Shown piece after piece: positions 1 to 64,000 of a stretch of DNA of 64,000 nt. Position 1 is the stretch's first letter. Each line of letters starts with the position of its first letter. The translations under genes and the position numbers were made by a program. The stretch is from Mucilaginibacter corticis (lineage in GTDB: Bacteria; Bacteroidota; Bacteroidia; Sphingobacteriales; Sphingobacteriaceae). The notes beneath the pieces were generated by a model. It searched no databases. It saw nothing but the letters and a program-made list of their open reading frames with translations, and had not been told where the DNA came from. The stretch spans positions 1 through 64,000 of the forward strand of contig NZ_VLPK01000008.1 in assembly GCF_007558865.1 (NCBI RefSeq). The letters run 5' to 3'.

Positions 1-472
1 CCAGGTATAACAGTAAAACAAGGCACAGCCATTTTAAGATGGAAGCGATGCGGTCATAATCAAACCGCACGATCACAAAGATCAGCAATGCTGTAAAAAA
101 TATACTGAACACAAAATCCGGGATGGCCGGGATGATCAGGTGGGTCACCGCGCCCATGCTTTGGATATCCGCGCCGATATTCAGTACAATGGCAGGAACG
201 GTAATTACCAGTAAAGCATAGAGCACCCATTTTGGGTAATGCGCCTTTAACGTTCCGGGTAGTCCGCTGCTGGTTACCGTCCCGATGCGTGCACACATTT
301 CCTGGATAGCAGCCATTAGCGGAAAGGTGATCAGCGCTGTCCATAGCGTAGCGAGTCCGAAACCGGCGCCTGCCTGAGAATAAGTAGCAACACCTGAAGG
401 GTCGTCATCACTGGCGCCGGTTACCAGGCCGGGGCCCAGGTTTTTAAAAAAAGCTTTAATTTTTGATGGCAT
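1..472 (-). CDS. NRAMP-family divalent metal transporter (5' part, cut by window edge)
   Basis: The reading frame starts at ATG 472 and runs open off the left edge, so only about 157 N-terminal residues are present. The start reads MPSKIKAFFKNLGPGL followed by TGASDDDPSGVATYSQAGA, which corresponds to the first helix of NRAMP/MntH transporters. In classical NRAMPs this helix carries DPGN; the DPSG variant is common in the bacterial NRAMP-related branch. Several hydrophobic helices follow. The family moves Mn2+, Fe2+ or related ions with protons across the inner membrane; the variant metal-binding motif makes the substrate uncertain. The family call is firm, the substrate is not. It is divergent from the receiver gene at 703. 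Confidence 0.8.
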   Translation of the reverse strand, partial: MPSKIKAFFKNLGPGLVTGASDDDPSGVATYSQAGAGFGLATLWTALITFPLMAAIQEMCARIGTVTSSGLPGTLKAHYPKWVLYALLVITVPAIVLNIGADIQSMGAVTHLIIPAIPDFVFSIFFTALLIFVIVRFDYDRIASILKWLCLVLLLYL

Positions 473-702
473 AACGGGTCAAACCCTGCTAATTATTGTG
501 CCATTTTCCAGCAATGGTAGAACTGTCCGGGACCGGCATGTTTAAATTAGCTTTAATTAGTTTCCCGGGGACAGTCAGCACTTAATTTAGGCCGGTGATT
601 TCTACCATAAGCTTTTATTGCCGCACAACCTTTCGTTGTTATTCCCTGCTTGTTTGATGGTATGTTTATTGACCTGTAAAGCCAAACATTTAATTTAACG
701 AT

Positions 703-1095
703 TTGCATCATAAGACGCTGCTGGTACTGGATGATGATGGTATTTTTCACCACCTCATGAAACTGGCCAATAAACCAAATTTCTTTAAAGAGGTCATTCA
801 TTATGATCAGGTAGGAGAGCTGATCAGTGACCTGCTTGAAAATCAGGGTACAGCCGCGCTCCTCCCTGATGTGATTTTCGTCGATATTGCCCTGCCGGTC
901 AGAGACGGTTACAGCTTTTTAGACGCCTTCGCTACTTTGCGCCCTTCGTTGTGTAAAGAGATCAGTATCTATGTCGTAACCGTTTCGGTGAGGCAGGTGG
1001 ATCATGAAAGGGTATCTGCCTATCCTTTTATAAAAGAATACATCACCAAGCCGGTTTCCATGAACCAATTCCGGAACATCGCTTTAGCTAATTAA
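703..1095 (+). CDS. single-domain response regulator (CheY-like), UUG start
   Basis: A 130-residue receiver domain with no output domain. The acidic pocket is L-D-D-D (residues 9-12), the expected phospho-Asp is D61 in VIFVD, and the conserved Lys is K116 in the TKP motif. The start is TTG at 703; no ATG is possible, and the paralogue at 29139 begins at the equivalent TTG, giving co-linear proteins with D61 at the same position. The two share LANKPNFF, LPDVIF and SFL blocks. It stands alone and ends in the base before the stop codon of the convergent gene at 1096. A phosphorelay or chemotaxis-like partner role is inferred; the cognate kinase is unknown. Confidence 0.85.
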   Translation: MHHKTLLVLDDDGIFHHLMKLANKPNFFKEVIHYDQVGELISDLLENQGTAALLPDVIFVDIALPVRDGYSFLDAFATLRPSLCKEISIYVVTVSVRQVDHERVSAYPFIKEYITKPVSMNQFRNIALAN

Positions 1096-1341
1096 TTAAA
1101 ACTCATCTTCCCTTGCTTTCAGGTTGGCCCTGATCATCTCGTTAATCAGTTGCCGCCTTAAAGATTTGAACATCATTGGCTTCAGCAGGTTCACGGCCTT
1201 TAACAAATTGATCTTCTCTTCATCCGTTTTCTCCGATGCAACTATTTTCTCCTCAATATTGGCGAAGCGTTCCATGACAAAATCCACCTTGTACTGGTAT
1301 GACGCGTTTGCTTCCACCATTTCAATAAAAGAATCGTCCAT
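1096..1341 (-). CDS. hypothetical protein, 81 aa, last gene of the stressosome operon
   Basis: A small, highly charged, predicted all-helical protein with no signal peptide or membrane segment, running from MDDSFIEMVE to AREDEF. I do not recognise the family. It lies on the same strand as the rsb-like cluster, 61 bp downstream of the 138-aa gene, so it may be the last cistron of that transcript. Its stop codon abuts the stop of the convergent receiver gene at 703-1095. The compact end-to-end packing and plausible composition favour a real gene, but function is unknown. Confidence 0.6.
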   Translation of the reverse strand: MDDSFIEMVEANASYQYKVDFVMERFANIEEKIVASEKTDEEKINLLKAVNLLKPMMFKSLRRQLINEMIRANLKAREDEF

Positions 1342-1402
1342 CTTTTTCAGGCAACGCTAATTTTTACTACTCAAACAACAAATCTTCCTGACTTATGTTG
1401 GA

Positions 1403-1819
1403 CTAATGTGCTAAAAAGCGCTTGTTTTTATTCTGCCAGTAAATCAGGTTTAAGCTGATGTGGTGCGCATTGGCAAGCAAAACGCGTTTTACCTCCAGTT
1501 TTGCATTTTTTTCAGCGTCACTCAGGTTTCCGGGAAGGGTCGCATGTGCAATAGTATTGCCGGTTTGTGAATTGATGAACTCATAATAATCATTGATACT
1601 AATCACAGGCATCGCCGGCGCGGCACCGGAAAATAGCGTTTGGTAATGGAGCTGATCAAGGGATGCAGTCAATTCTGCCTGATAGCCATCCGTAATTTTA
1701 AAGACGGTAACGGTTTGCTTGTCGTGGTCTATAGCCGCCGAAAAATCTTCTCCAAGTTTGAGGTTCATCTGGTCAACGACAATGAACACAAATCTTCTGG
1801 TATCCTTACTAATTTTCAT
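1403..1819 (-). CDS. hypothetical protein, 138 aa
   Basis: A soluble protein of mixed alpha/beta character starting MKISKDTRRFVFIVVDQ, with no signal peptide or recognisable domain. It lies 43 bp downstream of the receiver gene at 1863-2228 on the same strand and so probably shares the stressosome operon. The N-terminal half alternates short hydrophobic strands (FVFIVVDQ, TVTVFKI). The C-terminal half is helical and basic and ends NKNKRFLAH. A role in the stress pathway is suggested only by position. Confidence 0.65.
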   Translation of the reverse strand: MKISKDTRRFVFIVVDQMNLKLGEDFSAAIDHDKQTVTVFKITDGYQAELTASLDQLHYQTLFSGAAPAMPVISINDYYEFINSQTGNTIAHATLPGNLSDAEKNAKLEVKRVLLANAHHISLNLIYWQNKNKRFLAH

Positions 1820-1862
1820 CCTCGGTAAGGTACGCTTAATTATCGGCCGTTTGGCGTTAATG

Positions 1863-2228
1863 CTATAATTTCATAGCCTGTGCTTTGCGCACAATTTCCT
1901 TGAGTGCATCCAAATCAAATGGCTTTGGGAAAACCAGGTCGGCGCCGGCTTGTCTGGCCAGCGTTTCTATATCACTGTTGGCAGAGAAGTAAATCACCGG
2001 GATACGCTTTAAGGCATCTACGGACTTGATCTCCCGGGTCGCCACTACGCCGCCCTCATCGGGAATCCAGTTGTCCATGATAATCACATCCGGTTTGAAT
2101 AAGGAGATCTTACTGACCAGGTCTACGCAATCCAAATTGGATTGTACCTGCCAGCCTTCCCCTTCTAATATGTATGTGCAAATAGAGAGAATGTCTTCGT
2201 CATCATCAAAGATCATGATCTTTTTCAT
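1863..2228 (-). CDS. single-domain response regulator of the stressosome operon
   Basis: A 121-residue CheY-like receiver. It shows the acidic pocket F-D-D-D-E-D at residues 7-12, phospho-Asp D52 in IIMDNWIP, S82 in the Thr/Ser position and K102 in FPKPF. The start is the ATG at 2228, which overlaps the upstream kinase stop as ATGA; an upstream in-frame extension inside the kinase gene is less likely. The overlap means translational coupling, so the kinase at 2225-3427 is the natural phosphodonor. It has no DNA-binding output domain, so the signal must pass to another protein. Partner assignment is inference; domain assignment is firm. Confidence 0.88.
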   Translation of the reverse strand: MKKIMIFDDDEDILSICTYILEGEGWQVQSNLDCVDLVSKISLFKPDVIIMDNWIPDEGGVVATREIKSVDALKRIPVIYFSANSDIETLARQAGADLVFPKPFDLDALKEIVRKAQAMKL

Positions 2229-3427
2229 TCCCTGATGGCTATCGGTATAGTGAAATAAAAAGTTGAGCCGCGCCCTTCGAGACTTTGCACCCAAATTTTG
2301 CCTTGGTGATCGGTAATGATCTTTGATGTAATGTATAAACCCATTCCCAAACCGGTATGACTTTTCAGAACATCTTTGGCCCGATAGAATTTATCAAAAA
2401 CCGATGACATGGTTTCTTCGGTCATACCGCGTCCCTGGTCGCTAACGCTAACCGTTATCGTTGATGGATCCGTGATTACAGTTGATAGCTGAATAGCGGT
2501 ATTGCGGTCTGAATATTTTCCGGCATTACCCAGCAAATTGGCAAATACCTGTTCCATCCGGAGTTCATCGATCAACACTTCTACATTATCAGCAAAACTC
2601 GTGGTAAAATGATGGTTCGGCAGGATGTGCTTCATCACTTCAACCTGCCGTGTCAGGAAATCGTTCAGCGACACCGGCTGAATATTGTATTGCAGGTTTC
2701 CGTTTTCGATCTTTGAAATATCCAGTAACTGCTGAACCAGCGCCATTAATTTGTTGGACTGCGCATCAATTTTAACAAGCAATTCATTTAAATGCGCGCT
2801 GACCGGCTCTTTGGTACTCCTGGCCATCTGTGTATACGCTTTCAACACGGTCATTGGCGTCTTCAATTCATGGCTGGCCGTTGAAATAAACTCGGTCTTC
2901 TTCTCATCGATCAGTTTAGACTGCCGCAGTTCTTCTTCCTTTTCGGAAGCCAGCCGGTGCAGCGTAGCATTACGCTGTTTGATCTCCTCGTACGCATTAA
3001 GCGGCTGTTCCTCTTCAAAGTCTTTTTTCAGCGCATTGATCTTTATGGGATCAAGTTTCAGGGAGCGGGGCAGCCCGATCTTCATCGTGATCCTGTTCAG
3101 ATCTTCCAATTCCGACAAATCAAACTCAGGCACCAGTTTCTGGGCATAATAAAAGCCCGCGTCTGCGTTGGTAAATCGGATCTCCTTATCAAAGCTCACG
3201 GTAGCCATCAAACTGTAGCGTGTTTTATTTTGTTCCAGACCGATATCCAGTATGCCATCGTCCGTGTGTTCAATGACCGTACGGGCAATTTCAGAAACAG
3301 CGGTAGCAAAAGTGGTCTGTGTGGCTATGGTCAGTCCCAGCCGTTCTGCGACCTTCATGGACCGTTTATGCGCCAGCACCAGGTCCATCTCGTTTTCTAA
3401 AGAGATCGATACAACTTTTATCATCAT
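2225..3427 (-). CDS. histidine kinase with degenerate RsbT-like N-terminal domain
   Basis: A cytoplasmic 400-aa kinase. Residues 1-125 resemble RsbT/RsbW-type GHKL ATPases. The E-L-V-R-N box of the neighbouring RsbT corresponds to E-I-A-R-T (residues 46-50), so the metal-binding Asn is Thr, and the D-x-G-x-G loop is missing, suggesting a non-catalytic binding domain. A coiled linker (140-178) leads to a normal HisKA (H186 in SHELKTP) and HATPase (N297 and N301 region, DQGRGM 330-335, GLGMGLY 359-365). It overlaps its upstream and downstream neighbours by ATGA junctions. There is no transmembrane segment, so input probably comes from the stressosome proteins encoded upstream. This is an inference. 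Confidence 0.88.
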   Translation of the reverse strand: MMIKVVSISLENEMDLVLAHKRSMKVAERLGLTIATQTTFATAVSEIARTVIEHTDDGILDIGLEQNKTRYSLMATVSFDKEIRFTNADAGFYYAQKLVPEFDLSELEDLNRITMKIGLPRSLKLDPIKINALKKDFEEEQPLNAYEEIKQRNATLHRLASEKEEELRQSKLIDEKKTEFISTASHELKTPMTVLKAYTQMARSTKEPVSAHLNELLVKIDAQSNKLMALVQQLLDISKIENGNLQYNIQPVSLNDFLTRQVEVMKHILPNHHFTTSFADNVEVLIDELRMEQVFANLLGNAGKYSDRNTAIQLSTVITDPSTITVSVSDQGRGMTEETMSSVFDKFYRAKDVLKSHTGLGMGLYITSKIITDHQGKIWVQSLEGRGSTFYFTIPIAIRE

Positions 3428-4434
3428 TTCACTTTTGCTATGATTACCGACATATCATCATTCCGGCGGGCGTGGTCCTTATAAATTGCAGCTGCTAAGA
3501 TAGTTAAATCATATTTATACATTTGGGGGTAGCGGGCCATATCGATGCGCGTTTTGATCCCGTCTGAACAAAGCATGACCTGGTTGTATTCTTCTGCCGG
3601 GTATTCCTGGTCGTTCATGGTATTGGGTATGTTGTGACCCACGATACCGTTATACGACATTTGATTTTTAAAACTCACCGGGCCAAAAAAACGGGCCGCG
3701 ATATTGCCTATACCGGCAGAGGTCCATACCCTGCGCGCCAGGTCATAGCCCACCACGTTTATGACAGCTCCCCTTGTTTTTTTGACCGCGCTGTGGATGA
3801 AACGCAGCGTTTCGGTCGGGCTGTAATCAGGGAATATTTTAAAAGCCGCAGCCGCTTCGTTCACCGCCAGGTTGGCTTCCGGTCCGTGGCCCAGGCCATC
3901 GGCCAGCATGAGTTTTAGATATTTATCCGTTTTTTTATAGACGAAGCCGTCACCGCTGGTTTTTTCTCCCGGCTTGTAGACAACAATAGGCCGCATGATC
4001 ACCGCATTCTTTTCATTTACTTTTTCGGGGTCGCTGTAGACCCGGCTTAGAACGATCGTACCCCAGCCAATTTGTGAGTACAATTCAAAAGTATCGGACA
4101 ATCTTTTCATACTTCCCAGGCCATGCCCAAGCGTATTGGAAGTAGAAACCCCGTCCTGCATCATCCGCGAGGGATTCATCATCCCCGGCCCGTTGTCGAT
4201 ACTGATGAGTTCCACGTAGGGGTTTCCGCCATTGGCGAATACACCCATCAGCAGTTCACCGTCATCGCTGTATTTAAACAGGTTGGATGTCATCTCAGCG
4301 ACGATAAGGTCCAGCTCGTTGATCCGGGATTCTATGAGACCGCCCTCTGTGGCCAGGCGATGGATCTCTTTTTTGATCAGGGAAAAATAGCTCCGGTCAT
4401 CTGCTGTAAAACTAATATGTGTCGCATCAACCAT
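3424..4434 (-). CDS. SpoIIE/RsbX-type PP2C phosphatase with N-terminal RsbT-like ATPase
   Basis: A 336-aa protein in two parts. Residues 1-135 form an intact GHKL fold: E47 and N51 in the N box, D80-N-G-P-G-M, and GHGLG at 103-107. Residues 145-336 form a PP2C-like phosphatase with metal-site acids in GDGF (161-164), ADGLGHG (178-184), CSDGI (289-293) and RNDDMSV (324-330). In stressosome systems, RsbX dephosphorylates RsbR/RsbS and RsbU-type PP2Cs act on anti-anti-sigma factors. The extra ATPase domain makes this a mixed kinase/phosphatase. It overlaps rsbT upstream (8 bp) and the kinase downstream (ATGA). The domain call is strong; the exact target is unknown. Confidence 0.9.
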   Translation of the reverse strand: MVDATHISFTADDRSYFSLIKKEIHRLATEGGLIESRINELDLIVAEMTSNLFKYSDDGELLMGVFANGGNPYVELISIDNGPGMMNPSRMMQDGVSTSNTLGHGLGSMKRLSDTFELYSQIGWGTIVLSRVYSDPEKVNEKNAVIMRPIVVYKPGEKTSGDGFVYKKTDKYLKLMLADGLGHGPEANLAVNEAAAAFKIFPDYSPTETLRFIHSAVKKTRGAVINVVGYDLARRVWTSAGIGNIAARFFGPVSFKNQMSYNGIVGHNIPNTMNDQEYPAEEYNQVMLCSDGIKTRIDMARYPQMYKYDLTILAAAIYKDHARRNDDMSVIIAKVK

Positions 4435-4840
4435 TGGCCCATTTTAATATAGTCACTACTGTACCTTCGCCCACTTTGCTTTTGATCTCAAATTCATTGA
4501 CCAGTCTTTTGGTTCCCGGCAGTCCGAGTCCCAGGCTTTTCCCGGTGGAAAAACCGTCACGCATCGCTGCCTGTATATCAGCGATACCGGGACCGCGGTC
4601 GGAAAAGGTTAACCGAACCCCGTTGTTGCGGCCGCTGGATACCACCTCGATGATGCACACGCCGCCATCGGCATAACGCATCATGTTACGCACCAGTTCA
4701 CTGCATGCGGTCAAAAGGCGGGTCTGGTTGACCAAGCCCATCTTGATCTTCACCGCGGTTTCCTTGACGCGGTTCTTCAAAAAGACCACGTCCTGTTCTT
4801 TTAAGACCTGTATGGTATCTTTACTCAGTGATAAGGTCAT
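4427..4840 (-). CDS. rsbT: RsbT-like serine/threonine kinase (switch kinase)
   Basis: A 137-aa single GHKL domain with all key motifs: N box E48 and N52, G1 box DRGPGI (81-86), and G2 box GLGLPG (104-109). In Bacillus, RsbT is held by RsbS in the stressosome, phosphorylates RsbS and RsbR under stress, and then moves to its downstream target. Its start lies inside the 3' end of the rsbS-like gene (20-bp overlap) and its end overlaps the phosphatase gene, an order (R-S-T-phosphatase) typical of stressosome modules. Size and motifs match RsbT closely. Confidence 0.92.
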   Translation of the reverse strand: MTLSLSKDTIQVLKEQDVVFLKNRVKETAVKIKMGLVNQTRLLTACSELVRNMMRYADGGVCIIEVVSSGRNNGVRLTFSDRGPGIADIQAAMRDGFSTGKSLGLGLPGTKRLVNEFEIKSKVGEGTVVTILKWANG

Positions 4841-5231
4841 CAGCTGTCTGGTCTTCGTCTGCGTCGTCTTCTGTGGAGTCGATCATGGACTTCAGCAAAT
4901 TCATGCCTTTTTCCATATCCAAAGCGGTGTGCACGCCTTTTAGCGGCAAGCCCAGCTCAATTAATGTGATCGCCACCGCAGGCTGCATACCCACGACAAC
5001 GGTTTCTGCATCCAGTATTTTGGACATACTGGCAATATTGCCGATGATCCGGCCCATAAAGGAGTCCACGATCGAGACGGCCGAAATATCAATTAAAACA
5101 CCTTTCGCACTGGTCTTGTTTACCATTTGCACCAAATCAGCTTCCAGGTTGAGGGCCAGGCGGTCGTAAAGGTCAACTTGTATGGTTACCAGCAGGTAGG
5201 CTCCCATCCGGAGAATAGGAATTTTATCCAT
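4821..5231 (-). CDS. rsbS: RsbS-like STAS protein (stressosome scaffold)
   Basis: A 136-aa single STAS domain. The loop ISAVSIVDSF places D56-S57 where Bacillus RsbS carries its phosphorylated Ser59. The C-terminal 17 residues are an acidic tail rich in D and E not expected in Bacillus RsbS. RsbS forms the stressosome core with RsbR and sequesters RsbT until phosphorylated. It sits 11 bp downstream of the rsbR-like gene and overlaps rsbT by 20 bp, indicating co-translation. The family call is strong. The acidic tail may tune partner binding, but this is a guess. Confidence 0.92.
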   Translation of the reverse strand: MDKIPILRMGAYLLVTIQVDLYDRLALNLEADLVQMVNKTSAKGVLIDISAVSIVDSFMGRIIGNIASMSKILDAETVVVGMQPAVAITLIELGLPLKGVHTALDMEKGMNLLKSMIDSTEDDADEDQTADDLITE

Positions 5232-5242
5232 TTGCTATGACG

Positions 5243-6106
5243 TTAAGATTTTGAAACTGTACTGATCTTTTTCACTTCCAGGCGCATGACCTTAAACGAA
5301 TAAGCCAGGGCGCTGGCCAGCGTAGCCTTGGTGATGATATTGGATAGATCGATTCCCAGATGCACGACCGTTTGCGCGATCTCGGGACGAATGCCGCTGA
5401 TGATACACTCAGCACCCATCAGGCGGGTGGCGCTGACGGTTTTGATCAAATGCTGGGCGACCAGTGAATCGACCGCCGGTACACCTGAGATATCAAGGAT
5501 AGCGATGCTCGAGCCGGTCTCCACGATTTCCTGTAAGAGATTTTCCATTACGATTTGCGTACGGGCGCTGTCCAGCGTGCCGATGATCGGCAAAGCCAAA
5601 ATGCCGTCCCAAACACGGATCACCGGCGTAGAGATCTCGGTGATCTCATCCGTCTGGCGCAGGATCACTTCTTCACGGCCTTTGATAAAGGTCTCAAAAG
5701 TCACCACGCTTAAATTGTCCATGATCTTGTTGACCTTGGTGCTTTCTTTAAAAAGCGTCAGCGGATCGTCGGTGATCTCCTGTTGCAGCACATCCAGGAT
5801 GGCTTCTTTTAAAGAAAATACAAAGTTTCCGGTCTCGCGCGGGCTGAAGCCCTGACGGGCACGGGTGATGGCAATGCCGCCTAAAATTTCGATAACGGGG
5901 CTCCATTCGTCAGACTCAAGATTATTGAAATTTTCTGAAGACAGGTTATTGATCAGCGAATTGATCAGTTCCTCCGACTGGCTGCGCAGTTCGTCGTTGC
6001 TGATCAGGTCTTCGCGTAAGCCTTCATCAGCCAGCTGGTTCTTCATCCAAAGCTCCAGGATATTCTTTTTTTTGTTTTTTAACAATTGTTGTGTGTTTTG
6101 AGACAT
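5243..6106 (-). CDS. rsbR: RsbR-like stressosome sensor (RsbRD-type N-terminus plus STAS)
   Basis: A 287-aa protein and the first gene of the operon. Residues 1-145 are helical and resemble the RsbRD-type sensor domain rather than the globin fold. Residues 155-275 form the STAS domain. The linker TEIST (156-160) and the loop GVPAVDS (208-214) correspond to the two RsbR phosphorylation regions (Thr171 and Thr205 in Bacillus); here Ser214 would replace the second Thr. Together with RsbS it should form the stressosome shell that binds RsbT. Signal input is unknown. The ATG at 6106 fits, with a 329-bp upstream gap probably holding the operon promoter. Confidence 0.9.
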   Translation of the reverse strand: MSQNTQQLLKNKKKNILELWMKNQLADEGLREDLISNDELRSQSEELINSLINNLSSENFNNLESDEWSPVIEILGGIAITRARQGFSPRETGNFVFSLKEAILDVLQQEITDDPLTLFKESTKVNKIMDNLSVVTFETFIKGREEVILRQTDEITEISTPVIRVWDGILALPIIGTLDSARTQIVMENLLQEIVETGSSIAILDISGVPAVDSLVAQHLIKTVSATRLMGAECIISGIRPEIAQTVVHLGIDLSNIITKATLASALAYSFKVMRLEVKKISTVSKS

Positions 6107-6222
6107 GAGTGAAGGATACAGGTTAAAAATTGATAAACTATATGGTCCAAACTTGGCATTTGAAAATTAAAGCGGAAAGGTAAAAAATAGGTTTTGGATA
6201 AAAAAATTAATTCGAATTGTAT

Positions 6223-6417
6223 TTATTTGGCGGCCCAAACCGAAACTGAGGCGGCCATGACCTTAAATTCGGCCCAGCCGTTTTCAGCTAACGCCACTTC
6301 TTCCGCAACGTTCCCTAAAAGATCAAGCAGGGTCTTCCCCGCGAGGCGATGCCCGTTTCCGTGTGCTTGATTAAAATTTATAAAGAATCTGTTTAACCCA
6401 CATCTGCCCGTTCGCTT
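6223..6417 (-). pseudogene. possible gene remnant without a start codon
   Basis: In the 329-bp gap before the DoxX-like gene, the minus strand is open from 6417 to the stop at 6223-6225. It reads like protein in its last 50 codons (AGKTLLDLLGNVAEEVALAE, then a Trp/Ala-rich end). There is no ATG, GTG or TTG in frame and a stop lies directly upstream, so it can only be a 3' remnant or chance. I do not recognise the family. Most of the rest of 6107-6435 is A/T-rich and probably holds the rsbR promoter. Confidence 0.25.
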
Positions 6418-6435
6418 TCAGCGTACATAAGGTAC

Positions 6436-6972
6436 ATGAAAAATAACAGGTTGATCCGGTTCCTGATCCGGCAGGAAAAAAAAGCCGTGGACTGGAAAGC
6501 CCGGAACGGCCTGAATATTTTAAGAGTATCCCTCGGACTGGTCTTTATCTGGTTTGGTATCCTCAAATTCTTTCCCGGCGTAAGTGCCGCGGAAGTCATT
6601 GCCGGCAAGACCATCGCTAAACTTACTTTCGGGTTTGTTCAGCCGCGGTTTTCCATGCCGGTGCTGGCAATTTGGGAATGTACGATCGGGCTCGGTTTGA
6701 TCTCCAAGAAATGGCTCACCCTTACCCTGGCTTTATTATACCTGCAAATGGCCGGCACTTTTCTGCCGCTATTCTTTTTTCCTCACGAGACATTCACTTC
6801 CTCTGTCCTGGTTCCGACCTTGTTGGGTCAGTATATCATTAAAAACATCGTTTTGATGTCCGGCGGAATTGTGATCGGTGCAACGGTTAAGGGCGGACGT
6901 TTGACCTCAAGACCGGATGTGCCTTTGAAGCCTGCAAAAGCTGGCACGCTTATCGTATCAATAAACCGTTGA
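6436..6972 (+). CDS. DoxX-like membrane protein
   Basis: A 178-aa protein with a basic N-terminus followed by about four hydrophobic helices. The first helix begins NILRVSLGLVFIWFGILKFF, which is typical of the DoxX and DoxX-like families; the next segment (AIWECTIGLGLI) also fits. These proteins sit in the inner membrane; proposed roles in quinone or oxidative metabolism are not established for this subgroup. It is 16 bp upstream of the truncated sigma-like gene and possibly cotranscribed with it. The family is probable, the function unknown. Confidence 0.75.
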   Translation: MKNNRLIRFLIRQEKKAVDWKARNGLNILRVSLGLVFIWFGILKFFPGVSAAEVIAGKTIAKLTFGFVQPRFSMPVLAIWECTIGLGLISKKWLTLTLALLYLQMAGTFLPLFFFPHETFTSSVLVPTLLGQYIIKNIVLMSGGIVIGATVKGGRLTSRPDVPLKPAKAGTLIVSINR

Positions 6973-6988
6973 TTATTAAACCCTTTTC

Positions 6989-7285
6989 ATGAACCCATCT
7001 TTACTTGCCAAAAATGAACTACTTAAACTGATCCGGGCCAAAAGCAGGGTAGGTGCTGAAGGCTTATATGACCAGTATGCCGTAGTTTTGCGGCTGGCCA
7101 TTTTCCGGATTACCGGCGACAGGGACCTGAGCAATATCGTACTTGAAAAGACCCTACATAAAATATGGGACAGCGCCGCCCTCTATAATGAGCAGGAAAC
7201 GCCTTTGCTCACCTGGATGCTGGTGATCGCCAAAGGGCTTGCTTTAGAAAACCGCGTTATGCCGGCGGCAACACTAAGCGCCTGA
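6989..7285 (+). CDS. truncated ECF-type sigma factor (region 2 only)
   Basis: A 98-aa protein that matches sigma-70 region 2: a helix around GLYDQYAVVLRLAIFRI, then DRDLSNIVLEKTLHKIWD, then TPLLTWMLVIAKGLALENR. That last stretch corresponds to the TWxLxIARNxAID segment of Bacteroidetes ECF factors. The protein ends directly after this, so region 4 (-35 recognition) is absent, and no region-4 reading frame follows. It may be a degenerate sigma factor or a small protein that still binds RNA polymerase core. The gene is intact with normal start and stop. Homology is strong; activity is unknown. Confidence 0.75.
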   Translation: MNPSLLAKNELLKLIRAKSRVGAEGLYDQYAVVLRLAIFRITGDRDLSNIVLEKTLHKIWDSAALYNEQETPLLTWMLVIAKGLALENRVMPAATLSA

Positions 7286-7302
7286 TACAAAATCACCTTT
7301 AC

Positions 7303-7350
7303 GTGTAATCAGGATTTCTGTTATATTTACAGACCATCATCTGATTACAC
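7303..7350 (+). other. nested hairpin downstream of the truncated sigma gene
   Basis: GTGTAATCAG (7303-7312) pairs perfectly with CTGATTACAC (7341-7350). Inside that loop TCTGT (7317-7321) pairs with ACAGA (7329-7333), giving a two-tier stem-loop. It starts 17 bp after the stop codon of the sigma-like gene. There is no clear T-tract, so it may be a weak terminator, an mRNA 3'-end structure or an edge of the repeat region that follows. Confidence 0.5.
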
Positions 7351-7391
7351 CATTATGAATATTGTAATTTCTGTTTTATCCGCATTGGTAT

Positions 7392-7559
7392 AAATTACGA
7401 GGCCATTGACCACCTCATTCCGCAAATTCAATGAATCGATTCCGTAAAACTTTGACCATGCTAACTTATTGATTGCAATAAATAAATCGGAGAATCTAAC
7501 GACACAAATTGGTGCTCTAAAGCCTACGGTATTGCATGGTCAAGCCTTTCGGAATCTCC
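7392..7559 (+). repeat. 168-bp repeat unit, left copy (inverted relative to 8448-8615)
   Basis: Aligned by eye against the reverse complement of 8448-8615, this segment matches over all 168 positions with no gaps and about 17 mismatches (roughly 90% identity). Within the unit a motif ATTCCG...TTGACCA recurs three times: 7394-7412 (degenerate), 7438-7461, and inverted at 7534-7556. The last two act as imperfect terminal inverted repeats of a MITE-like core of about 115 bp. A short hairpin TTATTG-ATTG-CAATAA sits in the middle. No target-site duplication is evident. Two inverted units enclose the gene at 7690-8490. Confidence 0.85.
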
Positions 7560-7689
7560 TCTATACAATAGAACAATTAATATTTTGAAAAAAAACGTTA
7601 ATTTTAGTTGAAAAGTTTAATTACGAAATCGAACTGGCCCATCGAGTTTTCGTTGAGGAATATTAAACCATTTGATTAAAGTACTGAGG

Positions 7690-8490
7690 ATGAAAAATCT
7701 GACAAACGATTCTAAGAAAAGCTTAATCAAATTATTGGTTAGCGGTGGCATTAATTGCATAACGAACGAAGGGTTTAGAAAATTTTTGGATGCGCATGCA
7801 GTAACAATTGCAGGCGTAGGTGCTTCAGCTACCGGACTTGGCATTGTGGCCCCGATTGTCGCCGGAGTCGCGAATTCAATTTCTTCAAATATTGCAAGTA
7901 ATCATGTCAACAAATTAGCCAATGTTGACGATTTATTGAGCTGGATAGAAAACAGCGATCCCGGTAGCATCAATCATGACTTGGAAAAGTCCATCATCCG
8001 CGCGGGCATTAATGCTTTTAAGTTTATTGAAGTCTTATATATCAAAGGCATAAAGCAAGATGAGACCTTTTGGCTGTCCTCTGAACCTGACGAAAAAAAA
8101 GAATTTTTAAGTAAACTTAAAAAATTTTTCCGACAAGCGAATGAAGACCTGAAAAGAGAAATTACCTACATTAAAATCCAGCGCAAATTTATCCAAAAAC
8201 CCCAGCCTTTACTAAAAGCCTTGTCGGATTACATTCTTATAGGGCCTAATGGCAACCTATCACCAGCAGATCTCAAGAAGTTCAAGGATTTTTATATTTA
8301 TAAAATGCCTTATTGTTTCGATCTGGCCTTTAAGGAAGAGTTAAAAAGTAATGACCGGAGTTATAAAGCTTTTCAAATGTGGATCGCAGAAGGGATTCAA
8401 AAGCAAAATATTCATATTCTACATCTCCAGGAAAAAGCGCTCAAAGTGGAGATTCCGAAAGGATTGACCATGCAATACCTTAGGCTTTAG
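7690..8490 (+). CDS. STAND/NACHT-like N-terminal fragment inside an inverted-repeat cassette
   Basis: A 266-aa protein read from ATG 7690; an in-frame TTG at 7672 is less likely. Residues 38-66 form a Gly/Ala-rich hydrophobic stretch that could insert in a membrane. Residues 98-175 are charged helices. Residues 208-243 (YCFDLAFKEELKSNDRSY, then KAFQMWIAEGI) resemble a segment I associate with the N-terminal regions of bacterial STAND/NACHT-TPR proteins, where the NTPase would follow. Here the last 14 codons lie inside the right repeat unit, so the natural C-terminus seems to have been replaced. The gene is clearly more A/T-rich than its surroundings, suggesting horizontal origin. The family link is tentative. 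Confidence 0.6.
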   Translation: MKNLTNDSKKSLIKLLVSGGINCITNEGFRKFLDAHAVTIAGVGASATGLGIVAPIVAGVANSISSNIASNHVNKLANVDDLLSWIENSDPGSINHDLEKSIIRAGINAFKFIEVLYIKGIKQDETFWLSSEPDEKKEFLSKLKKFFRQANEDLKREITYIKIQRKFIQKPQPLLKALSDYILIGPNGNLSPADLKKFKDFYIYKMPYCFDLAFKEELKSNDRSYKAFQMWIAEGIQKQNIHILHLQEKALKVEIPKGLTMQYLRL

Positions 8491-8615
8491 AGCACCAAAT
8501 TGTGTAGCTGGCTTTTCCGATTTATTTATTGCAATCAAGAAATTAGCATGGTCAAAGTGTTACGGAATCGATTTACTGCATTTGTGGAATGAGGTGGTCA
8601 TTGGCCTCGGAATTT
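8448..8615 (-). repeat. 168-bp repeat unit, right copy (inverted relative to 7392-7559)
   Basis: This unit is the reverse-complement partner of 7392-7559. The motif ATTCCG...TTGACCA occurs at 8451-8473, inverted at 8546-8569, and inverted in degenerate form at 8595-8613. Its two outer ends also look alike: GTGGAGATTCCGA on the inner side and GTGGAAATTCCGA on the outer side (about 8446-8619), so the copy may itself be a mobile unit of about 174 bp. It contains the last 14 codons of the gene at 7690 and the last 17 or so of the gene at 8560, which converge on it. Confidence 0.85.
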
Positions 8616-8886
8616 CCACCTGGCAATCTTCCGCATATTTTTGCGTATCCAAAATGTGTTGATGCCAAAAGAGGTCAACCAAACGGTTAGGTACGATTTC
8701 TTTGTCCGGATATGTCCTTTTCAAGGTTAAAAACTTTTTATATTCGGCTTCTGCATATTCACATTGAACTTTTGTCCATCCGGGACCTTCTTCCTTGTCC
8801 TGCATTTTAAGTTTTACCATCGAAAAATCAATAGCATTTATATCAGACATGAATAAAGGAGATGTTATTGTAAATGTTTCGCTCAT
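8560..8886 (-). pseudogene. glycine-rich domain-containing-like protein, 3' end replaced by repeat unit
   Basis: A 108-aa frame starting at ATG 8886. Residues 1-90 look like a real protein: EEGPGWTKV, then VDLFWHQHILDTQKYAEDC, close to the D-L-F-W-H-x-H motif of the DUF1399/GRDP-like family. In that family a His/Phe-rich block normally follows the Asp-Cys. Here the sequence instead runs into the right repeat unit, and the last 17 residues are encoded by repeat DNA. The missing 3' portion is not found left of the cassette. It is probably a truncated, inactive gene, although a short product could still be made. Confidence 0.6.
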
Positions 8887-8976
8887 AATTGTTTACAGTT
8901 TTTACATTTCAAAAGTAAACAGGTCTTATCAGTGATTTTTACGGGAAACCGTAAAGCAGGAAATTTTTAGTGATGC

Positions 8977-9198
8977 TTATTTTTCATATCTGCACAGCGT
9001 TTTGCCGCGCTTTTTGGCTTGCTCGAGGGTGAGTTTAACGATCTTGTGGCTGCAGTTGTGCAGGCCTTTGCAGTTTTGGCTGAGGTGATACTTTTTTCCG
9101 CCGGGGCTGTCGCAGATGTATACATAGGTGGAATCTGTCGGGAGTACCGGGTGTTTACAATCACTGAACAGTAAAAACAGCAGCAGTAGGGTTTTCAT
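8977..9198 (-). CDS. small Cys-rich lipoprotein, 73 aa
   Basis: The start is taken at ATG 9198 (MKTLLLLFLLFSDCKHP), which gives a short signal peptide with a possible lipobox Cys at residue 14; longer upstream frames lack a signal. The mature part carries KYHLSQNCKGLHNCSHKI and ends with LCRYEK, so it holds several Cys and His residues that could bind metal or form disulfides. It is the last of a short minus-strand series after the kinase, regulator and 65-aa protein. I know no function; similar small KYHL-type proteins occur in Bacteroidetes. Confidence 0.65.
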   Translation of the reverse strand: MKTLLLLFLLFSDCKHPVLPTDSTYVYICDSPGGKKYHLSQNCKGLHNCSHKIVKLTLEQAKKRGKTLCRYEK

Positions 9199-9256
9199 GA
9201 CAGGTCGTGTTAATAGATCTTTATTTATGAATAAATATAGAAATTTTCCGGATCTT

Positions 9257-9454
9257 TTACCAGGTGTGACAGCTTGGCGAACAGGTTTTGCAGCCATCTG
9301 CGGTGGGGAAAGTTTTTTTGGCCTCGTCTACCGCCGGTTTGCAGGAGGGATAATCCCCCAGATATTCCCGGTTAATTGGAAAGTAAGGGCAATGTTTGGT
9401 GTGCACTTCATGGTATCCATTGGTTTGGGCGTGTTTGTTTACGTAATACTCCAT
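9257..9454 (-). CDS. small Cys-rich protein, 65 aa
   Basis: Starts at ATG 9454, only 4 bp after the stop of the response regulator, so it probably belongs to that operon. The protein reads EVHTKHCPYFP, then LGDYPSCKPAVDEAKKTF, then ADGCKTCSPSCHTW, with five Cys and three of its four His. There is no signal peptide. The spacing of C and H residues suggests a small zinc- or metal-binding fold and resembles, loosely, the partner protein at 8977. Function is unknown. Confidence 0.65.
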   Translation of the reverse strand: MEYYVNKHAQTNGYHEVHTKHCPYFPINREYLGDYPSCKPAVDEAKKTFPTADGCKTCSPSCHTW

Positions 9455-9458
9455 GAAA

Positions 9459-10124
9459 CTAGATGATTTTATTGTCTTTGCAGTAGGCGACCAGTTGCTC
9501 GTTCTTTGAGAAATCCAGGGTTTCTTTAATGAGGTTCAGCCGTTTTTCAACGCTGCTCAGGCCTGCGGGTTTGATGTTGTTTTCCAGGAAATAAGCAGGG
9601 ATGTCCTTTTGGAGCGTACCTTTGGCGAGTTGCGAAATAATGGCGATTTCATAGTTACTGAAATCATGCGCGTTCTTTGTTCTTACGGTTTGCTGCAGGC
9701 TCGGGGAGATATACTTTCTCCCTTTAAAGATCGCCTCAATGGCATCTTTTAGTTCGATAGCGTCACTTCGGCCTTTCCGTACAAAACCATTGATCTGCTG
9801 GTCTTCGAAAAGTTTGTGAACCACTGCTCCGCTGGATTCGGCAGAAAATACGAGTATTTTTAAGGCTGGCTGCATTTTTCTTACCGCTTCGATGAGGTCC
9901 CTGCCGGTAGTGATCTTTTGCTCCCGTCCGTCCTCATCAAAGGAAAGGTCGGTAATTAACAGTTGGTAGGGGTTGCTTTCCAGTAAGGCGGTTTTTAGCC
10001 GGAGCAGCGCGTCATCACAGTAATACGCGTAGTTATGGACGGTTATCCCCAATGTATTCAGGGTTTGTTCCACGGTGAGTTTTATGCTTTGGTGATCTTC
10101 AGCGATGAGTACATTTTCAAACAT
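9459..10124 (-). CDS. response regulator, receiver plus divergent LuxR-like HTH
   Basis: A 221-aa protein from ATG 10124 (MFENVLIAEDHQ); the start overlaps the end of the upstream kinase by 8 bp. The receiver spans residues 1-125 with D10, phospho-Asp D59 in LLITDLSF and K117. Residues 150-215 (NYEIAIISQLAKGTLQKDIP) form a divergent NarL/LuxR-type helix-turn-helix. It should be phosphorylated by the TPR kinase encoded just upstream. Targets may include the adjacent Cys-rich genes. Pairing is supported by overlap; targets are inferred. Confidence 0.85.
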   Translation of the reverse strand: MFENVLIAEDHQSIKLTVEQTLNTLGITVHNYAYYCDDALLRLKTALLESNPYQLLITDLSFDEDGREQKITTGRDLIEAVRKMQPALKILVFSAESSGAVVHKLFEDQQINGFVRKGRSDAIELKDAIEAIFKGRKYISPSLQQTVRTKNAHDFSNYEIAIISQLAKGTLQKDIPAYFLENNIKPAGLSSVEKRLNLIKETLDFSKNEQLVAYCKDNKII

Positions 10125-11784
10125 ATGGACAGGTGATTTTAATTTGCAGGCCCGTACCTGAGCTGCTGTCAAAAGTAATGGCACCGCCGATCGTTTTTAT
10201 ACGGTTTCCCGTATTTTTCAACCCGTTGCCTTCAGCCGTACCTGCCGCCATACCGATGCCATTGTCTGTGTAAAGGATCGTAGCCTTATCGCCACTGGGT
10301 TCAAACCGGATGACCACGTTGGTGGCATGGCTATGTTTGCGCATATTGACCATCAGTTCCTGCAAAATGTATTTGAGCTCTGTCTTGTACAGCGGATCTA
10401 TATGGTCCCAGAACTCAAGACTGTTACCGACCAGTGAAATCCTGGTTGTATCGGTCGCAAATGCTTTCAGCCTTGCGGAAAGGTTCTCGTGAAAATGCGC
10501 TTCAGCAGCCGGCGTGATCTCGTAGGAAATGTCCCGTGCCCGTTCATAGATTTCGTCGATATGATTGACCAGCCAGTCTTTATCCGGCACATCGTCATTT
10601 TGAACTTTTTTTAACAGGTAATAAATATCGTTGGCCAGCGTATCGTGTACTTTTTTTGAATCTTTCAGCTGGGTATCCCGGACTGCCGCCAATGTAGCGG
10701 CCTGTTGTTCCTGTTTTCGTTTCCTGTACCAGAAAAATAAAGCGATAAAGGTTCCAATTACAGCTGCTATGATCACCCCGATGATCACACGCTGCCCTAA
10801 AATCTGGTATTTGGCATTTGTATTGTCTTTTTGTAATCTCAGGTTATCTGTTTTGGCTTTTTCGGTATTATACCTGATCAAGGCAAACTGATTTTTGGCG
10901 GCACTGCGCGCGGTTTCCAGGCTGTCACTCAATTTTTGATAACGGGCAAAATAACCTTTCAGTTCTTTTTGGGGGCCTGTACTGATCAGTTTCTCCAATG
11001 CTTCCAAAACGTCGTCAGGACTGCCGAGTTTACTTGCTACAGTATACATTTGATGTGAATACCACAAGGAAGAATCGGGTCTTGAGCTTTTATAAAAATC
11101 AGCCAGGTGCGCGTAGCTGGAATTTTGGCCCCAAAGATCTTTTTCTTTTACCCGCATGGCCAGCGCCTTTAACAATTCAGGCGCCGCGTTGTACGAGGGA
11201 TGATACAGCCATCGGGCGGTAGTGCTATTGGACAAAATACGGGCATAAGTTTCGGGCTCTTTGGCCTTCAATAGGGTTGAATCGTAGATGCGGATCGCTG
11301 GTTGGTATTCCTTGTTTTCCCGGTAAGCCAGGGCTTTGTTATTGAATAGAACAAGTTTATAACTCGGCCCGTCGGAATATTTGATGGCCAGATCAAAAAA
11401 GGCAATGGCGGCGCTATTGTTCCTTAAACGGATACTGGTCAGGCCTAATTCATTGTAAGTTGAAGAAAGGCATTGCCGGTCTTTTTCTTTCAGCGTATCT
11501 AAATATTTTAATGCTGCGGAAAGACTTTCCTGGCCTCCGAAATAATCCCCTGCATCAGACTGGATCGATGCCATATAGTTATAAGCAAAAGCAGCTTGCA
11601 AACTGTCTTTCACGCGCGTGGCGACCTTATTGAAATAGTAGAAGGCTGAATCGTCCTGATGGTAGAGAAAGGTCTTCGCTTTTTTGTAATCCGGGTCGTC
11701 TGCCACAGTAGCAGCCGGGCGCGGTTTGTTGCACGAAAGCAAAATGTTCAGGATCAGGATTGCCGGCAGTAGAAATTTTCCCAA
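10117..11784 (-). CDS. TPR-containing membrane sensor histidine kinase
   Basis: A 555-aa protein. A signal with lipobox LLSC (C18) is followed by TPR-like helices over roughly 30-290, a coiled coil (300-330), one membrane helix (332-352) and a kinase core. The core has KKVHDTLAND (H380, HisKA_3-like), N480 in the N box and DNGIGM at 507-512. The C-terminal GTGLQI replaces a long G2 loop, as is usual in this class. The TPR region would be periplasmic, and the lipid anchor plus membrane helix would fix both ends. It is coupled to the LuxR-type regulator downstream. Confidence 0.88.
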   Translation of the reverse strand: MGKFLLPAILILNILLSCNKPRPAATVADDPDYKKAKTFLYHQDDSAFYYFNKVATRVKDSLQAAFAYNYMASIQSDAGDYFGGQESLSAALKYLDTLKEKDRQCLSSTYNELGLTSIRLRNNSAAIAFFDLAIKYSDGPSYKLVLFNNKALAYRENKEYQPAIRIYDSTLLKAKEPETYARILSNSTTARWLYHPSYNAAPELLKALAMRVKEKDLWGQNSSYAHLADFYKSSRPDSSLWYSHQMYTVASKLGSPDDVLEALEKLISTGPQKELKGYFARYQKLSDSLETARSAAKNQFALIRYNTEKAKTDNLRLQKDNTNAKYQILGQRVIIGVIIAAVIGTFIALFFWYRKRKQEQQAATLAAVRDTQLKDSKKVHDTLANDIYYLLKKVQNDDVPDKDWLVNHIDEIYERARDISYEITPAAEAHFHENLSARLKAFATDTTRISLVGNSLEFWDHIDPLYKTELKYILQELMVNMRKHSHATNVVIRFEPSGDKATILYTDNGIGMAAGTAEGNGLKNTGNRIKTIGGAITFDSSSGTGLQIKITCPYV

Positions 11785-11830
11785 GGTTCGGTTTTTTGAC
11801 CTAAAGATAAAAATAAACCGGCACTTAAAA

Positions 11831-11855
11831 GTAAGGCAGGGTATACCTGCCTTAC
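11831..11855 (-). terminator. hairpin after the small lipoprotein gene
   Basis: GTAAGGCAGG (11831-11840) pairs perfectly with CCTGCCTTAC (11846-11855) around a 5-nt loop. It lies 3' of the minus-strand gene ending at 11873 and upstream of the kinase start at 11784, so it would insulate the two. The T-tract on the minus strand is weak (TTTTAAGTG). Confidence 0.6.
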
Positions 11856-11872
11856 TGAATTAAAATGATCGC

Positions 11873-12046
11873 TTAGTGATGTGGCGGCCCGTCCGGTGGA
11901 ATATGGCCGCCGTCACCGCCTGTTCCACCACCTCCGGGCGCTGTAGGGGTGTCCTGGGTAGTAACTGTACCGCCGCCATTAGCAGGCGTATGTTTATCTG
12001 CCGGGCATGACAATGCCAGGAAGAGCGCTAAAAAGATCTCAAACAT
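11873..12046 (-). CDS. Gly/Pro/His-rich small lipoprotein, 57 aa
   Basis: Frame from ATG 12046: MFEIFLALFLALSCPADKHT is a short hydrophobic signal with a lipobox (LALSC, C14), followed by a low-complexity tail of Gly, Thr, Pro and His ending GPPHH. Small proteins of this make-up occur next to signalling genes in this family of bacteria. A hairpin follows its stop. No function can be assigned; the lipobox and terminator support a real gene. Confidence 0.5.
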   Translation of the reverse strand: MFEIFLALFLALSCPADKHTPANGGGTVTTQDTPTAPGGGGTGGDGGHIPPDGPPHH

Positions 12047-12394
12047 TTCAAAAAAATTAAAGGGTTAATAAATCCGGCAGCTACCCGGAACCTTGTCCCG
12101 GGCATGACTGCCAACCGCGTAAGAAGCGCTTCTTACATTTTTTTGGGAAGTGTGAGCATTGGATGCGGAAACCTTTACCTGCTTCCCAGGCCGGGCTCGG
12201 GTCGCCGCATTTACTGCTCTTCATGATCGCGGCCTGAACGTCCTGACCGAAATCGAAAGCAAATGTATAGGGCTGTAATCCGCTTGTTTGCAGACAATTC
12301 CGATAATTCCGTTTTGTCCGTAATAATTCCGATGAGGGTCCGGTCGGGCGCGGAAAATGCCGCAGATTTGTTAGATTTACCTTAAAATTTTATT
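12047..12394. other. 348-bp non-coding region with a perfect palindrome and short repeats
   Basis: No convincing reading frame. It holds an 18-bp perfect palindrome GTAAGAAGCGCTTCTTAC at 12119-12136 followed by a T-run. Three copies of AATTCCG (12296, 12305, 12325) lie 65-100 bp before the gene at 12395. The palindrome could be a plus-direction terminator or an operator, and the heptamers could be regulator sites. The region separates the divergent genes at 12046 and 12395, so both promoters should lie here. Confidence 0.5.
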
Positions 12395-13258
12395 ATGACC
12401 TCCGCCGATCACAAAAAAAATGTACTTGAGAGATATCGTGAATTAATGTTGAACGGGCCGCTTTCAGAGAACTTAAAGCAGCCTGCGCCGGCCAGGATAC
12501 GCGATGAAAGTTTGTCGGTTATTGAGCGCAGGTTTTCCAAAGATGACCGGGAGATCCTAAGCTCGTATTTTGGATACCACGCTGATATGTTAGAATACGT
12601 TAAAGCGATTGAAGATGTCGATATTGATTTATTTAGGCCTTTGATCCGGTTTATGAATGACACGGTTGCGAATCCACATTCAAAACATGTGGAACTTTTG
12701 GCCTGGCTTATTGACTATAAGCCACGGCCTAATCGGGTAAAGGATATGTATGATGTATCAGGTGATGATCAAAACAAAACACCCTCAATAAATTTGGTTG
12801 AAAATGATCAAACGCAAAGCGAAGATGTTGAAATCTCACTGGTAGCAGGCAATGCGCCGGAACCACCCAAAATTAACAAGCGTGTAATTGCCTTATCAGC
12901 TTTGTCACTACTGGTGTTATTTGTTGGACTTTTTTTTGCGTTTAGGGGAAGGAACAATATTGTTCAGAAGTGTATGTACTGGAATGGTGAGGAATTTAAG
13001 CCAATTGCCTGCGATGAAAAGCCCGATGATACAAATGCAGTTGTTATCGCAAAGGATAGTGATAAAATGGTGCATTTCAGACGAGATACCCGTGCAGATA
13101 CCCTAACCGCAAGTTCGATTGGAAAAATTTGGTATATCAAAATCAATGGAAGGGTCGAATACTATACCGCACCCGGCGCGCCGCCATTATACCCTGACCG
13201 GCGGTTGTTGCCTTTGACGGTCTATATCCTAAACAAATACCCGAGAAGCCCCGGTTAA
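12395..13258 (+). CDS. hypothetical single-pass membrane protein, 287 aa
   Basis: The N-terminal half (1-160) is cytoplasmic, charged and helical. One membrane helix lies at about 164-188 (VIALSALSLLVLFVGLFF). The outer part begins RGRNNIVQKCMYWNGEEF and has two Cys (residues about 196 and 208) that could pair, then a segment with YYTAPGAPPLYPDRRLLPLT. The layout resembles a membrane-anchored regulator or anti-sigma-like protein but no known domain is seen. It is followed directly by a strong terminator. Confidence 0.75.
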   Translation: MTSADHKKNVLERYRELMLNGPLSENLKQPAPARIRDESLSVIERRFSKDDREILSSYFGYHADMLEYVKAIEDVDIDLFRPLIRFMNDTVANPHSKHVELLAWLIDYKPRPNRVKDMYDVSGDDQNKTPSINLVENDQTQSEDVEISLVAGNAPEPPKINKRVIALSALSLLVLFVGLFFAFRGRNNIVQKCMYWNGEEFKPIACDEKPDDTNAVVIAKDSDKMVHFRRDTRADTLTASSIGKIWYIKINGRVEYYTAPGAPPLYPDRRLLPLTVYILNKYPRSPG

Positions 13259-13262
13259 CGAG

Positions 13263-13285
13263 AAAAGCCCGCTTAACGGGCTTTT
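13263..13285 (+). terminator. bidirectional intrinsic terminator
   Basis: AAAAGCCCG (13263-13271) pairs with CGGGCTTTT (13277-13285) around CTTAA. It lies between the convergent genes ending at 13258 and 13297 and has an A-run on one side and a T-run on the other, so it can serve both strands. Confidence 0.85.
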
Positions 13286-13296
13286 AAATAGGAAGG

Positions 13297-13443
13297 TTAT
13301 TTTCCTTTGGGTTTAGGTGGTAAGTGCGTCGGGAGCGTTGGGTGTTTTGGTTTGTTTGGCGGATCCACATGTCTTCTCCGGTCGTCGCTGCCATCTTCCT
13401 TTTTAGGTTTAGGCCCTGGTTTGATCGCTTCTATTTTTTCCAT
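13297..13443 (-). CDS. small Pro/Lys-rich protein, 48 aa
   Basis: Frame from ATG 13443: MEKIEAIKPGPKPKKEDG, then DDRRRHVDPPNKPKHP, ending PPKPKGK. It is strongly basic and proline-rich, without signal or membrane segment, and probably disordered. It converges on the terminator at 13263-13285. Its composition is biased enough that chance cannot be excluded, but the start, stop and terminator geometry support a gene. Function is unknown. Confidence 0.4.
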   Translation of the reverse strand: MEKIEAIKPGPKPKKEDGSDDRRRHVDPPNKPKHPTLPTHLPPKPKGK

Positions 13444-13550
13444 TTTGGTGCTGATTTTATGAATATCCGAAGTTCGAAATTCGTAAGGTCTGATTCTTAC
13501 GGTTTTCCGTAAAACCGGTTTTTAACACCGGATTATTATCTTCGCCGTAA

Positions 13551-14201
13551 ATGAAGCTATTCCTATACCTTATAATTTTGTGTTCCTCGGTGGTTTACGC
13601 CCAGGACACTGTTACCATTCATCACAAACGATATACAACCACCTTCGACAGGGTTTTGCTGTACCCGGTTAAGGTGTATTGGGTGGATAGCGCGGAAAAT
13701 ATTTGTACGGCCAAGGCGCCGGGTCATGTGAAGCGAACGAATGATTTTAAGGCGGATCCTTTGCTGGCGGGGGTTACGGAGCTGAGGGAGGATTATAAGC
13801 AGGGGAGCGACCGTTATGACCGGGGGCATAATATGGATGCGGCGGATAATGCCTGTGATGTTGACCAGATGCACGAATGTTTTTATTATTCGAATATGAC
13901 CCCGCAGACAAAGCATTTGAATGAGCAGACGTGGAAGGCGTTGGAGGAGTATACGCGTAAACTGGCTTTAAGCGCTCGCAGGGTAGAGGTCTGGTGCGGG
14001 AGTTATGGGAGTACGGAAAAGATTGGCCGGGTCACCGCGCCGGCTTTTTGCTGGAAGATCTTGCGGTACCAGGGGAAGGTCGAGGCTTATCTGATGCCAA
14101 ATACGGCGGATGTGAACCTGCATCCCTATTATTACTATAAAAGCACGGTCGCTGAGATCCGCGCGGGTTCGAAGCTGGCCCTGGGGGAAATAAAAAGGTA
14201 A
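13551..14201 (+). CDS. secreted DNA/RNA non-specific endonuclease (NUC1 family)
   Basis: A 216-aa protein with a clear signal peptide (MKLFLYLIILCSSVVYAQ). The catalytic motif DRGHN is at residues 90-94 with H93 as general base; the metal-binding Asn lies in SNMTPQ, followed by LNEQTWKALE. These are hallmarks of the bead-alpha-beta-metal Serratia-type nucleases, which cut DNA and RNA in the periplasm or outside the cell for nutrient use or defence. Length is short but complete for the family. It stands alone and ends in a bidirectional terminator shared with the SusD gene. Confidence 0.92.
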   Translation: MKLFLYLIILCSSVVYAQDTVTIHHKRYTTTFDRVLLYPVKVYWVDSAENICTAKAPGHVKRTNDFKADPLLAGVTELREDYKQGSDRYDRGHNMDAADNACDVDQMHECFYYSNMTPQTKHLNEQTWKALEEYTRKLALSARRVEVWCGSYGSTEKIGRVTAPAFCWKILRYQGKVEAYLMPNTADVNLHPYYYYKSTVAEIRAGSKLALGEIKR

Positions 14202-14224
14202 ACAAAGATTTAACTTTGTTTACC
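14197..14224 (+). terminator. bidirectional terminator between nuclease and SusD genes
   Basis: GGTAAACAAAG (14197-14207) pairs with CTTTGTTTACC (14214-14224). The stop codon of the nuclease gene lies inside the 5' arm. The two flanking genes converge here. Confidence 0.75.
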
Positions 14225-14247
14225 TTGATCGTGATGGTTCAGGCGGG

Positions 14248-15792
14248 TTAATAGCCTGGGTTTTGGGTCAGTTTGTTGTTGATCTGGATCTCCCGGAAAG
14301 GGATCGCGTAGATGAGCCTGTCCGGGGTTACGTTAAAGGTGATGGGCAGCAGCCAGGGGTCGATCGCTTTTAACCTTACGCCTTTGGCGTTGAGGACGTC
14401 GACGGCGGTGCCGTTGCGTACCAGGTCGGTCCAGCGGTGGTTCTCGAAGGCCAGTTCGTGGCGCATTTCATTGGCTACGTTTTCTTTGGTGGCGGCTGCC
14501 AGGTCCGGCAAACCGGCCCTTTTCCTGACCTGGTTGATATAAGGCAGCGCTTCTGTGTTTTTATTTTCGTCGACCAGGCATTCTGCCAGCAGCAATAACG
14601 CGCCGGAGTAACGGTAAACCGGCCAGTTATCGTCGGTATTGTACTCGACCTGGTAGGGCGGGTGCAGGTATTTTTTGATGAAGTAATAATAACCCAGCCC
14701 GGCGGTCGGGGTATAGTTTACCGGGCTTTTTACGGCGGTGGTGGTCAGTACCTCGTTGGCGACGGTACCTTCGGCTACGGCGATGGAAATAGGCAGGCGC
14801 AGGTCGCCTTTTTCGTAGGAGTCAACGAGTTCCTGGGTGGGAACGTTCCAGCCGCCGCTGGCCAGTCCGCCACGGGCATTGGTACCGTGCAGCCCTAAAA
14901 TGGCTTCCGAGTTGGTGGTTTTAGGGATGAAGCGCCAGATGAAATCACTTTGCTGGCCGTCATTGCCGGCTTTGTATTGGACCTCAAAGATCGATTCCTG
15001 GTTGTTTTTGTTGGCGGGGTCGAATACCGTCGCGTAGTCGGGGAGCAGGATATAGTTCATTTTGGTGATATCCAGCAGGGCTGTTTCCGCCTTGTCATAC
15101 TCTTTGGTCGGTTCGGACATATAAGCGTAGGCTAAAAGCATTTTAGCCGCGCCCTGGGTCGCCCTGCCACTTTGCGGGAAGGTTTTAGCGACGGGCAGGA
15201 CCGGGATGGCCGCGTTCAGGTCGCTGATGATCTGCTTGTATACGTCTGCCGCGCTGCTGCGGGGTAAGAAGGCGCCGGTAACATCGGTCACTTCAGTTAA
15301 TTGCAGGGGCACGCCGCCGTAGTGCTGCACCAGGTCGAAATAATAAAACGCCCTTAAGAACAGCGCTTCCCCGGAGATCTGGTCTTTATCCGCCTGCGCC
15401 AGGGTGGACTTAGGCAAGCGGGTCAGGATGGTGTTGACCTCGGAGATGCCGGAATAGTCATTGCCGTAGCGGTTGCCGGGATTGTTGGGTTCCTGGCTGG
15501 AAATATTATTATCGATGAATTCGGCCATCGCCTCCGCGCTGGTAGAAGTGCCCCGGTCGGCGGAATAGATGGTGAAAAATGTATTGTCCGAACGCATTTC
15601 GTCCATATAGATCCCGATAAAGGCGACGCCCCTCAGGTTGGCGTAGGCCCCGGTCAGCGCCTGATTATATTCTGCCGCGTTCTTAAAGAAGGTGGCGGAG
15701 CTCAGCTGTGTCTGCGGAACAAGATCGAGCGTGTCCCTTTTACAGGCGGCCAGGCTGCAGATGATGAAGAGTAGATATGATAACTTTTTCAT
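14248..15792 (-). CDS. SusD/RagB-family nutrient-binding outer-membrane lipoprotein
   Basis: A 514-aa protein with signal and lipobox SLAAC (C17). The start of the mature region (LDLVPQTQLSSATFFKNAAE) and the internal FLRAFYYFDLVQHYGGVPL are diagnostic for the N-terminal TPR-like part of SusD. The C-terminal LLLAECLVDENKNTEAL and LAFENHRWTDLVRNG are also typical. SusD caps the SusC barrel at the cell surface and captures oligosaccharides or other polymers. It lies 27 bp after its SusC partner, and the pair is governed by the FecR/ECF genes upstream. The substrate cannot be told from sequence and no glycan hydrolase lies nearby. Confidence 0.95.
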   Translation of the reverse strand: MKKLSYLLFIICSLAACKRDTLDLVPQTQLSSATFFKNAAEYNQALTGAYANLRGVAFIGIYMDEMRSDNTFFTIYSADRGTSTSAEAMAEFIDNNISSQEPNNPGNRYGNDYSGISEVNTILTRLPKSTLAQADKDQISGEALFLRAFYYFDLVQHYGGVPLQLTEVTDVTGAFLPRSSAADVYKQIISDLNAAIPVLPVAKTFPQSGRATQGAAKMLLAYAYMSEPTKEYDKAETALLDITKMNYILLPDYATVFDPANKNNQESIFEVQYKAGNDGQQSDFIWRFIPKTTNSEAILGLHGTNARGGLASGGWNVPTQELVDSYEKGDLRLPISIAVAEGTVANEVLTTTAVKSPVNYTPTAGLGYYYFIKKYLHPPYQVEYNTDDNWPVYRYSGALLLLAECLVDENKNTEALPYINQVRKRAGLPDLAAATKENVANEMRHELAFENHRWTDLVRNGTAVDVLNAKGVRLKAIDPWLLPITFNVTPDRLIYAIPFREIQINNKLTQNPGY

Positions 15793-15819
15793 GTGAATTT
15801 CTTTTTGTTTTAAACTGGT

Positions 15820-18800
15820 TTAAAAACTCGCGTTAACCCCGGCGGCGAATACCCGCGGAACCGGGTAACCGGTAAAGTCACGTCCCTGGTTCAAGCCATT
15901 TAAGCCGGCAAGGCCCGCTTCCGGGTTCATGCCTTCATAACCGGTGACGATAAAGGCGTTCTGCGCGGATACGTAAACGCGTAAGCTTTTAAAGTACTTG
16001 CTTTTTTGTACCGGCAGCGTATAACCAAATGTGATGTTCTTGGCGGCCAGGTAAGTACCTTGGAAGACCTGCCTGCTGGTAAAGTTCCTGAAATCAGCGG
16101 TCGTTCCGCTTCTTGTCCTGGGGTAGATCCCGTCACCCGGGTCAGCTTCCGAGCGCCACCTGTTGGCCACGCCTTTGCGCACATTGAAAACACCGTCCAG
16201 GTTCTCGGTCGACTGAAAGGCGTCATCGGCGATATCATTGCCTACGGTACCTGCCAGTACGATGCTCAGGTCGAAGTTTTTATAAGAGAAGGAGTTGGTG
16301 ATCCCGTAAATGAAGGTTGGGTTAGGGTTACCGATCCAGGTACGGTCATAGCTGTCGATCTTACCGTCCGGGACACCATTGGGTCCGCTGACATCTTTGA
16401 AACGCGCGGTTCCGACCATAGCGGTAGCGTCATGCGGCTGGGTGTCAAACTCCTGCTGGGTCATATACACCCCGGTATTGATATAGCCATAGAATAAGCC
16501 GATCGGGTGGCCGACAGCGGTACGGTTATCGTCCCAGTACTCGCTGTAACCGCCGATAGGCGCGTTATTGGTGCCGAGTTGCTTGACGATGTTCCGGTCA
16601 AATGAAATGTTGAAATTGGTGTTCCATTTGAAGTTACCGGTGAGGTTCTTGGAGGCCACGGTAAACTCATGTCCCCAGAAATCAAAGCGGCCGATATTGG
16701 AAGTGATCGAGCTGAAGCCGGATTGTACCGGGATATCGATGCCGTAAAGCAACCCGTCGGTTTTCTTCCAGTAATAATCATAGGTAAAGGAAATACGGTG
16801 GTCGAGGAACTCCGCGTCCAGGCCGAGGTCATAACTGGTCGAGGTTTCCCAGGTCAGGTTATTATTGCCGATCCCGCTGAGCACCTTACCCGGTGTTACC
16901 TGGTTGCTGAACACATAGTTGCTGCTGTTCACGGAAGCCAGGTAGGTATAATCACCGATGTTATTGTTCCCTACTTTACCATAGCTGGCCCGTACTTTTA
17001 AGAAACTGATGGGCTTGATGTCCTTCAGGAAGCTTTCATCGGAAACGACCCAGCCCAAAGACAGGGACGGGAAATTACCATATTTGTTATTAGGCCCGAA
17101 TTTGGACGACCCGTCACGGCGGAACGCGAACGATAACAGGTATTTACTGTCATAATTATAGTTAAACCGACCAAGGAATGATAATAACGACCATTGGTTC
17201 GCGTCCACGTTACCGATGCGGGTAGTGGCGGCATTGATCCAGGTGATGTTATCATCGGGGAACTGGCTGCCGTCGATCTCGCTGCTTTCGAACGAATATT
17301 TCTGGACGGTGTAACCTGCCAGGACATCGAAATTATGCTTGTCCGCGATCGTCTTTTGATAGTTCAGCGTGTTCTCACTCAACCAGGTCAGGAAATGGCT
17401 GGTGGAATAACTGCCCGAAGCAGGGTTCGGCGGCGCGCTGCCCAGGCCGCCCTGCGCGGTAGAAGGGGTGAACTCCCGGTTGATCATATCATTGGTATTC
17501 ACATTGATGGTCGATTTGAATTTCAGGCCATCCACGATCTTCAGTTCCGCAAAGCCGTTGGCGATCACACGCGTCGCCTTGGTCTTGTTGGTAATCTGGG
17601 TGAGTACCAGGTAATAGTTCGGGTTCGGGAACATCCCCGGTTGTGAAAAGGAAGTAGGGTAGCTGCCGTCAGGATTTTTATAGTTCAGGGTAGGGTCCAT
17701 CAGGTAAGCGTTCTCGATGATATTACGGCCGTTATCCAGTCCCGGTACGACCTGGTTATTGCCATACGAAGTTTCCAAATTGATGCCGAGGGTCAGGCGG
17801 TCGGATGCCGTGTAGGTGTTATTGGCCCTTGCGGTGAAACGCTGGTCGTAGGAATTGAGCATCACCCCGTCCTGGCGGTTATAATTGATATTGACCACGG
17901 ACTTGAAATCCTTGTTACCCGCCGCGTAATTCAGATTGTAGTTTTGGGTAGGGGCGTTCCTGAGCAAAATGTTGAACCAGTTGGTTCCTTTCTGCCCGGC
18001 ATACTGACTGGGGTTCTGGTAAATGGCCGGAACACCGCCCGTATAACCTTCATAGGTCGCCTCATCCTCGTAATACTCCTTTTTATATTCGGCGAACTCT
18101 TCCGGGTTCATCAGGTCGGGACGTCCCCTGGACGGCACGGATTGCACGCCGGTATAGGCGGTAAAGGTCAGGCTTTTCTGGCCGATCTTGGCTTGTTTGG
18201 TCGTCACCAGGATAACGCCGTTGGCGGCACGTGAACCATACAAAGAAGAGGCCGAGGCATCCTTCAGTACCGATATCGACTCGATCTCGTCAGGGCTCAG
18301 GGTTTGCAGCCCGCTTTCGGTCGGGAAGCCGTCGATCACGATCAGCGGGCTGTTACCGGCATTGATGGATGCCGCGCCCCGGATGCGGAAGGTCATTTCA
18401 GCCCCGGGCGTGCCCGAGTTCTCGTTGATCTGCACACCGGCCAGTTTGCCCTGCAGCTTTTGCCCTGCATTGGCTACCGGCAGGTCCTTGACCTCCGATT
18501 CATTGATCTGGCTGATCGCGCCGGTCACTTCGCGTTTGCTCTGCGTGCCATAACTGACAACGACCACCTCTTTCAGGTTGCTGGTCGCTGAAGCCAGGCT
18601 GACATTAATGGTCGTCCGGCCGTTCAGGGCGATCTCCTGTGTTTCAAAACCAAGATAGGAGAACACCAGCGTCGCTTTTACCGTATCCACCAGTTTCAGC
18701 AAATAATCGCCGTTGGCATCAGTGGTCGTGCCGACCGCGGTATTTTTTACCGTTACGTTAACGCCGGCCAGGTCTTCCCCTTTATCATTGGTTACCTTTC

Positions 18801-19227
18801 CTTTGATGGTAATGGTCGCGGCCTGGTTTTCCCTGCCGTCGAGCATCCGGATCTCCGGCTGTGCTTTTTCAACGATGATGATCTTGTTCTTCTTTTCAAT
18901 ATAGCCCAGGTCGGCAGCGGCAAAAATGCTTTCCAGGAGCGCGGCTACCGTTTGCTCCCCCTTACTGACACTGATGTGCTGGTACTTATTGATCAGGTTC
19001 TCATTATAGGTGAAGCGGATACTGGTACGGTTCTCAATATCCTTGAGTACTGATTTCAGGCTTTGATGATCCGCCTGCATATTTATTTTCGTTTTTTCTA
19101 AGATCTGCCCGGAGGAGTCGCTCGCCCAGATCAGCTGGGTGCCCGATACAACAAACAGGAACATATAGAAGGTAAGCTTCATGGTGCGTAAAATTAACGG
19201 CATGAGGAGGTTGGTATATTTTTCCAT
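15820..19227 (-). CDS. SusC/RagA TonB-dependent transducer with STN domain
   Basis: 1135 aa. A signal region (residues 1-36; an inner ATG at 19182 is an alternative start) precedes an STN domain (about 47-120), a carboxypeptidase-regulatory-like domain (139-212), a TonB plug from about 220 (VVVVSYGTQSKREVTGAI) and a 22-strand barrel ending in Phe. The STN domain marks it as a transducer that contacts FecR in the periplasm, in agreement with the FecR and ECF sigma genes upstream. It imports a substrate using TonB energy together with SusD. There is a 173-bp gap to fecR. Identity is very secure; the substrate is unknown. Confidence 0.95.
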   Translation of the reverse strand: MEKYTNLLMPLILRTMKLTFYMFLFVVSGTQLIWASDSSGQILEKTKINMQADHQSLKSVLKDIENRTSIRFTYNENLINKYQHISVSKGEQTVAALLESIFAAADLGYIEKKNKIIIVEKAQPEIRMLDGRENQAATITIKGKVTNDKGEDLAGVNVTVKNTAVGTTTDANGDYLLKLVDTVKATLVFSYLGFETQEIALNGRTTINVSLASATSNLKEVVVVSYGTQSKREVTGAISQINESEVKDLPVANAGQKLQGKLAGVQINENSGTPGAEMTFRIRGAASINAGNSPLIVIDGFPTESGLQTLSPDEIESISVLKDASASSLYGSRAANGVILVTTKQAKIGQKSLTFTAYTGVQSVPSRGRPDLMNPEEFAEYKKEYYEDEATYEGYTGGVPAIYQNPSQYAGQKGTNWFNILLRNAPTQNYNLNYAAGNKDFKSVVNINYNRQDGVMLNSYDQRFTARANNTYTASDRLTLGINLETSYGNNQVVPGLDNGRNIIENAYLMDPTLNYKNPDGSYPTSFSQPGMFPNPNYYLVLTQITNKTKATRVIANGFAELKIVDGLKFKSTINVNTNDMINREFTPSTAQGGLGSAPPNPASGSYSTSHFLTWLSENTLNYQKTIADKHNFDVLAGYTVQKYSFESSEIDGSQFPDDNITWINAATTRIGNVDANQWSLLSFLGRFNYNYDSKYLLSFAFRRDGSSKFGPNNKYGNFPSLSLGWVVSDESFLKDIKPISFLKVRASYGKVGNNNIGDYTYLASVNSSNYVFSNQVTPGKVLSGIGNNNLTWETSTSYDLGLDAEFLDHRISFTYDYYWKKTDGLLYGIDIPVQSGFSSITSNIGRFDFWGHEFTVASKNLTGNFKWNTNFNISFDRNIVKQLGTNNAPIGGYSEYWDDNRTAVGHPIGLFYGYINTGVYMTQQEFDTQPHDATAMVGTARFKDVSGPNGVPDGKIDSYDRTWIGNPNPTFIYGITNSFSYKNFDLSIVLAGTVGNDIADDAFQSTENLDGVFNVRKGVANRWRSEADPGDGIYPRTRSGTTADFRNFTSRQVFQGTYLAAKNITFGYTLPVQKSKYFKSLRVYVSAQNAFIVTGYEGMNPEAGLAGLNGLNQGRDFTGYPVPRVFAAGVNASF

Positions 19228-19325
19228 ACCTTTGAATGTGGTTAAGTGAATAAAAATGTTTACTAACTCGCATTGATGATCAGTGAGTGATTGGCGTTAC
19301 AGAACTGATTTTTCAATTGATACAG

Positions 19326-19357
19326 CCGGTATGATTTCAAGCTCATACCGGTTTTTT
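19326..19357 (+). terminator. hairpin with T-tract between fecR and susC
   Basis: CCGGTATGA (19326-19334) pairs with TCATACCGG (19343-19351), followed by TTTTTT on the plus strand. A terminator in that direction would stop antisense transcription entering fecR. In the minus (sense) direction it is only a hairpin and could lower readthrough from fecR into susC. Confidence 0.55.
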
Positions 19358-19400
19358 GTTGTGGTGGCGTGTAATTTTTTTAACTCATAGGTTTTGGTTT

Positions 19401-20366
19401 TTAAGGTTTGCTGATCGGGCTCAGCATGACGGCCTGCCCGTTGATGGTATAGGTTAATTTATTGGCATTGCAAATAGCGAACAGCAGGTCCTCCAGTTTA
19501 TCCGTACTGTCGAACTCAGAACTGAACCGGATCTCCTTCATGTCATCCGCCGCGAAGGTGATCCTGATCTTATAATAGGATTCGAGCATCCCGGCGACAT
19601 TACCCAGGGTCTCATCGTCAAATTTATATTTACCCTTCACCCAGCCGGAAAAGTCGTTCGCGTTGATATGGCGCCTTGAAATTTCCCCGTGGGCCTTTCC
19701 GATGCTCACCTGTTCATCCGGTAATAAAATGACATTGGCGGCGGTTTGCGGGTTGTTCAATGACCGCACGGATACCTTGCCGCGGCTGACAGTTACCTGT
19801 ACACTGTTTAAGAACTTATAGGCCCTAACGTTAAAGGCCGTGCCCAGGACATTGATCTGGGTCCGTACCGCGTTGACGATAAAGGGCCGTTTGGGCTCAT
19901 GCCGGATATCAAAGAAACCTTCCCCTTCCAGGAGTTCCACCTGCCTGGTCTTCGCGTTGAAGTTTTCCGGGTAGCGTAACCTGCTGCCGCCGCTGAGCAC
20001 GATCGTTGAATTATCGCTCAGCGTAAGTTTCCTTTTTTCCCCTAAGGGTACATAAATTTCGGTATAGTTATCCGCGGCTTTGGGTACCTGCCTTTTAAGG
20101 AGCCAGCCCATGCCGATGCACAGCAGCAGGGAAGCCGCCGCCAGGAAAAGCCTGAACGGGGTAATAAGCCGCCGGGGCGGGGCGATCTGCTGATCGAGGG
20201 CATTTTTCAGCTCATCCCGGATGCTTTGCTTTTCAAACGGGTTCAATTGCAATTCACCGGTCTGCGCGAGCAGGTCAAACCAGGCCTCCAGTTTTTCTTT
20301 TTCTTCAGGTGTGCAGTTGCCGTTATGGTAACGGTCTAAAAGTTCCTTTGCTTCTTGATGGTTCAT
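19401..20366 (-). CDS. FecR-family anti-sigma/sigma regulator
   Basis: A 321-aa protein. Residues 1-60 form the cytoplasmic sigma-binding part (MNHQEAKELLDRYHNGNC). One membrane helix is at 71-90. The periplasmic FecR domain is at about 103-200 (VPLGEKRKLTLSDNSTIVL, RQVELLEGEGFFDI, FIVNAVRTQINVLGTAFNVR), followed by the C-terminal DUF4974 domain (about 245-315). It receives the signal from the STN domain of the SusC transducer and frees or activates the ECF sigma. It is encoded between those two partners, 95 bp after the sigma gene. Confidence 0.94.
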   Translation of the reverse strand: MNHQEAKELLDRYHNGNCTPEEKEKLEAWFDLLAQTGELQLNPFEKQSIRDELKNALDQQIAPPRRLITPFRLFLAAASLLLCIGMGWLLKRQVPKAADNYTEIYVPLGEKRKLTLSDNSTIVLSGGSRLRYPENFNAKTRQVELLEGEGFFDIRHEPKRPFIVNAVRTQINVLGTAFNVRAYKFLNSVQVTVSRGKVSVRSLNNPQTAANVILLPDEQVSIGKAHGEISRRHINANDFSGWVKGKYKFDDETLGNVAGMLESYYKIRITFAADDMKEIRFSSEFDSTDKLEDLLFAICNANKLTYTINGQAVMLSPISKP

Positions 20367-20461
20367 GATGGTGCTGCTAATGATAAGTCTCTATCCGGGC
20401 GCTCTGGTAGTAGGGGAAATTTGGAAAAAGATCTAAAGGGCTGTATTACAGCTGTAAAAAA

Positions 20462-21019
20462 TTATTTTTCCGCGAGCTTTAACCGGAAATGCTTCAGGAC
20501 ATTGTTGATCTGTTTTTTTACGGTCTTGTCGGAGATCATCAGTTTTTCCGAGATCAGCTTATGGGAAAGCTGTTCCGTTCTGCTGAGTATGAATACTTCC
20601 TTCATTTTAGGCGGAAGTTTTTCCAGCTCCTGCTGGATGATCAGGTTTAACTCATCGGCTTCTACCTGCCCGGCAACCGAGGCGCATTCCTGCTCAAAAA
20701 ATAAGCTGAGCGATTCCAGGTACTTGTTTTTATGGCTGTTGTTTTTGATATAGGTCAATCCTTTGTACCGGGCAGCCGTAAACAAATAAGCCTGTAAAGA
20801 GTTGATCGGGTGCAGGCTGCCCCTGCGGTACCAGAGGGAAACGAATACTTCCTGTACGATATCCTTGGCCTCGTCACGATCTTTTACCGCTTTGGCCACA
20901 TAAGTAAAAAGCGGTTCCCAATAACGCTGATAGATCAGGTCAAATGCTTTTTTATCATCTTCTTTTAACAATTTCAGCAAATGTTGATCCGAACAAAGAA
21001 TGTGATCTTTATCAAGCAT
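20462..21019 (-). CDS. ECF sigma factor controlling the SusC/SusD locus
   Basis: 185 aa. Sigma region 2 spans about 25-95 (FDLIYQRYWEPLFTYVAKAV, EAKDIVQEVFVSLWYRR, LQAYLFTAARYKGL). Region 4 spans about 125-180 (LEKLPPKMKEVFILSRTEQ, KLISEKLMISDKTVKKQINN). It should direct RNA polymerase to the susCD promoter when released by FecR. It is first in the order sigma - fecR - susC - susD, the standard arrangement for this group. Confidence 0.94.
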   Translation of the reverse strand: MLDKDHILCSDQHLLKLLKEDDKKAFDLIYQRYWEPLFTYVAKAVKDRDEAKDIVQEVFVSLWYRRGSLHPINSLQAYLFTAARYKGLTYIKNNSHKNKYLESLSLFFEQECASVAGQVEADELNLIIQQELEKLPPKMKEVFILSRTEQLSHKLISEKLMISDKTVKKQINNVLKHFRLKLAEK

Positions 21020-21370
21020 AAATTATAGGTTAGTCTAGCTTTTCCTGCTCCGCTGCTATCAAAACATAATGGCTATGCGTTTGAAATAACGATGGGTCAG
21101 GAGGTATAATTGGTTTAATTTCCGGCACTGCCGGATCTGTTGACCGACAATGCCGCAATTACAAAATTAACAATTAGTTTATCCGAACTATCCTGAACTG
21201 TCTTACCCGGGGCGGATGCCGTGGAAATTCCTGTTTCCCGGCAATCCTGCAGTGGGTTTTCACAAAGCGAAAATAATCAGTCCCGGTGCCCTGTTAATTG
21301 TGAACCTTTAGTTCATAATTATAAGCGATCTCTTCAGGAGGTTTCATTAGTTTATTTGGTTTTAGTTCGT
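21020..21370. other. non-coding region upstream of the ECF sigma gene
   Basis: About 350 bp with no supportable gene. A 73-codon frame here would run through the strong hairpin at 21371-21400 and has no family resemblance. The region should hold the minus-strand promoter for the sigma gene and, on the plus strand, a promoter for whatever transcript ends at the first hairpin. I see no clear -33/-7 pair. Confidence 0.5.
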
Positions 21371-21400
21371 AAAAGTGTGCCGGCCAGCCGGCACACTTTT
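21371..21400 (+). terminator. strong terminator 1 of 3
   Basis: AAAAGTGTGCCGG (21371-21383) pairs perfectly with CCGGCACACTTTT (21388-21400) around a 4-nt loop. Its 3' arm provides the T-run. No coding gene ends just upstream on either strand, so the transcript it stops must be non-coding or very short. Confidence 0.75.
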
Positions 21401-21451
21401 GAAATGGTCAATGTCTACACTTCTCATAAGGTAGTATCATAGGTTGGTAAA

Positions 21452-21478
21452 AAAGGTGCCGGATGTTCCGGTGCCTTT
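21452..21478 (+). terminator. terminator 2 of 3
   Basis: AAAGGTGCCGG (21452-21462) pairs with CCGGTGCCTTT (21468-21478) with two G-U pairs. It is located 52 bp after the first hairpin, again without a coding gene ending upstream. Confidence 0.65.
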
Positions 21479-21578
21479 TATTCACAGATGGTACGCCCGG
21501 AGATCAGGATACTCAGGCGTTCTTTATCGTTTTTTCATACCGTTAAATGAAATCAGTTAAATAGTTAAAACGAAGCGT

Positions 21579-21608
21579 GCCTCCCGCCGGGTCGGGAGGC
21601 TTCTTTTT
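21579..21608 (+). terminator. terminator 3 of 3
   Basis: GCCTCCCG (21579-21586) pairs with CGGGAGGC (21593-21600), followed by TTCTTTTT. It lies 16 bp upstream of the start codon of the dehydrogenase at 21624, so it can act as terminator for an upstream short RNA or as an attenuator of that gene. Confidence 0.7.
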
Positions 21609-21623
21609 AAACTTTATTCTTTC

Positions 21624-22556
21624 ATGAACAAGATCTTAGTCATTGGTGCCTGCGGGCAGATCGGTACCGAACTGGTTTCGGCTTTAAAAGCAAAACATGG
21701 TGATGAGGCGGTTCTTGCGGCGGATGTAAGGCTGCTGGATGATGTGCCATTCGCGCTTCGCCCTTATGTCAGGCTGAACGTCCTGGACAGGACGGAACTG
21801 CGCGGGCTGGCGCTGAAGGAAAAGATCGGAACGGTCTATCATTTGGTGGCCATGCTTTCGGCGACAGGGGAGAAGCAGCCGCTCGCGGCCTGGGACCTGA
21901 ATATGCAGGGTTTGCTGAATGTGTTGGAGATCGCTAAATCCGACCGGATCAGGGTATTCTGGCCAAGCAGTATCGCGGTATTCGGGCCTGCGAGCCCGGT
22001 ATCATTCTGTCCGCAGCATGCGGTCACCGAACCCGCGACCGTCTACGGGATCAGTAAGGTTGCCGGTGAGCTTTGGTGCAAGTATTACCATGACCAGTAC
22101 GGGGTCGATGTCCGGAGCATCCGTTACCCGGGCCTGATCAGCTACACGGCACAGCCGGGCGGCGGCACCACGGATTACGCGGTGGATATTTTTCACCAGG
22201 CCCTGAAGCATAAACGTTACCAATGTTACCTAAAGTCCGATACGACCCTGCCAATGATGTATATGCCGGACGCGATCCGCGCGACACTCGAACTGATGGA
22301 TGCCCCGGCGGACAGGCTGACGGTAAGGACAGGCTATAACCTGCATGCCTTAAGTTTTACGCCGGATGAACTGGCCCGCGAGATCCAATCCCATATCCCG
22401 GAATTTAAGATCACTTACCAGCCGGATTACCGGCAGCAGATCGCCGACAGCTGGCCCTCCAGCGTCAACGACCGTGACGCAAGGCTCGACTGGGGCTGGC
22501 AGCGGCAATTTGACCTTCACGCGATGGTGGCGGATATGCTGTCGCACCTGAAATAG
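21624..22556 (+). CDS. SDR-type L-threonine 3-dehydrogenase-like NAD-dependent epimerase/dehydrogenase
   Basis: 310 aa, extended SDR fold. The NAD-binding glycine motif is GACGQIG at 8-14. The active-site Tyr/Lys are Y141 and K145 in TVYGISKVAGELW, with Ser from WPSSIAVFGP. The stretch YYHDQYGVDVRSIRYPGLIS and the GGGTTDYAVDIF loop match the short-chain type L-threonine dehydrogenases known from Flavobacterium and archaea, which convert threonine to 2-amino-3-ketobutyrate. A UDP-sugar epimerase is the main alternative but fits less well. It is monocistronic, behind terminator 3. Confidence 0.85.
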   Translation: MNKILVIGACGQIGTELVSALKAKHGDEAVLAADVRLLDDVPFALRPYVRLNVLDRTELRGLALKEKIGTVYHLVAMLSATGEKQPLAAWDLNMQGLLNVLEIAKSDRIRVFWPSSIAVFGPASPVSFCPQHAVTEPATVYGISKVAGELWCKYYHDQYGVDVRSIRYPGLISYTAQPGGGTTDYAVDIFHQALKHKRYQCYLKSDTTLPMMYMPDAIRATLELMDAPADRLTVRTGYNLHALSFTPDELAREIQSHIPEFKITYQPDYRQQIADSWPSSVNDRDARLDWGWQRQFDLHAMVADMLSHLK

Positions 22557-22696
22557 GCGGGTATCCCGGTCGGATACATCAGGTTCAGGGCCTGTACCGT
22601 ATTGATCAATGCCGTCCGCGTTCAAAGAACAGGCAGCAGACCGTTTCCAATGAGAAAATTTCATAAACCTAATGCAAGCTTGATTGTTAAATTGAT

Positions 22697-22885
22697 ATGA
22701 ATTGGAATATACGACCCCTATATCCCTTAGTTGTGCTGCTGATCATTTTCGCCATGATCGCAAGCGACCAAAACCGGGACAAAGTGACGATGGGCAATGA
22801 TACCGCCAGTATGCGTAAAGACGCTTCCACGATAGCAGATACCACAATAGTAATTGATCATCAATTGCGTTCGCCACGAAAGTAA
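22697..22885 (+). CDS. degenerate paralogue of the small lipoprotein at 29583
   Basis: 62 aa beginning MNWNIRPLYPLVVLLIIFAM. It aligns without gaps to the lipoprotein at 29583 over the first 47 or so residues (LYPL, VLLI, NDTASM, KDASTI). Where the paralogue has the lipobox Cys (SMIAC) this copy has Ser (AMIAS), so it cannot be lipidated. Its C-terminus diverges and runs into the 3' end of the convergent DUF808 gene (25-bp overlap). It may be a decaying copy or a small membrane-anchored protein. Confidence 0.5.
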   Translation: MNWNIRPLYPLVVLLIIFAMIASDQNRDKVTMGNDTASMRKDASTIADTTIVIDHQLRSPRK

Positions 22886-23697
22886 TGGCCTAGCCTTACT
22901 ATAGCAAAGACCAGCAATCCGCCGATCAGGCCCAATAACAGTTCCATGATAAAAGACGGTAAATGGGGAAAAAGCTGAAGTAAGTGTTCCGCATGGTGCA
23001 GGAAGATCCCGCCGGCGACCAGGATCAGCGCTACGGTGCCCACGATCCCAAGCAGTTTGATCACGAGGGGCAAGGCTTTTACCAGTACATTGCCAAGCGC
23101 GAAAAGCAATCCTTTATTTTTTGAACTTTTGATCAGGGAGTAACCTGCGTCATCCATCCGGACGATCAGGGCCACGATACCGTAAACACCGATCGTTGCC
23201 AGTATTGCGACTAAAGCAACTGTAATGATCTGTACTAACAATGGCTCATCCAGTACGGTGCCCAGCGCGATAATAACGATCTCGATGGACAGGATAAAGT
23301 CGGTCGTGATGGCGGCCTTGACTTTTGCGCTTTCTTCCTTTACCTCAGGTGCTGTCCTGCCCTTGTGAAAAAAGAATTCGATGATCTTTTCGACCCCTTC
23401 ATAAGCCAGGTAAAAGCCGCCCAGTACGAGGACGATCGGGATGATTGCCGGGAAGAAGGCATTGAGCAGTAAGGCGATGGGGACAATGATCAGTTTGTTC
23501 AGCAGCGAACCTTTCGTGATGGCCCATAGCACCGGCAACTCGCGGGAGGCGACAAAGCCGGTCGCCTTTTCCGCGTTGACCGCCAGGTCATCGCCCAGGA
23601 TCCCGGTCGTTTTTGTTGCCGCGACTTTCGTTGTCACGGCTACGTCGTCCATTAAAGAAGCGATATCGTCGAGTACCGCGAAAAATCCTGATGCCAT
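22861..23697 (-). CDS. DUF808-family inner-membrane protein (YedI-like)
   Basis: 278 aa. The N-terminal signature MASGFFAVLDDIASLMDD, followed by KTTGILGDDLAVNAEKATGF, is characteristic of DUF808 proteins. About seven hydrophobic helices follow. The molecular role is unknown; proteins of this family are conserved inner-membrane components in many bacteria. It is preceded by an A/T-rich promoter region. Family assignment is firm. Confidence 0.9.
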   Translation of the reverse strand: MASGFFAVLDDIASLMDDVAVTTKVAATKTTGILGDDLAVNAEKATGFVASRELPVLWAITKGSLLNKLIIVPIALLLNAFFPAIIPIVLVLGGFYLAYEGVEKIIEFFFHKGRTAPEVKEESAKVKAAITTDFILSIEIVIIALGTVLDEPLLVQIITVALVAILATIGVYGIVALIVRMDDAGYSLIKSSKNKGLLFALGNVLVKALPLVIKLLGIVGTVALILVAGGIFLHHAEHLLQLFPHLPSFIMELLLGLIGGLLVFAIVRLGHYFRGERN

Positions 23698-23769
23698 TTA
23701 AAACAAATTTATTGTTAAACCCTTAAATATAAACTTGTTTAATAACAGGGGTCAGTTAATTAGTTTTTT

Positions 23770-23793
23770 AGGCTAACCAGCAATGGTTAGCCT
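23770..23793 (-). terminator. bidirectional terminator
   Basis: AGGCTAACC (23770-23778) pairs perfectly with GGTTAGCCT (23785-23793); T-runs lie on both strands. It ends the minus-strand transcript coming from the 119-aa gene and separates it from the DUF808 promoter. Confidence 0.85.
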
Positions 23794-23795
23794 TT

Positions 23796-23891
23796 TTACA
23801 AGATGCAAAGCAGGATAACAACCAGGGTAAGCACGATCACGTAACAAGAAACCTCTATGCTGTTCCGCTTAAAAATAGCTTTGAAATTCAA
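23796..23891 (-). CDS. possible tiny membrane peptide, 31 aa, coupled to upstream gene
   Basis: A TTG at 23891 overlaps the TGA stop of the upstream 119-aa gene as TTGA and opens a 31-residue frame. It reads MNFKAIFKRNSIEVSC followed by a hydrophobic stretch YVIVLTLVVILLCIL. The frame ends 3 bp before the terminator hairpin. The basic N-terminus plus one helix would suit a small inner-membrane peptide. Evidence is positional only. Confidence 0.35.
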   Translation of the reverse strand: MNFKAIFKRNSIEVSCYVIVLTLVVILLCIL

Positions 23892-24247
23892 ATAATCGCT
23901 TCGTTCTGGTTTTGTTTCCATATCCGGTTGATCTGATTTGTTAAACAATACAGCGCTTCACTTAACGGCATTTTTACCTGGTTGATGATCGCTCCGTTTA
24001 GTAAGGTGATTTCCAGGTCCTCAAAAGTTATTCCGGGCAGGAAATCCGTATATTCAATTTCAAATCTGAAAAATTCCACTGTTTCACTTAACAGGTAAAC
24101 CACTTCCATTAATCCGCGGCTTTCGGTCTGGAAATAAAAACTAAATTCAAATAAAGTGTTGCCGGACCTGAATGGTTTACTTAAGAATTCCTGTACTTGT
24201 TGTTCGGGAGTCATCGTCATCAATTGGTCAAGCAAACGTGAAGCCAA
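23888..24247 (-). CDS. hypothetical protein, 119 aa
   Basis: A soluble mixed alpha/beta protein. The N-terminus (MASRLLDQLMTMTPEQQVQE) is helical; the middle has beta strands (TLFEFSFYFQ, GLMEVVYLLS, FFRFEIEYTDF) and the end is helical. It follows the DksA-like gene on the same strand by 28 bp, so the two are probably cotranscribed. No family recognised. Confidence 0.65.
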   Translation of the reverse strand: MASRLLDQLMTMTPEQQVQEFLSKPFRSGNTLFEFSFYFQTESRGLMEVVYLLSETVEFFRFEIEYTDFLPGITFEDLEITLLNGAIINQVKMPLSEALYCLTNQINRIWKQNQNEAII

Positions 24248-24275
24248 TCAGCTTCTGTAAGAAGAAAGTTACAGA

Positions 24276-24662
24276 TCACGATGCCTGTTTCAGTTTGGCT
24301 TCCATGCTCAGAGTGGTATGCGGCACGGCACGCAGGCGTTCCGCAGGAATGATCCGTCCCGTCTCCCGGCAGATCCCGTAGGTTTTATTATGGATGCGGA
24401 TCAGCGCGGCTTCCAGTTGTTCGATAAACTTTTTTTGCCTTGCCGCCAGCTGGGTGTTTTGTTCCTTTTCATAAGTGGCCGAACCATCTTCCAGGGTTTT
24501 ACCGGCGATGGCCGCGTCGTCACCGTTGCTGTTTGATGAACTTAACGCAGCCGTTAACTCACCCAGTTCCTCCCGGGCCATCCTTATCTTATCTTCTATT
24601 AGCAATTTAAATTCCTGCAGCTCAGGATCGCTGTAGCGTGTTTTTGTATTTTCGTTTTTCAT
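24276..24662 (-). CDS. DksA/TraR-family regulator lacking the zinc cysteines
   Basis: 128 aa. Residues 15-85 form the coiled-coil hairpin expected in DksA. The C-terminal globular motif reads YGICRETGRIIPAERLRAVP, where classical DksA has CxxC; only one of four zinc Cys remains, as is common in Bacteroidetes members. DksA-type proteins bind the RNA polymerase secondary channel and modulate stringent control. Length and motif order are normal for the Bacteroidetes subgroup. Confidence 0.9.
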   Translation of the reverse strand: MKNENTKTRYSDPELQEFKLLIEDKIRMAREELGELTAALSSSNSNGDDAAIAGKTLEDGSATYEKEQNTQLAARQKKFIEQLEAALIRIHNKTYGICRETGRIIPAERLRAVPHTTLSMEAKLKQAS

Positions 24663-24785
24663 GTTGCTTTCAACAATTAGTCACAGGAATGGTTTGTTCA
24701 GGTAGCGTTGCTTTTTATGCAGTTTTATCAAATAGTTTTTTGCAACTTTCACTGCAACCTCATAGCTTTATAAGAAAAACCAATC

Positions 24786-25043
24786 ATGAGAAAACTACTT
24801 GCTATGCTAACCGTTGCCGCGTTAGCCTTCACGACAACATTTAAAAATGTTCAGGCATCACCGCTGGCTGTTGCCGTATTTCAGCAACATTTAAAGAAGG
24901 ACGGTACACCTGACAAGCGCTTTAAGGAAAACAAAGCAACTAAAGGCCCGCTCAAGAAAGATGGAACACCTGATATGAGGTACAAGGCTAATAAGACTTC
25001 GGCATCTAAAACGACTACGGTCAAAAAGACCAAGAAATCTTAA
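24786..25043 (+). CDS. exported basic repeat protein (KKDGTPDxR repeats), 85 aa
   Basis: A signal peptide (MRKLLAMLTVAALAFTTTFK, then NVQA) is followed by two copies of the motif LKKDGTPDxR(F/Y)KxNK at residues about 36-49 and 56-69, and a Lys/Thr/Ser-rich tail. Small secreted proteins with this repeat occur repeatedly in Sphingobacteriaceae genomes. The protein is strongly basic and could bind nucleic acid, cell wall or anions outside the inner membrane, but no function is established. It is closed by a strong hairpin. Confidence 0.75.
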   Translation: MRKLLAMLTVAALAFTTTFKNVQASPLAVAVFQQHLKKDGTPDKRFKENKATKGPLKKDGTPDMRYKANKTSASKTTTVKKTKKS

Positions 25044-25051
25044 CATTCAAT

Positions 25052-25090
25052 TATAGCAATGCCTGGTTTGGAAAGCCGGGCATTGCTATA
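25052..25090 (+). terminator. terminator after the repeat protein
   Basis: TATAGCAATGCC (25052-25063) pairs with GGCATTGCTATA (25079-25090). There is no long T-run, but the stem is 12 bp and lies 9 bp after the stop codon. Confidence 0.65.
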
Positions 25091-25119
25091 TAAGCATGAT
25101 GTAATGCTGAATGTCGCGT

Positions 25120-25595
25120 CTAATCCTCTCTTACGTATACTTCGTCGTATATGGTAGGTTTACCGTCAAGTCCTGACCCGCTAAGTGTACCTACCGTATG
25201 AAGTTTGCCATCTTCCATCGTCAGCTTATAGTTAACTTTCATTGTTTCAAATCCTTTAAAGGATGCGTATTCGGTCAACTCTTCGTAATCACCATTGACC
25301 AGGGTATAGTGACCGCCAGCTACCGATACCGCTAATTTCTTATAATCGTAGTTCGGAATTTTTTGTTCTATGGTAACAACGAAAGTGGTAGGGGTGATTA
25401 TTTTATGTTGAAATACATTTGAACTATCTCCAATGGAGATCTTGCCGTCGGGATATGTTACCTTTTGTGAAATGAGCTTCCAGGAACCGATGTGGCTGTA
25501 CCCGAAGCCTGGGACGTTTTCTTTTTAGATTGTGCGAATACAGTTGTAGAAATACAGATGCATACCATGGCGAGTGGCAATAGGTTTAGTTTCAT
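25120..25595 (-). pseudogene. frameshifted exported lipocalin-like protein
   Basis: From ATG 25595 the minus strand encodes a signal peptide (MKLNLLPLAMVCICISTTVF, then AQSKK) but stops at 25458. A second frame continues without interruption to 25120. It reads ENVPGFGYSHIGSWKLISQK, then a beta-rich domain with TPTTFVVTIEQK, AGGHYTLVNGDYEELTEYA and IYDEVYVRED. The two parts join if one base is gained or lost in the A-run of TCTAAAAAGAAAACG near 25517-25527. The domain resembles lipocalin-like proteins of Bacteroidetes. It is either a real frameshift or a homopolymer sequencing error. Confidence 0.7.
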
Positions 25596-25707
25596 AAGGT
25601 TATATATTTGGTTAGGCTAAATATAATTAATATTCTATCAAATCAAACCACTGCCGCAGCTATTATAAAATATGCTGCGCCGGCTTTTTTTGTTGATAAT
25701 AAAAATT

Positions 25708-25722
25708 ACTAAAAATATTAGC
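25708..25722. promoter_or_regulatory. palindrome upstream of umuDC (candidate SOS box)
   Basis: ACTAA-AAATA-TTAGC, 31 bp before the umuD start. The same half-sites with the same 5-bp spacer occur upstream of the SRAP gene (28453-28467). Both genes belong to the SOS response in other bacteria. A -7-like TAATTTTG follows at 25740-25747. Confidence 0.5.
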
Positions 25723-25753
25723 ATTTTAAAATTAATTGATAATTTTGAAGGCT

Positions 25754-26185
25754 ATGCTGAGGATCAGGAAACAGTCGACGAAAAGGGATGTGCTGGGCTT
25801 TCGTTTGCCCGCGCAGACATTCGAGGAACCCGCGCTCGATATCTCCGACATTACGGTCATCGACCCGGATAATACGTATTATATGCGGATGGGCAGCGGC
25901 GCGATGCGGAGCTATCATATTTTGGAAGATCATATCCTGGTCATTGACCGCTCGTTGGCACCGGTGAGCGGCTGTATCGTGGTCTTTTTTCATGAAGGTG
26001 ATTTTTATGTAAGGGAGTATTGCCCGGGCGGCGCGGTATTGCTGTTAAAAGCGGATACGCCCCGGGAGACGATCACCATTACGGCTGCACAGTGGGAATG
26101 CTGGGGCGTGGTCATGCTGACCTTGAACCCTTTGCTGCAGCCGGCACAAAAAACAGGGAGGTACGGCCGTGTTTGCGCATGTTGA
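25754..26185 (+). CDS. umuD: UmuD-like S24 protein lacking the catalytic Ser/Lys
   Basis: 143 aa from ATG 25754; a TTG 18 bp upstream is less likely. The S24 core is clear: TYYMRMGSGAMRSYHI, then DHILVIDRSLAP, then GCIVVFFHEGDFYVREY. In E. coli UmuD the nucleophile Ser60 precedes Met in GDSM; here that position is Ala50 in GSGAM. Lys97 in TVK corresponds to Arg87 in YVR. So the self-cleavage dyad appears lost. UmuD2 or UmuD'2 is the accessory dimer of DNA polymerase V. The gene overlaps umuC by 17 bp. Membership is firm; loss of catalysis is inferred from an alignment by eye. Confidence 0.85.
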   Translation: MLRIRKQSTKRDVLGFRLPAQTFEEPALDISDITVIDPDNTYYMRMGSGAMRSYHILEDHILVIDRSLAPVSGCIVVFFHEGDFYVREYCPGGAVLLLKADTPRETITITAAQWECWGVVMLTLNPLLQPAQKTGRYGRVCAC

Positions 26186-27419
26186 TATCAATAACTGCTA
26201 TGTCAGCTGCGAAACGCTGTTCAACCCGGCGCTGCGCGGCCGTGTCGTTGTCGTGTTGTCTAACAATGATGGCTGTGTGATCGCGCGGAGCAATGAGGCC
26301 AAAGCGGCAGGGATCAGGATGGGCGACGCGGAATTTATCGTCCGCAAGCGGCTCAAAGAACTGAATGCCGTCATCTTCAGCAGCAATTACGCTTTTTATG
26401 CGGACATGAGCGCCCGTATGATGAACAACCTGGCCCGTTATACTTATCTGCTGATGGTGTACAGTATTGACGAGGCTTTCCTTGCGATGGGGAATTTGCC
26501 CGTGGACCTGGAAGCGCATGTGGCCATGATCAGCCGGAACGTGATGCGGGACACCGGGCTTTCGATAACTGTGGGCGTGGGGCCCACGATGGCACTCGCC
26601 AAACTGGCGAATAAAGCCGCCAAGAAATTAAAACGCAATTACCTTGTGCTCGACACCACCGCTAAAGTAAATGAGGTGGTCAAAGATTTTTTGATCGAAG
26701 ACGTTTGGGGCATCGGGAAACAATATTATGAAATGCTGCGGGAAATGGGGGTCACGACCGCCGAAGATTTCCGGCAGCTGAAACCGGACCTGGTACGGCA
26801 GCGGATGACCGTACAGGGCTGGCGGTTGCAACAGGAGCTCTGGGGTAAGCCATGCAATGTGATCAAAGATGTAGCCGACCGCTCGAAGGGGATCGAAAGC
26901 AGTCAGAGTTTCAATAGTTACCAGACCGACCTGGAACAGCTGGAGGAAGCGGCGGCGATGCACGCGGCAACCATTGCATTTAAACTCCGGCAGCAAAACA
27001 GCATGGCGCTGCTGCTGACGGTTTACCTGCGGACAAACAAGCACAATATCAGCCATGACCAGCACTACCCGGTGATCACGGTCAAAGTACCTTTCGCATC
27101 GAACAGTACCCAAAATTTGACCAGGATCTGCGTACAGGCTTTGCGTGCGATTTATCAGCCCGGTTACAATTACCTGAAAACCGGCGTCCGTGCGACCGGC
27201 ATTATCCCCGCCGGCGAGGTGCAATACAATTTATTCAGTAACTATGATAACAGCCGGCGGCAGGCGCTGAGCCATTTAATGGATGAGATCAACGCCCGCT
27301 ACGGCCGCGGCGCACTGCGTGTGGCGGCGGAGGGTTATAAAAAATCCTGGAAGATGAAACAGGAATTTTTGAGTAAGCGGTACACTACGGACTGGCGGGA
27401 CATCGTGGTAGCGCGTTAG
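26169..27419 (+). CDS. umuC: UmuC-like Y-family DNA polymerase (pol V catalytic subunit)
   Basis: 416 aa from GTG 26169. The palm carries catalytic D6 (FAHVDINNCYVSCE) and D101-E102 (VYSIDEAF). The finger motif VVVLSNNDGCVIARSNEAK and the helix-hairpin-helix region (DVWGIGKQYYEMLREMGV) are typical. The C-terminus ends with a UmuC-like tail (SKRYTTDWRDI). It performs translesion synthesis when bound to UmuD' and RecA. Length matches UmuC. Coupled to umuD by overlap and likely DNA-damage induced through the palindrome at 25708. Confidence 0.95.
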   Translation: MFAHVDINNCYVSCETLFNPALRGRVVVVLSNNDGCVIARSNEAKAAGIRMGDAEFIVRKRLKELNAVIFSSNYAFYADMSARMMNNLARYTYLLMVYSIDEAFLAMGNLPVDLEAHVAMISRNVMRDTGLSITVGVGPTMALAKLANKAAKKLKRNYLVLDTTAKVNEVVKDFLIEDVWGIGKQYYEMLREMGVTTAEDFRQLKPDLVRQRMTVQGWRLQQELWGKPCNVIKDVADRSKGIESSQSFNSYQTDLEQLEEAAAMHAATIAFKLRQQNSMALLLTVYLRTNKHNISHDQHYPVITVKVPFASNSTQNLTRICVQALRAIYQPGYNYLKTGVRATGIIPAGEVQYNLFSNYDNSRRQALSHLMDEINARYGRGALRVAAEGYKKSWKMKQEFLSKRYTTDWRDIVVAR

Positions 27420-27420
27420 A

Positions 27421-28398
27421 TTATTGGCGTAAAAATTTTTTTAACGGGACGATAAAGCGGTCAAAGGCCTCGATCTGCGGCAGGTGTCCGACGCCGTCAA
27501 TAATGACCAGTTGCGCGCCGGCGATTTGCTGCTGTGCCTGTCTGGCAAGTTTAGGATATTGTCCCATTTGCGCTTTAAGGGCCGGGTCTTTGACCAGGTC
27601 CCTGTTAATGGCCGTACGGTCCAGGCTGCCGATGATCAGCAGGGTAGGCGCTTTGACCAGGTTGAATTCGTAGACCACCGGTTGGGTAAAGATCATATCG
27701 GAAGTGAGCGCGTTGTCCATGGCCACTGTCGGGTACTGCGGGTCGCCGAACCAGGCAGTCTGCAGTTTGGCCCATTCGTCATATTCGGGCTTCCAGTTGC
27801 CGTGGTAATAATTTTCCTGCTGGTATTTTTTGGCGGCGGCAAAGTCGGTTTTCATTTCTTTTCGGTAACCGGAGTCGATTGGGGCGTAAGGCGCGACCCG
27901 TTTCCAGTCTTCGAGGCCGAGCGGGTCCAGTAATACCAGTTTACTGACCATCGCCGGGTACATCAGCGTGAAACGAACGGCGATCATCCCGCCCATGGAA
28001 TGCCCGAGCAAATAAACTTTTTGAATATTTAACTGGTCTAGTAAGGATTTGGTGTTTTGTGCCAGTTGCTGAAAAGTGAACTGGTAGCCGGCGGGTTTGG
28101 ACGATTTGCCGAAACCGACCTGGTCGGGCGCGATCACGCGGTAGCCTTCCCTGTTCAGCGCCCCGATGGTGGTTTTCCAGTAGGCGCCGTTAAAGTTTTT
28201 TCCATGGAGCAATATTACTGTCTTTCCATTTGGAGTTTGCGGCCGTAAATCCATATAGGCCATTTTTAGTTGCTGATGCTGGCTGTTCAGCTCCAGGTAG
28301 CTCACCGGGAAGGGGTAGGGATAGGTACTCAGCAGAATATCCTGCTGTGCCCTTGCCACCTGGCTAAAAAGGGCGAGTATAAAAATAAGGCGTTTCAT
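27421..28398 (-). CDS. exported alpha/beta hydrolase
   Basis: 325 aa with a signal peptide (MKRLIFILALFSQVARAQ). The oxyanion motif LLHGKNFNGAYW, the nucleophile elbow GHSMGG (S134), the acid in the GSLDRTAI segment and His305 in DGVGHLPQIE complete a catalytic triad. Members of this fold hydrolyse esters, lactones or haloalkanes; the substrate is not predictable. It converges with umuC, with only 1 bp between the stop codons, and is divergent from the SRAP gene. Confidence 0.88.
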   Translation of the reverse strand: MKRLIFILALFSQVARAQQDILLSTYPYPFPVSYLELNSQHQQLKMAYMDLRPQTPNGKTVILLHGKNFNGAYWKTTIGALNREGYRVIAPDQVGFGKSSKPAGYQFTFQQLAQNTKSLLDQLNIQKVYLLGHSMGGMIAVRFTLMYPAMVSKLVLLDPLGLEDWKRVAPYAPIDSGYRKEMKTDFAAAKKYQQENYYHGNWKPEYDEWAKLQTAWFGDPQYPTVAMDNALTSDMIFTQPVVYEFNLVKAPTLLIIGSLDRTAINRDLVKDPALKAQMGQYPKLARQAQQQIAGAQLVIIDGVGHLPQIEAFDRFIVPLKKFLRQ

Positions 28399-28452
28399 AC
28401 CCTTAAAAGGATCGAACGATTAAATCGTTTTAGTTAATAAATTAAATTAATT

Positions 28453-28474
28453 ACTAAAATAATTAGTATTTTTG
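28453..28474 (+). promoter_or_regulatory. palindrome and -7 element upstream of the SRAP gene
   Basis: ACTAA-AATAA-TTAGT (28453-28467; perfect half-sites, extendable by one base on each side) overlaps a Bacteroidetes-type -7 element TATTTTTG (28467-28474). The start codon is 18 bp downstream. A repressor on this site would cover the promoter. Confidence 0.6.
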
Positions 28475-28491
28475 TGCGTTAAAAGGATCAT

Positions 28492-29091
28492 ATGTGCGGA
28501 AGAGTATTAATAGGAGAACAAAAAGATATCGTAATTACCGGCAGGGACGGACAGCAATTCAAACCGAAGCCCAATGCGGGCGGCAATCCGGGTTCGATGC
28601 TGACCGTTGTGACGGATGCGATGCCCGATAAGGTCCAACAGTATCGCTGGGGCTTACTGACAGCGGATGACGATAAGATACACGCCAGGCACAAGCATGC
28701 CAGGATCGAAAATATCCATACGGTCTGGCGCAGGCAATTGGGCAGGAAACACTGCGTGATCCGTATCCAGGCATTTTTTGAATATAACAAAGACCAGAAG
28801 AAATCTTACCGCGTTGAAAGGGCGGACGGGAAACCGTTTTATATCGCGGGCTTATGGGATATCTGGATGGACGTGGACACGAATGTTTTACTGCCGACCT
28901 GCCTGATGATCACCATGCCGCCGAACCGGGCGATGGGAGAGATCCATGACCGGATGCCGGCCATGCTGGAACGCTGTGATGTAAAGACCTGGCTGAACGG
29001 GAATTTGACGGGCCAGCAGCGGACGGCATTTTTGCAAAGTCATCCCTGTTTACCGGAAACATTAAAGATCACCGTGGAAAAAGAGTTTTAA
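28492..29091 (+). CDS. SRAP-domain protein (YedK/HMCES family)
   Basis: 199 aa. It begins MCGR, which gives the catalytic Cys2 after Met removal. Other family residues are N74 (ARIEN), E97 (AFFEY in place of GFFEW) and H152 (EIHDRMPAML). SRAP proteins form a thiazolidine crosslink with abasic sites in single-stranded DNA and protect replication forks; in bacteria the gene is often next to SOS genes. It is divergent from the hydrolase, close to umuDC, and shares a promoter palindrome with it. Confidence 0.95.
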   Translation: MCGRVLIGEQKDIVITGRDGQQFKPKPNAGGNPGSMLTVVTDAMPDKVQQYRWGLLTADDDKIHARHKHARIENIHTVWRRQLGRKHCVIRIQAFFEYNKDQKKSYRVERADGKPFYIAGLWDIWMDVDTNVLLPTCLMITMPPNRAMGEIHDRMPAMLERCDVKTWLNGNLTGQQRTAFLQSHPCLPETLKITVEKEF

Positions 29092-29138
29092 TGGTATGAT
29101 TGTTGTCATTACCGGCACGAAAGCTAACACTTAATAGA

Positions 29139-29525
29139 TTGCAAACGAAAACCCTCCTCGTGCTGGATGATGATGTACAATTTCATCGCATACTCACCTT
29201 AGCCAATAAACCCAACTTTTTCCATCATATCGATCACCACTACGAAGTCGACGCGCTGATTCGCTATCTTACTGCAAATCAGCAAAGTAAAGCTAATTTG
29301 CCCGATGTGATATTTGTGGACCTTTCCTTGCCGGTCAATGACGGCTGGAGTTTCCTGAATGCCTTTGAAGTCATCCGCAGTTCGCTCTGTAAACAGATCA
29401 CCGTGTATATTTTAACGGCTTCTGTACGAAAAGCCGACCGTGAGCGCGCTTCAGGCTATACTTTTGTAAAACAATATATTTCTAAACCTTTCACGATGGA
29501 TCAATTCAGGGAGATTGCAGCCTGA
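29139..29525 (+). CDS. single-domain response regulator, paralogue of the one at 703
   Basis: 128 aa from TTG 29139; a longer TTG frame from 29100 lacks a counterpart in the paralogue. Phospho-Asp is D61 (VIFVDLSLP), the acidic pocket is LDDD at 9-12 and the Lys is K116 in SKP. It shares roughly half its residues with the protein at 703, including LANKPNFF and SFLNAF. It starts 47 bp after the SRAP gene, possibly in the same transcript, and is followed by the small lipoprotein. Partner kinases could be the two large kinases on the opposite strand nearby, but this is only proximity. Confidence 0.85.
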   Translation: MQTKTLLVLDDDVQFHRILTLANKPNFFHHIDHHYEVDALIRYLTANQQSKANLPDVIFVDLSLPVNDGWSFLNAFEVIRSSLCKQITVYILTASVRKADRERASGYTFVKQYISKPFTMDQFREIAA

Positions 29526-29582
29526 TTTACCGTGATTTTATAAGTTACACAAACCTGGTGCAACTTTTATTGTTAGTTGAAT

Positions 29583-29810
29583 ATGAAACCGAACATAGAA
29601 CCCTTTTATCCTTTACTTGTGCTGCTGATCGTATTCAGCATGATCGCCTGCGAACAAAACCGGAACAAAGCGACGATTGGCAAGGATACCGCCAACATGC
29701 ATAAAGACGCTTCCACGATCCTGGATACCGCTAAGAGGGACATGGTTCAAAAGGATTCTGCCAAAGCCAGGCAGGCCAGGAACCCGGACTCCACAAACCA
29801 TAGCAATTAA
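29583..29810 (+). CDS. small lipoprotein, 75 aa
   Basis: From ATG 29583: MKPNIEPFYPLLVLLIVFSM then IAC, a signal with lipobox Cys23 (SMIAC), followed by a charged, Lys/Asp-rich tail (KDTANMHKDASTILDT). It has a degenerate paralogue at 22697. The tail is probably disordered or helical. No function is known. It lies 57 bp after the receiver gene on the same strand. Confidence 0.7.
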   Translation: MKPNIEPFYPLLVLLIVFSMIACEQNRNKATIGKDTANMHKDASTILDTAKRDMVQKDSAKARQARNPDSTNHSN

Positions 29811-29854
29811 GCATGGACGGCGCAGAGGGCCGGGTTAACCAAACAGCAGCCCGC

Positions 29855-32800
29855 TCAGGCTATATTTAATGGTAAACTGAAGTAAAAAACAGAACCTGCA
29901 CCACGCTCGCTTTCTACCCATATCTCCCCATTATGCCGGTGAATTATCTCCGCGCTGAGATACAAACCAATACCAAAACCCGCGATTTGCTGCGTATCGC
30001 CGGATTGCACCCGGTAGTAACGCTCAAACACTTTGTCCCTGTCCTGCGGTTTTAAACCCATACCTTCGTCTTTTACACTGACCTGCACGTGGCTGCCGAT
30101 CACCTCGCATTTGATATAAATATCTTTACCTTTTGGCGAATATTTGACAGCGTTACTGATCAGGTTGGTGATAACCGAACCAATCTTATCATGATCCGCA
30201 TGGACGATCACCGGATCGCAGGGTTGAAAATGGATCGTGTGGCTGCTAACCGTCAGTTCCGTTTCCTGTATGGCTTCATTTATCAGCTTCTCCAGGTCAA
30301 ATTTACGCTTGTCAATGATCAGCTTAGCCGCTTCCAGCCGGGACACGTTGAGAAAGCCATTGATCATATTACTCATACGTTTGACCTGCACGCGCGCCTT
30401 TTCCATTGCCCCGGATAAGAAGGTATCTTCGCTGTTCTTCAATTTTAAATTGGCGACCTGCACAATAGCTGTTAAGGAGGTCAGCGGCGTTTTCAGCTCA
30501 TGGCTCACCATCCCGATAAAATCATTTTTACGGAGATCGTCTTCTTTACTCTCCGTTATATCCAGGATCGTGCCGACCACTGAGATCACTTCGCCTGCAC
30601 TGTTCAGCTCCACTTTCCCGGTAGAATTCAGCCATTTTCGCTTACTGCCATCGAAAGGTTGTATCTGGTAATCCTCACTGAAACTCCCCTTGTTCTCCAC
30701 CGCCTGCATAATCGCCTGCGTAAAACGCTCCCGGTGTTCCGGTACGACCACACTCAGCGTCTTATCAAAAGATAAGACCTCATCCATGGGTATGGCGTGG
30801 ATCTGCCGGGCTTTAGGGGACACTTCCAGCAGATCGCTGCCCCAGGTTGTTTTCCAGATCCCCATGCCCGAAGCATCCATGGCCAGGCGCAGTGTACTGC
30901 TTACTTTCTCCAGTTCCAGGCGGGCGTTTACCTGCTCGGTCACATCCGCCGCTACAGCGATCATCCCGTTGACTTGTTTCTTATCATCCACCAGCGCCTC
31001 CATCGTCAGGTTGAGATAGACCATTTCCTCTTGTCCGAACCTATGCAAAGTGACCGGCGTTTCTGAAGAAACAAAACGTTCACCTGTTTGAAATACAGCA
31101 TCCATCACGCGGCGGAAACCCTGGTCTTCCAACTCCGGTATCGCTTCAAAAAGCGGTCGTTTGACCGTGACCTCTTTTGTGCGGCCCCAGTAAGCCAGCA
31201 TCCGGCTATTGGCCAGTTCTACGATATGGTTCGGTCCGCGATAGATCGCCATCGCTACCGGCGCTTCGGTCAACAGGTTCCGCAGTTGTTCTTCCGCATG
31301 CCCGCGGGCCTTGCTGATATTGATCTGAGCGCGGACCTTCGTCAACAGTTCCGCCGCCGAAAATGGTTTCACTAAATAATCATCCGCGCCGGCCTCCAGG
31401 CCGTCGATCCGGGCTTCTTCCCCCGCACGGGCCGACAGAAAGATCACCGGCAGCCGGTAAGTATCTTCATCATTGCGGATCTGCTGTAATAATGCCTTGC
31501 CGTCCATCACCGGCATCATCACATCGCTCAACACCATTGAAGGTACATCTTGCCGGATCAGGTCCAAAGCTTCCGCACCGTTGACCGCCGTTTGAACCGT
31601 AAAGAAAGGTTCCAGTAAACGCTTCAGGTACGCCCGCATATCGGCATTGTCATCCACAATCAAAATACGCGTCTCTTTGTTGACGCTATTGTCTTCGCTG
31701 ATCACCTGGTCATTTGCCGTGGCGGCAGCGGCCTCCTCCTGTAACAAACTGTAGGCCTCCCGGATAAACGGGGCCGCGGTAGCAGCAGTATCACCGGCTT
31801 TGCTGCCGGAAATTACATGCGCCTCAGGCAGGTGCACCTTGCCGGACGGTATTTTCACCGTGAACGTGCTGCCTTCTCCTGCTGTACTCTTTACATCAAT
31901 TTCACCGCCATGCAGCTGTACCAATTCATTTACCAGCGACAAACCGATCCCGGTACCTTCATGGGTGCGTCCCGCCGAATTTTCCACCCGGTGAAAACGC
32001 TCGAACATATGCGGCAGTTCCTTTTCAGGGATACCCACACCGGTATCGCTCACTTCCAGCACGGCAAAATTGCCTTCCTGCCTCAGGCCAACGGTAATGC
32101 GGCCCATCAGCGTATATTTAAAAGCATTGGATAATAAATTCAGTACGATCTTTTCCCACATCTGCCGGTCAACGAAAAAAGAATGATCCGGCAGGTGACA
32201 ATCCACCTCCAGTTCCATCCCGGCTTTTTCGATGATCGAGCGGAAACTGCTCGCCAGGTCAGCGGTCAGCTCACAAAGATCGAGCTGTTGGTAAACCGCC
32301 TGCACGCGCCCGGCTTCCACACGGCTATAGTCCAGCAGGTTATTCACCAGCTTTAACAAACGCATCGCGTTACGGTGGGTGGCTGCTACCTGTGTCTTTT
32401 TACTTTCGTCCAGTCCGCTTTGCAACAGATCCTCCAAAGGCCCGAGCATCAGTGTCAGCGGTGTCCTGAACTCATGGCTGACATTACTGAAAAAAGCCGT
32501 CTTCGAACGATCGATCTCCGCCAGGGCCTCGGCGCGCTTTTGTTCCTGCGCGTAGGCATAAACATTGGAAACCGCCGTATTATAGGTTCCGGCCAGCTGG
32601 TCGTAAAAATTATAATAAGCCGTGTCCAATGCCCGGCAAACACTGACACCCGCGATGATAAAGCCAAAAGGTTCGCTTTGGCCGGTGATCCTCACCGGCA
32701 GGATCATCGCCGTATGCGGGGCCTGATCATAGGGGCCGCTTTTAAATTCCCCAAACAGGGACTGTAATTCCTTAACCTCGATAATTTCGCCCGTATCGCT

Positions 32801-33520
32801 AACCTTTTGCAAAGGCCAGCGGTTATCACTCAGTTCAATGATCTCCGGTGCCAAAGCCGCCGAATCCATGCCTGAGGCGCTGATCAGCTTTGCCTGCTCC
32901 CCTGAACGTTCGTAGAAAAGCAGGAAAGGGATATCCAGTTGAAAACTATCATACTGGCTGCCGGTAAATTCCGCGATCTCCGCTACCGATTTGGACTTGC
33001 CGATCGCTGCACCCAGGTCGCGTAAGACCTGTGTACGTCTTCCGGCCAGCATTTTCTCCGTCGTTTCCGTGATCGGGTGAAATATCCCGCCCACGCCGCC
33101 GCTTTCATCCCGGATAGGGGCGAAAGAAAAGGTCATCCAGGCTTCTTCCAGGTAGCCGTAGCGTTCCAGGAACATGCGCTGGTCGGTAATATAAGTCCCT
33201 TCTCCCTGCTGCCCGCGGGTAAATTTATCGCCAACCACAGAAAGTGCCGATTCCCAGCAAACCCGGAAGTTCATGCCCATCGACCGCGGGTGCATTTCAC
33301 CGCAGATCGGGCGGTAACTATCGTTATAGATCTGTATGGTTTCCGGTCCCCAGGCAATGAGGATCGGGAAGGTAGAAGACAGGCAAAGACTTACCGAAGT
33401 CCGCAAACTTTGTGGCCAGCTTTCTACCGGGCCAAGCGCGGTCTTTGACCAGTCCATCGACCGGATCAGTTTGCCCATTTCGCCACCGCCGGATAAGAAT
33501 TGTTCGCTGCTTTCTGTCAT
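29855..33520 (-). CDS. large hybrid histidine kinase with two kinase cores
   Basis: 1221 aa, soluble. Order of domains: N-terminal PAS-like and GAF-like sensor regions (about 1-325); first HisKA (H349 in SHEFRTP) with HATPase to about 558; receiver (about 617-730, phospho-Asp D666 in VLSDVMMP, Lys718); two PAS domains (about 745-865 and 872-992); second HisKA (H1007 in SHELKTP) with HATPase to the end. Two complete kinases flanking one receiver in a single chain is unusual. It is the second cistron after the kinase at 33524, only 3 bp away. It could integrate two signals on one receiver. Domain calls are firm. Confidence 0.92.
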   Translation of the reverse strand: MTESSEQFLSGGGEMGKLIRSMDWSKTALGPVESWPQSLRTSVSLCLSSTFPILIAWGPETIQIYNDSYRPICGEMHPRSMGMNFRVCWESALSVVGDKFTRGQQGEGTYITDQRMFLERYGYLEEAWMTFSFAPIRDESGGVGGIFHPITETTEKMLAGRRTQVLRDLGAAIGKSKSVAEIAEFTGSQYDSFQLDIPFLLFYERSGEQAKLISASGMDSAALAPEIIELSDNRWPLQKVSDTGEIIEVKELQSLFGEFKSGPYDQAPHTAMILPVRITGQSEPFGFIIAGVSVCRALDTAYYNFYDQLAGTYNTAVSNVYAYAQEQKRAEALAEIDRSKTAFFSNVSHEFRTPLTLMLGPLEDLLQSGLDESKKTQVAATHRNAMRLLKLVNNLLDYSRVEAGRVQAVYQQLDLCELTADLASSFRSIIEKAGMELEVDCHLPDHSFFVDRQMWEKIVLNLLSNAFKYTLMGRITVGLRQEGNFAVLEVSDTGVGIPEKELPHMFERFHRVENSAGRTHEGTGIGLSLVNELVQLHGGEIDVKSTAGEGSTFTVKIPSGKVHLPEAHVISGSKAGDTAATAAPFIREAYSLLQEEAAAATANDQVISEDNSVNKETRILIVDDNADMRAYLKRLLEPFFTVQTAVNGAEALDLIRQDVPSMVLSDVMMPVMDGKALLQQIRNDEDTYRLPVIFLSARAGEEARIDGLEAGADDYLVKPFSAAELLTKVRAQINISKARGHAEEQLRNLLTEAPVAMAIYRGPNHIVELANSRMLAYWGRTKEVTVKRPLFEAIPELEDQGFRRVMDAVFQTGERFVSSETPVTLHRFGQEEMVYLNLTMEALVDDKKQVNGMIAVAADVTEQVNARLELEKVSSTLRLAMDASGMGIWKTTWGSDLLEVSPKARQIHAIPMDEVLSFDKTLSVVVPEHRERFTQAIMQAVENKGSFSEDYQIQPFDGSKRKWLNSTGKVELNSAGEVISVVGTILDITESKEDDLRKNDFIGMVSHELKTPLTSLTAIVQVANLKLKNSEDTFLSGAMEKARVQVKRMSNMINGFLNVSRLEAAKLIIDKRKFDLEKLINEAIQETELTVSSHTIHFQPCDPVIVHADHDKIGSVITNLISNAVKYSPKGKDIYIKCEVIGSHVQVSVKDEGMGLKPQDRDKVFERYYRVQSGDTQQIAGFGIGLYLSAEIIHRHNGEIWVESERGAGSVFYFSLPLNIA

Positions 33521-33523
33521 GGT

Positions 33524-35104
33524 TTAAAGATGAGGGGTGAGGGGTAAAGTAAACCAAAAAGTACTGCCGGCTCCCGGCTCACTGATCACACCGATCTGCC
33601 CGCCGTGGCGTTTGATGATCTCCGCCGAAATATATAATCCCAGCCCGAGGCCGGTGTTTTGTAAACGTTCGCCCTGGTAATAGCGTTCAAATACATGTGC
33701 CTGCTGTTCCGCTGAAATACCGGGACCGTGATCACTCACCGAAATTTTGACACTCGAGCCCGTCTTTTCGAACCGGACCCCGATATCTTTGCTGCCCGGC
33801 GCGTATTTAAAGGCATTGTTGAACAAATTGATCAGCACCTGTTCCACCCGGTCGCGGTCGGCTTCGACCCGCAGCGCTTCATCACCCTCCAGTACCAATT
33901 GATAAACCGCCGAGAGTTTTAAAAAAGCGGCAGCCTCCTGGATGAGTTCCGACAAATTGAATTCCGTTTTGTTCAGGCGCAGCTGCCCTTCAGCGGTCCG
34001 CGAAAAGTTCAGCAGGTCTTCTACCAAACGGGTGATCTTATTGATGCTGCGGTTGGCCTGCTCCAATAGTTTCGGACGAACGCTCTCACTGGGATCGCGG
34101 TTCAATAATTGCAGCGCGCCTTTCAAACCCGTCAGCGGCGTCTTCAACTCATGGCTCACGACACTGATAAACTCATCCTGGCGCATGATCAGCTTGCGGC
34201 GCCGCGTCACATCCATAAAAGTGCCGATACCCCCGGCCAGTTCTCCATCGGCATCAAAGATCGGCGCGGCATTGATACTGATGTAAAAGCGTTCCTTATC
34301 CGGCGGCTGCACACCGATCTCCATATCATACACCGGCTGACGGGTAGCCATCATGATCGCCATCGGGTGTTCTGCTTCCGGCAGCGCACTGCCGTCCACC
34401 CGCAGGTTCTCCCATTTCGGGTCATGATAGGTACGGCTCTTGATCTCATCCTGTGCCAACCCGAGTATTTTTTGCGCCATTTCATTGGCATAAGTCAATT
34501 GCCCGTCCAAACCGATCATACCCACCCCTTCGGCCATCGTATCCAAAATACTTTGCAGGCGGGCATTGGTCTGCTCCTGGACATCGGACTGCTGATAATT
34601 AGCCAGCCGGAGCTCCACCTGGTCCATCACTACGGTTGCCAGTTCACGAAGTATCTGCTGTTCATACAGAGACAACGACCGTGGTTCCCGGTCCACCAGG
34701 CACATTGTACCAATGACATAATCGTCGGGGGTGATCAGCGGCGCGCCTGCGTAAAAGCGCAATCCGAAACCGCCGTGAACCGCCGGATGTTTATCCAGCA
34801 AGGGTTCTTCCAATGCGTTTTCAATTACCGTTACCTCAGGGCTGAGCACCGCCAGCGCACACAGGCTTTCACCCCGGTCCACCAGCGGCATCGGCGGTAA
34901 CCCGGCAGAAGCTTTCACCGCCTCGTGCGTGCCATCCAGGAAAGAAACATGCGTGATCGGCATCCGGAAAATCGTCTGGGCCAGTTTACAGATACTGTCG
35001 AAGGCAGGTTCACCGGGCGTATTAAAGATGCGGTAACGCGCCAGCGCGGTTATCCGTTCGGAATCGTTAACAGGAATGATCCCGATCGGGTAGCTGTTTT
35101 TCAT
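33524..35104 (-). CDS. GAF-PAS histidine kinase
   Basis: 526 aa, soluble. A GAF domain lies at about 25-165 (FDSICKLAQTIFRMPITHVS, AGAPLITPDDYVIGTMCLVD). A PAS domain lies at about 182-300, and then HisKA (H318 in SHELKTP) and HATPase with DHGPGI and GLGLGLY. It has no membrane helix, so it senses cytoplasmic ligands or light through GAF/PAS. It is the first gene of a two-kinase operon with the hybrid kinase 3 bp downstream. No response regulator with an output domain is encoded next to it. Confidence 0.92.
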   Translation of the reverse strand: MKNSYPIGIIPVNDSERITALARYRIFNTPGEPAFDSICKLAQTIFRMPITHVSFLDGTHEAVKASAGLPPMPLVDRGESLCALAVLSPEVTVIENALEEPLLDKHPAVHGGFGLRFYAGAPLITPDDYVIGTMCLVDREPRSLSLYEQQILRELATVVMDQVELRLANYQQSDVQEQTNARLQSILDTMAEGVGMIGLDGQLTYANEMAQKILGLAQDEIKSRTYHDPKWENLRVDGSALPEAEHPMAIMMATRQPVYDMEIGVQPPDKERFYISINAAPIFDADGELAGGIGTFMDVTRRRKLIMRQDEFISVVSHELKTPLTGLKGALQLLNRDPSESVRPKLLEQANRSINKITRLVEDLLNFSRTAEGQLRLNKTEFNLSELIQEAAAFLKLSAVYQLVLEGDEALRVEADRDRVEQVLINLFNNAFKYAPGSKDIGVRFEKTGSSVKISVSDHGPGISAEQQAHVFERYYQGERLQNTGLGLGLYISAEIIKRHGGQIGVISEPGAGSTFWFTLPLTPHL

Positions 35105-35290
35105 TGTGCAATTTAATCAAATTTTAACTGAACTTTTGTCATCACGCAATAACCAAACCAGTGCTATAAAAATGGAAAATACTTTTGGAATTGACATCAT
35201 CCCTAAAAACGCTTAGGCGATACCAAATTCTGAACACACCGCATGAAAATGCATTTGATAATGTTGCCCGGTCAACGATCCCAATATTTG

Positions 35291-37258
35291 CTAAAATAAA
35301 CTGACCTGCTCGGTTCCGGGATTTTGGTAATTACGGATCAGGGTGATCAGTTCAGCGCCATATTGGGTAGCCTTATGCGGGCCAAAGCCTTTGATAGCGC
35401 CCAGGGCTTTCAGTGTCGCCGGCAGCTTTTCCGCGATAGCTGCCGCTGTTTTTTCAGAAAGGATCATATTCGGCATCACTTTTTCGGCCGCAGCCCGGGT
35501 TTCCCGCCATTGGAGGATCTGTTGATAGAGTGCTTCGTTGGGTACGGCGTTAAGGGCCTCAAGATAAGAGCGCTCCCGGTTATCCTGTTTCTTTTTGCGC
35601 AGGGCCAGGTAAGCACCCGTTTGGAAAGTGTTGGCCGAAAAATGCTCCAGTAAGGTGATGCGGTTCATCAGCCAGCTGATCAGCTGATCGGCTTTGGCCG
35701 CCTTGTCTTTGGATTGACCGATCAGCGCGGGTAATTGCCGGTGAAGGTTTTCAACTGCCCGGCGTAGTTTATCTAAAAAATAAGCCGAGGCGGACCGGCT
35801 GCGCCCGGGATCGAGCTGCAGGTTAAATTTTGCCGCCACATCCAGTACTTCCTGCTGAAAACCGGGCAGCCCCGGGTCGAAACCCTTGAGCCTGTTTTGA
35901 AGCGGCAGGAAATTAAACAGTTCGCTAAGCAGGAAAAGACGGTATTTTTCACGGTCACGTTCGAGGGTTAGCCGATCAGGCCGCAGCGCTTCCGCCTGTT
36001 CGTTAAAACGGATGACCGCCGGGTCACCGATGATATTTCGCGCGCTGACAGGCTTGCGTAAAACCATACCCGGCAAACTGCGGCAGCGGCTCAGGGCGAC
36101 ATAAGCCTGGCCATGCGCGAAAGATTCGGACACATCAATGATCGCCTGTTCAAAGGTCAGGCCCTGGCTTTTGTGGATGGTAATGGCCCAGGCTAATTTG
36201 AGCGGGATCTGCGCGAAGCTGCCCGCATTGGTTTCTTTGATCGCTTCTTCAACTGCCTCGTATTTGACATTCGTCCATTCCTGTGGTTCGACCGCGATCT
36301 CCCGGCCGTCCTTATCTGATACATAAACGGTATTATGTTCGATTCGGCTGACCGTGCCGATCTTCCCGTTATAAAAGCGTTTTTCGGCCGTGCCGTCGTT
36401 TTTAACGAACATCACCTGCGCTCCCGTTTTCAGCTTAAGGCTGGTCTCGGTAGGATGGGCATCCTTTGGAAAATCACCCCGGATGGTGGCGGCGAACACT
36501 ATTTCCTCAGCGGCTAAATCATCCAGGCGTTCCGTGTTGATCTTTTGCGCGATGCTGTTATGGGTGGTAAGGGTGATATAAGGATCTGCTTCGCCGGGTT
36601 TAAAATCCGGCAGGTAGCGGGCATTAAGTATGGCCAGACTTTCGGCGCTGATGTGCTGGTTCCGGACCTCGTTCAGGATATCGACAAAAGCCTGGTCTTT
36701 TTGCCGGTACACCCGGTCCAGCTCGATGCGGACGTAAGGCGCTTTTTGCAGCACCTGGCTGCTGAAAAAATAGGGCGTGGCGTAGTATGGGCGCAAAATG
36801 TTCCACTCGTCCTCGCGGATGATGGGGCTGAGCTGGGCCAGGTCGCCGATCAGTAACAATTGTACACCGCCAAAAGGATGTGCCGAAGCTTTTATATTTC
36901 GCAGGACGAGGTCGATCTGGTCGAGGGTGTCCGGCCTGACCATACTGATCTCGTCGATCACCAATACTTCCAGGTTTTGCAGCAGATCGCGTTTTTCGGC
37001 GCTGTAAAAGCTGTCCTGCCCCAACGAACCCGGTACGGATGGGGCAAAACTTAACTGGAAGAACGAGTGGATCGTCATCCCGCCGGCATTAATGGCGGCA
37101 ACCCCTGTCGGGGCCACTACGGCGAGGCGCTTTTGGCTGCTTTGACGTAAGTTTTGTAAGAAAGTGGTTTTGCCCGTTCCTGCCTTACCTGTTAAAAAAA
37201 CGATGGTATTGGTGCTGTCCAGGTAGTCGGCAGCCAACTGAAGGGTAGGGTTATTCAT
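35291..37258 (-). CDS. Pif1/RecD-like superfamily 1 helicase with C-terminal HRDC-type domain
   Basis: 655 aa from ATG 37258 (MNNPTLQLAADYL). Walker A GKAGTGKT is at 24-31, Walker B IDEISM at 101-106, and later motifs include WAITIHKSQGLTFEQAIIDV and VALSRCRSLPGM. The C-terminal about 90 residues (NMILSEKTAAAIAEKLP, IKGFGPHKATQYGAEL) form an HRDC-like DNA-binding domain. This architecture is common in Bacteroidetes and acts in DNA repair or replication of structured DNA. It is monocistronic, with an A/T-rich upstream region. Confidence 0.92.
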   Translation of the reverse strand: MNNPTLQLAADYLDSTNTIVFLTGKAGTGKTTFLQNLRQSSQKRLAVVAPTGVAAINAGGMTIHSFFQLSFAPSVPGSLGQDSFYSAEKRDLLQNLEVLVIDEISMVRPDTLDQIDLVLRNIKASAHPFGGVQLLLIGDLAQLSPIIREDEWNILRPYYATPYFFSSQVLQKAPYVRIELDRVYRQKDQAFVDILNEVRNQHISAESLAILNARYLPDFKPGEADPYITLTTHNSIAQKINTERLDDLAAEEIVFAATIRGDFPKDAHPTETSLKLKTGAQVMFVKNDGTAEKRFYNGKIGTVSRIEHNTVYVSDKDGREIAVEPQEWTNVKYEAVEEAIKETNAGSFAQIPLKLAWAITIHKSQGLTFEQAIIDVSESFAHGQAYVALSRCRSLPGMVLRKPVSARNIIGDPAVIRFNEQAEALRPDRLTLERDREKYRLFLLSELFNFLPLQNRLKGFDPGLPGFQQEVLDVAAKFNLQLDPGRSRSASAYFLDKLRRAVENLHRQLPALIGQSKDKAAKADQLISWLMNRITLLEHFSANTFQTGAYLALRKKKQDNRERSYLEALNAVPNEALYQQILQWRETRAAAEKVMPNMILSEKTAAAIAEKLPATLKALGAIKGFGPHKATQYGAELITLIRNYQNPGTEQVSLF

Positions 37259-37306
37259 GTTCACTGCCAAAATTATTAGTAAAAAACTAAAATTGATATA
37301 ATAATC

Positions 37307-38296
37307 TTAAGTCTTTAAAGCTTCTGCCAGTAAACGGTAAGATTTTAAGCGGGCGTTTTGATCGTATAAGTGCGAAGTGGCCATGATCTCATTGATCCCG
37401 GTACGACTGATGAAATCCTTCAATTGGGTTTCAACCGTGGGCTTGCTGCCGGTAAAGGAGTAGGTCAGCATCTGCATAGCGGCATCGCGTTCAGCGGGGC
37501 TCCAGATGTCGTCCATTTTTTCGACCGGCGGCGGCAGCAACTGGCGCCTGCCGGTGATGATCCCGCGGAAAAGCTGTTTTAACGAGGTGGCCAGGTATTC
37601 GGCTTCATGATCTGTATCTGCGACGACTACGTTCACACAGGCCAGGACGTAGGGTTCGGCTAAGTATTTAGACGGTTTAAAGGTCTGACGGTAAAGTTCG
37701 ATGGCAGCTAAAAAATAGGTAGGCGCGAAGTGGCTGGCAAACGCGTAGGGCAGTCCTTTGGCCGCGGCGAGGCGGGCGCTGTCGAGGCTGGAACCGAGGA
37801 TCCAGATGGGGATGTCCAGTCCTTCGCCCGGAACGGCACTGATGTTGTTCGGATGGTCGCCGGCAAAATAGTGCTGCAAGGACTCCAGGTCCTGCGGGAA
37901 ATGAAAGGCCGCGTTCATGTTCTCCCCGCGGATGGCAAAGGCGGTGGCCTGGTCGCTGCCCGGCGCACGGCCCAGGCCCAGGTCGATCCGGCCGGGATAC
38001 AGTGTTTCCAAAGTACCGAACTGTTCGGCGATCACCAGCGGGGAGTGGTTGGGCAGCATGATCCCGCCGGAGCCCACACGAATGCCTGACGTATTAGCAG
38101 CGATATGCCCGATCAGTAAACTGGTCGCGGAACTGGCCACATTGATCATGTTATGGTGTTCAGCGAACCAGTACCGGGTGTAGCCTAAAGCTTCCGCTTG
38201 CCTGGCATTCGCCACACTATATTTGAATGTGTCAGCGATCGTATGTCCTTCGATAACCGTCGCCAGGTCGAGCACGGAGTATTTGAAGTTTCCCAT
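37307..38296 (-). CDS. LLM-class flavin-dependent oxidoreductase (luciferase-like monooxygenase)
   Basis: 329 aa TIM-barrel protein. Diagnostic stretches are YTRYWFAEHHNM near residue 45, GSGGIMLPNHSPLVIAEQFG and GRIDLGLGRAPGSD, which match the alkanal/luciferase-like family using FMNH2 (YhbW/YvbT group). It likely oxidises an organic substrate with reduced flavin; the substrate is unknown. It is monocistronic. The 280 bp upstream, before the next gene at 38577, holds no supportable gene. Confidence 0.92.
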   Translation of the reverse strand: MGNFKYSVLDLATVIEGHTIADTFKYSVANARQAEALGYTRYWFAEHHNMINVASSATSLLIGHIAANTSGIRVGSGGIMLPNHSPLVIAEQFGTLETLYPGRIDLGLGRAPGSDQATAFAIRGENMNAAFHFPQDLESLQHYFAGDHPNNISAVPGEGLDIPIWILGSSLDSARLAAAKGLPYAFASHFAPTYFLAAIELYRQTFKPSKYLAEPYVLACVNVVVADTDHEAEYLATSLKQLFRGIITGRRQLLPPPVEKMDDIWSPAERDAAMQMLTYSFTGSKPTVETQLKDFISRTGINEIMATSHLYDQNARLKSYRLLAEALKT

Positions 38297-38576
38297 AAGG
38301 CAAAAATAGCAGAGACGGCGTGAGCAACTGTCAGCCGTTTCTCCTATTCTGCGCTTAACTGATCATCGCAAAAAGTACAAAAAAAAGTGCCGATAGGTAT
38401 AAAAATGATGGTTCCTGAAAGCTACATTTACAGGTTAGCGCGCCAATCGCTCAAACCAAATAATGATATGAAAAAAAGGGACTTATGTTTCGCCATAGGG
38501 TGTTTGCTGATGCTGCTAAAGACGCGCCGCTCATTTCATCCGGACTGATCGGGCCCGTACGGCTGATGAGCGGTCA

Positions 38577-39890
38577 TTAGGATGCAAGCGAATTTACCGG
38601 CAGTTCCACATAGAAGGTAGTACCGCTTTCCGGCGCGCAAGTGAACCAGATGCGCCCGCCCATGAGCGTGGTATATTCCCGGCAAAGCACCAGGCCCAAA
38701 CCCACGCCGCTTTCGTTGGCTGTACCTTTGGCGGTCGATGAACTGAATTCGAAGATCGCGTCGCTTAGCCCCGCGGGCTGCCCGTTGCCGCTGTCTTTTA
38801 CAATGAGCAGGCAGGTTTCCGTATTGCAATTGGCGCTTAACCGGACATTCCCGCCCGGGGAGGTGAATTTAATCGCATTATTGAGCAGGTTGCGAATGAT
38901 CAGCTGCAGCATATCCGCGTTCGCGTAGATCATGGTACTTTCGGCAAAGACACCATCCAGCTCGATCTGCTTCCTGGCAGCGATGGCCCGGAACAACTGG
39001 ATCTGCGGCTCCAGCAACTGCGCGATCGCCAGGTTTTCTTTCCTGATACCGGCCCCGCTCATCTGGCTGGTCGACCAGTGTAAAACGTTATTGACCATAT
39101 CCAGTGTGCCGCGCGTGGATTGCAACAGCTGCGCCTTGATGTCCCGCCGCTCGCTCTCAGACAGGTCAAACTCTGCCAGCAGTTCCAGGTAGTTCTGGAT
39201 CAGCGATAAAGGGCTGCGCAGGTCATGTGAAATGATCGAAAACAGCTTGTTCTTTTCCGCGTCCAGCTCCTGCAAACGGGCGGCCGTTTGCTGCGCCTGC
39301 TGCCGCTCGGCGTCATAGCGCCTGCGGATGATATAGAAACAGGCCAGTACGATCACGACGACCGTGGTATAGGCCGAGGTCATATCCAAATACCTGTCAG
39401 CCTTGTTATGATAAGTGAACGGTACCCAATCCGGGTACAAATATTGTATATAATGTAAAGTAAATACCACCAGTAAATTACTGATGATCCAGAAGGGGTA
39501 TTGTTTCACGGGCATGATCGCCACAATGATGACCAGTATCAAAATAAAAAAATACCCCGTGGGCCCGTCGACACCCGAATTCAGGAAGAAATTCGCGATG
39601 AACAACCCCGTACCGGCCAGGCAAAAGATCACCCGTGCAGGCGCGGTCGCGTCCCGGTAACGCGAAAAATAATACAGGGAGATCACCAGCAGCAGCGAAA
39701 CGATGCTGGCGATAGCTACCGCCGGGAGGCCCACCATGAAATTCAGCGGGATATTATAGACCAGGGCGGCCATGCAAATGACCAGCACGGAATGAAAAAT
39801 GCGTACGGTCAGTGGGAAATGTTCCCGCTTACCGCCCACACGCTCACTGACCTTCCGAAAAAAACTCATCATAGGACCCACCCAGGGCAT
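38577..39890 (-). CDS. membrane sensor histidine kinase with six-helix input domain
   Basis: 437 aa. About six hydrophobic helices occupy residues 30-190, without a large periplasmic loop, so it may sense the membrane or a small ligand. A short coiled coil (193-213) leads to HisKA (H222 in SHDLRSP) and HATPase (IRNLLNNAIKF N box, GVGLGLVLCREY G2 box). The G1 box DSGNGQP deviates from DxGxG followed by a hydrophobic residue. No response regulator is adjacent, so it is an orphan. Start may be the ATG at residue 1, 7 or 8. Confidence 0.9.
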   Translation of the reverse strand: MPWVGPMMSFFRKVSERVGGKREHFPLTVRIFHSVLVICMAALVYNIPLNFMVGLPAVAIASIVSLLLVISLYYFSRYRDATAPARVIFCLAGTGLFIANFFLNSGVDGPTGYFFILILVIIVAIMPVKQYPFWIISNLLVVFTLHYIQYLYPDWVPFTYHNKADRYLDMTSAYTTVVVIVLACFYIIRRRYDAERQQAQQTAARLQELDAEKNKLFSIISHDLRSPLSLIQNYLELLAEFDLSESERRDIKAQLLQSTRGTLDMVNNVLHWSTSQMSGAGIRKENLAIAQLLEPQIQLFRAIAARKQIELDGVFAESTMIYANADMLQLIIRNLLNNAIKFTSPGGNVRLSANCNTETCLLIVKDSGNGQPAGLSDAIFEFSSSTAKGTANESGVGLGLVLCREYTTLMGGRIWFTCAPESGTTFYVELPVNSLAS

Positions 39891-39959
39891 AAAAATAGCG
39901 AAATATTTTAATACGGATGGCAGGCTAATGATAAGTGTTAATTACTCAGGCGGATGCTG

Positions 39960-41645
39960 TTACGCCCTTAAACTTTTGATGATGATGGCGGAGGCTTCTT
40001 CACTAAAGTCGAGCCCGGAGTAGTCAGGGTTATAGCCGCCAATATAAGGAACGGCCATTACATAGATCCGGTCATTCAGCGCGCCGTAAGCGTCTGCGAC
40101 CTGGAAGTTATCGTTGATGGTAATGCCCGGCACCCGGAGATAATAATCGCCATGATCATCTTGCGTCACCGCTAAGCCTTGTTGCTGGTCTTTCAGACCG
40201 ATATTCGGATCTTTATATTTGAGTTTGGCAGGAGTGATGGTACGATCTTTTATTAAACTTTTGAACGGAAATTCCTCAAACTTCAAATGCGGCTGCCCGG
40301 TACAATTGATATAGGTTTGAAAAAATACATGCCGGTTATCATAGTGATAAATGGCGCCGCCGCTTGCCACGGGTTCCACTTCGCTGTCTTCGCCGACCGG
40401 GATCAGCTCCAAAACACCCGCAGCATGCAGGGCCAGCAGTTCCTCGCTTGAACTTTGGGGAATATAGGCGATCACGATCGAGATCAGCGGGGTCAGCGTT
40501 TTTTGCAAACGCTGCATATCTTCGGCGGATAAATGTTTGGCCGGGTAGTTCAGCGCGAAACTCAGCACACCCAGCATTTCCTTCCAGTAAATTGATTTTT
40601 TTCGTTTGATGGATTTTGCGGCTTCGGCATATTCGGCTTTCAATAACTGGAAAGGATCCAGTTTTTCGCGCAGGTCCATCATAGCGGCCACAAATTCTTC
40701 CATGCGCATATCCTTGATCTGCTCATAGAATTCGGGCTCCTTTTCCTGGATCGGCAGTTTAAAATCCTTTTCGAAAATATAGTCGAGCGAAAGGAACCCA
40801 CCATTGGCTTTGATATGCGCTTTGATCTCCTCATCGCTCAACAGGCTGTCATTTTCCAAATGGGAATCATCCAAGTGAAAGCGGACCGCCGGCAACATCC
40901 CGTTCCGGGTATGCAAAACCATTTTAAATTCCGGGCTTTCTGCTGACAACTCATAGTTAAGTTCGCCATCCTCTTTTTTTACAAAAGTGCCGTTATGCCG
41001 TGCCAAAGTCCGGATCGCGTCAACGGCCGTAAGTGACGAACCTGTAATAGCGACCGCATGGTTCAGTTGCAAACCTAATTTGGACGGGGGATAGGGCGAA
41101 TCAAAAAAGCCGGGGATCATACCTTCGTGCTTCTTCGGCCAGTTATGCCCCGTACAGATCACCACATGATCAAATTCAAACTTTTCCGAGCCATCAACTT
41201 CAACAAGGACAGTGTTGCCCCGGTCAATCACATCCGTCACCTCAGTATTGTAATAAACGGTAAATTCCAGTCCGATCTCTTTAGCCCGCTTCTGCAAAAG
41301 ATCAAACTGTGCTGTCAGGTACTGCCCGAACAACAGTCTTGGCAGGACCTTGAACTCATTAAAGCGCTTAGCCTCCAGGTGGTACTTATCCAGTGTATCC
41401 TTCGGCACATGTTGCACCCATTGATCCAAAGCTGTCACCAGCTCGGGGATCTCGTTTCCTGAAACATTTGTAATATGCTCATCACAAGCGCCCTCCGCGC
41501 TATACGGCATGCCCGCACCCAAACGGTTCTTCCGCTCAAAAACCGTCACCACGAAATCCGTGTCACCGCTTTCTACCAACCGCTTAAACATAAACAAGCC
41601 ACTCGGCCCACCGCCCAAAATTGCGACCCTCTTTTTAATTTCCAA
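39960..41645 (-). CDS. FAD/NAD(P)-binding protein (NAD_binding_9 family)
   Basis: 561 aa. The N-terminal dinucleotide motif is GGGPSGLF at about 11-18; MPYSAEGACDEHITNVSG and the second nucleotide-binding stretch AITGSSLTAVDAIRTLARH match the FAD-NAD(P)-binding family used by ornithine-hydroxylase-like and related oxidoreductases. The C-terminal part ends with a conserved GALNDRIYVMAVPYIGGYNP. The substrate is unknown. It is divergent from the toxin-antitoxin operon; the operator-like repeats lie just upstream of its start, so both may be affected by the antitoxin. Confidence 0.88.
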   Translation of the reverse strand: MEIKKRVAILGGGPSGLFMFKRLVESGDTDFVVTVFERKNRLGAGMPYSAEGACDEHITNVSGNEIPELVTALDQWVQHVPKDTLDKYHLEAKRFNEFKVLPRLLFGQYLTAQFDLLQKRAKEIGLEFTVYYNTEVTDVIDRGNTVLVEVDGSEKFEFDHVVICTGHNWPKKHEGMIPGFFDSPYPPSKLGLQLNHAVAITGSSLTAVDAIRTLARHNGTFVKKEDGELNYELSAESPEFKMVLHTRNGMLPAVRFHLDDSHLENDSLLSDEEIKAHIKANGGFLSLDYIFEKDFKLPIQEKEPEFYEQIKDMRMEEFVAAMMDLREKLDPFQLLKAEYAEAAKSIKRKKSIYWKEMLGVLSFALNYPAKHLSAEDMQRLQKTLTPLISIVIAYIPQSSSEELLALHAAGVLELIPVGEDSEVEPVASGGAIYHYDNRHVFFQTYINCTGQPHLKFEEFPFKSLIKDRTITPAKLKYKDPNIGLKDQQQGLAVTQDDHGDYYLRVPGITINDNFQVADAYGALNDRIYVMAVPYIGGYNPDYSGLDFSEEASAIIIKSLRA

Positions 41646-41666
41646 TTCTCAATGAATTTTAATGAT

Positions 41667-41708
41667 TAGAAAAATTTCTTTAGGTTAGTAGAAAAATTTC
41701 TATATTTG
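41667..41708 (+). promoter_or_regulatory. duplicated operator-like site and -7 element of the TA operon
   Basis: TAGAAAAATTTCT occurs twice, at 41667-41679 and 41689-41701, 22 bp apart (about two helical turns). Each is a near palindrome. The second abuts TATATTTG (41701-41708), a Bacteroidetes -7 element. This geometry fits autorepression by the Xre-type antitoxin. Confidence 0.7.
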
Positions 41709-41711
41709 TGT

Positions 41712-42119
41712 ATGATCGATACATCAATTTACATGCCATTATACGCCAACCCGGTTGCGCTGCTAAACAGCTCCAGGAACGGCCTGGCCGCTAATGCCGC
41801 GATTGATTTTCTTAACCTGTCAGGATTTACCCATTCTGAGTTTCAAACCACGTTTAAAACTACGGTCAAGACCATCCAGAATTATGCGTCGCAAAAATTG
41901 AAGCTGGATTCGGTATTAAGTGAAAAACTGTTAAAAGCATTTGCTTTATTTGAAAAAGGGGCGGCTGTATTCGGTTCACCCGAAGCCTTCCATGACTGGC
42001 TAAACAGGCCGGCATATGGTTTGGGCGGACAATTACCCTATGAGTTGATGGATACCATTACCGGCATTATGCTGATTGAAGAAGAACTGATCCGCCTGGA
42101 ATACGGAGACCTGGCCTGA
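41712..42119 (+). CDS. MbcA/ParS/Xre-type antitoxin (DUF2384)
   Basis: 135 aa from ATG 41712. Since the -7 element lies only 3 bp upstream, translation may instead begin at ATG 41733 (MPLYANPVALL). The N-terminal part has an Xre-like helical region (SEFQTTFKTTVKTIQNYASQ). The C-terminal toxin-binding domain reads ALFEKGAAVFGSPEAFHDWL then PYELMDTITG, diagnostic for DUF2384. It neutralises the RES toxin encoded 2 bp downstream and probably represses the operon through the repeats at 41667-41701. Confidence 0.93.
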   Translation: MIDTSIYMPLYANPVALLNSSRNGLAANAAIDFLNLSGFTHSEFQTTFKTTVKTIQNYASQKLKLDSVLSEKLLKAFALFEKGAAVFGSPEAFHDWLNRPAYGLGGQLPYELMDTITGIMLIEEELIRLEYGDLA

Positions 42120-42121
42120 TC

Positions 42122-42571
42122 ATGATCGTCAGCCGCATTGCTTTACGAAAATACGCGAACGACCTGCAGGCTTCCGGCAGGGCCGCCCGCTGGAACCCCA
42201 ATGACCTCTACATGCTCTATACTGCCGCTTCGCGTTCACAAGCCTGCCTTGAAAATGTAGTTCACCGCGACAGGGTAGGACTTACACAGTTATTCAACGT
42301 GATGACCATTGACATTCCCGACAACCTGGTCACCCATCAAATAACTTTAAAACATCTGCCGGCTGACTGGAAACAATTCATCAATATGCCGCTGACACAG
42401 CAAATGGGAGCGGACTGGATCAGGTCAAATCGCTCTGCTGTCTTAAAAGTCCCCTCATCCATTATCGACGGCGAAGTAAACTACCTGCTCAACCCGGCGC
42501 ACCCCGACTATAAAAAAATTCGCCTGGTCAGTTCAGAACCCTTTACCTTTGACCAAAGAATTAAGGCTTAA
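42122..42571 (+). CDS. RES-domain toxin (NAD+-degrading)
   Basis: 149 aa. The RES fold is visible in RIALRKYANDLQASGRAARW, then MLYTAASRSQACLENVVHRD (the Tyr and Glu of the active site), and a later WIRSNRSAVLKVPSSI. RES toxins deplete cellular NAD+ and halt growth unless bound by the Xre antitoxin. Length is typical. It is directly behind the antitoxin gene. The next gene converges, so the operon is just these two genes. Confidence 0.93.
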   Translation: MIVSRIALRKYANDLQASGRAARWNPNDLYMLYTAASRSQACLENVVHRDRVGLTQLFNVMTIDIPDNLVTHQITLKHLPADWKQFINMPLTQQMGADWIRSNRSAVLKVPSSIIDGEVNYLLNPAHPDYKKIRLVSSEPFTFDQRIKA

Positions 42572-42613
42572 TGGGCGCAAAAATCAGGAAGGCTAATTCC
42601 AGTGCCACAGCCT

Positions 42614-43441
42614 TTAATAGTGTTTGTTCAATTTATATTCGAAATAAGTAACTTTCTTCCGGATGGCATCTACCCATACATAACCGCCGTTCATGCCTAC
42701 GTAAATATGCTTAAGGTCCTTGATCGCCACTGAGTTGGGTGAGAAAAAGCCCCAGGTCAATTTATCCAGGAGGAGTTGCTTTTGCCATTTCCGAGTGCGG
42801 TACAAACCTCTAAACGTGGCGATATATAATTCGTCCCCGTAGTTGCTGAACGCCATCGGCCCGTCTTCCAATTTCTGGACCTCCCTGGTGATCACCGAAT
42901 CGCCTTTTACCCCGACATAATTTACCGCACCATAGCTATATTCCATAAACACCAGGCCCTCCATCATGAACAGACTGTCCCTGAATTTAAAGAGCCGCTG
43001 CACGTTCCCTCCTTTTAAAAGGAACGTTCCACGGAGTAGTTCGTCATATTCATGGGTATTTGCCGAAATGGCACCCCGAAGCGGGCTGAATGGCGGTTCC
43101 ATCGGCTGGGATTTGCCGTTCACATATACTTGTCTGATCGTCGTATCATTAGGCTTGAAAAAAAGCCCTCCGCCAAATTCACCCAGGTGGATCGCGATGA
43201 GCTTACCTTCCGGTACCCGATATTCACGGATCGTCGAGTCCCTCGTTTGATTGATCCTTAACCGCCCATGCAACATGGACACCGCAAAAGCGTAACGCGA
43301 CGCGTTGAGGGCGTAAAACAATTTGCTGCTCAGGGCAGGAGCGGGAACCTGTTTAAAATCACTGACAGCATAACGCTGCGCATAGCCATTCGACCACAAG
43401 CACGCGCATAAAAGGAAAAGCAGGTAAGTAATTGGCTTCAT
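42614..43441 (-). CDS. exported protein of unknown function, 275 aa
   Basis: Start taken at ATG 43441 (MKPITYLLFLLCACLWSNGY then AQ), which gives a proper signal peptide; an in-frame extension upstream adds an unlikely second hydrophobic stretch. The mature protein is rich in short beta-like repeats with glycine turns (GEFGGGLFFKPND, GDELYIATFRGLY, LKHIYVGMNGGYVWVDA), suggesting a beta-propeller-like fold. No family recognised. It converges with the RES toxin gene. Confidence 0.75.
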   Translation of the reverse strand: MKPITYLLFLLCACLWSNGYAQRYAVSDFKQVPAPALSSKLFYALNASRYAFAVSMLHGRLRINQTRDSTIREYRVPEGKLIAIHLGEFGGGLFFKPNDTTIRQVYVNGKSQPMEPPFSPLRGAISANTHEYDELLRGTFLLKGGNVQRLFKFRDSLFMMEGLVFMEYSYGAVNYVGVKGDSVITREVQKLEDGPMAFSNYGDELYIATFRGLYRTRKWQKQLLLDKLTWGFFSPNSVAIKDLKHIYVGMNGGYVWVDAIRKKVTYFEYKLNKHY

Positions 43442-43484
43442 ACTTGCTGTTAAAGATAAAAGGAAAATTAAAATAAACCCGGTT

Positions 43485-43619
43485 ATGAAAAAAGATAAGG
43501 AAAGCGAAGATTTAGAAGCCAAAAAAAATGCGGAAGAAGAAGCCCTGGAAGGTCCTGCACCGGCTGAGGATGAAACTGAAGTAAATCCGGAAGACGCTAA
43601 AATAAGCAGGAGCGAGTAA
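43485..43619 (+). CDS. small acidic protein, 44 aa
   Basis: ATG 43485: MKKDKESEDLEAKKNAEEEA, ending AKISRSE. It is almost entirely charged (Glu, Lys, Asp) and likely disordered. The stop is 1 bp before the ATG of the SDR gene at 43621, so the two are probably coupled. Similar tiny charged proteins are seen in related genomes. Function is unknown. Confidence 0.5.
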   Translation: MKKDKESEDLEAKKNAEEEALEGPAPAEDETEVNPEDAKISRSE

Positions 43620-43620
43620 A

Positions 43621-45090
43621 ATGAAAATATTGCTGACCGGCTCGACCGGCTACATCGGAAAAAGGATCCTGCCCGCGCTTTTGGAAAAAGGGCACGAAGT
43701 CGTTTGTATGGTGCGTGACAAGGACAGGCTGGATATTAAAAAATACAAAGCCGGGCAAGTAAGCGTCGTAGAGGCCGATCTAATGAAACCCCCTACGCTG
43801 AAAAAACTGCCCAAAGATATCGATGCTGCCTATTACCTGGTGCACTCCATGAACATGAGCGGCGGCGATTTCAGCAAGGAAGAAAAACGTTCCGCCGTCC
43901 ATTTTGTGGAATTCATGGATTCGACCGATGCGCAGCAGATCATCTACCTGGGCGGGATCGTCAATGAAAAACAGCTCAGCAAGCATTTGGAAAGCAGGAA
44001 GGCAGTAGAGGAGGAGCTGCGGAAAAGCAAGGTGCCCGTTACCGCTTTAAGGGCGGGGATCATCGTCGGCTCCGGCAGCGCATCATTTGAGATCATCCGT
44101 GACCTCGTGGAAAAACTGCCCGTCATGGTTGCGCCTCGCTGGCTGAAAACCAAATGCCAGCCCATCGCCATCCGTAACGTGGTACAATTGCTCACCGGCG
44201 TGCTTCATAAAAAGTACACCTATAACCAGCATTTTGATATCTATGGCCCCGATACGCTCACCTATAAGCAAATGCTCCTGCAATTCGCGCAGGTGCGGAA
44301 ACTCAAACGCAGGGTTTATGTCGTTCCCCTGTTCACGCCGCGCTTATCCTCTTACTGGTTGTATTTTGTGACCTCGACTTCCTATCCGCTGGCGAAAAAC
44401 CTCGTGGACAGTATGAAGGTGGACGTCATTGCGGGAAAAAATGAGCTCTCCGGACGGTTGCAAGTCGAGCTGATCCCTTATAAGGAAGCGATCAAAATGG
44501 CCTTCGAAAAGATCGAACAGAACATGGTGCTCTCCAGTTGGAACGACGCCGGCGACAACAGCATCTTCGCCAAGGGCCTGGCGACCCATATCGAGATCCC
44601 TAAATTCGGCGTCTTTAAGAACCGGCAAACCCGGGAAACGAAGGATCCCAAAAAGGCGCTTGACCGCATCTTCGCCATCGGCGGCCGCAACGGCTGGTAC
44701 TATGCCAACTGGCTCTGGGGATTCCGTGGTTTCCTGGACCGTCTGTTTGGCGGGGTAGGTTTAAGGCGCGGACGTAAGAACGCTGCTGAAGTTGCGCCCG
44801 GGGATGCCCTCGACTTCTGGCGCGTCATCTATGCCGGCAAAGAAGACAAACGGCTCCTGTTATATGCGGAAATGAAGCTCCCCGGAGAAGCCTGGCTTGA
44901 ATTTAAGATCGACCAGAAAAACTGCGTTGAGCAAACCGCGACCTTCCGCCCGCTGGGCATCGGCGGCCGCCTATACTGGTACGCCATGCTGCCCTTCCAC
45001 CATTTTATCTTTCGCGGCATGCTCAAAAAGATCGCCGATCCGGGGCAAAATCCTGAAACTAAAAACATCTTGAAACCCACCCCATTATAA
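43621..45090 (+). CDS. SDR-family NAD(P)-binding protein fused to DUF2867
   Basis: 489 aa. Residues 1-300 form an atypical SDR (NmrA/YbjT-like) with TGSTGYIGKRI at 6-16 and AYYLVHSMNMSGGDF. Residues 320-480 form the DUF2867 domain (DFWRVIYAGKEDKRLLLYAE, EAWLEFKI, FRPLGIGGRLYWYAMLPFHH). This fusion is a known conserved architecture and probably binds NAD(P) and a lipophilic ligand, but the reaction is not established. It is preceded by the 44-aa gene and followed within 4 bp by a 47-codon frame. Confidence 0.9.
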   Translation: MKILLTGSTGYIGKRILPALLEKGHEVVCMVRDKDRLDIKKYKAGQVSVVEADLMKPPTLKKLPKDIDAAYYLVHSMNMSGGDFSKEEKRSAVHFVEFMDSTDAQQIIYLGGIVNEKQLSKHLESRKAVEEELRKSKVPVTALRAGIIVGSGSASFEIIRDLVEKLPVMVAPRWLKTKCQPIAIRNVVQLLTGVLHKKYTYNQHFDIYGPDTLTYKQMLLQFAQVRKLKRRVYVVPLFTPRLSSYWLYFVTSTSYPLAKNLVDSMKVDVIAGKNELSGRLQVELIPYKEAIKMAFEKIEQNMVLSSWNDAGDNSIFAKGLATHIEIPKFGVFKNRQTRETKDPKKALDRIFAIGGRNGWYYANWLWGFRGFLDRLFGGVGLRRGRKNAAEVAPGDALDFWRVIYAGKEDKRLLLYAEMKLPGEAWLEFKIDQKNCVEQTATFRPLGIGGRLYWYAMLPFHHFIFRGMLKKIADPGQNPETKNILKPTPL

Positions 45091-45094
45091 AATC

Positions 45095-45238
45095 ATGAAC
45101 AAAATCTCCAACAGACTTTTGCTATTCACCTGCCCGCCGGCGGTTGCGGCAATCACACCCATACAAGACAAGTTTCCAAAAGATATCGCAGGCACCATGC
45201 AGATCCAGGGCATTTACCTGGATACTCAGACTACTTAA
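45095..45238 (+). CDS. short open frame of 47 aa, possibly a truncated gene
   Basis: ATG 45095, 4 bp after the SDR stop: MNKISNRLLLFTCPPAVAAI, then FPKDIAGTMQIQGIY, ending DTQTT. It could be a signal-like N-terminus of a larger protein whose remainder is lost. The frame ends inside the 3' end of the convergent delta-60 gene (8-bp overlap). No family is recognised; evidence is the tight spacing only. Confidence 0.35.
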   Translation: MNKISNRLLLFTCPPAVAAITPIQDKFPKDIAGTMQIQGIYLDTQTT

Positions 45239-46454
45239 CTGTAACCCGGACAACAGGGTACAAATTGATATCACCAGCCAATATATACTTATCACCTTGC
45301 TGAAAAATCCGGACAACTGTACTGCCTAAATAGCCCAAATCAAATTTGTCATCATGCGTTCCGTCACTCTGGTAAAGTGAAAGATAGGACGGACCCGATC
45401 TGTTAAGGTCCTCATAACCACCCGCTAAAATACGGCCATCAGCCAAAATGCCCATTGTCCACAAGTTTCCCGTGGTTGCAGACGTTTTGAATGATTGGTC
45501 AAGCGAGCCATCGGCATTAAAACGGGCTACCCGGCTATAATTATGAAAGCCATCCCTGACGCCGGGATCGGTGATACTTATAAAATCACCGCCGACCACC
45601 ACCTTATTGTCGGGCTGCACAACGATCGCGTTAATGCTCCCTCCGGTACCGGGTAAGCGCCCGTCTATGGATTGTTTCATCTCAAACGTTGGATCTATAC
45701 TGCCATCCGCATTTATACGTGTTAAACTATGCCTGGTAATGGATCCGCTGCCCGCAATTAATCCACCCGCAACATACATTTTACCGTCGTTCAGGACCTG
45801 TACAGCGCTCACGCCGCTTGAACCGGTCATATTCAACCTGAAGTCTGTGTAAAGCAAGCCATTGGCCGTGATTTCGATCAGATCATCATAAGCTGTACCG
45901 TTGGTGATCACCGTATTAAATATGCCCGCGATCAACAACCGGTCGGTGCCTAAAACTGTGATACGATTGATATATGGCAGAGATTGACCCATATTATTGA
46001 AATTGGGCGAGGTAAAGGTGTTATCGAGCGCTCCGGTAGCCGTAAGACGTATCAGGTATTTTTTTACACCCTTAACGGTAAAATCCCCGGCTGCCAGTAT
46101 CTTGCCGTCGGACAGGATAGCCATCGCGGAAAAATTGTTGATGAGCCATGTCTTATCCACATCTATATTGAAACTGTTATCCAGGCTACCGTCCGTATTC
46201 AGACGATATATACCGTCTTTAGCGTTAAGCGTCCCCCCAAATACGACTTTGCCATCCGCTTGAATTGCGGCAACCTCCGCTCCCCCTTCGGGGCTGTTAT
46301 ATGTTTTGTCAATGACTGGATTTGATACGGTGGTACCGGAACCATTGTTATTCGAATTATTATTTGTGTTGTTGTTTGGACTTGGACCGCCACTTTTGCT
46401 GCAGGATCCCAACAATGCCGCTGTTGTTAATAAGATCAGGATAGTTTTTTTCAT
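45231..46454 (-). CDS. delta-60 repeat lipoprotein
   Basis: 407 aa. The signal ends with lipobox LLGSC (C18), then an Asn/Ser-rich linker (about 20-45). The rest contains about six to seven repeats of the delta-60 type, with signatures such as ALDNTFTSPNF, SLDNSFNID, SIDPTFEMKQ, SLDQSFKTS and IQADGKVVFGG, ILSDGKILAAGDF. These repeats form a beta-propeller. It is the third gene of a surface operon after the CsgG-like protein (16 bp upstream) and may be a substrate or companion of that export pore. Confidence 0.88.
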   Translation of the reverse strand: MKKTILILLTTAALLGSCSKSGGPSPNNNTNNNSNNNGSGTTVSNPVIDKTYNSPEGGAEVAAIQADGKVVFGGTLNAKDGIYRLNTDGSLDNSFNIDVDKTWLINNFSAMAILSDGKILAAGDFTVKGVKKYLIRLTATGALDNTFTSPNFNNMGQSLPYINRITVLGTDRLLIAGIFNTVITNGTAYDDLIEITANGLLYTDFRLNMTGSSGVSAVQVLNDGKMYVAGGLIAGSGSITRHSLTRINADGSIDPTFEMKQSIDGRLPGTGGSINAIVVQPDNKVVVGGDFISITDPGVRDGFHNYSRVARFNADGSLDQSFKTSATTGNLWTMGILADGRILAGGYEDLNRSGPSYLSLYQSDGTHDDKFDLGYLGSTVVRIFQQGDKYILAGDINLYPVVRVTVK

Positions 46455-46469
46455 ATTGCAGGTAGAAAT

Positions 46470-47513
46470 TTATTTCGCTTTCATTTCAACTTTGCCGGAG
46501 TCGAACCCGGTTACTTCATACTTGACGCCTATTTTTTTGCTTATTTCGTCTAAGAAAGCATCGGCTGTGCCGCCATAGCTTACTGTGAAGCTACCAACGC
46601 CCGACGATAAAGCTTTCTCCATTGATTTATATCCGGGCATCGTTGAGATCATTCCTGCCAGACCGTTAAATGAAGCATAATTAGCATTTGTAAGTGATAT
46701 CTCAATTTCGTTTACACCCCCGTTATGACTGGTGTTGCCCGGGATATTATCTGAGGTGATATTTAATGAATCGCGCACATGAGCCATATATTCCACGGCA
46801 TGGATCACCCCGTCTTCCAAAACCGCCGCGATAGCCGGGTCGCTGTTATCGGTTGACACCAGGCCCAACACCGAAACGCTGTTACCCGTTTTCGACTGTA
46901 CCCGGATCACTTTCGAAGTGATCACATCGCGCGTTTCCGGATTAACCAGTTTCAGGTTGAAGCCTATTTTTACCAGTTTTTTACTGGCGCCCACACCCAT
47001 TACATTTACCCCTTTGCCTTTAACACTATATTCAATGATCTCGCCGGTCGCCACGATTTGCGCGCCAAGTTGTTTACCCGCTTTTGGTGCCTTCTTGCTG
47101 CTCAAACTGGTTGTACCCGCATTGATTTCCTGGGTAAGGTCGTCGTTGTTCTTCAGGGTTTCCAACACCCTGAAGCAGCTTACGCCCTGTAATGCGTTCG
47201 TCAGCATAGCAGCCATGTTATCACCCAGGGTTGGTGGTATGGCATCAGCTTTGGGCGCATTACCACCGCCACCCGTAAGCATGGACAGGGCTTTAAGTGT
47301 ATTATTTGCATTAGCGGTTCGCTGCGCCGCTGCATCATTAACGCTGGTCGTGGTTACATTGAACCGGGTCACGCTGATGCGAGCCCTTTTTTCAAGCGGC
47401 ATCGCGGCACATTGCTGTTTCACTTCCTCGTAGGTGATCTTTTCGTCTTTTTGGGCGTATGCTGTCACCGTTACCAGGGTCAACAACAAAACCATCATAT
47501 TTCTGTTCATCAT
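46470..47513 (-). CDS. CsgG/HfaB-family protein (curli-type export lipoprotein or homologue)
   Basis: 347 aa with a signal peptide (MMNRNMMVLLLTLVTVTAYA). The central part (about 45-235) has the CsgG fold signature: RISVTRFNVTT, GDNMAAMLTNALQG, FRVLETLKN, LGAQIVATGEIIEYS and LVNPETRDVITSKVIRV. The cleavage site lacks a lipobox Cys, unlike E. coli CsgG. The C-terminal 100 residues are an extra domain. CsgG forms an outer-membrane pore for amyloid subunits; relatives in Bacteroidetes occur with secreted beta-rich proteins, as here. No CsgA/CsgB-like subunit was seen. Confidence 0.85.
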   Translation of the reverse strand: MMNRNMMVLLLTLVTVTAYAQKDEKITYEEVKQQCAAMPLEKRARISVTRFNVTTTSVNDAAAQRTANANNTLKALSMLTGGGGNAPKADAIPPTLGDNMAAMLTNALQGVSCFRVLETLKNNDDLTQEINAGTTSLSSKKAPKAGKQLGAQIVATGEIIEYSVKGKGVNVMGVGASKKLVKIGFNLKLVNPETRDVITSKVIRVQSKTGNSVSVLGLVSTDNSDPAIAAVLEDGVIHAVEYMAHVRDSLNITSDNIPGNTSHNGGVNEIEISLTNANYASFNGLAGMISTMPGYKSMEKALSSGVGSFTVSYGGTADAFLDEISKKIGVKYEVTGFDSGKVEMKAK

Positions 47514-47542
47514 GCTATTTGATTATTTTGGTTTTTACTTCT

Positions 47543-49309
47543 TTACTGAAAAGCTTGCTCATCAGCCAATGTGTTATTCTGATAAGTATTTGATTGAATA
47601 ACTATTCCAGCTAAACCTTTTTTATAAATAATACCGTATCCGCCGCTATTTGAAATCGTACAATGCGTTATGGAAGCGTTGGTGGCCGTTAAACCATATT
47701 CTATGTAAAGATTAACAGCACATTTCAAACCCAAGCCGCTGGGGAGTTTATTTGAACCCGCGCCATCGATTACACAATAATTCAAAGCAATCTCTGGGTC
47801 AGTGTTGAGTAGTGCCAGGCCTCGCCAAACACCGATACCAGGCTTATAGCCGCTGAACTTGATCGGATCTGATGCAGTTCCATTAGCAATCAGGGTTCCC
47901 GTTCCAAGTATAAATCCCGCATCAGTTAAAAATTGCATTTGTACGCCTGCATTAATCGTTAACTTTTGGTTCAGATTGATATAGTCATCAATTTGGTAGG
48001 TGGCATCCAACTTTTGCATAATCGTGTTTTTTGTAAGCCCATGATTAAGTCCATCAAGCTCGATGTATTTTTGACCGTTATTGACATAAGTACTTTTAGT
48101 ATCGAGTTTACCCAAGGCATCCATGGTGATCCGTAATGCGGAAAGCTGATTATTTGAAAAAGTATTACTTTCAAAATCCTTAAAAACGACTCTGCCATAA
48201 GAATAATTTTGATCATAATCCCAGAGACCATAGCCCGAATTATTTAAGAAGCTACAATTCTTTACCGTAAGTTGCGTACCCCCGTTGCTGACGGCATAAT
48301 TATCGGCAATTAATACCCCAGCCTTATTAGCGATGGCGCCCCCTGCATCTTTAATCGTAACATATTCCCAATCGTTGAGAAGATTACCGGAGGCTATTTG
48401 AACGCCGGTCCACGAGCCGGCAACTGCTGTTTTACCTTCCAGCACAATAGGTTTGTCTGCCGTTCCGATCATCTGCAATGCACCGGAACCGGTTACTGTA
48501 AATCCTGAAGCAGCCCCGTCGAATTGTATGGTAACCCCCGGCTCTATGATTAAAGTTTTAGTGATGGGTATATTGCATTTTACAATATAATCCACTCCGC
48601 CGCTTACATCTTTCCAATCCGCCGGTATCGCGCCGGTACAGTCAACAACAATCGGTTGTGGCTGGGCCAGGGTAGCAGTTACCTGGTATACCTGTGTGCT
48701 GCCATCTTCTGCTGTAACGGTGTAATTAACCGGTTTGCTGAAATCTGCGGCAGCGCCCGATGCCGGCGATACAGTCGCCTTCGCCGAAACCGTGATGGTC
48801 GGCGCCAAAGCGGTCAAAGGGGTGCCGTAGGGAAGTGTCGCGGTTATTTTTTTTGTAGTATCGTTAACAGACGCGGTAATCGCGGGGTTCAATGTGCTAA
48901 ATGAAAAACCCGTAATAGCTTTAGCAGGGCTCTTGCCCACGATCACAGTTATGGTAAAGGTCTGCGTGCTGCCATCCTCGGCGGTAACCGTATAAGTTAC
49001 CGGGCTGGTAAAATTCTGCGGCGTGCCTGATTTTGGCGAAACTGCCGCTTTGTCAGATGCGGAGATCGTAGGCGAAAGAGCAGTTACATCAGTACCGTAC
49101 GGAACGGTGATTTTAATAGAACTGCCATCGACAGTGCCATTGGTTACTGTCCCGTTTATGGTCACGCTGAAAGCTGAAATACCCTTCGCTGATGATTTTG
49201 AAGGAGCGGGGTTGTTATCCTGCTTTTTACCGCAGGATTGAACAATCACTAAAAAAAACAACACCGATAAGGTGCGAACAATCATGTTAAAGTGTTTCAT
49301 ATTAATCAA
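47543..49309 (-). CDS. surface lipoprotein with Ig-like repeats and a beta-helix
   Basis: 588 aa. Lipobox QSC (C26). Two DUF5018/Cry22-like Ig repeats follow (about 40-125 and 130-215), each ending YTVTAEDGSTQ. The C-terminal about 370 residues form a right-handed parallel beta-helix with periodic Asn/Gly turns (NNSGYGLWDYDQNYSYGR, SNTFSNNQLSALRI, ISNSGGYGIIYKKG). It is first in the operon with CsgG and delta-60 proteins (30 and 16 bp gaps). It probably sits on the cell surface and binds polysaccharide or acts in adhesion; function is inferred from fold only. Confidence 0.85.
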   Translation of the reverse strand: MINMKHFNMIVRTLSVLFFLVIVQSCGKKQDNNPAPSKSSAKGISAFSVTINGTVTNGTVDGSSIKITVPYGTDVTALSPTISASDKAAVSPKSGTPQNFTSPVTYTVTAEDGSTQTFTITVIVGKSPAKAITGFSFSTLNPAITASVNDTTKKITATLPYGTPLTALAPTITVSAKATVSPASGAAADFSKPVNYTVTAEDGSTQVYQVTATLAQPQPIVVDCTGAIPADWKDVSGGVDYIVKCNIPITKTLIIEPGVTIQFDGAASGFTVTGSGALQMIGTADKPIVLEGKTAVAGSWTGVQIASGNLLNDWEYVTIKDAGGAIANKAGVLIADNYAVSNGGTQLTVKNCSFLNNSGYGLWDYDQNYSYGRVVFKDFESNTFSNNQLSALRITMDALGKLDTKSTYVNNGQKYIELDGLNHGLTKNTIMQKLDATYQIDDYINLNQKLTINAGVQMQFLTDAGFILGTGTLIANGTASDPIKFSGYKPGIGVWRGLALLNTDPEIALNYCVIDGAGSNKLPSGLGLKCAVNLYIEYGLTATNASITHCTISNSGGYGIIYKKGLAGIVIQSNTYQNNTLADEQAFQ

Positions 49310-49406
49310 ATTGTGATAAGGTTTAGTATTACTGTTTTCTGAATATTTTTAAAGTATCGATGAATTAATTTCGTTGTTCAAATTTAGCGCTTGCCTGGCG
49401 GCACGC

Positions 49407-49428
49407 ATCTACCTGTTTACAGGTAGAT
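49407..49428. promoter_or_regulatory. inverted repeat between divergent surface operon and kinase/regulator
   Basis: ATCTACCTG (49407-49415) and CAGGTAGAT (49420-49428) around TTTA, midway between the divergent starts at 49309 and 49501. It may be an operator for the LuxR-type regulator encoded downstream, or a hairpin. Confidence 0.5.
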
Positions 49429-49500
49429 AACTGGAAATGAGGATAGATTAACGTAGTTTAGTCGTAATTATCAGGAATACCTTAGCCGAATGCACTAACA

Positions 49501-51414
49501 ATGGGATTACTAAAATCTATAAACATTTATTTATTGCTCTGTACAATGGCACTGGTTCCTGTTTGTGCGCGGGGACAATCAATAAAGGACACGCTCATGA
49601 TTAATGAGCCGGACGGGGAATATCCAATCAACCGCCATTTGCACATCTATGGAACGGACCGCCGCTTAAGTCCTGATTTTATAGCCGGCTCCTTAGCGCC
49701 CTCAGCTTTTACAACGCTATTCCCGGAAAAATCATTTAGTGCAAGGCTAAAAGTTTATAAGTATTATTGGCTGCAAGTGACCGTTAAAAATAATTTGCCC
49801 AAAGTGGATTTTTTTTACTTTCAGCTGAATAGCCAAACCCTGGATGTAGTAACTGCTTATCAGGAAAACCCAGGCGGTCATTTTACCACACTCGGAATTA
49901 CCGGTACAGATATCCCGTTCAAGTTAAGGGCATACCGGTATTGTGATCTGGTTTTCCCTGTTATGTTAAAACCAGGCGAGGTTATTCATTTATTATTAAG
50001 AATTGATAATAATGACCCTAATGACGGCGATGACATTCATTTTCTTCCGCAATTTAGTGCATCCAATATTTTCAAAGCAGAAGAAGAAAAGTTCTACATT
50101 GTTACAGGATTGATAACAGGAGTGATGTTAACGGTTTTCCTGTTAAATATATTTATAGGGTTTGCGCTAAAAGAGAAAATCCATCTTTATTATGGCTTAT
50201 ACATCCTGGTGGCGCTATATGAAATATACAGCATATCAGGTACCGACCTGCAATATATTTATCCGCAGCGTCCCGAATTTTCAGGATACCTGCAATATCT
50301 GTCGCCGTGCTTGCTGGCAATTTTAATGACGATGATTATGCAGTTCTTTTTAGATCAAAGAAAAACCAACAGCAAAATTAAGCGATATGCTGATATTGGC
50401 TTTTGGGCAATTATAGGCATGATGCTGGTCAACCTGTTTATCTTTTTTGCTTTTCCCGAAAACAGGTCATTAATAGGCGTTTACGAGATAGTATTAGCTG
50501 TTTTGCTGCTTTTTCAATGCCTGGTGTTTGTTGCCTCCGCCGTTGAAAAGATCCTTCAAGGGTTTAAACCTTCCTGGTTTTACCTGGCCGCGATCACTGT
50601 ATTCATCATCGGCCTAATTGAATTTATAGTAATGGTATTATTTGGCAGTAACCAGGAATTGGTTTTAAAACGATATCCGAATGATTTGCAAATAGGAATA
50701 GTTGTTGAGGCCATAGTGGTGTTTTTAGGGATCGCCTATCGGTATAATTTATATAAAAAAGAAAAAGAGCGGCTAATGATAGAACTGAGCATACAACAAA
50801 GGAACCTGATCGAAAAAATTGTTGAAGCAGAAGAAACTGAACGCAAACGAATAGCCGAAGACTTGCATGATGATGTTGGCGCAACACTCAGTATTTTATC
50901 CATGCATCTGAGTAATGTCCCGAAGGGAACGGGTGGTGAAAGTCACGAACAGCAGAGCTTAAATTTAAGTGTTAAAGCTTTTAATGATATTAGAGCCATA
51001 GCGCATAACCTGTTACCCAGGGATTTTACAGAAACAGGCTTGTTTTTGACCTTAGAAGCCCGCGTATATGAACTAAATACGACCGGACCCATCCGTTTTG
51101 TTTTAATTACCGAAGGCGATGAAAAAAAATTAAATGAGCTGTTTTCAATCACGATTTACCGCATTGTTAACGAGCTTTTAATTAATATCCGCAAGCATTC
51201 TATGGCGGCTGAAGCCGCGGTACAAGTTTTATTAACTGAAAATAATGTGCAAATAATGACAGAAGATGACGGCATCGGTTTTAAAAGTGACTCGGTTATG
51301 AGCGGTATAGGTTTAAAGAACATTAAGGGAAGAGTTGAACTTTTAAATGGCACGATCCATATTGATAGCAGTAAAAATGGTACCCAAACAATTATTCATA
51401 TACCTTTAACATAA
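49501..51414 (+). CDS. 7TM-DISM sensor histidine kinase
   Basis: 637 aa. A signal peptide precedes a periplasmic 7TMR-DISMED2-type sensor domain (about 30-190), a seven-helix membrane domain (about 198-415), a coiled coil (420-450) and a HisKA_3 core. H456 lies in ERKRIAEDLHDDVGATLS, the N box in IYRIVNELLINIRKHS and the G box in EDDGIGF. The DISM domain family binds carbohydrates or related ligands in the periplasm. It is coupled to the LuxR regulator (TAATG overlap) and divergent from the surface operon. Confidence 0.94.
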   Translation: MGLLKSINIYLLLCTMALVPVCARGQSIKDTLMINEPDGEYPINRHLHIYGTDRRLSPDFIAGSLAPSAFTTLFPEKSFSARLKVYKYYWLQVTVKNNLPKVDFFYFQLNSQTLDVVTAYQENPGGHFTTLGITGTDIPFKLRAYRYCDLVFPVMLKPGEVIHLLLRIDNNDPNDGDDIHFLPQFSASNIFKAEEEKFYIVTGLITGVMLTVFLLNIFIGFALKEKIHLYYGLYILVALYEIYSISGTDLQYIYPQRPEFSGYLQYLSPCLLAILMTMIMQFFLDQRKTNSKIKRYADIGFWAIIGMMLVNLFIFFAFPENRSLIGVYEIVLAVLLLFQCLVFVASAVEKILQGFKPSWFYLAAITVFIIGLIEFIVMVLFGSNQELVLKRYPNDLQIGIVVEAIVVFLGIAYRYNLYKKEKERLMIELSIQQRNLIEKIVEAEETERKRIAEDLHDDVGATLSILSMHLSNVPKGTGGESHEQQSLNLSVKAFNDIRAIAHNLLPRDFTETGLFLTLEARVYELNTTGPIRFVLITEGDEKKLNELFSITIYRIVNELLINIRKHSMAAEAAVQVLLTENNVQIMTEDDGIGFKSDSVMSGIGLKNIKGRVELLNGTIHIDSSKNGTQTIIHIPLT

Positions 51415-52079
51415 TGCCCTCCGATTTTATGCATAGTGAAAAAACAAAAGTCATCATCGCTGATGATCATGCATTATTTGCTGACGGGCTGGAGCAGATA
51501 GTTAACAATATGCCTGACTTTCGGGTAATTGCCAAGGTGCCAAACGGAAAAATGCTTTTACAATCTTTTAACTGGCTGCAACCAGACCTCATTTTGCTGG
51601 ACATCAACATGCCCTTGATGGATGGTTTGGAGAGTGCGGTAGCTATCAAAAAAAAATTTCCCGCGGTCAAAATAATTTTCATTAGTATGCATTATGATTT
51701 CAGGTATAAAACCTTCATTAAAGATCATAATATCAGTGGTTTTGTTATTAAAAATATCAGCGCGCTTGAGCTAAGACAAACATTGGAGCAAGTAATGGCC
51801 GGCGGTAAGGTTTTTATGCCTCCACCCGAAACTACAGTGCCCGCCAGAGAAATGCCGGAGACAGGGTTTATGAAATTGTATAAATTAACGAAGACCGAGA
51901 CGGAGATCATCGAATTGATCGCGGCAGGCTGTTCCACGAAAATGATCGCGGACCAAAGAAAGCTAAGTCATCTGACCGTGGAATCTCACCGTAAAAACAT
52001 ATTCAGGAAGCTTAATGCAAAGAATATGGCCGATGTGGTTGCGTTTGCTGTGATACAAGGTATTTACAAACGCAATTAA
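51414..52079 (+). CDS. NarL/LuxR-family response regulator
   Basis: 221 aa. Receiver 10-125 with phospho-Asp D63 (LILLDINMP) and K113; HTH at about 157-215 (LTKTETEIIELIAAGCSTKM, LSHLTVESHRKNIFRKLNAK). ATG overlaps the kinase stop by 1 bp. It should be phosphorylated by the 7TM-DISM kinase. The divergent beta-helix/CsgG/delta-60 operon is the natural target, with the inverted repeat at 49407 as candidate site. Domain identity is secure; target is inference. Confidence 0.94.
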   Translation: MPSDFMHSEKTKVIIADDHALFADGLEQIVNNMPDFRVIAKVPNGKMLLQSFNWLQPDLILLDINMPLMDGLESAVAIKKKFPAVKIIFISMHYDFRYKTFIKDHNISGFVIKNISALELRQTLEQVMAGGKVFMPPPETTVPAREMPETGFMKLYKLTKTETEIIELIAAGCSTKMIADQRKLSHLTVESHRKNIFRKLNAKNMADVVAFAVIQGIYKRN

Positions 52080-52083
52080 TGGT

Positions 52084-53292
52084 CTAAAATATTTCCCCTA
52101 AATTAAGAAAAAGTCCATTGGAGCCATAGCAGCCCACCGCGTAATCAATACAAATATTGGTATTTGAATGTTTGTTCACTTTTACCCGTAAGCCTGCACC
52201 TGCCGCCGGAATTATTTTTCTAAAACTATTACCCGCTAATTCGGTCAGACTTTCGCCATTAGCAAAAACAACGCCGCCCAATAAGCCGTCCCGCGAAATA
52301 CCAAACCGGTATTCACCCTCCGCGTATATCATGTTTTTACCTATAAATCTTCCATCTATATAACCCCTGCCCGTATTATTAAACATATCCAGCCCGGTTC
52401 CCGGCAGGTCTAAATAGGGAGTATCACCGTTAGTCAGCCAAACCATTGTCCAAAAAGCAAGCACATTATTTGACCTTGCGGACAATTTAAAATAACGCCT
52501 GAGGTCTAGCTGCAAAGATTGCCAATTACTGTTACTTCCCGTAATCTTCGCATTGTCCCTGTAAATTAAACTTGCATAAGCACCGCCTGTAGGGTTGATC
52601 GGGTTGCGCCTGCTATCGTATAACAGATCCAGATTGATACCTGATGAAAAAGAGCCGGACGAAAAGCCGTATTTTTGAAAATCTGTAATAGTGTGTAAAA
52701 TATTGCCTTTTTGCGTAATGTCAAAATGATGATCCATGTTGACACCGGTACCTGCGTAGAGATCCGGTAACAGTTTCCGGTAGATCGTTAAATAAGTTCT
52801 CACATATTTAAAATCTATCGGGTTAGCCTGCGCTTCTGTGGTCAGCGTTCCAAAGCCATAAGTATCTTCCGGGAATTGTTCGAAGCGTGTATCGGTTACG
52901 ATCTTATAATGATCAGCAGCTATCCAGATCTCAGAACGTGCTACAAATTCTTTTTGATTTTTTGTATCGTACGTTAAACTTCCATCTATTTCTGAAAGAT
53001 TTTGTTGATATTTTGCCTGGGTAAAAAAGCCGACGTTTGCGCTAATGTCCCCGTTAAACCCGGTTGTCAGCGAATAACCAACCGATGGTATAAATGAAAA
53101 ATCCGCCTTTTTTGAAGATTCATGCTCATCTTCGTTTTCTTTAATATGCAAGAGTTTTCCAAAAAGGTCCGCAAGGTCACGCTGCTTTACAGAGTCGGTC
53201 AATTTTTCATTTAAAACGGCGGGCAATTGAGCGAAAGCGTCGCAAGAAGTCATGAACACTAAAATAGTAAATAGACCCCTGTAAGATTTCAA
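52084..53292 (-). CDS. Omp85-type outer-membrane barrel (bacterial surface antigen domain)
   Basis: 402 aa with a signal peptide (MKSYRGLFTILVFMTSCDAF then AQ). No POTRA domains; residues about 70-402 form a 16-strand-like barrel with alternating aromatic strands and the motif NPINPTGGAYASL, IYAEGEYRFGI and AGAGLRVKVNK, as in BamA/TamA-type C-terminal domains. It ends in Phe, consistent with outer-membrane insertion. Function could be secretion or assembly of a partner. It converges with the LuxR regulator gene. Confidence 0.85.
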   Translation of the reverse strand: MKSYRGLFTILVFMTSCDAFAQLPAVLNEKLTDSVKQRDLADLFGKLLHIKENEDEHESSKKADFSFIPSVGYSLTTGFNGDISANVGFFTQAKYQQNLSEIDGSLTYDTKNQKEFVARSEIWIAADHYKIVTDTRFEQFPEDTYGFGTLTTEAQANPIDFKYVRTYLTIYRKLLPDLYAGTGVNMDHHFDITQKGNILHTITDFQKYGFSSGSFSSGINLDLLYDSRRNPINPTGGAYASLIYRDNAKITGSNSNWQSLQLDLRRYFKLSARSNNVLAFWTMVWLTNGDTPYLDLPGTGLDMFNNTGRGYIDGRFIGKNMIYAEGEYRFGISRDGLLGGVVFANGESLTELAGNSFRKIIPAAGAGLRVKVNKHSNTNICIDYAVGCYGSNGLFLNLGEIF

Positions 53293-53588
53293 GATAAGGA
53301 ATTAAGCTTTACAAAGATAGTAATAAAACGCAGCTGTAGAATGCGAATCGTTTACAGTTCAAGAGGTCATAAAACGTTTAATTATATGGTAATTGGCAGG
53401 CCTGTCAAACCATACGATCTTAAAGCATCCAGCTACGCAGTTTTTAGCACAAAACGTTTTCTTTATGTAAGTTATCCCCAATTTAGAGTGATGCCTTGGC
53501 GTGATACAAAACCCCGGGAATCTTCAAGGTTTTTAAATGTTTTCAAGTCGCCAAGATAAGCGTAGTTAACAAAGAAAAATTAAGTTCT
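53293..53588. other. intergenic region upstream of the small membrane-protein operon
   Basis: No gene is supported here. A 72-codon frame (53341-53559) exists but has no ribosome-binding context, family resemblance or neighbours in operon spacing. The segment should contain the promoter of the Omp85-type gene. Confidence 0.45.
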
Positions 53589-53606
53589 ATTGAACATATG
53601 TTCAAT
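53589..53606. promoter_or_regulatory. 18-bp perfect palindrome at the promoter of the 58-aa gene
   Basis: ATTGAACATATGTTCAAT. It is followed by TTTG (53608-53611), 21 bp, and TAATTTTG (53633-53640), which together look like a Bacteroidetes -33/-7 promoter. The palindrome directly abuts the -33 element, a typical operator position. Confidence 0.65.
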
Positions 53607-53646
53607 TTTTGCGTTTTTCAAAGAATAATGTTTAATTTTGTATCAG

Positions 53647-53823
53647 ATGAAAGCATCAATGGGACAATTCGTAAAAGAGCTATTATCGGGAGACCAGTCT
53701 GCCCGTTTGCTTACTGCTGCCGTGATTTCCGGTTCCCGCCATTCTGATACGATTAAAGTAGCTAATGCTTTGCCGAACGGGCAGGTACTTACGCTTAAAA
53801 GGATCAGCCTGAAGGATAAATGA
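53647..53823 (+). CDS. small hypothetical protein, 58 aa
   Basis: From ATG 53647 (MKASMGQFVKELLSGDQSAR, ending RISLKDK). The -7 element lies only 6 bp upstream, so the mRNA would be nearly leaderless. It has an alpha-helical N-terminus and a beta-like C-terminus. Its stop overlaps the start of the membrane protein gene (ATGA), so the two are translationally coupled and probably work together. No family recognised. Confidence 0.65.
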   Translation: MKASMGQFVKELLSGDQSARLLTAAVISGSRHSDTIKVANALPNGQVLTLKRISLKDK

Positions 53824-54563
53824 ATTTAGCGCTTGGGGTGCTGGTTATATTTATTATAGCCATTCCCGGTATCGTTTTCCGCCTTACTTATCTTTCCAGT
53901 CCGTATTCCAAACGCACGATCAATACCACAGCGATCGACGAAATTTTCAACTCATTAATTCCTGCCTTTATATTTCACGCGATATTTATCCTGGTCATCG
54001 ACGCTTTTGGTAAACCCGTTGACTTCCAGTTTATCTTTAATCTGCTGATCGGCAACGCCACCGCCAAAAACATCGATCAGCTAAATGGCTATCTCGGCGG
54101 TTTCATGGTGTATATCCTGGTTAATACCCTTGTCAATTTTCTCGCTGCCTCTGTCTTGAGGTATGCTGTACTCAAATACAAGTGGTACGATAACCTGCCA
54201 TTCCTGGCCATCTACAACCGCTGGTACCAGATCCTTAAACCGGAGCCGGACGCAAATGGCCGCATCTCGGTTTGGGTAGACGTATTGGTCGAGACGAAAA
54301 CCTGTGACGTGCTATACAGGGGCTTTTTGGCCGATTTTTGGCTGGACAAAGATGGCGGGCTCAGCCAGCTTCATTTTGAAAATGTCCGCAGGCGGGTCTT
54401 TGAAAATAAACAAATCACGGCAAGGACTGAAATTACAGAAGATGCCATCGAGGACGTGGACCAGCGCTATTACTATATCCCCGGCGAACTCTTCATTATC
54501 AAGTATGAGGATGTCCGCAACATGAACATCACGTATTACGAGGAAACCATCGCTTCGGAATAG
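53820..54563 (+). CDS. DUF6338-like membrane protein
   Basis: 247 aa. Three hydrophobic helices at about 3-20, 48-65 and 95-115, then a cytoplasmic domain (about 120-247) with YNRWYQILKP, VWVDVLVETK, VLYRGFLADFWLD and YYYIPGELFIIKYEDV. The pattern resembles the DUF6338 family of phage- or defence-associated membrane proteins, but I can only state this as likely. Coupled to the 58-aa protein by ATGA and controlled from the palindrome promoter. Confidence 0.6.
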   Translation: MNLALGVLVIFIIAIPGIVFRLTYLSSPYSKRTINTTAIDEIFNSLIPAFIFHAIFILVIDAFGKPVDFQFIFNLLIGNATAKNIDQLNGYLGGFMVYILVNTLVNFLAASVLRYAVLKYKWYDNLPFLAIYNRWYQILKPEPDANGRISVWVDVLVETKTCDVLYRGFLADFWLDKDGGLSQLHFENVRRRVFENKQITARTEITEDAIEDVDQRYYYIPGELFIIKYEDVRNMNITYYEETIASE

Positions 54564-54696
54564 CGCTCTTTACAGCGGGGATAATGCAATTTCCCGTAAT
54601 GATACTAATCAGTGCCGCTTAAGGCTCCAAAGCTTTCGTTCAGCTTTATAACAATAGTTTAATCTGCAGTTTACATGGAATGCCCTCTTTTGCACC

Positions 54697-55947
54697 ATGA
54701 AAAAGGGCTGGCTTACTGTGCTTATCTTACTGTTCAGTTTGCAACTTTCCGCACAAACCCGAAAAGTTACGCTTTTCGGTCAGCTTGCACCAAAGGCAAA
54801 TTGGGTACAGGAAAAGAATTACTATTTACTGCATTTAATTCAGGAAGATAAAGTTGTTGAACAACAGCTGCAGGCCGATCCGTGCCTGGCCAGGCTCACA
54901 CAGCAAAAGCTAAAAGACCTTCGCTCATCCCTGGAAGATTGTAAAGAGCCTGCCTGTTTTACGGACCGGCTAAAATTCAGGGACGATGAAATAAAAGAAG
55001 TAAGCACCGCCCTTGCACAACTTTGCTTGCCGGGGAGCGCCTTGGAGAGATTGGTTAAAACAAAATTGATCCCTTCTTATGCCTATAGTTTGTACAAAAC
55101 AATTGTACCTGCAGAGATCCTGGTAAAAGCCTGGGAACAGGATGCTGCCGGGATCAATTATACCATTGCCGTTTACGCGGAGGGCAAAAAGCCCAATTAC
55201 CCGCTGATCGATTCCATCAGTTTCAATACGAGGGCAAAAATGTACACCACGCTGCTCTATGATGCGAATGAAACCTTGATCAGCGAGCAAAAGAACACCC
55301 GCTTGTTTTTTGAAACGGCGATGCAGGCGGCTTTACTATACCTGCAACTCAATGAAAGGCAGGATCCCGCAAATTACGAACCGATGATCTCAACCGTTAA
55401 CAAAGCTGCGGTCGGCCGGATAGGCCGGCTCAACTGGGCCCAATATCCTTATTCGGTGATCCTGGTACCGGGAGCCGGCCCAGAAGAGCCGGAAACACCG
55501 CTGAGCGCGGAAGGCATGCTGAGGTGCCGTTTAGCCGTACAGGCATACCGCGCGGGCAAGGCGCCTTTTATCATGCCTTCCGGTGGTAAAGTACATCCCT
55601 ATAAAACCAAATATTGCGAAGCGGAGGAAATGAAAAAATACATGATCTCCATATTGCATATTCCGGAACAGGCCATTATCCTCGAACCGCATGCCCGTCA
55701 TACCACGACGAATATGCGGAACGGCGTAAGGTTGATGTACCGCTATGGCTTTCCCGCTGCTAAACCCGGCCTGGTCATTACTGACCGCTCGCAGACCAAC
55801 AGTATCCTGGTCATGGCTGCGCGATGTGAAAAGGAACTGAAATATGTGCCTTATAAATTGGGCAAACAACTTTCTGCTACCGAAGTTGAGTTTTTTATGG
55901 TTCCTGAAGCCATGCAGATCAATTCGTACGAACCCCTCGATCCTTAG
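54697..55947 (+). CDS. exported YdcF/DUF218-like protein
   Basis: 416 aa with a signal peptide (MKKGWLTVLILLFSLQLSAQ). The N-terminal 240 residues are unrecognised, with several Cys. The C-terminal 150 residues form a DUF218/YdcF domain: YSVILVPGAGPEEPETPLSA, FIMPSGGKVHPYK, ILEPHARHTTTNMRNGVRLM. DUF218 domains often handle cell-envelope sugar or nucleotide ligands. It is followed after 4 bp by the gene at 55952, so the two form an operon. Confidence 0.85.
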   Translation: MKKGWLTVLILLFSLQLSAQTRKVTLFGQLAPKANWVQEKNYYLLHLIQEDKVVEQQLQADPCLARLTQQKLKDLRSSLEDCKEPACFTDRLKFRDDEIKEVSTALAQLCLPGSALERLVKTKLIPSYAYSLYKTIVPAEILVKAWEQDAAGINYTIAVYAEGKKPNYPLIDSISFNTRAKMYTTLLYDANETLISEQKNTRLFFETAMQAALLYLQLNERQDPANYEPMISTVNKAAVGRIGRLNWAQYPYSVILVPGAGPEEPETPLSAEGMLRCRLAVQAYRAGKAPFIMPSGGKVHPYKTKYCEAEEMKKYMISILHIPEQAIILEPHARHTTTNMRNGVRLMYRYGFPAAKPGLVITDRSQTNSILVMAARCEKELKYVPYKLGKQLSATEVEFFMVPEAMQINSYEPLDP

Positions 55948-55951
55948 AATT

Positions 55952-56827
55952 ATGAAAAAAGTTATCCTTGCCCTTAGCAGCATTGTCATTATATTTTTCG
56001 CCTTTAAAGCGGCCACCATTGATACCAACCTGGTTCGTTCCATCACCATTGATTCTTTAGGCGCCTGCCAGGGAATTTCCTACCAGCACGGACGTATATT
56101 TTTATATGGCGACCGGGAGGTAGGCATGATCCGGGAATTTAAAATGGTGGGCGACAGCCTGACCTACCTGCATAAAGAATACCAATTGACGCAAAACGGA
56201 AAGGATGTGATCAGTCACCCAACCGGAATTGCTTATAATGGGGCAGGGCCAACCTTTATGGGAAATTCTGTTAAGATGAACGCGGAGGGCACCTTGTGGA
56301 AAACCAACATCTATTGTATTGACTGGAAGGCATTACTGGAAAAAGGAACGCTTGACGGCCCGCTGCTGAACACGATCGACGATGACGCCTGCATCCAGGG
56401 AACCCGCCCTGAATATGTTCAGTACCACCATAAATGGTACGTAGCGACGGCCGATTACGGCAACCATGGGAACGAAGTACGTTTATATGATCCGGAGAAA
56501 TTAAGCAAGTGCAAAAAAACCTCCGAGCCGGGTGTGCTCTTTAAAAAATTCACCTGCACGCCCTGGGTGCAAAACCTGAACTGGATCGCTGATAAAGGGA
56601 TATTGGTGCTCCTACAAAATAAACTGGAGGGCCGCCAGTGGCGCTTCACTTATCTGGACCTGGAGAGATCCGTCGACTCGGGTAAACAGGTTGTGATCAG
56701 CCAGGTCGACCATATCGGCCGGGCCGATGAACTGGAAGGCTTTGCATATACCGGTGATGACCGGCAAGGCATTGCCGTGACTTCCTCGCGTGCCAACAAT
56801 GTTAATTTTATAAAAACTTCCTGGTAA
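55952..56827 (+). CDS. exported/anchored beta-propeller-like protein, 291 aa
   Basis: From ATG 55952 (MKKVILALSSIVIIFFAFKA), a signal or membrane anchor. The rest is beta-rich, with segments such as QGISYQHGRIFLYGDR, PTGIAYNGAGPTFMGN, WYVATADYGNHGNEVRLYDP and ADELEGFAYTGDDRQGIAVT, which look like propeller blades. No named family. It is in an operon with the YdcF-like gene 4 bp upstream. Confidence 0.75.
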   Translation: MKKVILALSSIVIIFFAFKAATIDTNLVRSITIDSLGACQGISYQHGRIFLYGDREVGMIREFKMVGDSLTYLHKEYQLTQNGKDVISHPTGIAYNGAGPTFMGNSVKMNAEGTLWKTNIYCIDWKALLEKGTLDGPLLNTIDDDACIQGTRPEYVQYHHKWYVATADYGNHGNEVRLYDPEKLSKCKKTSEPGVLFKKFTCTPWVQNLNWIADKGILVLLQNKLEGRQWRFTYLDLERSVDSGKQVVISQVDHIGRADELEGFAYTGDDRQGIAVTSSRANNVNFIKTSW

Positions 56828-57164
56828 ATAAGTTACTTATCGCGCTATTGGTTAATTAAAACTTAATATTTAAGTAGCATACACTTTAACTTACCCCAAT
56901 AGCTTTGTTGCAAATATTTCAATAATTCTACCGAATATTTTGGCTATTTTTCATAAGTAACGCTTTTTTTTATAAAAGTGTTAACAATTGTTAATTACTG
57001 CATAAATAAACGCCTATGTAACAAACCCCCTTTAAGCTATCGGTTCCGGCGATCCATGAAGAACCGGGGAATGCGCTAACATTCACCCGGTCCGGTAAAT
57101 TGTCAAATAACTCATAAAGCGCTTGCAAGCTTTCATTCGTTCTCAACAATCAATATTTAAAAGT
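56828..57164. other. 337-bp promoter region of the second SusC/SusD locus
   Basis: A/T-rich, with no gene. It contains AAGCGCTTGCAAGC-type dyads near 57117-57130 (GCTTGCAAGC, 10-bp palindrome), close to the susC start, and TTTTTCATAAGTAACG near 56946. A regulator site for the hybrid sensor downstream (63466) would be expected here but cannot be identified by eye. Confidence 0.45.
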
Positions 57165-60100
57165 ATGCATAAAAAGATTACGCATAAGCCTTTAACAGGA
57201 TTTTATGTTAAACTTCACCTGATCGGCTTGCTCTTGCTCGCCCTTTGCCAGCCGCTCGCCGCGGCGATCTTACCAGTTAACGCACATCATGCCTTAAAAT
57301 TATCCGGTACCGTGGTTGATGAAACCAACCAGCCGTTACCGGGCGTATCAGTAAGGGTAAAAAACACCGATAATGGTGTAGCTACCGGTGTCGATGGTAA
57401 ATTCAGCATTAACGCTGACCCGGGTTCAACACTGGTCTTCTCCTTTATCGGTTATGAAACGCAGGAGATCGTATTAACGAATCAAACCGAACTGAGCGTT
57501 AAGCTGAAGCCGGTAACGAATATTTTAAATGAAGTGGTCGCTATCGGTTATCAAAAGGTCCGTAAAAGTGATTTTACGGGCGCGGTAGCCAGCGTAAAAG
57601 CGGATGAGCTGAACTTAACAGCGCCGACCGCCGGCCAGGCCCTGGTGGGTAAGGTCGCGGGGGTACAGGTTTCGCAGATCACGGGCGCACCATACCAAAG
57701 TACCAAGATAACCGTACGCGGTGTCGGTTCCTTCAATGCCAGTTCTGATCCCTTGTACGTGATCGACGGTTACCCGGCAGGAAACGACCTGTTTATCAAT
57801 ACCGAAGATATCGAATCGATCGATATCCTGAAAGACGCCGCCTCTGCCGCCATCTATGGTTCAAGAGCTGCAGGTGGTGTGGTGCTGATCACGACCAAGC
57901 ATGGTTCAAAAATAAACAGCCCCGGCAAGTTTGAGTATGACTTCCAGGTTGGTATGAACCAGATTGCTAAAAAAGTTAATTTATTAAATTCGGACCAGTT
58001 CGCACAGCTGGTGATCGATGGGCGGAACGATACTTACCACGATCTCTGGGTAGCCGCCGGGCATACCTGGAACGACGCGATGTATTCGGACCCGAATGCT
58101 ACCCGTATCGCCAATGTCGGCAATGCGGCATCCGTAAGTATCCCGCCGGGATTGTATAATTTTACGACCCAGTCGCTGATCCACCAGACGATCAACACCG
58201 ACTGGCAGGATGAACTTTACCGTAACGCGTTTACACAAAGCCATAACCTTTCATTCAGTGGTAATTCCAACGGGACCAGCTATTACTTCAGTACCGGTTA
58301 CCAGGACCAGCCCGGGATCATGCTGGGTACCGGCCAGCAAAAGATCAACCTGCGCGCCAATGTAGATGGTAATATCGGGAAGCGCCTGAAAGCGGGCGTT
58401 AATATTTCATTTACGCAAAACACCAACCAGGAAACACAGGATGGCCGCTGGGACCACAGCCCGGCATTCGGCGCGCTGATCTATATGCCTTTTTTCCCGG
58501 CTTATAATGCGGACGGCAGCATAGCTACCAACTTAGCGGCCGCGCAGTCCACGGCTTATGGTTACCAGTCGATCGAGAACCCGATCGCTACAGCGACCCT
58601 GATCAAGATCAGCCGCGTAGGGGACAGGGCCACTTACAATGCCCATGCCAGCTATACCATATTAGATGGTTTTACCTTTAATGCCAACCTGGGGATGCAA
58701 ACCTATGGGGAAAATTATAACTATTACCTGCCGACCAGCATTAGTAACGGCGCTAACCCGCCTTATTCGTCACAATCCATAGCGGCTGCCAAAGCGGTTC
58801 GCCAGGTGATCGATTACCGCGACGAGTTAGGTGAGTTTACCCTGAACTACACCAAACAACTGGGGGACCACCACATCGACGGTTTGCTGGGTTATACCGC
58901 TCAAAAAACAGTGAATAACGTACTTACTGAACAAGGCATCGGGTTCCAGAATGACAATGTGCCGAACATCACCGGCGCGGCCCCGAACCTGATCACCCTG
59001 ATCACACCCAGCAGTACCCAAATAGAAGGCGTTCAGCCTACGCAGGATCAAACGTATACCTTGTTATCTTACCTGGCCCGTGTTAACTATAATTACGCCG
59101 GCCGTTATTTCCTTTCCGGATCCTTCCGTACAGATGGTTCTTCGCGTTTCGGCGAAAATAACCGCTATGCCGCTTTCCCTTCGGTATCCGGCGGCTGGAA
59201 CCTGTCCGATGAGTCCTTTTACCACAACTGGCTCGGCGCGGGATCTACCGTTAAATTTCGCGCGAGCTGGGGTTTAAGCGGTAATAATAACGTAGGTAAT
59301 TATAACACCCAGCGTGTTTATAATTCGCCGACCAACGCCGTTTTCGGCACAGGCAGCCTGGCACCGGCGCTTACCGCCGGCAATATTAAAGACGGGAACC
59401 TGGGCTGGGAAACCACCTCGCAGTATAATTTTGGCACGGACCTGGGCCTGTTCAAAGGGCGCCTGTTCATTATTGCCAACTATTACCTGAGCCATTCTTA
59501 TAATTTATTGTTCAATGAACCGATATCTGCGGTTGCCGGCAGTTCCACGATCCTGACGAACCTACCGGGTTCTAAGATCAGCAACAAAGGATTTGATTTG
59601 CAGGCGGATGGTAAACTGATCTCCAAACGTGATTTTGTTCTTGGCCTGAGCGGTAATATCTCCCTTAACCGGAACAAAGTATTGTCCCTTAGCGGTAACA
59701 ATACCATCATCAACGCCGGCGCGGAGCGTTCTTATCTGACCAGCATCACCGAAACCGGTTATCCGATCGGGATGTTTTACGGCTATAAGGTAGCCGGGAT
59801 CGTCAGCCAGGCGGACCTCGCTAATATCGCGGCGGATAACGCGGTCTACAACCCGGTTACCCAATCTTACCCGGCAGGTTATAAACTGAAAGGGCCGCCG
59901 CGTTCCTCTTTTTCGACTACCGCACTTTCACAAGGCGATCTGTATTTCAAAGATGTTAACGGTGACGGGATCATCAATTCAAAAGATGCCGGTATCATCG
60001 GTAACCCGTACCCAAAATTCACCTATGGTTTCGCGCTTAACGCAACTTATAAAAGCTTCTACTTCAGTACCGCATTCGCAGGCTCTTATGGTAACCAGGT

Positions 60101-60542
60101 ACTCGACGGCCAGGATTACTACCTGTACAACATGGAAGGCTCGGGTAACCAGTATGAAAACGTGGTTGATCGTTACCGTTCGCCCTCAGATCCCGGTAAC
60201 GGAACAGTTTACCGTGCTTCACGCGGCGGTACCCAAAGTAACAGTACCCGCCTATCCACCTTTTACCTGCAGGACGGCTCGTTCCTGAGAAATACCAACA
60301 CGACGATCGGTTATACCCTGAAATCAAAATATATCGAGAAGAACCTTGGGTTGACCTCGCTTAAATTCTACGGCTCGGTAAACAATGCGTTCACGATCAC
60401 TAAGTATAAGGGTTATAATCCTGAGGTGAACTATGACTATACCTACGGCGGATCACAGGGCGCGAACCTGTCACCGGGCATCGATTATGGTGTTTACCCG
60501 CTGGTACGTTCTTATAACCTGGGCATCAAAGCTAATTTTTAA
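57165..60542 (+). CDS. SusC/RagA-family TonB-dependent outer-membrane transporter
   Basis: 1125 aa from ATG 57165 (MHKKITHKPLTGFYVKLHLI). The signal region spans about 1-34, a carboxypeptidase-regulatory-like domain about 46-118, and then a plug from about 121 (NEVVAIGYQKVRKSDFTGAV) and the barrel to the C-terminal Phe. It has no STN domain, unlike the protein at 15820, so it is not expected to signal through FecR. It imports a nutrient with the SusD protein encoded directly downstream. Substrate unknown. Confidence 0.95.
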   Translation: MHKKITHKPLTGFYVKLHLIGLLLLALCQPLAAAILPVNAHHALKLSGTVVDETNQPLPGVSVRVKNTDNGVATGVDGKFSINADPGSTLVFSFIGYETQEIVLTNQTELSVKLKPVTNILNEVVAIGYQKVRKSDFTGAVASVKADELNLTAPTAGQALVGKVAGVQVSQITGAPYQSTKITVRGVGSFNASSDPLYVIDGYPAGNDLFINTEDIESIDILKDAASAAIYGSRAAGGVVLITTKHGSKINSPGKFEYDFQVGMNQIAKKVNLLNSDQFAQLVIDGRNDTYHDLWVAAGHTWNDAMYSDPNATRIANVGNAASVSIPPGLYNFTTQSLIHQTINTDWQDELYRNAFTQSHNLSFSGNSNGTSYYFSTGYQDQPGIMLGTGQQKINLRANVDGNIGKRLKAGVNISFTQNTNQETQDGRWDHSPAFGALIYMPFFPAYNADGSIATNLAAAQSTAYGYQSIENPIATATLIKISRVGDRATYNAHASYTILDGFTFNANLGMQTYGENYNYYLPTSISNGANPPYSSQSIAAAKAVRQVIDYRDELGEFTLNYTKQLGDHHIDGLLGYTAQKTVNNVLTEQGIGFQNDNVPNITGAAPNLITLITPSSTQIEGVQPTQDQTYTLLSYLARVNYNYAGRYFLSGSFRTDGSSRFGENNRYAAFPSVSGGWNLSDESFYHNWLGAGSTVKFRASWGLSGNNNVGNYNTQRVYNSPTNAVFGTGSLAPALTAGNIKDGNLGWETTSQYNFGTDLGLFKGRLFIIANYYLSHSYNLLFNEPISAVAGSSTILTNLPGSKISNKGFDLQADGKLISKRDFVLGLSGNISLNRNKVLSLSGNNTIINAGAERSYLTSITETGYPIGMFYGYKVAGIVSQADLANIAADNAVYNPVTQSYPAGYKLKGPPRSSFSTTALSQGDLYFKDVNGDGIINSKDAGIIGNPYPKFTYGFALNATYKSFYFSTAFAGSYGNQVLDGQDYYLYNMEGSGNQYENVVDRYRSPSDPGNGTVYRASRGGTQSNSTRLSTFYLQDGSFLRNTNTTIGYTLKSKYIEKNLGLTSLKFYGSVNNAFTITKYKGYNPEVNYDYTYGGSQGANLSPGIDYGVYPLVRSYNLGIKANF

Positions 60543-60562
60543 TGGTATTCAATTTTAAAAAG

Positions 60563-62095
60563 ATGAAGAATAAATATTTAATATCGATGTGCCTGCTGGC
60601 TTTGTTGGCCCTGGGCTCATGTAAAAAAGATTTCCTGCAGCAGACCGACCCGGACGCGAACGCGATCAGCAAATCTTTTAAAACTGAAAATGACGTATTA
60701 CTGGCCGTTAACGGCTGCTATTCCTTATTAAGAAGCGGTAACACCATCGGGGAGGGCAGCGACCTATGGACGGACCAGCGCTCGGATGATACCGGTACGA
60801 ATGATAACCAGTCCAACGCCGGTGAACCTTTCCAGTTCAATAACTTTTCGCTGATCCCTACTAATAGTTATATGTACACCCACTGGCTGGCCATGTACAC
60901 CGTGATCGCCAATTGCAATATCGTTTTGTCGAATGTCGATAAAGTAACTTTTGCTAAAGCGGCGACCAAACAAAACTATGTAGCGGAAGTCAAATTTATC
61001 CGCGCGCTGATCTACTTCCACCTGGTGCGTGAATGGGGCGATGTACCGCTGGTTACCAAACAACTGACCAGCACCGAAGATGTTGCGGCCAGCACCGGGC
61101 GTACCCCGCAGGCACAGGTTTATGCCCAGATCGTGGCAGACCTGAAAGATGCGGTAGCCAGCCCGCTCCCCGCGACCCAATCCGCCGGTGTGATCGGCAG
61201 GATCTCGCTGGCTGCTGTAAATACCTTACTGGGCCAGGTCTACCTGACCATGGCGACCACCGGTGACCAAAGCGCTAGGACAGCCAACCTGAATAACGCG
61301 TTAACTTACCTTACGGCGGCTTACAACGCGAAGACCTTTAATAACTTAAGCGACATTCCTTATACCGACGTATTTGATGTGACCAAAAAATCAACCTGCC
61401 CTGAACTGATCTGGCAGATCGTTAATATCCAGGGTGACCCCGTGTATAGCTCGAGCATCGCGGCCAACAGCCAGGCGATCGGGGAAACGACCGATTCGCA
61501 AAAACCATCAACCAGCGTGGGTGATAACGTGACGCATGACCTTGTGAATGATTATGAAACGGGGGATGCCCGCGGTACTTTTTCGATCAAGTACGCCGCA
61601 GCGGCAACGGTCAAGGACTGGTATGTCACCAAATTCAGGGATGTCAGCGCCGGTGCGGGTAAAAACGGCTATGGCGGGAACGACTGGATCCTGATGCGTT
61701 ACGCGGATGTGATCCTGATGCTGGCCGAAGTAAACCAGTACCTGGGCAACAACACGGCGGCTATCCAATACCTGGACATGGTACGTACCCGTGCGGGTAT
61801 GCCAACTTATGAGGTATCTTCACTTGACCCGGTTTACAATGCAAAATATCCGGGTTTAAAACTGGCCATATTGCATGAAAGGCGCGTGGAACTGGCTTTT
61901 GAGCACCACCGCTGGTTCGACCTGTTGAGGACCTTCTCCACAGATGAACTGGTCGCTTATTTTAAAGCTAAAAACCAGGCAGATTTTGGTTCGGCGCTCC
62001 TGAGCAATTTTTCGGCCAAGGACCGGTATTTCCCGATACCGTTCAATGAAACCAAACTGGATCCGGCCAAAGTTTATCAAAACCCCGGTTATTAA
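60563..62095 (+). CDS. SusD/RagB-family outer-membrane lipoprotein
   Basis: 510 aa from ATG 60563 (MKNKYLISMCLLALLALGSC), lipobox Cys20. An in-frame ATG at 60542 overlaps the susC stop as TAATG, but its product would have an odd N-terminus before the signal. Typical SusD motifs are VKFIRALIYFHLVREWGDVP, RYADVILMLAEVNQYLG and LAFEHHRWFDLLRTF. It forms the lid of the SusC barrel at 57165. It is followed by a terminator. Confidence 0.95.
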   Translation: MKNKYLISMCLLALLALGSCKKDFLQQTDPDANAISKSFKTENDVLLAVNGCYSLLRSGNTIGEGSDLWTDQRSDDTGTNDNQSNAGEPFQFNNFSLIPTNSYMYTHWLAMYTVIANCNIVLSNVDKVTFAKAATKQNYVAEVKFIRALIYFHLVREWGDVPLVTKQLTSTEDVAASTGRTPQAQVYAQIVADLKDAVASPLPATQSAGVIGRISLAAVNTLLGQVYLTMATTGDQSARTANLNNALTYLTAAYNAKTFNNLSDIPYTDVFDVTKKSTCPELIWQIVNIQGDPVYSSSIAANSQAIGETTDSQKPSTSVGDNVTHDLVNDYETGDARGTFSIKYAAAATVKDWYVTKFRDVSAGAGKNGYGGNDWILMRYADVILMLAEVNQYLGNNTAAIQYLDMVRTRAGMPTYEVSSLDPVYNAKYPGLKLAILHERRVELAFEHHRWFDLLRTFSTDELVAYFKAKNQADFGSALLSNFSAKDRYFPIPFNETKLDPAKVYQNPGY

Positions 62096-62107
62096 TCACT
62101 ATTTTAC

Positions 62108-62135
62108 AGGGAGCCGTACTACGGCTCCCTTTTTT
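62108..62135 (+). terminator. terminator/attenuator just before the phosphodiesterase gene
   Basis: AGGGAGCCGT (62108-62117) pairs perfectly with ACGGCTCCCT (62121-62130) and is followed by TTTTT. It ends only 4 bp before the ATG at 62139, so it can separate susCD from the next gene or act as an attenuator and block its ribosome-binding site. Confidence 0.85.
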
Positions 62136-62138
62136 CTT

Positions 62139-62996
62139 ATGAAAAAAATACAAGTATTCCTATTACTGGTTTTTGCCGGTTATGCGTCTTTTGCCCAAAA
62201 CAAAATAATGGTCACCGCGCACAGGGGCGACTGGCGCAACGCGCCGGAAAACTCCTTATTGGGCTTCACCTACGCAGCTAAGATGGGCGTGGATATGGTC
62301 GAGCTGGACCTGAAAAAAACAAAAGACGGCGAGCTCGTGATCATGCATGACGCGACCATTAACCGCACAACGGATGGTAAAGGCGAACCGGCTGATTACA
62401 CGCTGGCTGAACTCAAAACATTTCATTTAAAAAACGGACTCGGCCGGGTAAGCAATAACCCGATACCGACGCTGAAAGAAGTCATGCTTGCCCTTAAGGG
62501 AAAGCCGGTAAAAGTAAACCTGGATAAAAGTTACCCCTTTTATCGTGAAACTTATGCCCTGTTAAAACAGACCGGAACGCTTGAACAGGCCGTTTTTAAA
62601 GCAGAAGTGCCTTTTGACAGCCTTAAGCAAAAATACCCGGAACTTATCGGCAAGATCACCTATATGCCGGTAGTAAACCTGGATAAACCCGGAGCCAAAA
62701 AGACCATTACGGACTATCTCGCTCACATGAAGCTCTATGCAGTTGAGCTGACCTTCAGTAAAGATACATCGGACATCCTGGCCCATAATGAATTCATCCG
62801 GCAAACCGGCGCGAAGGTATGGATCAACTCCCTCTGGGCATCGCTCAACGGCGGCCATGACGATGATCTGGCAGTAGAAGAAAATAACAAAAAGGACAGC
62901 TGGGACTGGATCATTGCGCACCATGCGACCATTATTCAAACGGACCGCCCGCAATTGTTATTACGCTACTTAAAGCAAAAACACCTGCATCAATGA
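62139..62996 (+). CDS. exported glycerophosphodiester phosphodiesterase
   Basis: 285 aa from ATG 62139 with signal peptide (MKKIQVFLLLVFAGYASFAQ). The GDPD catalytic motif is AHRGDWRNAPENS (H28, R29, E37, N38), the metal acids lie in VELDLKKTKDGELVIMHD (E55, D57) and the second His is H70. GDPD enzymes hydrolyse deacylated glycerophospholipids to glycerol-3-phosphate. Its position next to a SusCD pair suggests the pair may import a glycerophosphodiester or phosphate-containing substrate, but this is only context. Confidence 0.93.
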   Translation: MKKIQVFLLLVFAGYASFAQNKIMVTAHRGDWRNAPENSLLGFTYAAKMGVDMVELDLKKTKDGELVIMHDATINRTTDGKGEPADYTLAELKTFHLKNGLGRVSNNPIPTLKEVMLALKGKPVKVNLDKSYPFYRETYALLKQTGTLEQAVFKAEVPFDSLKQKYPELIGKITYMPVVNLDKPGAKKTITDYLAHMKLYAVELTFSKDTSDILAHNEFIRQTGAKVWINSLWASLNGGHDDDLAVEENNKKDSWDWIIAHHATIIQTDRPQLLLRYLKQKHLHQ

Positions 62997-63106
62997 GCGT
63001 ACAGCACTTAAACTCCGGCTATAAAAGCCTTGCTGGTCTTCTTTCGATTCATGCGCCTTCAACAAAACAGCCCATAGTTTGTTGTACAACCATAAAACAA
63101 GCTCCT

Positions 63107-63418
63107 ATGGAATGGTCCCATTACCTCGCCGCGTTTTTCTCCGGCGCATTCTTATCCAACGCCGTGCCGCATTTTGTCAACGGCGTATCCGGCACCCGTT
63201 TCCCAACCCCCTTCGCCAAACCACCCGGCAGGGGCCTGTCCTCACCGGTAACTAATGTCCTCTGGGCCGCCTTCAACCTGCTCATAGGCGGAATCCTCTG
63301 GCAAGTCTCCCGCCTCAGCCTGGGAAACACGACCGCTTTAATTACGTTTCTCGCCGGCTTCCTGGCTATGGGCATTCTGTCCGCTCTAAACTTTCAAAAA
63401 AAGGAACGCCTGTCATGA
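63107..63418 (+). CDS. small membrane protein, 103 aa
   Basis: From ATG 63107 (MEWSHYLAAFFSGAFLSNAV). An upstream ATG at 62993 overlaps the phosphodiesterase stop as ATGA and would add 38 residues with no resemblance to the family, so I prefer the shorter start, though both are possible. It has three predicted membrane helices, with FVNGVSGTRFPTPFAKPPGR between the first and second. Small proteins with this NAVPHFVNG motif are widespread, with unknown function. Confidence 0.7.
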   Translation: MEWSHYLAAFFSGAFLSNAVPHFVNGVSGTRFPTPFAKPPGRGLSSPVTNVLWAAFNLLIGGILWQVSRLSLGNTTALITFLAGFLAMGILSALNFQKKERLS

Positions 63419-63465
63419 TCCTGCTTTAAATTGATAAAAGGCTATATTTGTTTAAAATAACCTTT

Positions 63466-64000
63466 TTGAAGCCTGTATATCTATTCTTCCTTTTTCTTTT
63501 TTGTGTTTTGGCCGGTGATGCACAGCCTTATTACTTCAGGCATTACCAGGTAGAGCAGGGGCTTTCCCATAATACGGTTTATTGCTGTTTGCAGGATAAA
63601 CAGGGCTTTCTTTGGTTCGGCACAAAGGATGGACTGAACCGTTTTGACGGCTATAATTTTAAAGTCTACCGGCATAATATTAACGATAAAAACAGTATCA
63701 GTGATAATATGGTGCGTTGCCTGCGCCTGGATCATAATGGCCGGATGTGGGTGGGCACCAACCAGGGACTCGATCTATTTAACGCGACGAACGAAACCTT
63801 TATCCATGTAAATTCCTCAAGATCGCATATTGTGTGGACCATGCAATTTGACCAGCATGACAATTGCTGGTTTATAGCGGGCACTTCACTCTTCAGGTAT
63901 AATCTGAAAACAGGCAAACTGACGAATTTTACACCCATGCAGCATTTTGAGGCTACCTTCATCGCCCAGAATGATGACGGGTATATCTGGGTGTCTGCGA
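63466..64000 (+). CDS. hybrid two-component sensor with propeller domain (5' part, cut by window edge)
   Basis: TTG at 63466 begins a signal peptide (MKPVYLFFLFLFCVLA, then GDAQ). It is followed by PYYFRHYQVEQGLSHNTVYC and the periodic motifs FLWFGTKDGLNRFDG, RMWVGTNQGLDLFN and YIWVSA, which are blades of the two-component-regulator propeller domain found in Bacteroidetes hybrid two-component systems. A -7 element TATATTTG sits at 63443-63450. The C-terminal kinase, receiver and HTH lie outside the window. It probably regulates the SusCD/GDPD genes upstream. Confidence 0.88.
   Translation, partial: MKPVYLFFLFLFCVLAGDAQPYYFRHYQVEQGLSHNTVYCCLQDKQGFLWFGTKDGLNRFDGYNFKVYRHNINDKNSISDNMVRCLRLDHNGRMWVGTNQGLDLFNATNETFIHVNSSRSHIVWTMQFDQHDNCWFIAGTSLFRYNLKTGKLTNFTPMQHFEATFIAQNDDGYIWVSA

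What the first reader, a model, noticed from the sequence alone, without database searches (positions are those of the whole stretch)
7392..8615. 168-bp inverted repeat units bracketing an A/T-rich gene
Two 168-bp units in inverted orientation (7392-7559 and 8448-8615) align without gaps at about 90% identity. Each carries three copies of ATTCCG...TTGACCA, two of them arranged as terminal inverted repeats, so each unit looks like a MITE-like element. Together they enclose a 266-aa gene. No transposase is present. This could be a non-autonomous composite element, an invertible cassette or a recombination scar. I do not recognise the family.
Basis: partly seen in the sequence, partly recalled or inferred. 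Interest (0 to 1): 0.75.

Follow-up and report, generated by a model that had tools for sequence, protein, structure and literature searches.

The report
IS21-type mini-transposons flanking a gene
The two inverted 172-bp units are copies of a small, non-autonomous mobile element, widespread in Mucilaginibacter, whose ends match those of IS21-family insertion sequences; they probably ended up on either side of one unfamiliar gene by local insertion and rearrangement, not as a dedicated cassette.

Summary
Two units, 7389-7560 (+) and 8447-8618 (-), are 172 bp each and 89% identical without gaps. They belong to a dispersed ~171-bp element with sharp edges (TGGA...TCCA), found mostly as single intergenic copies in the own genome and in 84 of 150 genomes of the genus, Mucilaginibacter. 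A profile of the element aligns collinearly with the left and right ends of IS21-family (IstA/IstB) elements of the genus: repeats of ATTCCG-N8-TGACCA. It is best read as an IS21-type MITE. Its autonomous parent was not found, and the own genome has no strong IstB match. The right unit cuts off a GRDP-like gene exactly at its edge. The enclosed 266-aa ORF runs into the same unit and has no convincing relative in the genomes sampled. The two units are each other's closest relatives, as in two other inverted pairs, suggesting local homogenisation or common origin. Nothing positively supports an invertible cassette or a mobile composite. None of 40 copies shows a target duplication; this is unexplained.

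The parts
7389..7560 (+). unit W1, IS21-type MITE copy (172 bp; left edge TATA for consensus TGGA, right edge TCCT for TCCA)
   Evidence: profile and consensus matches; 89% identical to W2
8447..8618 (-). unit W2, IS21-type MITE copy (172 bp, intact TGGA...TCCA edges)
7394..7412 (+). W1 left repeat L1 (ATTACG...TTGACCA)
   Evidence: sequence; aligns with the outermost left repeat of IS21 elements
7417..7434 (+). W1 left repeat L2, decayed (ATTCCG followed by a degenerate TGACCA)
   Evidence: spacing as in IS21 left ends
7439..7458 (+). W1 left repeat L3 (ATTCCGTAAAACTTTGACCA), the best conserved part of the family
7537..7555 (-). W1 right repeat R1 (ATTCCGAAAGGCTTGACCA on the minus strand)
8452..8470 (+). 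W2 right repeat R1 (ATTCCGAAAGGATTGACCA)
8549..8568 (-). W2 left repeat L3 (ATTCCGTAACACTTTGACCA on the minus strand)
8595..8613 (-). W2 left repeat L1 (ATTCCGAGGCCAATGACCA on the minus strand)
7690..8490 (+). enclosed 266-aa ORF, no known family; its last ~14 codons and the stop lie inside W2
8560..8886 (-). GRDP-like (PF07173) gene fragment; about 89 native residues, then reads into W2 from its L edge
   Evidence: Pfam E 1.9e-5; a 174-aa homologue continues past the break

Best explanation
Each unit is a copy of a ~171-bp MITE that carries the transposase-binding ends of an IS21-family element (left and right repeats of ATTCCG-N8-TGACCA) and no transposase. It was presumably moved in trans by an IstA/IstB pair. 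W2 lies in, and cuts off, a GRDP-like gene at its left edge; the missing target duplication and missing gene remainder would fit an insertion accompanied by an adjacent deletion, as described for the IS21-family element ISPve1. W1 and W2 stand in inverted orientation around an orphan ORF through local insertion or rearrangement, and their high mutual identity reflects common local origin or gene conversion between neighbours. Shown: the dispersed family, its edges, the match to IS21 ends, the truncation. Inferred: mobilisation in trans, the deletion, and how the pair formed.
For: Dispersed copies in the own genome and in 84 of 150 genus genomes, mostly matched end to end; 63 of 400 genomes of the order, 4 of 22 genera, all in one family. 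40 full copies align with conserved TGGA...TCCA edges and unrelated flanks. IS21 ends were fixed by comparing identical copies; in 13 IS21-family loci the profile matches listed at E up to 1 fall at or near the termini, left part on left ends and right part on right ends (best E 1e-5 right, 7.5e-5 left). Two copies identical over 172 bp lie in unrelated immediate flanks in two MAGs. Copies are intergenic with varied neighbours. The GRDP-like frame leaves its homologue's sequence exactly at the W2 edge. Literature: IS21 ends consist of multiple repeats L1/L2, R1/R2 (PMC10122671); ISPve1 (IS21 family) inserts with unidirectional 0.5-4.5 kb deletions next to its 5' end (PMC3281130).
Against: No target duplication in 40 copies, against 5-8 bp in 5 of 27 sampled IS21 copies; the copies are old (16-36% from consensus), so power is limited, but the two identical copies also show none. 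No autonomous element with near-identical ends was found, and the interior of the unit is not shared with the IS21 elements sampled. The single IS-end matches are weak on their own (up to 21 bits); the argument rests on their consistent place. Transposition was not observed.
Confidence: 0.82

Rival explanations
1. The pair with its gene is a composite non-autonomous transposon: two MITEs in inverted orientation, L ends outward, move the ORF between them as one unit.
For: Three pairs with two full units in + / - order are sister copies on the tree: window (support 0.94), G010 (0.83), G000 C11 (0.73). The enclosed ORF is A+T-rich and has no relative in the genomes sampled.
Against: No second copy of the cargo, no duplication at the outer edges, and the cargo differs between pairs. 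Most units are solitary. One sister pair lies in direct orientation (L062/L063). Both frames that meet W2 run into it.
Confidence: 0.12
2. Invertible cassette: a recombinase acts on the repeats and flips the ORF.
For: Inverted repeats with internal palindromic motifs; such repeats can in principle invert the DNA between them by homologous recombination.
Against: No recombinase seen next to it; the units occur mostly alone; the same motifs are IS21 ends. No reads were available to test both orientations.
Confidence: 0.04
3. Recombination scar: W2 is a hybrid of two MITE copies, formed by homologous recombination that joined a GRDP-like gene fragment to the neighbourhood of the orphan ORF.
For: Both converging frames end inside W2; the remainder of the GRDP-like gene was not found in the own genome; flanks show no duplication.
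Against: The search used a distant homologue and had no positive control; insertion with deletion explains the same facts.
Confidence: 0.25
4. The unit is a conserved structured RNA or regulatory element rather than a mobile element.
For: Conserved length and sequence blocks; a hairpin can be drawn.
Against: Folding z-score only -1.9, no Rfam match, the blocks are conserved in sequence, presence is variable, neighbours differ, and the ends match IS ends.
Confidence: 0.03

Closest known systems
IS21-family insertion sequences (IstA/IstB) of Mucilaginibacter
   Same: TGGA / TCCA-like edges and repeated ATTCCG-N8-TGACCA motifs in the same order and at about the same spacing at both ends
   Different: The unit is 171 bp instead of about 2.6 kb, has no istA or istB and a different interior; no target duplication seen
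Bacterial MITEs such as MITEPsy1 and MITEPsy2 (PMC3189936)
   Same: Short, no gene, terminal inverted repeats like those of an autonomous element, dispersed copies
   Different: MITEPsy1 (100 bp) is linked to ISPsy2 (IS5 family) and makes 4-bp duplications; MITEPsy2 has ends like ISPsy30 (Tn3 family); here the ends are IS21-type with several repeats
ISPve1 of Paracoccus versutus (IS21 family; PMC3281130)
   Same: IS21-family element whose insertion often removes DNA next to its 5' end
   Different: Autonomous element; its simple insertions make 8-bp duplications; a deletion next to W2 is inferred here, not observed

Membership tests
MITE | short, no transposase gene | tested here: met
   167-173 bp in 40 copies; no gene of its own
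MITE | terminal inverted repeats | tested here: met
   TGGAnATTCCGG...TTGACCA / TGGTCAA...CCGGAATnTCCA
MITE | multiple dispersed copies with unrelated flanks | tested here: met
MITE | ends match those of an autonomous element | tested here: met
   ends align with IS21-family ends, at family level only; no direct parent found
MITE | target-site duplication | tested here: inconclusive
   0 of 40 exact, no excess with mismatches; most copies are too old for a fair test, but two identical copies also lack one
IS21 family | istA and istB genes | tested here: not met
   none in the units; no strong IstB match in the own genome. The unit is therefore not filed as an IS21 element, only as carrying IS21-type ends
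IS21 family | multiple terminal repeats (L1/L2, R1/R2) | tested here: met
   definition from PMC10122671
IS21 family | mobilisation by IstA/IstB | not testable with these tools
   needs an experiment
Composite transposon | cargo and both ends move together, duplication at the outer edges | tested here: not met
   no outer duplication by inspection of the flanks; no second cargo copy in the genomes searched
Invertible cassette | both orientations in a population, dedicated recombinase | not testable with these tools
   no reads; no recombinase seen nearby

The most novel reading that the evidence does not exclude
Pairs of IS21-type MITEs, L ends outward, act as composite elements that capture and move orphan genes without making target duplications.
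Probability: 0.08. Interest if true: 0.7.

Novelty: new member of a known kind. Interest (0 to 1): 0.33.

Why it matters
It names a mobile family present in more than half of the sampled Mucilaginibacter genomes and explains the inverted repeats without a new system. MITEs with IS21-type ends did not turn up in the paper searches made here (open-access library only), so the family offers a way to test whether IstA/IstB move short ends in trans and why duplications are missing. Dispersed copies also provide homology for rearrangements.

Tried and rejected
Empty site: the flanks of the window pair have only distant matches in 150 genus genomes, and I saw no conserved order; the remainder of the GRDP-like gene gave nothing in the own genome (no positive control). 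Family libraries, plasmids and PDB for the enclosed ORF: nothing convincing. One weak hit among 395 genomes of the phylum (E 0.009) lies in a frame that reads as an unrelated surface-type protein and was taken as chance. Structure prediction of the ORF without an alignment: mean pLDDT 36.8, unusable. Rfam: none. Promoter and terminator scan: nothing above shuffles. Truncated unit matches in other genomes, checked as possible ends of an autonomous parent: no IstA/IstB match there at E 1e-4.

Full report
Observation. Two inverted arms lie at 7387-7562 and 8445-8620, 89% identical without gaps. Against dinucleotide-preserving shuffles of the same 2.4 kb the match is far beyond chance (228 bits against at most 42.8 in 40 shuffles). 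With the family consensus the units are 7389-7560 (+) and 8447-8618 (-), 172 bp each.

Family. In the own genome (5.3 Mb, 14 contigs) the unit has several further copies, on C7, C11 and C12. In relatives the first search found matches in 20 of 60 genomes, the own one included. A profile built from the copies gave 40 full-length units of 167-173 bp with conserved edges TGGA...TCCA and no conserved flank. The consensus matches 84 of 150 genomes of the genus (70 of 118 of high quality), mostly from end to end, and 63 of 400 genomes of the order, in 4 of 22 genera of one family. An exact-pattern scan of named genomes gave 17 stretches, 15 of them titled Mucilaginibacter; 16 of the 17 carry strong matches to the profile, and the one titled Turicibacter (L156) only a short weak one. 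The genus name Mucilaginibacter is inferred from these titles. The copies lie between genes, next to varied neighbours.

Identity of the ends. Full IstB matches occur in many genomes of the genus. The own genome has none: its best match (34 bits, in a frame of about 505 aa) has counterparts in nearly every genome of the genus, as an AAA+ housekeeping protein would (inference). Comparing multi-copy IS21-family elements of G034, G002, G026, G010 and G068 fixed their ends: left ends read, for example, TGGAGATTCTGATGAAAGTGACCATCCCATTCCGGGGCAAACTGA..., with several repeats, and right ends close with, for example, CACGGAATAGCCTGGTCAACATCCCCGGAATACCTA. The profile of the unit aligns with left ends from its first base and with right ends up to its last bases; the matches listed at E up to 1 in 13 loci lie at or near the termini (ends fixed directly in five element types, elsewhere by position). 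Published work describes IS21 ends as multiple repeats L1/L2 and R1/R2 recognised by IstA (PMC10122671). I therefore read the unit as a MITE with IS21-type ends. The interior is not shared with the IS21 elements sampled and no parent was found, so the link is to the family, not to one element. Truncated units elsewhere had no IstA or IstB beside them.

Mobility. Two copies in MAG contigs L160 and L161 are identical over 172 bp, although the upstream 2.3 kb (metG region) is 84% identical and the immediate flanks are unrelated. This suggests recent movement or exchange. In L163 two diverged units stand head to tail with 7 bp between them.

Target duplications. None of the 40 copies has an exact duplication of 4 bp or more, and allowing mismatches gives no excess over shuffled flanks. 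Among 27 IS21 copies with both ends located, I see 5-8 bp duplications in five (L102, L135, L136, L140, L146). MITE copies are 16-36% from the consensus, so old duplications would often be unreadable; the two identical copies also show none. Possible reasons: deletion on insertion, as for ISPve1 of the IS21 family, which made unidirectional deletions of 0.5-4.5 kb next to its 5' end (PMC3281130); insertion without working IstB, which is reported to be required for correct duplications (PMC10122671); or later recombination between copies. None of these was tested.

The window pair. The GRDP-like frame (8886 down to 8560) follows its 174-aa homologue in L123 up to ...KYAEDCQ and then runs into W2 exactly at its TGGA edge. 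Its missing part was not found beside W1 or in the own genome (the latter without a positive control). From the other side the enclosed ORF also runs into W2 and takes its last ~14 codons from it, so it may be truncated too; no relative is known for comparison. It has no match in Pfam, NCBIfam or PADLOC and only a weak PHROG hit (E 0.22), no relative in the 301 genomes of the family search, and one weak hit taken as chance among 395 genomes of the phylum search.

Why a pair. W1 and W2 share 21 departures from the consensus and have nine private ones each; they are sisters on the tree with support 0.94. The pairs in G010 (L056 11230/13885) and in G000 C11 (L018 4040/10889) are sisters too (0.83, 0.73) and have the same + / - order, with about 2.3 and 6.5 kb of different genes between them. 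A sister pair in direct orientation exists in G002 (0.997). Local transposition, gene conversion between neighbours (with loss of direct pairs by deletion), or composite movement could each give this. The pairs are too few to tell, and the composite reading has no positive evidence beyond orientation and relatedness.

Verdict. Ordinary mobile-element biology with a precise identification: a MITE family with IS21-type ends. Open points are the missing duplications, the unknown parent, and the origin of the sister pairs.

Noticed in passing
L053 4033-5024 (G010:C2:144033-145024): A unit is split into its left and right halves by about 0.86 kb that holds part of a frame resembling an IS110-type transposase (my reading of the translation, no family search run).
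   Followed up: partly
L160 3773(-) and L161 2490(+): Units identical over 172 bp lie downstream of metG in two MAGs, although the upstream region is 84% identical and the sequences next to the units are unrelated.
   Followed up: partly
L163 1694-1375: Two diverged units stand head to tail with 7 bp (CCTTAGT) between the TCCA and TGGA edges.
   Followed up: partly
L053 15346-15620: Overlapping partial unit matches in one orientation, as if a unit had an internal duplication or a nested copy.
   Followed up: no
L058 right flank of unit 7378(+) and L061 right flank of unit 13222(-): A 92-bp stretch, 88% identical in opposite orientation, next to units in two genomes; perhaps another short repeat family.
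   Followed up: no
window 9459-10800 and G000:C11:90734-92016: The sensor kinase / response regulator region right of the pair has a similar region (66% identity) on contig C11 of the same genome.
   Followed up: no
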